Assembly (NCBI GenBank): GCA_026770585.1
Contig: MU646987.1
Span: forward strand, 147,187 to 173,710
Direction: 5' to 3'
DNA: 26,524 bases
DNA from: Baffinella frigidus
Taxonomy: Eukaryota; Cryptophyceae; Cryptomonadales; Baffinellaceae
Shown here one piece after another: positions 1-26,524 of the stretch. The notes beneath the pieces were generated by a model. It was not told the origin of the DNA and did not search any database. It worked only from the letters and a program-made list of their open reading frames with translations. The position numbers were made by a program, and so were the translations under genes. How positions within the stretch are numbered: the stretch's first letter is position 1; the number at the start of each line of letters is the position of its first letter.

Positions 1-3
1 GCG

Positions 4-162
4 GTGTAGGGTTTAGGGTTTAGGGTTTAGGGTTTAGGGTTTAGGGTTTAGGGTTTAGGGGGTTGGTTTTGGGTTGACGGTGTAGGGGTTAGGGTGTAGG
101 GTCTGGGGTTTAGGGTTCAGGGTTTAGGGTTTAGGGTTCAGGGTTCAGGGTGCGGGGTTAGG
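4..162. repeat. Interstitial telomere-like array (TTTAGGG)n
   Basis: Seven perfect TTTAGGG-type heptamers up to about 60, then degenerate GGGTTCA/GGTGTAGGG variants. Similar arrays recur far inside the window, including within introns, so this need not be a chromosome end. Confidence 0.9.
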
Positions 163-318
163 CCCTGCTACGCCGCCAGCCTCCTGGTTCGTGTCGCAGT
201 CTCGTTTCGTCCAAGTTGGCCAAATCGATGAGCCCAAATAGACTGAGACAGAGTTAGAGTACCCCCCTACAAATCCTGGAAATCTTAAACTAAAAGTCTC
301 GTTTCGGTTCGCCAGGTT

Positions 319-472
319 CTAGCTCTGTCCCACTTGATTTGGGCTCCTCATCGATTCGCCCCCCCCCCTCAATTTTCAAGGTGAATTTTGCCCCCCCCCC
401 AGGAAATTCACATGTGAAATGGGGGGGGGGGCGAATTGCTGAGGAGCCCAAATGAAAGTGGGTCAGGGCTAG
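319..472. mobile_element. Inverted-repeat element, family A
   Basis: Arms begin CTAGCTCTGTCCCACTTGAT and end as its imperfect reverse complement (GGGTCAGGGCTAG). The centre holds poly-C and poly-G tracts that can pair. A half copy of the same terminus lies at 222-257. No coding capacity. Confidence 0.7.
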
Positions 473-479
473 AGGTTCA

Positions 480-562
480 AGAGACCACCAGGGCTCTTTC
501 CCACTCCAAAGCCGTCGGGGTTGTACCACGAACCCAGAATGTCAAGTTGAGAATAGACGGTC
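480..562. repeat. Family A internal segment without termini
   Basis: Carries the family A interior: GAGACCACCA..GGGCTCTTTCCC..TTGTACC..GTCAAGTTGAGAATAG..GTCAAC, matching 1018-1125, 10105-10200 and 19455-19555. Confidence 0.6.
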
Positions 563-610
563 AACCCGATGGATGCAGAGCTGGGCCTCCTTGTTCGTGG
601 CTGCCCGAGC

Positions 611-748
611 TCCATGGCCTACCTCTGCCAGACTAAAACTAGGCTCGCCATAAAACACATTCAGAGAAGAAACTCTCCAGTACAAACGGGCAACTAAACT
701 GATTTTATGGCGAGCCCAGGTTTAAATCAGGCAGAGTTCCATGGAAGG
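611..748. mobile_element. Inverted-repeat element, about 138 bp
   Basis: Imperfect arms of about 45 bp run from TCCATGGCCTACCTCTGCC to its complement near 748. The inner 14 bp (GGCTCGCCATAAAA) are perfect. Confidence 0.65.
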
Positions 749-758
749 CGTGTCTCGC

Positions 759-810
759 ATTGAGGGTTTAGGTTTTAGGGTTAAGGGTTTAGGGTTTAGG
801 GTTTAGGGTT
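759..810. repeat. Telomere-like repeat
   Basis: GGGTTTAGG units followed directly by a good splice-acceptor sequence (TTGCTCTCAG), as in several introns of this window. Confidence 0.8.
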
Positions 811-818
811 GCTCTCAG

Positions 819-864
819 GACGCGGCCGGGAGCTGCAAGAAGCCCAGCTCTGCATCAGCTCCAG
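819..864 (+). other. Candidate 46-nt exon of unknown gene
   Basis: Plus strand: TTGCTCTCAG precedes the segment and GTGAGT follows it, a very good exon signature; the reading is DAAGSCKKPSSASAP. Minus strand: CTTCTTGCAG at 842-833 is a fair acceptor followed by LPAAS and stop (832-815), which would end the gene at 1429-2202 in phase. Related sequence (CACGAACAAGGAGGCCC) lies inverted near 600-580 and 206-190. I cannot decide the strand. Confidence 0.35.
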
Positions 865-994
865 GTGAGTACTTTAGTATTTGTAGGTTACCTTTTGACG
901 GACTAGGCGTGTCGGCACGTCCAGATTAGTACTAGGAGCGTCCGCCAAGTGTTCCTTCAAGAGTGATATGGACTCCTACGCCTGTTGACGAATC

Positions 995-1135
995 CTAGCC
1001 CTGTCTCAGTCTATTTGAGACCACCAATTTGGTGAGCCCGGGCTCTTTCCCGCTCCGAAGTTGACGGATTTGTACCGCATACCCAGCATGTCAACTTGAG
1101 ACAAGTCCGTCAGTCCGTCAACCGGAGCGAGGCAG
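995..1135. mobile_element. Inverted-repeat element, family A
   Basis: Starts CTAGCCCTGTCTCAGTCTAT and ends near GGAGCGAGGCAG. The interior has GGTGAGCCCGGGCTCTTTCC and a TTGACGGATTT / GTCAACTTGAG pair. Confidence 0.65.
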
Positions 1136-1284
1136 CCACCAACCCTCACGGGCTGGGCAAATCGATTATTTTCGATTTTCAATTTCAAGACAAAATGGCT
1201 CCACGGACGCCGGAATCCGGCGGCCTCAAAGGCAAATACGTGACCTCAAATTCGACGATTTGCCCACGCTGTGAGGTTTGGTGG
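1136..1284. mobile_element. Inverted-repeat element, family C
   Basis: Termini CCACCAACCCTCACGGGCTG and its complement, then GGGCAAATCG / CGATTTGCCC, with a GCCGGAATCCGGCGG core. Family C also occurs at 10541, 11005, 12245, 15230, 17232, 24741 and, decayed, in introns at 21846 and 22007. Abuts the A element end to end. Confidence 0.75.
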
Positions 1285-1428
1285 AGAGCTAGAAGAAGCT
1301 ACCGGTCGCGCGGGACGAGACCGGTCAACTGGGCCGGGCCGCCTACCCCGAGGCGGGCCCGCGCCTCCTGAGGCGGGCCCGTCCTATCCCTCAGGGGGCA
1401 CGCAACACTGCTCGTCGCACAGCCTCAC
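1285..1428. other. GC-rich stretch with GAGGCGGGCCCG repeats
   Basis: Two copies of GAGGCGGGCCCG (about 1351-1382) followed by TCCTATCCCTCAG. The same motif recurs near 11250-11320, 13930-13972 and 14223-14265. No exon found. Confidence 0.5.
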
Positions 1429-2202
1429 CTGCGGGATCTCCGTAGGCTCCGCGTCCGGCACAGCCGCGCGGCTGCTGTGCCGCCGCGCAGCATGGTGCCG
1501 CGCCGCATGGTGGTAGCCCCCCCGCGCCTGCCGCCGGTCCGACGCCCGCCCAGTCTCGCGGTCCGCGTTGTGCTCGAGGTTGTTGACGGCCGACTTGAAG
1601 CTGCTGCCGCCCGTGGCCCGAGTCTGTAGGGGGACGGGAAGCGGTCAGGCTGACGGGGTGAGCCGATGGGTGCACCGTGCTAGGGTGTAGGGTGTGGGGT
1701 GGAGGGTGGAGAGTGACATCCTCGGCCTGCTGCCTAAGCCAGCCATGGCGCCAGCACAGCATCGCGCTCTGCCATCGGTGGGCACTCTTTTCGCTGCGTG
1801 AAAGAGGGACAGGCGCCTGGGTGAGAGGAGGGGAGGTGTTGAGGCTGTGGGGTTTACTTGGACGGCCTCGAGCTCAGCGATCATGCCCTTGCTCGACGGC
1901 TCTGTGATAGACTCCAGCGCCTTGTTCCGCCACGCCTTCTTGGCCGCCTTGTCGTGCCGCTCCAGCGCGTGCATGCGCGCAAACAGACCCCCCTTCTCAA
2001 CCTGGTTGTGGAAGGCCTTGGCCTTGCCGCGCCGGGCGAAGACGGAGCTCTTAGACTTCCTGAGGAACGAGTCAATGAAGGAATCGCTCGATAGCTCGGT
2101 GCGCGGCGCAGGCTGCAGTGCAGTCAGCAGCAGAAGCCCGGCAAACGTGCAAAGCAGGCCGCCGCATGCGATTTTGTTGAGCCGCGGCATTTTCCGCGAC
2201 AT
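1429..2202 (-). CDS. Small protein with N-terminal membrane anchor
   Basis: Two exons on the minus strand. Exon 1 (2202-1858, 115 codons) starts at an ATG and has a basic N terminus (MSRKMPRLNK), then one hydrophobic segment at about residues 11-29 (CGGLLCTFAGLLLLTAL), then a basic, Ser-rich and Lys/Arg/Ala-rich helical stretch ending ELEAVQ. The donor is GTAAAC. Exon 2 (1623-1429, 65 codons) follows CCCTACAG and adds a His/Arg/Ala-rich tail (GYHHAARHHAARRHSSRAA) with donor GTGAGG; both junctions are phase 0. A signal anchor or a signal peptide both fit; I recognise no family. A possible last exon at 832-815 would add LPAAS and a stop (185 residues in all). It is divergent from the PDZ gene, 167 bp apart. 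The intron 1624-1857 holds a short GGGTGTAGGGTGTGGGG telomere-like stretch. Confidence 0.65.
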
Positions 2203-2369
2203 TTTCCGCGGCCCTTGGCAGCGTTGGATTAAGTTGACACTTGAAAGTGGCTCTCGTACAGGTTAGGAGCCACAAGAAGCGTAAGTTGACAACGATCAAC
2301 ATTTGCCTGGAAATCGCCACAAACTTTCTGGTCGGGGAATCACCTTGAGGTTTGTACATCACCAGCGTC
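2203..2369. promoter_or_regulatory. Divergent intergenic region
   Basis: 167 bp between two outward-facing start codons, so both promoters or 5' UTRs must lie here. A direct repeat CATTTTCCGCG spans the minus-strand start. No TATA box is obvious. Confidence 0.35.
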
Positions 2370-5300
2370 ATGGTGGTGAATTCTCTGTCAACCTTTTCCT
2401 ACGGCGCGCCGGATCAGAGCTATGCAGGCTCGCCCCCGGTGCCGTTCAACAGGCCGCTTCCGCCGCCGCCACCGCCAGGGCCGCTGCAGCAGCCCAGTGA
2501 GCGGTCTGTTCCGCCGCACCAGGAAAAGGGGAGCAGGGGAGGGGGTGTCTCGCTGGGCATTGTCTTTGAGCGCGACCTCGGGGGGAATCCCTACAAAGGC
2601 TGGAACGTGGTCAAGAGGTTGGTCAAGGTGCCGCCCGCCCTCAGTCTTTTCGGGGCCCCTGATTTAGTCGTAGGAATCAAGGGCGTCAACTTGAGAATAG
2701 TTCCCTGGTTTCCTCAACCAGACAGAGCATTTTGCAGAGGTTGGCCAAACCTCTGCAAAATGCTTCACTAGTTCCAAATAATTCGGACCACTCAGCTCCA
2801 CTCATGCGACTCGGTCAGATTAAGAGCCCCCCATAGGACACGGGGCATACATCTACTTCTAGCTCAACGGCTTTGCAATCGGCGACCAGATTCTAGCTCT
2901 GCCTCACTCGATTTGACAGACCATTCTCAAGTTGGCATGCTGTGTTTACGGTACGAATCCGTCAACTTTGTAGAGGAAAAGAGCCCGGGCTCACCAGTTG
3001 GGCGAGCCCAAATAAACTGAGACAGAGCTAGACCTTCGCGCCTGACCTTGCGGCGCGATCTCATCCGGACGACTATCTTCACAAAATACGATTTTAAAAG
3101 TATTTTCAACGAAAATTACTACACAATTTGCCTGTACTTTTTAAAATGGTCACGTCCGTGAAGTAATTTTCGTTGCAAATCGGTTCGGTGGTCCCCGAAA
3201 TCGTATTTTCGGAAAATACTCGCCGCGATTAGATCCCCGTGATCAAAACGGTACACAATCCCGGTGTATCAATTCACCGTATTCAATTTACCGTTCTCAA
3301 CTTACCGTGCTTCCCCGCTGGTATGAATTCATATGCGGAAACGATATAAAAATATTGCTTTTGGCCACGCATAAAGTTGATTCTGCCCTTGAAAACAAAC
3401 CACTTTTGGCGTGTTTTGTTTCGCCAAAAGTGGTTTGTTTTCAAGGGCAGAATCAACTTTATGCGTGGCCAAAAGCAATATTTTTATATCGTTTCCGGAG
3501 ATAAGAATATAACGGAGCTATCTAATCGGGCGAGTGCTTAATTTGATTTCGGACCAAGACAGAATCTGTCCCGCTATCTTAGGCTCCCCACGCGGAAGGT
3601 AAGGGTGTATATGCTATTTTAGGCATCAAATGATGCTATCTTGCGCCGTTTCATCAGGACAGATTCTGGTATGGTCCGAGATGAAATGCAAACACTGCTC
3701 GGCCATAGGGAATTGCACCGTATAATTGGCATTTTGAATGCTAGAGGGAGAGCTCCAACACCCTGCCACTTGAACGGGATCGACCCCAATCTTGCCCGGA
3801 AATCCGGGCAAAATTGGTCACATTTCTCGCGAAAGGATTTGCAATTTGTACGGGAATATTTTTGGACGGGCCGAAGCCCTGAAGGCACCGGTGGCTGCTA
3901 AGTCCCGTCCCTCACGGGCCAATCCCCGAATGTACAAGATAGTCGGGAATTAATTCCTGGTACGAATCTTACAACAGAAATGTAACCGAAGGCGTTTGTA
4001 AAGCTAATTGGCGTCAAAATGTTTGGGCCGATTTCGGAGTCGGAATTTTTTAATTCCGGAATTGTCGGCTTTAATCGGCTTTATGCGAACAGAATAAAAG
4101 GACATTTTAAAATTTGTGGGGAAATGATCACGTTTCCGTACGGATGTCCGTACGGAAACGTGATCAAATGCTGACTTTTGGCGTGTTTCCTGGGCAATAA
4201 TCCAATAATTAACTTATGAATCTGTTCGCATGGATAGCCTCGTGTGGTTCGGCAGGAAGCCTTTTTATTCCGTCAATCCCGTGGTCTAGTCGTAAAACTC
4301 CCGAAAATGAAGGTAGTTTCGCCTACAGGATTGCCTAGGACCTCCTACCGTAGGCCGAGGGCTCGTAGGAAAGGAGGTCCTAGGAGCCTTACGGCCTACG
4401 GTAGCTAGGTCCTACCTAATTCCGTAGGGAAACTACCCAACTTCCCGGGAGTTTCCCTATGAGATCCCGTCTAATCCGGAATTACATTCCGTGAGGAACG
4501 GGCCTAAGTGGGAGGGATTATTTGAATGAGACACTGGTCGGGATGACATCGCACTTTCATTCCGGCAGAAACCGGATCTGAAATTTGATTCGTAAAGCAA
4601 CTCGTTCTGGTACAAATAACAAAACTCGAGGAAACTCCTTTTCGAGTCTGTGGCTTGCGCGGTCGCGCTCGGCTGGATTCCGCTCGGTGACACCCAGGGT
4701 TTTGTGATGTTAGAGCCATTCCGGTAGGACTTGTCGCGTCTTCGACTTCGAGATTTCAAGATTTCCGACTTCAAAAAGGTTTTAAAGGGCGTAAAACGTT
4801 TTAAAACGCACCGTTTCAAATCTCATGGTACAAATGAAGTCTCGAAGTCTCGAAGTCTCGAAATCGAAAACGCGACACGTCCTACCAGAATAGCTCTAAC
4901 ACCCAGGTTTTGTGATGTTAAGGGTGTCCAATAACCCACGCCAGGTCATAAGTTCCTTCTTCACACACACTCGTTCGCGCTAAAAGTGTTTAGATGGCTT
5001 ATTGCGGTACAGATGTTTTAAAATCCGGACGTGTTCCGCATGGCATGAGCTCCAATTCCCATCACTTTTGGCGTGTTTCCCGGGTGGAATCAACTTGACT
5101 CTAACGAATCATCATTTTACTACACGATCTTGAAAATTGAACTTGTGCCCTGGCGCGGATTGGTCTTATCGCGCGCAGAACCAGGCGGCCCACTCGAGAA
5201 TGCTAGAGGGGCCTATTTACATGTGGGGTTGTAAATATTTGTACCAGGATAAGGTAAAGTAACCTCCTGACTGTGCAATTTGAGCAGAGTCACGTGACCA

Positions 5301-8300
5301 TTCAACGAAAGTTACTACACAAATGCCCAGTTTTAAAAGCACATCGGTTTTAAATAGGCCCCTCTAGCATTCTCGAGTGGGCTGCTGACCTTGGAGAACT
5401 ACGGTTTGTACCAGCACGGCCTTGAAACGTCGCGGTGTGGTGTGGAAATCGAGAGGAAAATAACCTGTTTTGTGACTTGTTATGGGTGGGGGGTGCTATC
5501 GTGGCATCATAAAATTCAGACGGACGTGAACATTAATAGGGAAACGGCCTAAACATGGGGTAGTTAGGCCCACGGTATTGCCTACGGTAGGCCGTAGGGT
5601 TTTTCGTAGGAGCCCCCCTAGGCCCCTACGGCCTACCGTAGGCAATACCGTAGGCCTAACTACCCCCTTTTTAGTCCGTTAGCCTGTGTTCATAATCGCG
5701 CGCAGAACCAGGCGGCCGCTGACTCTGGGGAACTTAATCGAGAAACGACCCGAAATTAGGGTAGTTTGCCCTACGGGTTCCCTACCGTAGGAAGAGGGGC
5801 TCCTAGGACCTGGTCCTAGGAGACCTACCTCCTACGGTAGGCCTGGTCCTAGGAGATCCGTAGGCTAAACTACCCTTATGTCGGGTCGTTTCCCTTTGAA
5901 ACTTCGAACCAAGGGCCCTCGAAGAGATTTCCCCATAACCTAGAGCGCTGTGCAGAGAAGTTGGCCACCGAAAAATGGGAAAATGGGGAATTGGAGCCAT
6001 TTTTTCCACTCTTGAGAAATTCATAATACTAAATTTCTCGAAAGTTGACAAAATGGCTCCATTTTCTCGATTTTTCATTATTTCCCGTGGCCAACTTCTC
6101 TGCACAGCGCTCTAACCCATCAATGAATCGTCCGTAGGACCCTACCGTAGGCAATGCCGTAGGACCCTACCGTAGGCAATGCCGTAGGGACATAGGCGGG
6201 TCCTCCACACATCCTCATCGATTCTTGCGTGATACCCACCCAAGAATCCCTTCGTCCACTCGAGGCTGTAAATGGGACTATTTGAAATGTGTGGTTGTTA
6301 AATTTAGTACCAGTCACGGGCAGGCTTGGTCACGTATCTGACAGATTTTAGTCAGATACGTGACCAAACGCCCCCATTTATGTGAAAATTACTACACAGC
6401 TCCTTTTTTTCTTCTCTTGTAAAAGAATCACAGTTTTAAAATGGTCACATTTCTAGCCTCGAGTGGGTACCCCGCTGTGTTTATCCGGGGAAACCTATTT
6501 TTCTTTAGATTGATGGCAAGAAAAATTACTACACAAATGCTTTAATATTACTAATAAGAACGAATTGTGTAGTGATTTTCCTTGCCATCAAACTCAAGAA
6601 AAATGGGTTTCCCCGGATGACTGTGGCTCAACACTCGGCGGGATGACATCGCGTCCTGATATCACGTCCGTCGAAACGCCGGGTTGTGCCACAGCACGGC
6701 CTTGAAACGTCGCGGTGGGCATACGGCATTGCCTAGGACCTCCTACCGTAGGCCGAGGGATCCTAGGACCAAAAAGTCTCGGCCTACGGTAGGAGGTCCT
6801 AGGCAATCCCGTAGGCCTAACTACCCCGTTGGTGTGCGCAGCACCAGGCGGCGGCCGACTCTGGGGAACTGCAGACAAACGACATCGTCTTGAAGATGCA
6901 TGGGGTCGACATCTCGCAGTAACCCCCTCAGCCCTCAACCCTAAATCGTAAACCCTAAACCCTAAACCCTAAACCCTCAACCCTAAACCCTAACCTCAAA
7001 CCCTAAACCTCAAACCCTAAACCCCAAACCCTAAACCCTAAATCATGAACCCTAAACCCCAAACCCAAAACCCTGTCCGAGCGTCCCCCGCACGCCTGAT
7101 GGATCAGAGAGATTGATAATTTAAGGCCTAAATCGGGAACCGCAGCGGCTGCGGGAGCCACACGGCCCCTCCTGGATTCGGGTTTAGGGGTTAGAGATTG
7201 GTAATTTATGGCGAAACAACCAGCGTCAGCGCCGCACATGCTCGACGCATTGTGCCACTTACTGTGCCCCGTGTCGGCCGCTCATACGAGCATTTCCCGG
7301 ATGGATTCTGACTCCACCTCCTACGACTCCACCTCCTACAAGCCTGATGAATCATCTGGACGCTGGTTCTACTTTCGATCTAGATCTCAACAAAACAATC
7401 AATTTTGCGACACATCATGCCTCAACTTTTCACTCCGTTTTGGGCCCCTCGTTCTACCTGGGCGAGAACCGGCTAATCTTATAGGGAAACGGTTTTAATT
7501 TAAAACCATTGGATTCAATGAAGATTACTACACTCGTGACTTAATATTACTAGTAAAACTCATTGCGTGTAGTAAATTTCATTGCCAGAAAGTTTTAAAT
7601 TAAAACCGTTTCCTTATGAAATCCTCGCTCTGTCCCACTCAATCTGGTCTCGTCAACATTAGTTTTAAAGAAGGATCTCCAGTACGAATTAACTGTCCAT
7701 CTACCTCTGTTGTTTTTATATGATGAGACCAAATTGAACTGGGACAAAGCTAGTAATCTAGCCCTAATCTAGATCAACACGCCCCCCCCCCCAAGCGTGG
7801 GGGGGGGAGCATGTTGAGGCAGCTTCTGATATACGATTTAAACAGAGTCGGTAGGCTCAACGTCTCTTATATACTATCCACGAAGAGAACATATGATATG
7901 TCCCAGCCCAGAACATATCCCACTTCGCACTGCGTCAATCAAAAGGATTTTTGGAACAGAACCAGCTATCAGGCCCCTCAAAGTGAGTTAAGCTCAGAAA
8001 TGGCCCCAACCCCCACCCAAATTTGAGATACAATCCATTGAGGGCCGCGAAGAAATCCGAAATTGGTACCAGAAAATCTCAGGTTTCTGGTAGATGGTAC
8101 CAGAAAATCTGGTAGTTGGTACCAAAAAATCTCAGATTCGTCAACAAGCGTGGGGGGGGGGGGCGTGTTGAGGCATATGTTGCGCTCCTTTTGTTAAGCA
8201 TCGAACATTTGAGAGGCGAGTCTCGAATGCCCCACCTCTACACACTTCGAATACCCCACCCCACCTCAACACACAGTCTCGAATGCCCCATCTCAACACA

Positions 8301-9467
8301 CTTTCATAGTTCACAACGCCTTCGCGAAGCAATAATGGCTCCAAGCCCTGGTACAAATCTTGTACCAAACATTGGACACGACCCTAAAATACCCTTCATG
8401 GACATTTAAACGTCTTCACGGTGGTGTCCATGGTCGTGTCCCATACAAAATTTGTACGGGGCTTGGAGCCATTATTGCTTCGCGAAGGCGTCGGAAACTA
8501 ATAACTTGAAGCACCACCTGCCGGACGCGCCTACTACAAACTTCATTGAAATTAAATTCATTTATAAAGCCCGTTTTGCTCAGAGGGTGGATGCGTGCTG
8601 GTAGCTTCGATCCGTAATAAATACAGCGCTGTGCAGAGAAGTTGGCCACCGGAAAATGGGAAAATGGGGACATTGGAGCCATTTCGTCCACTTTTCAGAA
8701 ATTCATGGTACCAAATTTCTCAAAAGTTGACAAAATGGCTCCAATTTCTCGATTTTCCATTATTTCCCGTGGCCAACTTCTCTGCACAGCGCTCTACATA
8801 ACCGCGCTTTTCTACCTGCTGCTAGAGCGCTGTGCAGAGAAATTGGCCACCGGAAATAATGAAAAATCGAGAAATTGGAGCCATTTTGTCAGCTTTGGAG
8901 AAATTTAGTACCAGAATTTCTCAGAAGAGGACGAAATGGCTCCAATTTCCCCATTTCCCCATTTTCCGGTGGCCAACTTCTCTGCACAGCGCTCTACTAC
9001 TAGGGTGATGGGAGCTGACGCTTCCGCCTTTCCCCGCAGATTGCCCTCTACGCTAGACCTGAGTGGAAGCAATTGCAAAAGTCAATTTCGAGGAATTCCC
9101 TTGAAATTCTGTCAACTTTTGGAGAAAAGGCCGGACATCCGGCCTTTTTGTGTAAAGCGAATCGATGCGATTGCCCACACTCAGGTCTAGCGTAGACTAG
9201 GGTGATGAGAGCGCTGTGCACAGAAGTTGGCCACCGGAAAATGGGAAAATGGGGGAATTGGAGCCATTTCGTCCACTTTTGAGAAATTCTGGTACTAAAT
9301 TTCTCAAAAGCTGACAAAATGGCTCCAATTTCTCGATTTTCTCTACTACTAGGGTGATGGGAGTTGACACTTCCGCCTTTCCCCGCAGACTGCCCTCGGA
9401 CGAAATCAGCGCAATGATGGTCCGTCCCGCCCTTCCGTCCATGATTCACAAACGTCTCAAAATGTAG
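2370..9467 (+). CDS. PDZ-domain protein, three exons
   Basis: Exon 1, 2370-2627, is 86 codons from ATG (context GCGTCATGG), with a Pro-rich linker (PLPPPPPPGPLQQP) and the start of a PDZ domain: GGVSLGIVFERD, then GWNVVKRLVK at the GTGCCG donor. Exon 2, 6842-6918, follows GTGTGCGCAG and reads HQAAADSGELQTNDIVLKMH then GVDIS, the PDZ beta3/alpha1/beta4 region; spacing to exon 1 equals that of classical PDZ domains. Its donor is CA|GTAACC. Exon 3, 9389-9467, follows TTTCCCCGCAG; its first A completes the split Gln codon (CA+A), then LPSDEISAMMVRP gives the alpha2 helix and PSMIHKRL the last strand before TAG. Total 137 residues. The carboxylate-binding loop would be VSLGI rather than GLGF-like, plausible for PDZ. 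The last ten or so codons and the stop lie in the terminus of element O, so the C terminus may be secondary. PDZ domains bind C-terminal peptides; partner unknown. Introns of 4.2 and 2.5 kb are element-filled and carry broken copies of exons 2 and 3. Confidence 0.72.
2727..2763. repeat. Perfect 16-bp hairpin
   Basis: GCATTTTGCAGAGGTT, a 5-nt spacer (GGCCA), then the exact complement, inside PDZ intron 1. Confidence 0.8.
2873..2892 (+). pseudogene. PDZ-like fragment cut by element A
   Basis: After CTACTTCTAG the plus strand reads LNGFAIGDQI, the typical PDZ GDxI motif, then element A begins. It could be a diverged exon 2 copy; it is short enough to be chance. Confidence 0.3.
2893..3031. mobile_element. 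Inverted-repeat element, family A
   Basis: CTAGCTCTGCCTCACTCGAT to ACTGAGACAGAGCTAG, with interior TTCTCAAGTTGGCATGCTG and GAGCCCGGGCTCACCA. Full-length copy inside PDZ intron 1. Confidence 0.75.
3079..3220. mobile_element. Inverted-repeat element J with TACTACAC tip
   Basis: Imperfect arms (AAAATACGATTTT.. with ..GAAATCGTATTTTC) enclose the inner palindrome CAACGAAAATTACTACAC / GTGAAGTAATTTTCGTTG, a tip shared with several other families. Confidence 0.65.
3337..3496. mobile_element. Perfect 75-bp palindrome, fold-back element
   Basis: Arms 3337-3411 and 3422-3496 are exact reverse complements over all 75 bases, with a 10-base spacer (TGTTTTGTTT). The arms end GGAAACGATA / TATCGTTTCC. The transcript of either strand would be a near-perfect hairpin. 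No divergence between arms implies a very young insertion, gene conversion or selection. Confidence 0.9.
3541..3687. mobile_element. Inverted-repeat element, about 147 bp
   Basis: Arms of about 30 bp (ATTTGATTTCGGACCAAGAC.. and ..GGTCCGAGATGAAAT) around a loop with two copies of TGCTATYTT. Confidence 0.6.
3688..4075. other. PDZ intron 1, no feature recognised
   Basis: An open plus-strand frame runs 3641-3901 but has no family resemblance and begins inside a repeat. A 20-bp palindrome (TTGCCCGGAAATCCGGGCAA) lies near 3793. Otherwise AT-richer unique sequence. Confidence 0.4.
4076..4246. mobile_element. Inverted-repeat element, family K
   Basis: Termini contain TTATGCGAACAGAATAAA and TTCGCATGGATAGCCTCGTG. 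From about 4152 to 4246 it is almost identical to 14868-14961. A perfect 19-bp palindrome with 2-nt centre occupies 4126-4165 and is only partly present in the other copy. Confidence 0.7.
4295..4453. mobile_element. Inverted-repeat element, family F
   Basis: Outer arms AAACTCCCG..GGTAGTTTCGCC and complement; inner core with CCTACCGTAGGCC and CCTAGGACC palindromes shared with families E and H. Confidence 0.7.
4454..4689. other. PDZ intron 1, no gene
   Basis: The phrase ACACTGGTCGGGATGACATCGC at 4525-4546 recurs, slightly changed, at 6632-6653; meaning unknown. Nothing else recognised. Confidence 0.4.
4690..4920. mobile_element. Element T between 22-23 bp direct repeats
   Basis: Left repeat 4690-4712 and right repeat 4899-4920 (ACACCCAGG, one G more on the left, then TTTTGTGATGTTA). 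Between them (4713-4896) an inverted-repeat element has arms of about 48 bp (GAGCCATTCCGGTAGGAC..). The interior has three tandem GTCTCGAA units. The direct repeat is unusually long for a MITE target duplication. Confidence 0.8.
4921..5178. other. PDZ intron 1 spacer
   Basis: Contains CACTTTTGGCGTGTTTCC, also present at 4173, 14888 and (partly) 3401, and a stray TTTTACTACACGATCTTG resembling the shared hairpin tip. It ends with the acceptor ATCGCGCGCAG of the first PDZ exon 2 copy. Confidence 0.4.
5179..5400 (+). pseudogene. PDZ exon 2 copy 1, split by element L
   Basis: GCGCGCAG acceptor, then AACCAGGCGGCC (NQAA) to 5190; element L1; then from 5380 GGCTGCTGACCTTGGAGAACT (ADLGEL). Together these match the QAAADSGEL part of the exon at 6842. 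The rest is lost. Confidence 0.7.
5191..5379. mobile_element. Inverted-repeat element, family L
   Basis: Arms CACTCGAGAATGCTAGAGGG.. and exact complement ..TTCTCGAGTG, with GTGGGGTTGT, TTTGTACCAG and ACGAAAGTTACTACAC inside. Inserted within a PDZ exon copy. Confidence 0.8.
5529..5691. mobile_element. Inverted-repeat element, family F
   Basis: GGGGTAGTTAGGCC(C/T)ACGGTATTGCC and its complement, with core TAGGCCGTAGGG. It ends just before the acceptor of the second PDZ exon 2 copy. Confidence 0.75.
5706..5735 (+). pseudogene. PDZ exon 2 copy 2, truncated
   Basis: ATCGCGCGCAG acceptor, then NQAAADSGEL, almost identical to the exon at 6842, broken off by another F-type element at about 5741. Confidence 0.75.
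5741..5895. mobile_element. Inverted-repeat element, family F variant
   Basis: Arms GAAACGACCCGAAATTAGGG and complement TTATGTCGGGTCGTTTCC; core with CTACCGTAGG and CCTAGGACC. Confidence 0.7.
5943..6112. mobile_element. Inverted-repeat element, family M (TA-flanked)
   Basis: GAGCGCTGTGCAGAGAAGTT and complement, both ends flanked by TA, with inner arms GGAGCCATTTT..AAAATGGCTCC around AAATTTCTCGAAA. A TA flank on each side is what Tc1/mariner-type MITEs show. Copies at 8634, 8825 and 9209. Confidence 0.85.
6132..6188. repeat. Two tandem CCGTAGGACCCTACCGTAGG units
   Basis: A 27-bp unit ending CAATG repeated twice, resembling the core of family F. Confidence 0.7.
6256..6466. mobile_element. Inverted-repeat element, family L
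   Basis: CCACTCGAGGCTGTAAATGG to TCTAGCCTCGAGTGG, with a perfect inner hairpin GGTCACGTATCTGAC / GTCAGATACGTGACC and GAAAATTACTACAC. Copies at 5191, 15299 and (reverse) 23435. Confidence 0.85.
6482..6618. mobile_element. Inverted-repeat element U with TACTACAC tip
   Basis: Termini TATCCGGGGAAACCTATTTT and complement; inner arms TTGATGGCAAGAAAAATTAC / GTGATTTTCCTTGCCATCAA. Confidence 0.8.
6718..6828. mobile_element. Family F element, left arm truncated
   Basis: CATACGGCATTGCCTAGGAC.. through ..GTAGGCCTAACTACCCC. Thirteen bases separate its end from PDZ exon 2, and they include the acceptor. Confidence 0.7.
6932..7076. repeat. Telomere-like CCCTAAACCC array in PDZ intron 2
   Basis: Starts about 14 bases after the GTAACC donor of exon 2. 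CCCTAAA, CCTCAAA and CCCCAAA variants. Confidence 0.85.
7077..7482. other. PDZ intron 2, unassigned open region
   Basis: A plus frame 7208-7495 reads MAKQPASAPHMLDALCHLLC.. and then a duplicated STSYDSTSY motif from two CGACTCCACCTCCTA units. No splice context or family supports it as an exon. Confidence 0.3.
7483..7617. mobile_element. Inverted-repeat element P with TACTACAC tip
   Basis: Termini ATAGGGAAACGGTTTTAATT and complement; inner CAATGAAGATTACTACAC / GTGTAGTAAATTTCATTG. Confidence 0.8.
7624..7754. mobile_element. Inverted-repeat element, A-related
   Basis: CTCGCTCTGTCCCACTCAAT and complement CTGGGACAAAGCTAG; the interior is unlike other A copies. Confidence 0.6.
7772..8175. repeat. 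Two C/G homopolymer hairpins, possible element ends
   Basis: TCAACACG(C)n..CAAGCGTG(G)nAGCATGTTGAGGC at 7772-7819 and CAACAAGCGTG(G)nCGTGTTGAGGC at 8141-8174 are related. The 300 bp between hold no gene that I recognise. Confidence 0.45.
8062..8135. repeat. Tandem repeat TTGGTACCAGAAAATCT, three units
   Basis: Units of about 23-27 bp: AATTGGTACCAGAAAATCTC, AGATGGTACCAGAAAATCTG, AGTTGGTACCAAAAAATCTC. Confidence 0.8.
8220..8301. repeat. Tandem repeat CTCGAATGCCCCACCTC, three units
   Basis: Imperfect units of 26-33 bp ending in ACACAC. Confidence 0.8.
8316..8491. mobile_element. Inverted-repeat element R
   Basis: Exact 33-bp terminal arms beginning ACGCCTTCGCGAAGCAATAA, then weaker pairing around GGACACGACC / GGTCGTGTCC. 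The arm contains AATGGCTCCAA, also found in families C and M. Confidence 0.85.
8492..8631. other. PDZ intron 2 spacer
   Basis: No exon or repeat recognised. Confidence 0.4.
8634..8794. mobile_element. Family M element (TA-flanked)
   Basis: Same termini and AAAATGGCTCC inner arms as 5943-6112, flanked by TA at 8632 and 8795. Confidence 0.85.
8825..8994. mobile_element. Family M element (TA-flanked)
   Basis: Full-length, TA on both sides, inverted relative to the copy at 8634 and 30 bp from it. Confidence 0.85.
8995..9049 (+). pseudogene. PDZ exon 3 copy with its acceptor, truncated
   Basis: CTTCCGCCTTTCCCCGCAG then ATTGCCCTCT (LPS) duplicates the intron end and first codons of the exon at 9389 (9344-9398) and is then cut by TA-flanked element N. 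Confidence 0.75.
9051..9192. mobile_element. Inverted-repeat element N (TA-flanked)
   Basis: CGCTAGACCTGAGTG and complement, TA on both sides; inner GGCCGGACATCCGGCC palindrome. Sits in the broken exon 3 copy. Confidence 0.8.
9209..9342. mobile_element. Family M element, right end lost
   Basis: GAGCGCTGTGCACAGAAGTTGG start and AAAATGGCTCC inner arm; ends abruptly after TCTCGATTTTCT at the duplicated exon 3 upstream sequence. Confidence 0.75.
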
Positions 9468-9694
9468 AGCAGAGGATCATGTACACTACATTGGAGCCAT
9501 TTACCCCGAGTTAAGGCATTTTGGGCTAGAGCCCCTACGTCTCGTCCTACCTCTCCATGTGGCGTGCAGCGGTCGTGTTTGTCATCTTATTGAACCTCGC
9601 TTTCCCCTCTTTTGAGGGGCGAATGGCTCCAGTGTAGAGAACATGATCCTCTGCTCTACATGTTGAGGCTTTGTGAATGATGGTCCGCCCTTCC
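9414..9694. mobile_element. Element O inside PDZ exon 3, with direct repeats
   Basis: Direct repeats 9414-9436 and 9677-9694 (ATGATGGTCCG..CCCTTCC) flank an inverted-repeat element with arms of about 44 bp (ATGATTCACAAACG.., TGTAGAGCAGAGGATCATGT..). Beyond the right repeat the frame reads MMVRPSKAPMLIR and stop, an alternative PDZ ending. Confidence 0.8.
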
Positions 9695-9732
9695 AAAGCA
9701 CCCATGCTAATTAGATAGCGACAGATTCTACA

Positions 9733-9756
9733 CGAGAGAGAGAGAGAGAGAGAGAT
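9733..9756. repeat. (GA)n microsatellite
   Basis: About eleven GA units. Confidence 0.9.
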
Positions 9757-9790
9757 ACAGCGACCTGCGCATTGCTCCTAGGACCAGCCC

Positions 9791-9932
9791 TACCACACGG
9801 TGGGCTACGAGGGTTTCGGTGACCCTGGATTCCAGGGTGATACGTGACCAGTTTGCATCAAAAAAATGGTCAAGTTAATTGTCTTCAGGCAAGTTGACTT
9901 TTGATGAAAGGTTCGTAGTCCACCGTGTGGTA
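9791..9932. mobile_element. Inverted-repeat element, family D (TA-flanked)
   Basis: CCACACGGTGGGCTACGAGG and complement GTTCGTAGTCCACCGTGTGG, each next to TA; interior CTGGATTCCAG and a GTCAAGTTAATTGTC segment. Copies at 12815 and 16677. Confidence 0.85.
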
Positions 9933-10028
9933 GGGTTTCGGGTTGTGGGTGTCGGGTTTCGGGCTTTGGGTTTCGGGCTTCGGGTTTCGGGTATCGGGTG
10001 TCGTGTTGTGGGGTTTGGGTTTCGTGTT
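9933..10028. repeat. GGGTTTCGGGC minisatellite
   Basis: Units of 7-8 bp (GGGTTTCG, GGGCTTCG, GGGTATCG). The reverse complement expands next to the other D element at 12498-12814. Confidence 0.85.
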
Positions 10029-10104
10029 GCTGTAGCACTCTACGGCGGTGTCCTGAATTTGGAGTAACCGCTATCCCTTAAGTGGCGGGGTGTCATAATT
10101 GGGC

Positions 10105-10200
10105 TCCCCAATTTGGTGAGCCCTAGTTCTCCCCCCCTGCAAAGTTGACGAGTGTGTACCGCACACCGAGCAAGTCAACTTGAGAATGGTCGGTCAACCT
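10105..10200. mobile_element. Family A segment
   Basis: GGGCTCCCCAATTTGGTGAG.. to ..TCAACTTGAGAATGG, ending GGTCAACC. Confidence 0.6.
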
Positions 10201-10352
10201 TATCCGGGGACAGGTTTAATTTGAAAGAAAATGGATCCCTATTTGTTCATAGGAGTTGGCCGGAGGTTAATCAGGGCCCTAAGTAAATTTAATTAGGGCC
10301 AGAATCCGGTTTGATAGGCCATTCTCTTTTAAATTAAACATGTTCCCGGATG
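10201..10352. mobile_element. Inverted-repeat element V
   Basis: TATCCGGGGACAGGTTTAAT and complement TTAAACATGTTCCCGGATG; inner GGGCCCTAAGTAAATT. Related at the ends to element U (6482). Confidence 0.75.
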
Positions 10353-10379
10353 AAACCCGCTCGCGACGTGGGATGGCGC

Positions 10380-10479
10380 TATCCCTCAAGTGGCTAGTAG
10401 CATATCACGCTCCTGCTGAGACCTACTGTAGGGCCTACGACCCAGGGTCAAATGCGACCCCCCCGCCACTTAAGGGATA
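10380..10479. mobile_element. Family E element, divergent
   Basis: TATCCCTCAAGTGGCTAG to GCCACTTAAGGGATA with CCTACTGTAGGGCC core. Confidence 0.65.
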
Positions 10480-10540
10480 AGGTTTACTCTAAATTAAGGA
10501 CACGCGCCTCCATGAGGTCTTACAGTAGGGCTGGTTCTAG

Positions 10541-10706
10541 CTACCAACCCTCACGGTGTGGGCAAATGATCGAATTTGGCGGTGCGGAATGCCCTTGCAG
10601 ACCGCCGGATTCCGGCGTCGGTTATTTTTAAAACTCCAAACGCAAGGTGTTTAGACTTTTAAAACTGGTACGTAGTTTCCCAATTGCCCGAACCGTGAGG
10701 GCTGGG
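10541..10706. mobile_element. Family C element
   Basis: CTACCAACCCTCACGGTGTG to CCGTGAGGGCTGGG, with GCCGGATTCCGGCGTCGG and a TTTTAAAACT segment. Nearly the exact inverse of 11005-11172. Confidence 0.85.
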
Positions 10707-10730
10707 GGAGGAGCATAGGACCACCCTGGG

Positions 10731-10732
<2 letters not shown>

Positions 10733-10789
<57 letters not shown>
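10733..10789. repeat. (GA)n microsatellite
   Basis: About 28 GA units; the antisense frame yields a spurious Ser-Leu repeat. Confidence 0.95.
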
Positions 10790-10791
<2 letters not shown>

Positions 10792-11004
10792 AATTCTCTG
10801 GAGAGACACACACGAGTCCTTAGATTCGAGCAACCCATGTAGACATGTAGAGCGTGCCGCTTGAACACACACCGCGCCTAGAATGGTCCTAGGCTCCTGT
10901 TAGTAGGTCTACCGTAGGGCCCTAGGGCGGTGCGCGTCCTTTGGTTTCCAGTCACCTGTGTAGGCGCATATGTGTTTGCTCCTCAGGCGCGGTGGTCCAT
11001 ACTT

Positions 11005-11172
11005 CCACCAGCCCTCACGGTTTGGACAATTGGGGAATTACGTACCAGTTTTAAAACTCTAAACACCTTGCTTTTGGAGTTTTAAAAATAACCGACGCCG
11101 GAATCCGGCGGTCTGCAAGGGCATTCCGCACCGCCGAATTCGATCATTTGCCCACACCGTGAGGGTTGGTGG
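11005..11172. mobile_element. Family C element
   Basis: CCACCAGCCCTCACGGTTTG to CACCGTGAGGGTTGGTGG; inverted partner of the copy at 10541, so the 630 bp region could fold into a large stem. Confidence 0.85.
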
Positions 11173-11546
11173 TTGCGAGCAGTCCCTACTCGTTAGGTGT
11201 CAGAACAACCCCATGTTCGTTAGGTGTGACTAGACTAGTCTGGGATAGGCCCGCCTCGGGCGTGAGGACCAGCCTGGCACGGGCCCGCCTCAGAGGAGCT
11301 CTCGCCTGGGATGGGCCCGCCTCAGCTCTTGGAGCTCTTGACGGTTCATGTGCTCTGCGCGCGTAGGGTCGCTGCTGCTGTATCTATTGGCGTGGGGCTT
11401 GTCCCTGGTCGCACGGTCCATGGACTGCTGCTGCCTTTGCTTGGGAGAGGCGGAGGCGGGCCTATCCAAGGCTAGTCCTCGCAATACGCTCTTACTGTAA
11501 GAGAACCCCGTGTGCGTTGCCCGAGATGCGCTAGCAACCCTGGACA
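11173..11546. other. GC-rich unassigned region
   Basis: Three GGGCCCGCCTC(A/G)G motifs (11245-11320) related to those at 1351 and 13930. Several overlapping frames are open because of base composition; none has coding or splice signals that I trust. Confidence 0.4.
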
Positions 11547-11757
11547 CTAACCCCTAACCCCTAACCCCTAACCCCTAACCCCTAAACCCTAAACCCTAAA
11601 CCCTAAACCCCACACACTACACCCCAAACCCTGACCCTACACCCTACACCCTACACCATACACCATAAACCCTAAACCCTGCACCCCAAATCCTAAACCC
11701 TAGACACCAAACCCTCAACCCTCAACCTTAAACCCTAAACCCTACACCCTACACCCA
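11547..11757. repeat. Telomere-like array CCCTAACC / CCCTAAA
   Basis: Four to five CCCCTAA units, then CCCTAAA and degenerate CCCTACA/CCCTCAA units. Confidence 0.9.
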
Positions 11758-11792
11758 GGTCGGTCCACTCGGGTCGGTGGTCCTGATCGAGT

Positions 11793-11836
11793 GCTGTAGG
11801 CGATTCGGCACTCGCATGGAGAAGGCACCCCCACCT
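11793..11836. repeat. 45-bp direct repeat, first copy
   Basis: Contains ACTCGCATGGAGAAGGCACC; second copy at 12195-12238, immediately after element H1. Confidence 0.75.
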
Positions 11837-11940
11837 AAGCCACACCTAAGCCCCCGCCGGGCAGGCTCCTGAACAGCCCTTTTTACCCCCGAAAAAGGCG
11901 TCTTGTGGCCTCCCACGAGAGGGCCCCGCCGGCAGGCTGG

Positions 11941-12065
11941 CGGAGGGGGGNNNNNNNNNNGGGGGGGGGGGGGGGGGGGGGGGGGAGAGAGAGGGAGAGG
12001 AGAGGGAGAGGAGAGAGAGGAGAGGGAGAGGAGGGAGGAGGGAGAGAGAGAGAGGGGGAGCAGTC
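11941..12065. repeat. G-tract and purine repeat with 10-N assembly gap
   Basis: Ns at 11951-11960 lie inside a G run (to about 11985), followed by GAGAGGGAGAG repeats to 12058. True length unknown. Confidence 0.95.
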
Positions 12066-12079
12066 CTTCTCGAGTGTTG

Positions 12080-12200
12080 TACAGGGGTACCTCGCTCATA
12101 AGAAAGCGCACCCCCCTAGGACCCTACAGTAGGGCTATGCCTAGGGCCCTATGGTGGCCCTAGGGGGGGGGCAGTTTCTTATGAGCGAGGTACCCCTGTA
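12080..12200. mobile_element. Inverted-repeat element, family H (TA-flanked)
   Basis: TACAGGGGTACCTCGCTCAT and complement; core CCTACAGTAGGGCTATGCCTAGG. TA at each end. About 120 bp; copies at 12959, 13434, 15070, 15723 and fragments. When translated it gives a spurious YRGTSLIRKRTP-type peptide. Confidence 0.9.
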
Positions 12201-12244
12201 GGTGATCCGGAACTCGCATGGAGAAGGCACCCCCATCCACCCTG

Positions 12245-12374
12245 CCACCAACCCTTACAACTTGGGCAAATCGAAAAAGTCAAAAACACCAAATCCCCTG
12301 GGAGGCCGTCGGATTCAAGGGGATTTTTGGAGCCATTATTCCCGATTTGCCCAGACTGTGAGGGTTGTTGGTGG
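12245..12374. mobile_element. Family C element
   Basis: CCACCAACCCTTACAACTTG to GAGGGTTGTTGGTGG; interior AATCCCCTGG..CAAGGGGATTTTTGG. Confidence 0.8.
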
Positions 12375-12385
12375 AGACAACTTGT

Positions 12386-12474
12386 GGGCAAATCGATGGT
12401 TTCTTAAGTCAACTCCCATACAAATGCGCCCGGAATCTGGGCGCATCTGTGGGAGATTGACTTAAGATTTGCCC
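12386..12474. mobile_element. Inverted-repeat element, family G
   Basis: GGGCAAATC, then CTTAAGTCAACTCCCATACA and complement, with a GCGCCCGGAATCTGGGCGC tip. Related to 16320, 23628 and 24988. Confidence 0.8.
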
Positions 12475-12497
12475 CTGGGTTCCCTCCAGGGTGGCAC

Positions 12498-12814
12498 CCC
12501 TAAGCCCGAAATCGTCAACACGAAACCCGAAGCACGACCTGAAACACGCAACACGCAACACGAAACACGAAGCACGAAGCCCGGAATACGAAACACGAAA
12601 TACGAAACACGAAGCACGAAATACGAAACACGAAACACGCAGCACGACGCCCGAAATCCGAAACACGAAACACGAAACACGAAGCCCGAAATACGAAACA
12701 CGAAACACGAAATACGAAATGCGAAACCCAAACCCCACAACACGACACCCGATACCCGAAACCCGAAGCCCGAAACCCAAAACCCGAAACCCGACACCCA
12801 AGACCCGAAACCCG
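12498..12814. repeat. CGAAACACGAA minisatellite
   Basis: About 40 units of 7-8 bp (CGAAACA, CGAAATA, CGAAGCA, CGAAACC). All frames stay open, which makes long false frames on both strands. Confidence 0.95.
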
Positions 12815-12954
12815 ACCACACTGTGGACTACGAACCTTTCATCAAAAGTCAACTTGCCTGCAGACAATGAACTTGACGAATTGTTCTGATGCAAATTGGT
12901 CACGTATCACCCTGGAATCGAGGGTCAACGAAACCCTCGTAGCCCACCGTGTGG
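12815..12954. mobile_element. Family D element
   Basis: ACCACACTGTGGACTACGAA to CGTAGCCCACCGTGTGG; opposite orientation to the copy at 9791, also adjoining the minisatellite. Confidence 0.8.
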
Positions 12955-12958
12955 ACCC

Positions 12959-13079
12959 TACAGGGGTACCTCGCTCATAAGAAACAGCCCCCCCCATAGG
13001 ACCACCATAGGGCCCTAGGCATAGGCCTACTGTAGGGTCCTAGGGGGAGGCGGTTTCTTATGAGCGAGGTACCCCTGTA
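12959..13079. mobile_element. Family H element (TA-flanked)
   Basis: Full-length; core CCACCATAGGGCCCTAGGCA. Confidence 0.9.
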
Positions 13080-13157
13080 AACCCAAACCCCGAAAGCAGG
13101 CATGCGTCTTCTCCGTCCGACTGCACCGCGGAGGCAGCGTCACAGCCTAGTGGCTAT
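13080..13157. other. Short GC-rich unique stretch
   Basis: CCGAAAGCAG could act as an acceptor, followed by HASSPSDCTAEAASQ in one frame. Too little to call an exon. Confidence 0.25.
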
Positions 13158-13264
13158 GATAGCCCTTAAGTGCCCAGGTAGTCAAATTTGACGGCCAAGA
13201 GGTCCTAGGTAGGTCCTAGGGTCCTACGGTAGGGCGTGTGAGCCTACTGGGCACTTAAGGGATA
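13158..13264. mobile_element. Inverted-repeat element, family E
   Basis: Left end GATAGCCCTTAAGTGCCCAG, right end TGGGCACTTAAGGGATA; core GTCAAATTTGACGGCC, CCTAGG, CCTACGGTAGGGCG. About 105 bp. Confidence 0.85.
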
Positions 13265-13351
13265 CGTCTCGAGGTAGTGAATTCACTGTAAACTCAGTGG
13301 ATTTGTACCAGGTTACGGCCTGGGCAAACGAACCAGACGTATAGCCACTAG

Positions 13352-13607
13352 GAGGTTTAATAAATCGACCAACACGTTTCAGAAATTGACCAACACAAAA
13401 CGAGGTTTAATGAATTGACCAACACGACCGCTGTACAGAAGTCCCTCGCTCATAAGAAACTGACCCCCCCCTAGGACCACCATAGGGCCCTAAGCATAGG
13501 CCTACTGTAGGGTCCTAGGGTGGGGCGGTTTCTTCTGAGCGAGGTACCCCTGTAGGAGGGGGAAAGCGAGGTTTGATAAATTGACCAACACGACCGCTGT
13601 ACAGGGG
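13352..13607. repeat. Direct repeats AGGTTTAATGAATTGACCAA around element H
   Basis: Copies at 13352-13371, 13402-13438 and 13568-13604; the last two include CACGACCGCTGTACAG and bracket element H at 13434-13554, so the flanks are duplicated for about 37 bp. Confidence 0.8.
13434..13554. mobile_element. Family H element (TA-flanked)
   Basis: TACAGAAGTCCCTCGCTCAT to GAGCGAGGTACCCCTGTA. Confidence 0.9.
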
Positions 13608-13623
13608 TACCTCGCGCACAAGG
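13600..13623. mobile_element. Family H left-end fragment
   Basis: TACAGGGGTACCTCGCGCAC only; the rest is missing. Confidence 0.7.
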
Positions 13624-13718
13624 GGGAAAAAGCTGGCCAGTTTTTTGTTAAGTACATGTACTGAAACTGTTTGGGGTGTGGGAGCTCGGAGAACCTCAAG
13701 GACCTCAAGAGCTCAGGC

Positions 13719-13936
13719 GCCTTTGCGCCAGAGGGATTCGAAGTGGGCCATGGTAATAGCGTAACAGGCTGAAAACCGGGTAGTTATGCCTACGGTATTG
13801 CCTACGGTAGGCTGTAGGGCCCTAGGGGGGGTGCTATGAAACATGAGGTCCTAGGGGCCCTACGGCCTACCGTAGGCAATACCGTAGGCCTAAGTACTCG
13901 GTTTTCAGTCCGTTATCTTATGAATGGTGAGGCGGG
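13719..13936 (-). pseudogene. EF-hand exon 6 copy, split by element F
   Basis: Minus strand ACCATGGCCCACTTCGAATC reads TMAHFESLWRKGA and stop, one residue from the intact TMAQFESLWRKGA at 14387-14467. Upstream a family F element (13755-13923) interrupts it between duplicated ATGGT; beyond it GACGGGCCCGCCTCACCAT may be the preceding codons. Confidence 0.75.
13755..13923. mobile_element. Family F element in an EF-hand exon copy
   Basis: Arms AACAGGCTGAAAACCGGGTA and complement; core GGTATTGCCTACGGTAGG. ATGGT on both sides (13750-13754, 13924-13928) looks like a 5-bp target duplication. Confidence 0.75.
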
Positions 13937-13978
13937 CCCGTCCTACAACCCACAGCCCCGCGGCGGGCCCGTCCCGCA

Positions 13979-14082
13979 TATCCCTTAAGTGCCCAGTAGG
14001 CTCATACGCCCTACCGTAGGGCCCTAGGACCTGCCTAGGGCTTCCACGGGCGATTATTCACCCGTTGGTCACTTAAGGGATA
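13979..14082. mobile_element. Family E element
   Basis: TATCCCTTAAGTGCCCAGTA to GGTCACTTAAGGGATA, core CCCTACCGTAGGGCCCTAGG. Confidence 0.85.
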
Positions 14083-14084
14083 CG

Positions 14085-14106
14085 TATCAGGAGCCTTTGC
14101 GCCTGA
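14085..14106 (-). pseudogene. EF-hand exon 6 3'-end fragment
   Basis: Minus-strand GGCGCAAAGGCTCCTGA (RKGS, stop), sandwiched between two E elements; compare GGCGCAAAGGCGCCTAG at the true exon end. Confidence 0.6.
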
Positions 14107-14211
14107 TATCCCTGAAGTGGCGACTAGGCTCACGCGCCCTACCGCAGGGCCCTAGAACCTGCCTAGGACCTCTTGGGGGTCGAATTGGACCCACTGGTCA
14201 CTTGAGAAATA
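14107..14211. mobile_element. Family E element
   Basis: TATCCCTGAAGTGGCGACTA to ACTGGTCACTTGAGAAATA. Confidence 0.8.
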
Positions 14212-14279
14212 ATCTGCAATTCCGAGGCGGGCCCGTCCCACATATACGTATATCCTGGGCGGGCCCTCCCACAAATACG

Positions 14280-14384
14280 TATCCCTTAAGTGGCCAGCCG
14301 GTCAAATTTGACCGGCAAGAGGTCCTAGGCAGGTCCTAGAACCCTACGGTAGGGCGTATGAGCCTGCTGGCCACTTAAGAGATA
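14280..14384. mobile_element. Family E element
   Basis: TATCCCTTAAGTGGCCAG to GGCCACTTAAGAGATA; ends two bases before the EFCAB11-like stop codon. Confidence 0.85.
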
Positions 14385-14386
14385 TC

Positions 14387-17300
14387 CTAGGCGCCTTTGC
14401 GCCATAGGGACTCGAACTGGGCCATGGTGAGGCGCCCGTCGTGGTCGGAATCGAACTCGAAGAATATCTGGGGTTGGGCGAGGGGCGTTTGTTAACACGT
14501 AGCTCCACGCACAATTAATACAAGTAAATGCGGATGCACGTTAATACGGTAACGGCCTGAAAATGGGGTAGTTAGGCATACGGCATTGCCTAGGACCTCC
14601 TACCGTAGGCCGAGACTTTTTGGTCCTAGGATCCCTCGGCCTACGGTAGGAGGTCGTAGGCAATGCCGTATGCCTAACTACCCCATTTTCAGGCCGTTAG
14701 CCTATGAAAATGCGGATGCGCGTTCGCGATTGTAACGGCAAAGGCCATCAGGCGATGGACCCACACGAGGCTACCTATGCGAACATAATAAATGTCGATT
14801 GTAAACGTGTGTAGTAATTTTCAGATGAAAGCCTTGATACTTTACACAAGTCCGACCGCTCAGCGGGCGGAAACGTGATCATTTGCTGACTTTTGGCGTG
14901 TTTCCTGGGCAATAATCCAATAATTAACTTATGAATCTGTTCGCATGGATAGCCTCGTGTGCATTACAGGGGTTTCTCGCGAAAAAGGGCACGCGCCGTC
15001 CCTAGGGTGGTCCTCTGCTCCTAGGACTAGCCCTACGGTAGGGCCCTAGGGGAGAGAGAACTCAAAGAATACAGGGGTACCTCGCGCATAAGAAAGCGGC
15101 TCCCCATAGGACCCTACAGTAGGACCATGCCTAGGGCCCTATGGTGGTCCTAGGGGGGGTGCGCTTTCTTATGAGCGAGGTACCCCTGTATCCGCCATCA
15201 GGAGAGGGACATTGATTACATGGATGGTGCCACCAACCCTCACGGGCTGAGCAAATCAATGATTTTCCATTTTCGATTTTCAAGGCAAAATGGCTCCACC
15301 CACTCGAGGCTAGAAATGGGACCATTTTAAAGGTGGGGTTGTTAAATTTAGTACCAGTCACGGGCAGGTTTGGTCACGTTGCTCGGAGAATTCCCCCAGC
15401 AACGTGACCAACCCCCCCTATTTGTGTGAAAATTACTACACCTCTCTTTCCCCCCTTCACTTGTACAAGAAGCTCTGTTTTAAAATGGTCCCATGTCTAG
15501 CCTCGAGTGGACGGATGCCGGTATCCGGCGGCCTCCAAGGGAAATACGTGACCTCAAATTCGACGATTTGCTCAGGCTATGAGGGTTGGTGGTATGCTCC
15601 CATGACCAGCCCTACTGTAGGACTACTGTAGGACCCTAGGGCGGAGAGAACTCGAAGAGTATCTGAGATTAGGAGAGGGACCGTTACAGGGGGTACTCTC
15701 GAATAAGGACACACGCCGGACCCACAGGGGTTCCTCGCTCATAAGAAAGCGCCTCCCCCTAGGACCCTACAGCAGGCCTATGCCTAGGGCCCTATGGTGA
15801 TCCTATGGGGGCGGGCGCTTTCTTATGAGCGAGGTACCCCTGTATGCTGCTAGGACTAGCTATCCCACAAGTGGCCATGCCGTCAAATTTGACGGCCAAG
15901 AGGTCCTAGGCAGGTCCTAGGGCCCTACGGTAGGGCGTATGAGCCTACTGGCCACTTAAGGGATATGTGACGTCGGATACTATAGGACCCTAGGCCGCTG
16001 TCGAACTCGACGAGACTCTGCCAGCAGGGGAGGGCCCGGTAGCCGCTATCGAGGCACCCGAGGGTTCGTTTAAAAGTCAGGACCGGAAATTCGGTCCCAG
16101 CTTTTTCATTTTAAAAGTCCACTCCCCTTAGCATTCAGGCGAAAGTTTTTTCAACCCTCTAAAATTGAATTGACGTCCTCGCTCGGCAGCGGTAGCTCGA
16201 GAATAGTCGGCGAGCCAGCGTGAGGCAGAGCTAGGCCTCGCTAGGGGGGTGCCAAGTCGAAGAGCGCACTCCAGTGGTCGAGGGTGGCCACACAGTACAC
16301 TCGGAGCCAGAACGTTTCGCCTAAGTCAACTCCCCCTGAAAGCTAGCGCCTTAAGTCAAATGCCTGGTCCCAGACCAGGGTCCATCTAAACGAAATCAGG
16401 GGAAAGTTGACTTAGGTGAGCTGGTTGACTTAGCTGAAATCGTGTGGGTCGGAGTGCAGTACCAGAGAGTTCCAGCGCTGCCTCAGTCGGGCTGGCTGTC
16501 ATTTTGTTCTCAAGTTGACATGCTGGGTTTGTGGTGCAGATTTGTCCACTTTGGCGCGGGAGCCCAGGCCAAAGTGGACGCGGGAAAGAGCCCAGGCTGT
16601 CCGAACTGGTGGACCCAAATAGACTGAGAAAGAGCTAGGTTATTGGTATCGCTGTCGAACTCGAAAAAGGTTTGTCACCACACGGTGGACTACGAACCTT
16701 TCATCAAACGTCAACTTACCTCAAGACAATTAACTTTAAGGATTTTTCTCATGCAAATTGGTCACGTAACACCCCGGAATCCGGGGTCACCGAAACCCTC
16801 GTAGCCCACCGAGTGGTCAGGCGAGAGACATTTGTTAGTACCAGGAAAGGGTTGACCTTTATTATTCCTCTTGCAGAGCGCGGCCCACCGAGACAAAAGT
16901 CGAGAGTGGAACGTCTCAAAGCAAAAGTGGAACCTCTGTTAACTTAAGAAGTAACAGAATACTAGGGAGATAAAACTTCCTTGGGTACCAGGAGAGCCGC
17001 TTTACAAATCTGTTCATGGGGACCACCACGCGACGATGGGATGCGTATCAAATCGACCTGGCTCCAAAGTCAACTCACCCACAAATCCGTCAACTTGTCC
17101 CGGAATCCGCCCAACAATACTTTTAGTAGTGCATAAATAATAGACAGACGGGTCGGATTTGATACACAGGTTATCGTCGCGGGGAAGGTCTATCAAGTTG
17201 GGGAAACCCTGTTCGACCAGACGCTCCCTCACCACCAACCCTCCCAGTTGGACCAAATCATCGATTTGAGATTTGAGACCTACCCTTGTAGAGACCCCAG

Positions 17301-20290
17301 ATCCGGGGTCTCTGTAAGGGTCAATCAAGGGTAAATCTACAATCTGAAATCGACGATTTGGTCCAATCGTGAGGGTTGGTGGGACTTTACGCGGCATAAG
17401 TGGCCGCAAGCTCGGTGCTTTACTGTACCTGGGGTTATTTTTGCTCGGTGCTTTACTGTACCTGGGGTTATTTTTGCTCGGTGTTTTACTGTACCTGGGG
17501 TTATTTCTACAGTGCGGAAGCACCTCCTGGAAGACCCTCGTCGCATCCTCGAGCGTCAGGAAAGAGTATTATATAGTCTATACATCCATTATATATATCT
17601 TTATACAGGGCTATCCCTTATCTGCCTGCGCCGCCTCAAGTCGTCACCGTTAACTAGCCCCCAAAATGTCTATCTTTCAAAAATGACATTTTTGGGCTTG
17701 GCCGCCCCTGCATGGAAAAATCTAGAAAAATAACCAGCTTGTCAGGCTCGCTAAGCTGAAAAAATTGAAATTGGTGCTTGACGATCTGAGAAACCCCAGA
17801 TTTTTTTAGATCCGGGAAACCCTCGTCCGCACCATGCAAAGCCTGAGGGGCCCGTGTAGTAATTTTGATTGAAACGTTTGAAAATTGAAACGTTTCGGCA
17901 GATAAGGGATACAACCATTATATAGCGCATTATATAGCCTATAAATTCATTATACCCCCCCGTGAAACCCGGTTAGGGTCAGGGTAGCACCTGCTCGACT
18001 AGGTGCTCCCCGCACGTGCGCGCAGCTCTACATGTATTGTATAGCCTATCCATTATACGTATACATCCATTGTACCCACCCGTGAAACCCGGTTAGGGGC
18101 TGGGCAGGACCTGCTCGACCAGACGTTCCCCGCACGTGCGCCCGGCTCTACATGTATTGTACAGCCTATACATCCATTATACGTATACATCCATTATACC
18201 GTGAAACCCGGTTAGGGTCAGGGCTGGACCTGCTCGACTAGGCGCTCCCGCACGTGCGGAGCAACCTCTTGGAAAACCCTCTTTGCGTCATCGAGCGTGA
18301 GGAACCTGGGGTTGCGGTGGGCTTTGGGGTTTGTTTGGGGTTTGGGGTTTGGGGTTTGGGGTTCAGGGTTCAGGGTTCAGGGTTCAGGGTTCAGGGTTCA
18401 GGGTTCAGGGTTCAGGGTTCAGGGTGCAGGGTTTCGGTTTTAGGGGTTGGGAGTGACCCCTCGGAGCGCCTGTCCGCGGCCTCGAAAAAAGTTAAGGGTT
18501 TAGGGTTTGGGGTTAGGGATTAGGGTATAAGGTTTAGGGATCAGGTTTTAGGGTTGAACGTTATCACGTGCCACGGGAGCTGTTTTCTGTTTTCTGTTTT
18601 CTGGTTTCTGTTTTCTAGTTTCCAGTTTCCGGTTTCTGGTTTCCGGTTTCTGGTTTCTGGTTCCACTTTTCTGGTTTCCGGTTTCTGGTTTCTGGTTTCT
18701 GGTTCCGGGTTTCATGTTTCGTGTTTCGAATTTCGGGTTTCGGAGGGTGCAGGGTCTGACCCCGCGGAACGCCTGTCAGCGGCTTTGAAAGCCAGCCGCA
18801 TCATGTCTCCCTCGTCCTCCCCCTGGGTTAGGGTTGAGGGTTTGGAGTTTGGGGCTTAAGGTTTAGGGATGACAGGTTAGGGATAAGGGGTCAGGAATGA
18901 GCTTTTAGGGTTTATGGTATATGGTTTAGGGTTTGGGGTTTAGGGTTTAGGGTTTAGGGTTTAGGGTTCAGGGTTTAGGGTTTAGAGTTTAGGGTTTAGA
19001 GTTTAGTTTTGGGGGATCAGCGTTCCTTCTCTTTGAGGTTTAGGGTTCGTTATTCCAATGCTTCGTTTAGGGTTTGGGGTTTAGAAGAAAAACTATCGAA
19101 GACAACCACATGGCCACCATGTACCCCCTTCCGTGACGGCCTTGTAGGACTAGGACCTGAACGTTTAGGGGTTACAGTTAGTCCTATTTTGGATTTGAGG
19201 CTTGTCCCCCTCCCTGCGTGAGCGAGAGGGAGAAGTTTATTAATGCCAAAACGAAGCTGATTCCCCGGGGCTGGGGTACAAATCTGCCAGTTTTCGCGGA
19301 GCAAACATTCGAAGCTGATTCCCCGGGGCGAAGCTGATTCCCCGGGGCTGGGGTACAAATCAGCCAGTTTTCGCGGTGCAAACATTCAGTGAACCTTTCG
19401 CGGAGCAAATGTTCCGTGAACCCGGCGGAATCCTAGCTCTGTCTCAGTCTATGTGGCCTCACCAATTCGGTGAGCCCGGGCTCTTCCCCGCTGCAAAGTT
19501 GACGGGTGTGTACCGCAAGCCCAGCGTGTCAACTTGAGAATGGTCAGTCAACCTGAGTAGGGCACAGCTAGGAGGCTCGCGAGGGCTGGTGGAGGGGTCG
19601 GACCAAAGGGCAACTGAGAAGCTTTCGATGCACATCCTAGCGCTGCCTCTCGTTTGTTCTGCGTACAAAAGGGCAACTGAGATGCTTTGGATGCGGCACC
19701 TCCGCGCGCTGCCGCACAGCCGCCAGGAACTCCTCCCACCCCACCGCGTACCCTCCAGTCGCCGGGCCCGCATCCTCCCCGGCGCCGTGCGCGCCCCCTC
19801 CTGCAGCGCCGCTCCGGGAGTACGAGGAGGTGGGGGGGAAGGATGCGGCGAGGGTGGGCGTGTGTGCGTGACCGAAGAGCACCGCCAGTTCGTAGCGTGT
19901 CGGCTTGTACCTGCCGGCGCAGGCGGCGTGAGGTTGACGGGCTTTCCACGCCATGGCTCTACAAATGCCCCACGCGAGGACGAGATGCGGCAATCGAGAG
20001 CCGCGCTGCCGCAGTATGGGGGGCGAGGGGCGATACCCGAGGAGCTCCATAAAGGCAAGTTTGACCCCTTCGCGCGTGAGGCTCCCGCTCCCCTCCGCAT
20101 CGTACCGCTCAAACGCCCTCCGCGCCCGCGCCTCGAACGCCTCCGCAGTCCTACTACCCCCGCCCGCACGCGCCGCCGCGCCGCAGCGGCCGCTCGCAGT
20201 GTGCGAGGACGGCGCCCCCCAGAGCGCGCCGCCGTGCAGGCCGGTGTGCCCCCCGGCCCGGAGCGCGTGCCAGTCGCGCAGCCCCTCCAT
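14387..20290 (-). CDS. EFCAB11: EF-hand protein resembling EFCAB11, six exons
   Basis: Exons on the minus strand: 20290-20037 (ATG in AACATGG), 19910-19873, 19800-19700, 18822-18761, 18305-18230 and 14467-14387 (TAG). Phases 2/1/0/2/0 join without error to 203 residues. EF1: AFERYDAEGSGSLTREGVKL (acidic residues at loop 1, 3; Glu missing at 12), then MELLGYKPTRYELAVLFG across exons 1-2, the family signature after EF1. Exon 3 ends GYAVGWEEFLAAVRQRAE (degenerate EF2). Exon 4 (GEDEGDMMRLAFKAADRRSA) plus exon 5 (GFLTLDDAKRVFQEVAPHV..) form EF3, very close to human EFCAB11 GFLTLEDFKKAFRQVAP as I recall it. EF4 in exon 6, IFFEFDSDHDGRLTMAQFES, has Asp at 1, 3, 5, Gly 6 and Gln instead of Glu at 12, so it is the best calcium site. 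The protein ends LWRKGA, as short after EF4 as in the family. Residues 1-60 are Ala/Gly-rich and unrelated. Likely a calcium-binding accessory protein; role unknown. Introns of 126, 72, 877, 455 and 3762 nt carry telomere-like arrays, elements and broken exon copies. Confidence 0.85.
14525..14736. mobile_element. Family F element between direct repeats
   Basis: Element 14552-14698: ACGGCCTGAAAATGGGGTAG and complement, core GGTCCTAGGATCCCTCGGCC. Flanks AAATGCGGATGCACGTT (14526) and AAATGCGGATGCGCGTT (14708) are a direct repeat of 17 bp or more. Confidence 0.75.
14762..14961. mobile_element. Family K element
   Basis: CACACGAGGCTACCTATGCG and complement CGCATGGATAGCCTCGTGTG; contains GTGTAGTAATTTTC in its left half. 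Right half as at 4152-4246. Confidence 0.8.
14965..15052. mobile_element. Degenerate H-like fragment
   Basis: TTACAGGGGTTTCTCGCGAA start and CCTACGGTAGGGCCCTAGGG core; right arm missing. A similar start occurs at 15683-15720. Confidence 0.5.
15053..15071 (-). pseudogene. EF-hand exon 6 5'-end fragment
   Basis: Minus ATTCTTTGAGTTCTCTC, compare ATATTCTTCGAGTTCGATTC at the exon 6 start; broken by H on one side and by a CCTAGGGCCC core on the other. Confidence 0.55.
15070..15190. mobile_element. Family H element (TA-flanked)
   Basis: TACAGGGGTACCTCGCGCAT to ATGAGCGAGGTACCCCTGTA. Confidence 0.9.
15230..15592. mobile_element. Family C element with nested L element
   Basis: CCACCAACCCTCACGGGCTG.. 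and ..GAGGGTTGGTGG; compared with the copy at 1136, the sequence is split after GGCTCCAC by L3 (15299-15510) and resumes ACGGATGCCGGTATCCGG. Confidence 0.9.
15299..15510. mobile_element. Family L element nested in C
   Basis: CCACTCGAGGCTAGAAATGG to TCTAGCCTCGAGTGG; inner GTCACGTTGCTCGGAGAA hairpin and GAAAATTACTACAC. Confidence 0.9.
15647..15668 (-). pseudogene. EF-hand exon 6 5'-end fragment with acceptor
   Basis: Minus CTAATCTCAG then ATACTCTTCGAGTTCTCTCC, matching the intron end and first five codons (IFFEF) of exon 6. Confidence 0.6.
15723..15844. mobile_element. Family H element
   Basis: CACAGGGGTTCCTCGCTCAT to GAGCGAGGTACCCCTGTA; left TA lost. Confidence 0.85.
15861..15965. mobile_element. 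Family E element
   Basis: TATCCCACAAGTGGCCATGC to GGCCACTTAAGGGATA; GTCAAATTTGACGGCC core. Confidence 0.85.
15996..16023 (-). pseudogene. EF-hand exon 6 5'-end fragment
   Basis: Minus TGCTGGCAG then AGTCTCGTCGAGTTCGACAGC (SLVEFDSG), compare IFFEFDSD. Followed by CCTAGGGTCC. Confidence 0.55.
16024..16319. other. Intron 5 spacer
   Basis: Half of a family A end near 16190-16235 (GAGAATAGTCGG.. GAGGCAGAGCTAG). The minus frame 16320-16250 reads FWLRVYCVATLDHWSALFDL; the GCTCTTCGACTTGG part may be a seventh, weak exon 6-like fragment. Confidence 0.4.
16320..16416. mobile_element. Family G element
   Basis: CCTAAGTCAACTCCCCCTGA to CAGGGGAAAGTTGACTTAGG, tip TGGTCCCAGACCA. Confidence 0.75.
16476..16638. 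mobile_element. Family A element
   Basis: CTGCCTCAGTCGGGCTGG to CAAATAGACTGAGAAAGAGC, with CCACTTTGGC..GCCAAAGTGG inner palindrome. Confidence 0.7.
16640..16672 (-). pseudogene. EF-hand exon 6 fragment between A and D elements
   Basis: Minus ACCTTTTTCGAGTTCGACAG then CGATACC reads FFEFDSDT, the start of EF4 up to loop residue 3, then cut on both sides. Confidence 0.65.
16677..16817. mobile_element. Family D element
   Basis: ACCACACGGTGGACTACGAA to CGTAGCCCACCGAGTGGT; CCCCGGAATCCGGGG core. Confidence 0.85.
16818..17196. other. Intron 5 spacer
   Basis: A weak inverted repeat GCGTATCAAATCGACC (17042) / GGTCGGATTTGATAC (17151-17165) surrounds 100 bp. No exon recognised. Confidence 0.4.
17232..17382. 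mobile_element. Family C element inside exon 5 copy
   Basis: CCACCAACCCTCCCAGTTGG to CGTGAGGGTTGGTGG; GAGACCCCAGATCCGGGGTCTC core. Confidence 0.85.
17411..17508. repeat. 33-bp tandem repeat, three units
   Basis: CTCGGTGCTTTACTGTACCT.., almost identical units, ending at the exon 5 copy. Confidence 0.9.
17614..17911. mobile_element. Long inverted-repeat element W
   Basis: CTATCCCTTATCTGCCTG and GCAGATAAGGGATA termini about 300 bp apart; inside, ATTTTTGGGC, GTGTAGTAATTTTG and a TTTCAATTTTCAAACG stretch. Ends only moderately matched. Confidence 0.5.
17955..18250 (-). repeat. 120-bp tandem units carrying exon 5 end and donor
   Basis: Units start at 17962, 18082 and 18201 (GTGAAACCCGGTTAGGG). 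Each has, on the minus strand, CACGTGCGGG..CTAGTCGAGCAG|GT, the last codons of exon 5 plus a donor, and ends in an ATGTATTGTATAGCC..CCATTATA stretch. Confidence 0.85.
18306..18452. repeat. Telomere-like array in intron 4
   Basis: TTTGGGG units then about nine TTCAGGG units; they start 12 bases from the exon 5 acceptor. Confidence 0.9.
18453..18491 (-). pseudogene. EF-hand exon 4 copy, 5' truncated
   Basis: Minus TTTTTCGAGGCCGCGGACAG then GCGCTCCGAGGGGTCACTC reads FFEAADRRSEGSL; the exon at 18761-18822 reads AFKAADRRSAGSD at this point. A GT after GAGGG matches the real donor position. Confidence 0.75.
18492..18745. repeat. Telomere-like stretch and TTTCTGGTTTC minisatellite
   Basis: GGGTTTAGGG units to 18553, then units of 7-14 bp (TTTCTGGTTTCTGG, TTTCCGG) to about 18745. 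Open frames here are artefacts. Confidence 0.9.
18826..19085. repeat. Telomere-like TTTAGGG array in intron 3
   Basis: Best at 18935-19010. On the minus strand its end (ACCCTAACCCAG) is the exon 4 acceptor. Confidence 0.9.
19253..19410. repeat. Direct repeat GAAGCTGATTCCCCGGGGCT
   Basis: 58-bp units at 19253-19310 and 19330-19387 plus a 19-bp partial between; then a small CGGAGCAAATGTTCCGTGAA palindrome. Confidence 0.85.
19433..19571. mobile_element. Family A element
   Basis: CTAGCTCTGTCTCAGTCTAT to TGAGTAGGGCACAGCTAG with the full A interior. Confidence 0.8.
19612..19653 (-). pseudogene. Copy of exon 3 end and donor region
   Basis: 19669-19714 (exon 3 end, donor and early intron) recurs 57 bp downstream on the minus strand; in the copy GGCAGCGCTAGGATGTGC replaces GGCAGCGCGCGGAGGTGC. 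A CTTTTGTACGCAG acceptor-like sequence lies between. Confidence 0.65.
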
Positions 20291-20722
20291 GTTTTCGGGT
20301 GTCTGCCACCCTCTCCTCCCAACAAGTCCCAGCGGAGCGCTCACCGACGGGATTTCCACCGACGGGGAGGGGACTGTGCGCACACGACCGCGACCTACCA
20401 GACCGCGACTGCTCTTGGAGCCTCCCCTGTCGTCTGGTCCCCGTCCAAAACTTCCGAAGTCGGAAGGGAAAATACTCGAGATACGTACACCTCGGGCTTG
20501 ATATACTACAAGAAAGGCTCAATGCTCGTATATACGGATCTGTATACGGCCAAGGCGTGGTGAGATTTCGAAAAAACGTGAACGTTGAGTTTGAACATCG
20601 CAAGAGGTCCCAGGACTCGAGCACCCCCCACCCTCCCTCCTAACCCCTGCAGAGCGACCACCGTCGCTCTTGTCTACCTCGGCCCTGCACCCGCAGCGCC
20701 GCTCCTGACCCCCTGAGAGAAG
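20291..20722. promoter_or_regulatory. Divergent intergenic region, 432 bp
   Basis: Between the minus start at 20290 and the plus start at 20723. AT-rich centre (TATATACGGATCTGTATACG near 20528), otherwise GC-rich. Frames through it are open without family support. Confidence 0.35.
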
Positions 20723-23700
20723 ATGTCCACGCGAGCCACGCGGGGAAAGGCCGCGGCCGTCGAGGTCGCGATGCCCTCCGTCGCCGAGGAGGTCGCCAGC
20801 ATGATGGTCGGCGTCAAACGCGCGCGCACCAGCTCCGCCCCTGAATCTGCCGCCAAGCGCAACTACAAGGTCTTGCACCCCTCCCCGCTCGCCCACCCAC
20901 CTTCAGGTCCTTCCGCCGCTTGGAGGCGAACATAGAGTCCAGCGTGGTACATCTCCGGATAGTCAGAGCAGGGGGGTTGCACTCCTCTCACCCCCCCATG
21001 GGTCTGACAGCATCCCTCTCAAGCACACCGTGCCCGTGGGCATGGCGAGCGCCTCCTCCATGCGGCGCCGGGGCTGACGGCTGACGCGCGGTCCTCCCAC
21101 CAGGTGACCACAACGGCGCCCAGCGCGCCGCTCGAGCTCGAGCTCAAGGCCGTCGACGAGAACGCGTCCGTGGAGGAGCAGCTCGAGGCGTTTCGCGCCA
21201 TGTACGCGGCGGAGCGCAGCAAGGTCAGCCCCGCGCGACACGCCCCACCACGCGGCAGGCTCTCCCTGAACGGCGCATTCTCCGCATCCACAACGGCGCG
21301 CGCTGACGGCTGACGCATGCGGGGCCGGCTGACCCAAGCGAGCCACCAGCTCAGCCTTGCTCCGTGCGGAATCCAGACCAGGCTGCTGCAGCCCCTCCCG
21401 GAGCGCCTCGACTGTCATGCGTCGATTGTACCTCGATAGGACAGCCAGGACAGCCATCACTGGGTAGATTGCACACCGCGATGCGTGGTTGCGAGAGAGT
21501 GTACGCAGCCGCTGCCCGTCCCCCTCCTCCCCACCAAGCGCGAGCGACGCCCGGTGAAGCGCGCTCCGTGCGCGTGGGTGGGAGCGGAGTTGCTCCCTCC
21601 TGCTCTGCCAAGGCGGCGCATCATGACGCATCCACGCCTGCCCCATGCGGGACTGGCGAAGCATGCGGGACCGGCGCGCCCTCGCCCACAGCCACGGAGA
21701 GCTTGCGCGGGATGCTGTGGGTGCGTGAGTGGGAGCGGAGTGGCTCCCTCCTGCTCTGCCAAGGCGGCCAACCACGCCTGCCCCCGCTGAAGCGTGCTCC
21801 TCGCGGTTGCAGGTTCTGGGTCTGCAGGAGAAGGCGGAGAATGCGGTGTCAAACCGTCTTGATCGCGTCCCTTGGTTTGTACCGCAGGTCGTCGGATTCC
21901 GACAACCTCCAGTACGAATCACGGGGATTGAAAACGACGATTTGCTCCTAGGCTGAGGGCGGGTGGTGTGCAGGTGCTGGAACTGCAGGAGATACTGGAG
22001 AACGCGGTTGAGGGCGTGCCGGGCGACCCTCACAGTTGGAGCAAATCGCCTTTTCCAATTTCCTTGGTTCATACCGCAGGTCATCGGATTCCGGCAACCA
22101 AAACAGACGTTTTCCCAGGGAATTGCCAAAGGCGATTTGCTCCTCGTCTCAAGGCGGGTGGTGTGCAGGTTCTGGACCTGCAGGAGAAAGTGGAGAACGC
22201 GGTGGAGGGCGTACCGGGTGACGCGCGGTCACAGGAGCGCCCACACCCTAGACCCTAGACCCTAGACCTTAAACCCTAGACCCCAGACCCCAGACCCCAG
22301 ACCCTACACCCTACACCCTGCACCCTGCACCACCTACACCCCAAACCCTGGCGGTGAGGCGGTGAGGCGGTGAGGCGGTGATTTGATCCGCTTCAGGGCC
22401 CAGAAAAGCCATCCACGGCTGGAAGCTTGCGTAACAAGTGCAGGGTGCAGCGACGCGAGCTCGCAGGAACGCCCACTCCCCAACACCCAACAGTTTCGCC
22501 AGACCCCAAAAAACGTTCACCTGCGCCCTGCATCCTGCAAAAACCTGAGCCCCGAACCCTTCACCTGAGCCCTGAATCCTGCACCCCGAGCCCCGCACCC
22601 TGCGATTGTACCACGATAGGAGAGATTATTTCACGATCATCGCTGTTACAGGACGCACTGCCCCCCCACACAGCGCTCTTGAGTGCAACATGCCCAATCT
22701 TGGAGCCCTGGGCCAGGCGACGGATGGCATATCCCTTAAGTGGCCAGGTGGTCAAATTTGACCACCAAGAGGTCCTAGGCAGGTCCTAGGACCCTACGGT
22801 AGGGTGTATGAGCCTACTGGCCACTTAAGGGATATTGACCATATGGAACGCCTGACCCCTGAACCCTGAAGTCTGCACCCTGAACCCTGCACCCTGCACC
22901 CTGAAGTCTGCACCCTGAAGTCTGCACCCTGAACCCTGCACCCTGCACCCTGAAGTCTGCACCCTGAAGTCTGCACCCTGAACCCTGCACCCTGCACCCT
23001 GAAGTCTGCACCCTGAAGTCTGCACCCTGAACCCTGCACCCTGCACCCTGAACTCTGCGAGTGTACCACGATAGGAGAGTCGTCACCATTACAGGACTAG
23101 CGGTTGCAGGGGAGCCTCCACCCTAAAACTTGAACCCTACACCTTAACGATTGTTCCACGATAGGAGAGCCTACACCCTCAACCCCCGAACCCTGCACCC
23201 TAGACCCTACGATTGCACCACGACAGGAGAGCCATCACCATCGCTGGGTAGATAGCACAGCATGCATACAGCCAGCGACGCGTTGGTGTTGCTACCCTCA
23301 ACTCCCTCGACGAGTCTCTGCTGCTGTTGGTACAGCAGCAGAGACTCTTCAGCAGCAGACTCTCCAATTCTTGGTACAGCAGCAGAGACTCTTCGAGGCA
23401 GCAGAGTCTCTGCTGCTTCCTCGTTCTTCCATTCTTTTACAAGTGAAGGGAAAAAAATAGGTGTGCAGTAATCTTCACACAAATAGGCGCGTGTGGCCAC
23501 ATATCTGACAGAAATCTGTTAGATACGTGACCAAGCCTGCCCGTGACTGGTACTAAAATTAACAACCCCACATTTAAATTGCTCCCCTTTCCAGCCTCGA
23601 GTGGTTGCTCCCAAGCCTCGCGTGCGCCTTTATCTCAGAAAACGAGTTCTAAAACTCATTTTCTTAAGTCAATTCCCCTACAAATTTGTCAACTTATGCG

Positions 23701-26524
23701 GAGAGTAAAGAATAAGTTGACAAATTCGTAGGGGAATTGACTTAAGAAAACGAGTTTTAGAACTCGTTTTCTGAGATAAGCCTGTCGAAAAACCGTCGCC
23801 TTTCCCGGCAGCCACCTTGCCATGTTCAGTCACCTCCCATGCACCAACGAATCCTGCGTGCTTCAGTTCGCCGCCGCGGGTGGCCCTAATCCCTGAACCC
23901 TAAACCGTATGGCCCTATGGCCCTCGGAAGGTGTGTGGCATTCATTCCCCTAAACCCTCAACGCTAAAACCGAAACCCTAAACTCTAAACCCTGAACCCT
24001 GAACAGAAGCTTGTCAACGACAAGCGCAAGCTCGCTCTCGAGGTGCAGGCGCTCAAAGTAAACCCTAAACCCCCCTAAACCCCACCCCCGAAACCCTCAG
24101 AAACCTGAACCCCTGAACCCATAAACCCAAATCCCTCGCTCACGGTAAACCCAAGTGCAGGCGCCCAAGGCAACCCCCCCACCCCAAACCCTGACCCTCG
24201 TAGGTGTTTGGGGTCGGCGTAGTGACCCCCTTAACAAGGGGTCGTATTGGCGACCCTCTTAGCAAGGGGGGGTCGTATTTGTAACCCCCTGAGCAACGGA
24301 CCACACACACCTTCCGCTTGGGTGATGGCCTCCGGTTGAGGGTTTGCGTGTCAGGGGTACCTAACTCTTAACACCTCGAGGTTCAGAGGTTTGGGGAAGT
24401 GGGTTTGGCGGTTGAGAGATGTAGGGACGGAAGCTGGTCAACGACAAGCGCAAGCTCGCTCTTGAGGTGCAGGCGCTCAAAGTAAACCCTCAACCCCACC
24501 CCCGAAACCCTAAGACCCCTAAATCCCTGAACCCATAAACCCAAACCCCTCGCTCACGGCGAACCCTCAACCCTCAACCCTCAACCTTTACACCAGACTC
24601 CTCTCTCAAGCACACTCGACGCCCTAACCTCTTGCCTCAAGACGCCCTAACCTCTTGACTCAAACCCCTCAACCCTCCCCAGGAGGCAAACACCCAAGCA
24701 GAGGGCCGCGTCAAGGCCCTTACTGCCCAGGTACCTCCCACCCTCACGGAAAGACCAAATCGTCGATTTTCAGACCTCAAATCCACCTTGCAGACACCCC
24801 AGATCTGGGGTGTCTGATCTTAAGTTGACAAAATCTTGGTACATAATCATCTTTTGGGAACAGATAGAAATCAGTCGGTTTGGTCCTCCCGTGAGGGTTG
24901 GGGGTACCTCCCACCCCCCTTACCGCGATTTCAACCTTGAACATCCAACCCGGAAACCTTTATGCTCCAGGTCTCAACCCTGAAACCTTATCTCAGAAAA
25001 CGAGTTCTCAAACTCGTTTTCTCAAGTCAATTCCTCTACAAATTCGTCAACTTATGCGGACAGTAAAGAATAAGTTGACGAATTTGCAGGGGAATTGACT
25101 TAAGAAAACGAGTTTTAGGACTCGTTTTCTGAGATAAAACCTGTACGCTGCTTGCCCTCCGCAGAACACCACGTTCGCGTCACTTCTCAACCTCATCGCG
25201 ATCCATAACAGAATTAATCTCGGAACTGTCCGTCTAAACAATTCTTGGTACACATCCAGGTATTTTAAAGCCCTAAAAGTACGAATATTTTAAACCCCTG
25301 AAATTTCTTGGTGCAAATTTTCGTTTAGAAGGACATTCCTGAGATTAATTATATTTGGTGCTGGGACTAAACCGTGAAAGTGCAAGGCCTCTGCCCCTCG
25401 TGCCTGGATCGCTTCGGCCTAAAACCTAGCCCCCCCCGACCCCGCAGGTTTTGAAGCTGCAAGCATCAGGGGACGGGGAGGTAGTGGCGCCCAAGGCCAG
25501 GGGGCGCATAGACCGTTGGACCACTGATCTCTAGGCTCGGGCGTAATAATGCCGGTCTCAACCCTCAACCCTAATCTCCATACAAGTATTAATTAGTTGC
25601 TTTTGGCAACGAAAATTACTACACGATTTGCTCATAAAAGTAATAGTAAAGCGTTTGGGTAGTAAATTTCGTTGCACCAAAAGCAATTAATTGATACTTT
25701 TGTGGAGATGCACCCTGTGGGCAGGTCTTGACGCTGCAGGCATTCGGCGAGGGGAAAACCGCGGCGCCAGGCAAGATATTCCTAATAACAATAAATAGGC
25801 AAGATAGTCCTAATAATAATAAATAGGCAAGATAGTCCTAATAATAATAAGGCCTAACACCCACGCCCGGCCCCGCAGGTCTCGAAGCTGCAGGCGTCAG
25901 GGGACGGGGAGGTTGCGGCGCCCAAGGCCAGGGGACGCGCCGGCGCCAAGCTCACCTACTCGGCTTCGGCGGGGCAGGTCTGAACCCTGAACCTTCAACC
26001 CTGAACCTTCAACCGTAAGACTCCACGCCACCACCTCTCGCAATCTCTCAGCCCCTAAGCTCACCTACTCGGCGTCGGCGGGGCAGGTCTGAACCCCAAA
26101 CCCTGGACCCGGTTACAAATCCTGAACCAGCTATAAATCCAGATCCATGATCCCTCAAACCCGTGAGCCCTTTTATTACCCTCGAGCCTAGAAACGAGCT
26201 TGCGGCGCCCACGCCCAAGGGGTGCGTTGGCGCGAAGCTCACGTTCTCGGCCTCGGCGGGGCACGTCTAAACCCTGAACCGTCAACCGTAAGACTCCACG
26301 CCACCACCTCTCGCAATCTCTCAGCCCCTAAGCTCACGAGCTCGGCTTCGGAGGGACAGGTCCTGCCCCCACTCTTAAACCGTGAACCTCAAACCTCTCA
26401 CCCCTGAACCCTCACGTCTGCGTCTGCTGGGCAGGTCTAAAACCCGACCCTGAACCCTGCACCCTGCGCCCTGCGCCCTGAACCCTGAACCCCAGGCCTA
26501 ACCCTGCACCCTGCACCCTGAACC
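20723..26524 (+). CDS. Coiled-coil-like protein of tandem micro-exons, 3' incomplete
   Basis: Exons, all phase 0: 20723-20869 (49 codons from ATG, with basic KRAR and AAKR, perhaps nuclear); 21104-21223 (VTTTAPSAPLELELKAVDEN.., EEQLEAFRAMYAAERSK); three 33-nt exons 21813-21845, 21974-22006, 22169-22201 (VLGLQEKAENA, VLELQEILENA, VLDLQEKVENA); 24007-24057 (KLVNDKRKLALEVQALK); 24683-24730 (EANTQAEGRVKALTAQ); 25165 onward (NTTFASLLNLIAIHN, cut by element S); 25879-25977 (VSKLQASGDGEVAAPKARGR.., AKLTYSASAGQ). Each has AG before and GT after. Leu/Glu/Lys content and heptad-like spacing suggest a helical rod; I recognise no family. A further in-frame piece, 20908-20946 (SFRRLEANIESSV, donor GTACAT), fits well but its acceptor is one base off. 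The gene continues past the window. Confidence 0.6.
21329..21480 (-). CDS. SAP-motif-like fragment, antisense in an intron
   Basis: Minus strand reads MAVLAVLSRYNRRMTVEALR, then EGLQQPGLDSARSKAELVARLG. The part from TVEALREGL to ELVARL follows the SAP motif pattern (two helices, DNA/RNA binding: hydrophobics spaced TVxxLRxxLxxxGL..KxELVxRL). CTTGG|GTCAGC could be a donor. It may be an exon of an unseen minus-strand gene or a remnant. The upstream MAVLAVLS segment is echoed at 22602, 23056, 23146 and 23208. Confidence 0.4.
21575..21790. repeat. 60-bp direct repeat in intron 2
   Basis: GGGAGCGGAGTTGCTCCCTC..CTCTGCCAAGGCGGC at 21577-21620 and again at 21730-21770. Part is a short palindrome (GGGAGCGGAGT..GCTCCC). 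Confidence 0.75.
21846..22168. repeat. Duplicated introns with family C-like remnant
   Basis: Introns 21846-21973 and 22007-22168 share CCTTGGTT..TACCGCAGGTC(G/A)TCGGATTCCG and CGATTTGCTCCT..GGCGGGTGGTGTGCAG. The second keeps both arms (GACCCTCACAGTTGGAGCAA..), the first only the right one. Confidence 0.75.
22242..22380. repeat. Telomere-like CCCTAGA/CCCTACA and GGCGGTGA repeats
   Basis: CCCTAGA and CCCCAGA units to 22340, then four GGCGGTGA octamers. Confidence 0.85.
22730..22834. mobile_element. Family E element
   Basis: TATCCCTTAAGTGGCCAG and exact complement; GTCAAATTTGACCACC core. Confidence 0.9.
22868..23048. repeat. Higher-order telomere-like repeat
   Basis: A unit of about 49 bp (two AAGTCTGCACCCTG plus AACCCTGCACCCTGCACCCTG) repeated more than three times. 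Confidence 0.85.
23309..23421. repeat. CAGCAG-rich repeat with hairpins
   Basis: TTGGTACAGCAGCAGAGACT twice, and GAGTCTCTGCTGCT pairing with AGCAGCAGAGACTC. Confidence 0.75.
23435..23604. mobile_element. Family L element, reversed, one end lost
   Basis: TTTTACAAGTGAAGGG.., ACATATCTGACAGAAATCTG hairpin, ..CCAGCCTCGAGTGG; matches the complement of 6256-6466. Confidence 0.8.
23628..23780. mobile_element. Family G element, long form
   Basis: CTTTATCTCAGAAAACGAG.. arms of about 65 bp, including CTTAAGTCAATTCCCCTACA; nearly identical to 24988-25137. Confidence 0.9.
23880..24006. repeat. Telomere-like intron sequence
   Basis: CCCTAAACC/CCCTGAACC units leading directly into the acceptor GAACCCTGAACAG of the exon at 24007. 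Confidence 0.8.
24152..24177 (+). pseudogene. Partial copy of the 24007 exon end
   Basis: AAGTGCAGGCGCCCAAGGCA resembles GAGGTGCAGGCGCTCAAAGT at the true exon 3' end and donor; the donor GT is lost. Confidence 0.55.
24230..24302. repeat. GACCCCCTTAACAAGGGGTC tandem repeat
   Basis: Three units of about 30 bp, each with internal dyad symmetry (CCCTT..AAGGG). Confidence 0.75.
24431..24481 (+). pseudogene. Second copy of the KLVNDKRKLALEVQALK exon
   Basis: 51 nt, same protein as 24007-24057 with only silent changes; donor GTAAAC kept, but the acceptor is ACGG instead of ACAG. Splicing at the next AG (AAG|CTG) would keep frame, so it may still be used. Confidence 0.7.
24731..24913. mobile_element. 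Family C element at a splice donor, with direct repeat
   Basis: GTACCTCCCA at 24731-24740 (donor of the exon at 24683) recurs at 24904-24913; between them CCCTCACGGAAAGACCAAAT to GGTCCTCCCGTGAGGGTTGG. Confidence 0.85.
24988..25137. mobile_element. Family G element, long form
   Basis: TTATCTCAGAAAACGAGTTC.. and complement; sister of 23628-23780. Confidence 0.9.
25212..25350. mobile_element. Inverted-repeat element S interrupting an exon
   Basis: AATTAATCTCGGAACTGTCC and complement GGACATTCCTGAGATTAATT; begins right after NTTFASLLNLIAIHN codons (25165-25211). Confidence 0.75.
25448..25534 (+). pseudogene. Copy of the VSKLQASGDGE exon
   Basis: CCCCGCAG then VLKLQASGDGEVVAPKARGR, then diverges and hits a stop. 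If GAG|GTAGTG is a donor, it is a 33-nt exon (VLKLQASGDGE). A further copy, VLTLQAFGEGKTAAPGK, lies at 25735-25785. Confidence 0.6.
25574..25709. mobile_element. Inverted-repeat element X with TACTACAC tip
   Basis: ATCTCCATACAAGTATTAAT and complement; inner GCAACGAAAATTACTACAC / GTAGTAAATTTCGTTGC. Confidence 0.85.
25771..25850. repeat. GGCAAGATAGTCCTAATAAT tandem repeat, three units
   Basis: Units of 28-29 bp that begin inside the exon copy at 25735. Confidence 0.9.
26052..26436 (+). pseudogene. Tandem copies of the AKLTYSASAGQ exon end
   Basis: KLTYSASAGQ (26057-26086), AKLTFSASAGH (26233-26266), KLTSSASEGQ (26332-26360) and TSASAGQ (26414-26434), each followed by GT except the CAC|GTC copy. 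ACTCCACGCCACCACCTCTC introns are shared between units. Phase differs from the 25879 exon, so most are probably unused. Confidence 0.6.
26437..26524. repeat. Telomere-like CCCTGAACC/CCCTGCACC
   Basis: Degenerate heptamers to the end of the window. Confidence 0.85.

Follow-up and report, generated by a model that had tools for sequence, protein, structure and literature searches.

The window, that is, the whole stretch of DNA that was analyzed, comprises the terminal 26.5 kb of its contig, within an assembly of 382 Mb in 1364 contigs, and carries an EFCAB11-like gene on its minus strand (Table 1). The spliced product of this gene, assembled from exons of the window, matched the EF-hand family PF13499 (E 2.7e-14), with the best stretch at residues 179-239 of 243, which spans exons 4-6, and the 5' exons showed 48% identity to a metagenome protein. 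Heptamers of the plant telomere type (TTTAGGG and variants) formed long arrays at 18333-19006, 6925-7074, 11547-11756, and 3-151, some of which lie within introns. Several families of short inverted-repeat elements with CCTACGGTAGG-type cores were found between 13000 and 16000; by eye, one copy of such an element lay directly 3' of the stop codon of exon 6 (TAG), and the exon copy at 13715 ended with TGA. A local direct duplication of 92 nt at 84% identity was also observed at 25416-25507 and 25851-25938, 435 bp apart.

Table 1. Intact exons, exon pieces, and associated features of the window. Matches are given as identical over aligned positions; P values refer to shuffled flanks.
Feature	Position	Strand	Remarks
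Intact exon 4, EFCAB11-like gene	18761..18821	-	EDEGDMMRLAFKAADRRSAG
Exon 4 end piece with donor	18458..18487	-	25/30, P 0.000; downstream of exon 4
Intact exon 5, EFCAB11-like gene	18230..18304	-	FLTLDDAKRVFQEVAPHVRERLVEQ
120-bp tandem units	17940..18258	-	three units, adjoining/overlapping exon 5
Exon 5 end and donor piece in 120-bp unit	18111-18140	-	26/30, P 0.000
Exon 5 end and donor piece in 120-bp unit	17991-18020	-	28/30, P 0.000
Complete but split exon 5 copy	17209..17562	-	FLTLEDATRVFQEVLPH + VRERLVEQ
Inverted-repeat element within split exon 5 copy	17232..17382	n/a	
Possible exon 6 start piece	16655..16674	-	reads FFEFDSD; 13/14, P 0.30-0.36
Probable exon 6 start piece with acceptor	16003..16041	-	closer to the 15648 copy than to the exon
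Exon 6 start piece with acceptor	15648..15679	-	27/32, P 0.001; upstream of exon 6
Exon 6 start piece, mutated acceptor	15058..15210	-	TA-flanked element inside at about 15071-15189
Intact exon 6, EFCAB11-like gene, with stop codon	14387..14467	-	IFFEFDSDHDGRLTMAQFESLWRKGA, then stop
Possible exon 6 end scrap	14089..14103	-	14/15, weak, P 0.03-0.125
Inverted-repeat element splitting the 13715 copy	13755..13942	n/a	sits between two ACCAT repeats; range includes 19 nt of the copy (13924-13942)
Exon 6 end piece	13715..13754	-	TMAHFESLWRKGA, then TGA; 37/40, P 0.000; downstream of exon 6
Start piece of the 22169 exon	21813..21848	+	31/36; upstream
Copy of the 22169 exon with acceptor and homologous upstream flank	21974..22023	+	44/50; upstream
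Likely intact exon, neighbouring gene	22169..22219	+	VLDLQEKVENAVEGVPG; 3' end chosen by analyst, intactness inferred

Exons 4, 5, and 6 of the EFCAB11-like gene each recurred as same-strand pieces in the adjoining intron or flank, as the earlier note had claimed, and most of these pieces scored above nearly every one of 1000 dinucleotide-shuffled versions of the flanks. The exon 4 fragment claimed at 18453 was recovered as an end piece that keeps the donor, and the exon 5 pieces claimed in the 120-bp tandem units were found in two of the units, the third unit extending into the intact exon itself. The fragments of exon 5 claimed at 17199-17556 turned out to be the two halves of one complete copy (17512-17562, 41/51, P 0.000; 17209-17232, 20/24, P 0.001), split by a 279-bp insert at 17233-17511 and matching exon 5 at 62/76 once the insert was omitted. 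By eye, this copy had no AG at its acceptor, and it differed from exon 5 by 10 synonymous and 4 non-synonymous changes.

The claimed pieces of exon 6 fared less evenly. The start at 15647 and the end at 13719 both stood, and the latter copy continued for another 19 nt beyond its inserted element (13924-13942, 17/19). The start claimed at 15053 was weak with its element left in place (14-22 nt, P 0.30, or 0.047 in a second test); however, removal of the TA-flanked element gave a 30/42 match to the acceptor and exon 6 (P 0.000, 1000 shuffles of the joined piece). The start claimed at 15996 was closer to the 15648 copy (29/39, P 0.000) than to the exon (16/20, P 0.36). The start claimed at 16640, with a DNA match to exon 6 at chance level, and the end claimed at 14085, which is flanked by two copies of one element, were not established. 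The observation that copies retain an acceptor or donor and then break into an element or satellite was often true, but three of the copies described as truncated (13715-13942, 15058-15210, and 17209-17562) were longer and split by elements; these elements landed in pre-existing copies, which explains part of the apparent breaks. On the opposite strand of the flanks, exon 6 gave zero matches in the 1000-shuffle test, the best match of exon 4 had a P of 0.63 (1000 shuffles), and exon 5 had one match at P 0.023 and two weaker ones. As a whole-genome DNA query, exon 6 matched only itself and the 13715 piece, in a search that has limited reach for short pieces, does not recover the established 32-nt piece at 15648, and covers only the part of the assembly that is not N. 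A unique local pair was sought for the large 5' exons (19690-20290), and none was found.

The claim that the neighbours show the same pattern was correct for the exon at 22169 and for genes elsewhere in the assembly, but pieces of the neighbouring gene's other tested exon, at 21105-21223, were sought in 3-kb flanks, and none was found. Specificity was examined by comparing ten exons with their own 3-kb flanks and with the flanks of other genes. On the same strand, 31 matches were obtained in own flanks, with nine of the ten tests positive (not a measure of prevalence, because nine of the ten exons were already known to have pieces), whereas 78 foreign tests gave none. The opposite strand yielded 2 matches from the 10 own tests and 4 from the 78 foreign ones, and two of these four were the exon 4 and exon 5 pieces viewed from the plus-strand neighbour. 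These results confirmed that the pieces are real and specific to their own exon.

Similar pieces were detected at other loci of the genome. A proteasome alpha-2 gene (L037/L035, C53:962470-966657) was located by Pfam search, and two of its exons as a joint query matched solved alpha-2 chains (best E 8.2e-25). The exons are fixed by homology, and this locus is the least biased case. One exon of this gene was preceded by three successive start pieces, each behind an AG, which is an unusually clear example of such a series, and a second exon had one start piece. The last exon, cut by the end of the available sequence, had a full copy upstream, the first exon had two weak end pieces downstream, and one of the five tested exons had no pieces. 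One strong and one weak inverted piece were also present. The pattern is absent from some genes: pieces were found in only one of five proteasome genes (Pfam-matched stretch plus about 1.5 kb on each side), and among ten EF-hand loci, with flanks partly N, clear pieces occurred at L014 and L018. The upstream piece at L014 (29/31) was cut on both sides and is neither of the start nor of the end type. Matches at the EF-hand loci L010, L011, L016, and L019 were provisionally ascribed to repeated EF-hand or EH domains (for L016 as a presumption), and the piece counts exclude these loci together with L024.

Two further loci carried a dense array and nearly full copies, respectively. L021 contained tandem units of about 190 bp and up to about a dozen pieces of its exon B; the gene matched no Pfam family and no homologous protein, and the best E against solved structures was 0.42. 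By eye, a 36-bp palindrome (L021:3588-3624) lies where the first start piece of exon A breaks off. At L027:1970-2434, one exon of ~83-86 nt was present in three nearly full versions, each bordered by AG and GT. Between copies 1 and 3 there were 9 synonymous and 0 non-synonymous changes, and from their sequences the trio is a candidate set of mutually exclusive exons. The gene itself had a weak match to an RNA methyltransferase family (PF04452, E 0.0034, below the cut-off).

The pieces followed a simple polarity rule, in which start pieces lie upstream of the intact exon and end pieces lie downstream of it; this was true of 29 of 29 strong truncated same-strand pieces, a count that sets aside one half of the split full copy of exon 5 and in which pieces of one array are not independent (L021 exon B accounts for 11 of the 29). 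Eight exons, with matches above all 300 shuffles, contributed 6 start pieces upstream and 18 end pieces downstream, with 0 end pieces upstream; the query for L027 exon 1 overran 11 nt into the intron, and one start piece there was barely above the null (17 vs. 16). The other matches of these exons were three near-full copies downstream and one inverted internal piece, and the single downstream "start piece" belonged to the split exon 5 copy, of which it is the first half. The neighbouring gene (above 100 shuffles) added one start piece and one near-full copy, both upstream, and the copy at 21974-22023 was left out of the truncated count because it includes 50 of the 51 nt taken to be the exon. 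The proteasome alpha-2 gene (above 200 shuffles) added 4 upstream start pieces. Most pieces lack one border, unlike full-length copies such as the L027 trio, which has both splice sites. This polarity is what one would expect of local tandem duplication in which a single breakpoint falls within the exon.

Tandem duplication across exon borders has been proposed as a route of intron growth or gain, with few proven cases, and break repair and replication slippage are candidate causes of such duplications. The pieces described here probably arose through short tandem duplications that occurred repeatedly and locally across an exon-intron border (probability about 0.68), with the duplication step itself inferred from the genomic sequence and with break repair or replication slippage as its possible causes. 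Duplication of a stretch from the upstream intron into the exon would give an acceptor and exon start followed by the whole exon, that is, an upstream start piece, whereas duplication of a stretch that begins within the exon and ends in the downstream intron would give the whole exon followed by an exon end and donor, that is, a downstream end piece. A border-crossing tandem duplication would make only these two arrangements, and one intact exon would survive either of them, so that the change could be tolerated. The pieces would presumably be skipped in normal splicing. Inverted-repeat elements later inserted into copies, and together with the expansion of satellites they would have broken up copies and flanks. 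This reading is supported by the polarity, the adjacency of the same-strand copies to their source, the small number of inverted pieces (one in the eight-exon set, and one strong and one weak at the proteasome gene), the visible tandem units at exon 5 and L021, the predominance of direct over inverted local pairs in a genome sample, and, at the sensitivity noted above, the whole-genome match of exon 6 to itself and its 13715 piece only.

Other observations point both ways or count against local tandem duplication. In line with it, the intron beside the retained splice site was copied along in 9 of 23 pieces at P < 0.01 (among them an exon 4 flank that lies in heptamer repeats and an L018 flank in a pyrimidine-rich run), compared with 2 of 23 on the broken side. 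The remaining 14 of 23 retained-side introns had no match at this threshold, which speaks against the mechanism because a plain tandem duplication should copy the flank too. At L021 4615-4687, the exon part was identical at 71 of 73 positions, and the adjoining intron does not align. The breakpoints of L021 exon B also clustered by eye, with start pieces ending at ~36-39 and several end pieces beginning at ~34-40, which independent duplications would not predict, and the L014 piece cut on both sides fits neither type. Donor- or acceptor-like sites at the broken ends, as expected if the pieces were split exons, were inconsistent by eye, and this possibility was rejected.

Differences between pieces and exons were also of a coding type. 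Across 35 pieces of nine exons, weak pieces included, pN/pS was 0.18 (bootstrap over exons 0.12-0.22), a value that is favored low because some exons outside the window were picked partly for looking coding; there were 94.5 synonymous vs. 52.5 non-synonymous differences, and none of the 429 codons was a stop. Taken by themselves, the four exons of the window, including three EFCAB11 exons that were not picked for their coding look, gave 0.17. The proteasome alpha-2 pieces gave 0.33 (12.5 synonymous and 13.5 non-synonymous differences), which is mildly low and closer to neutral. A neutral simulation with an inert piece, a constrained exon, and a detection cut-off yielded 0.45-0.60 and about 4 stops per 400 codons; it used ungapped pieces of 12-26 codons and a single score cut-off of 19, whereas some of the 35 real pieces score below 19 and are trimmed by local alignment. 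The whole set, with its ratio of 0.18 and 0 stops, is off the expectation for neutral pseudo-exon debris, although the proteasome pieces alone are not clearly off it. Transition bias at third positions did not account for the excess, as simulations with kappa 1-8 still gave 0.45-0.60, and neither did a reading-frame artefact, as the other frames gave 1.3-2.8 and the antisense frame that shares third positions 0.30 (one exon in the set was misframed). Ectopic gene conversion would, by argument, reset both types of difference and leave the ratio at 0.5 or above. The piece-exon differences are too synonymous for pieces that were inert from birth and in this respect count against the preferred mechanism; if the excess is upheld in an unbiased exon set, it contradicts a plain debris view.

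Tandemly duplicated mutually exclusive exons have reportedly been described by Letunic in 2002, and an alternative explanation that is possible but rather unlikely is that whole exons were duplicated first and both copies were long used as mutually exclusive alternatives, the pieces being their later-truncated remains. Such a history would explain the synonymous excess, and full copies do exist, both as the split exon 5 copy and as the L027 trio with its AG and GT. The exon 5 pair and this trio also resemble tandem mutually exclusive exons in being adjacent same-strand copies; in contrast, most copies here have lost one splice site and part of the exon. Truncation would moreover be expected on either side, but no upstream end pieces and no unsplit downstream start pieces were found among the 29. 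An explanation slightly less likely still is that exon and pieces derive from long-separated functional copies (homeologues, haplotypes, or paralogues) that were joined by unequal exchange or templated patching of breaks. This would explain both the polarity and the coding-type divergence, as well as the near-complementary breakpoints of L021 and the unmatched introns beside near-identical exon parts, whereas the whole-genome search with exon 6, at the sensitivity noted above, showed no second copy.

It is also conceivable, although doubtful, that the pieces are used by the cell, with some under protein-level selection, so that exons would be renewed or varied from flanking arrays of half-exons and introns would act as a store with working splice sites. 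Insertion of the pieces from nearby DNA during break repair, or their carriage by mobile elements, is improbable. Some pieces do abut elements, and the local distances fit human events with donors within 5 kb (PMC2671141); on the other hand, insertion should by our reasoning leave the side free and should not preserve the strand, both of which are fixed here, exon 6 shows no dispersed copies within the reach of the whole-genome search, and elements sit inside three copies and are thus younger than those copies. Assembly error or chance similarity in low-complexity DNA is very improbable: satellite-rich introns are indeed hard to assemble and two listed pieces are near chance, but the strong copies in the window diverge by 7-20% from their exon and carry different insertions, and the foreign flanks gave 0 same-strand matches in 78 tests.

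Each single event required by local tandem duplication is of a known kind. In a potato RdRp gene, a new intron and an insertion of exon sequence, as seen in RNA, resulted from a single tandem duplication that ran from an intron's end into the exon behind it (PMC4974935). Its product, an acceptor and exon start followed by the whole border again, corresponds to the start-piece arrangement; unlike this one recent, RNA-seen event, the pieces found here are many, lie in several genes, are in many cases diverged, include end pieces, and are known from genomic sequence (PMC4974935). Among repair-mediated duplications in vertebrates, 824 human cases have a donor within 5 kb, and the donors include 4 classed as "partial exon/intron," while full exon and intron/full exon/intron account for 2 each; the case treated at length is inverted within an intron (PMC2671141). 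These duplications are likewise short and local and can take in exon parts and splice sites, whereas the pieces here are nearly all same-strand and polar (PMC2671141). In the Exonize catalogue of 20 eukaryotes, partial, inter-boundary, and intronic events affect many more genes than full ones, full-exon duplication occurs in about 4-7% of vertebrate genes, and lower eukaryotes generally have fewer events (PMC12343006). Exon-like sequence in introns of the same gene is common to both data sets, but the polarity and array structure found here are not described in the portion of that account available (PMC12343006). Within limited keyword searches, no account of polar exon-piece arrays was found; single cases of such duplication are known, whereas dense, orderly arrays look unusual, and neither their density nor the polarity rule nor the coding-like divergence was encountered in the literature found. 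With pieces that would differ in age, some of them nearly identical to the exon, such a genome would allow the steps of duplication, splice-site competition, decay, and element insertion to be followed and timed. It would also put to the test how splicing stays accurate where acceptors and donors are duplicated many times over, and the polarity rule is a simple count that could be tested in any annotated genome.

The exon pieces form the exon-touching part of a wider, general local direct duplication, and their distribution is patchy but extends over multiple genes. In a genome sample, unique local pairs less than 2 kb apart comprised 83 direct vs. 9 inverted pairs, although overlap among the pairs makes them non-independent. 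Of 53 usable local unique direct pairs, 5 showed third-position periodicity at P < 0.05, vs. 4 of 877 dispersed pairs. Most local duplications were without coding signal; targeting of exons was therefore unsupported, and exons seem to be caught in the duplications, not targeted. Three of the five periodic local pairs came from the L021 exon B array, and a repeated domain at L024 supplied another. By eye, a long open frame at the latter locus (L024:7700-9500) contains glycine-rich repeats and a 26-codon domain that recurs, and no introns are obvious in it.
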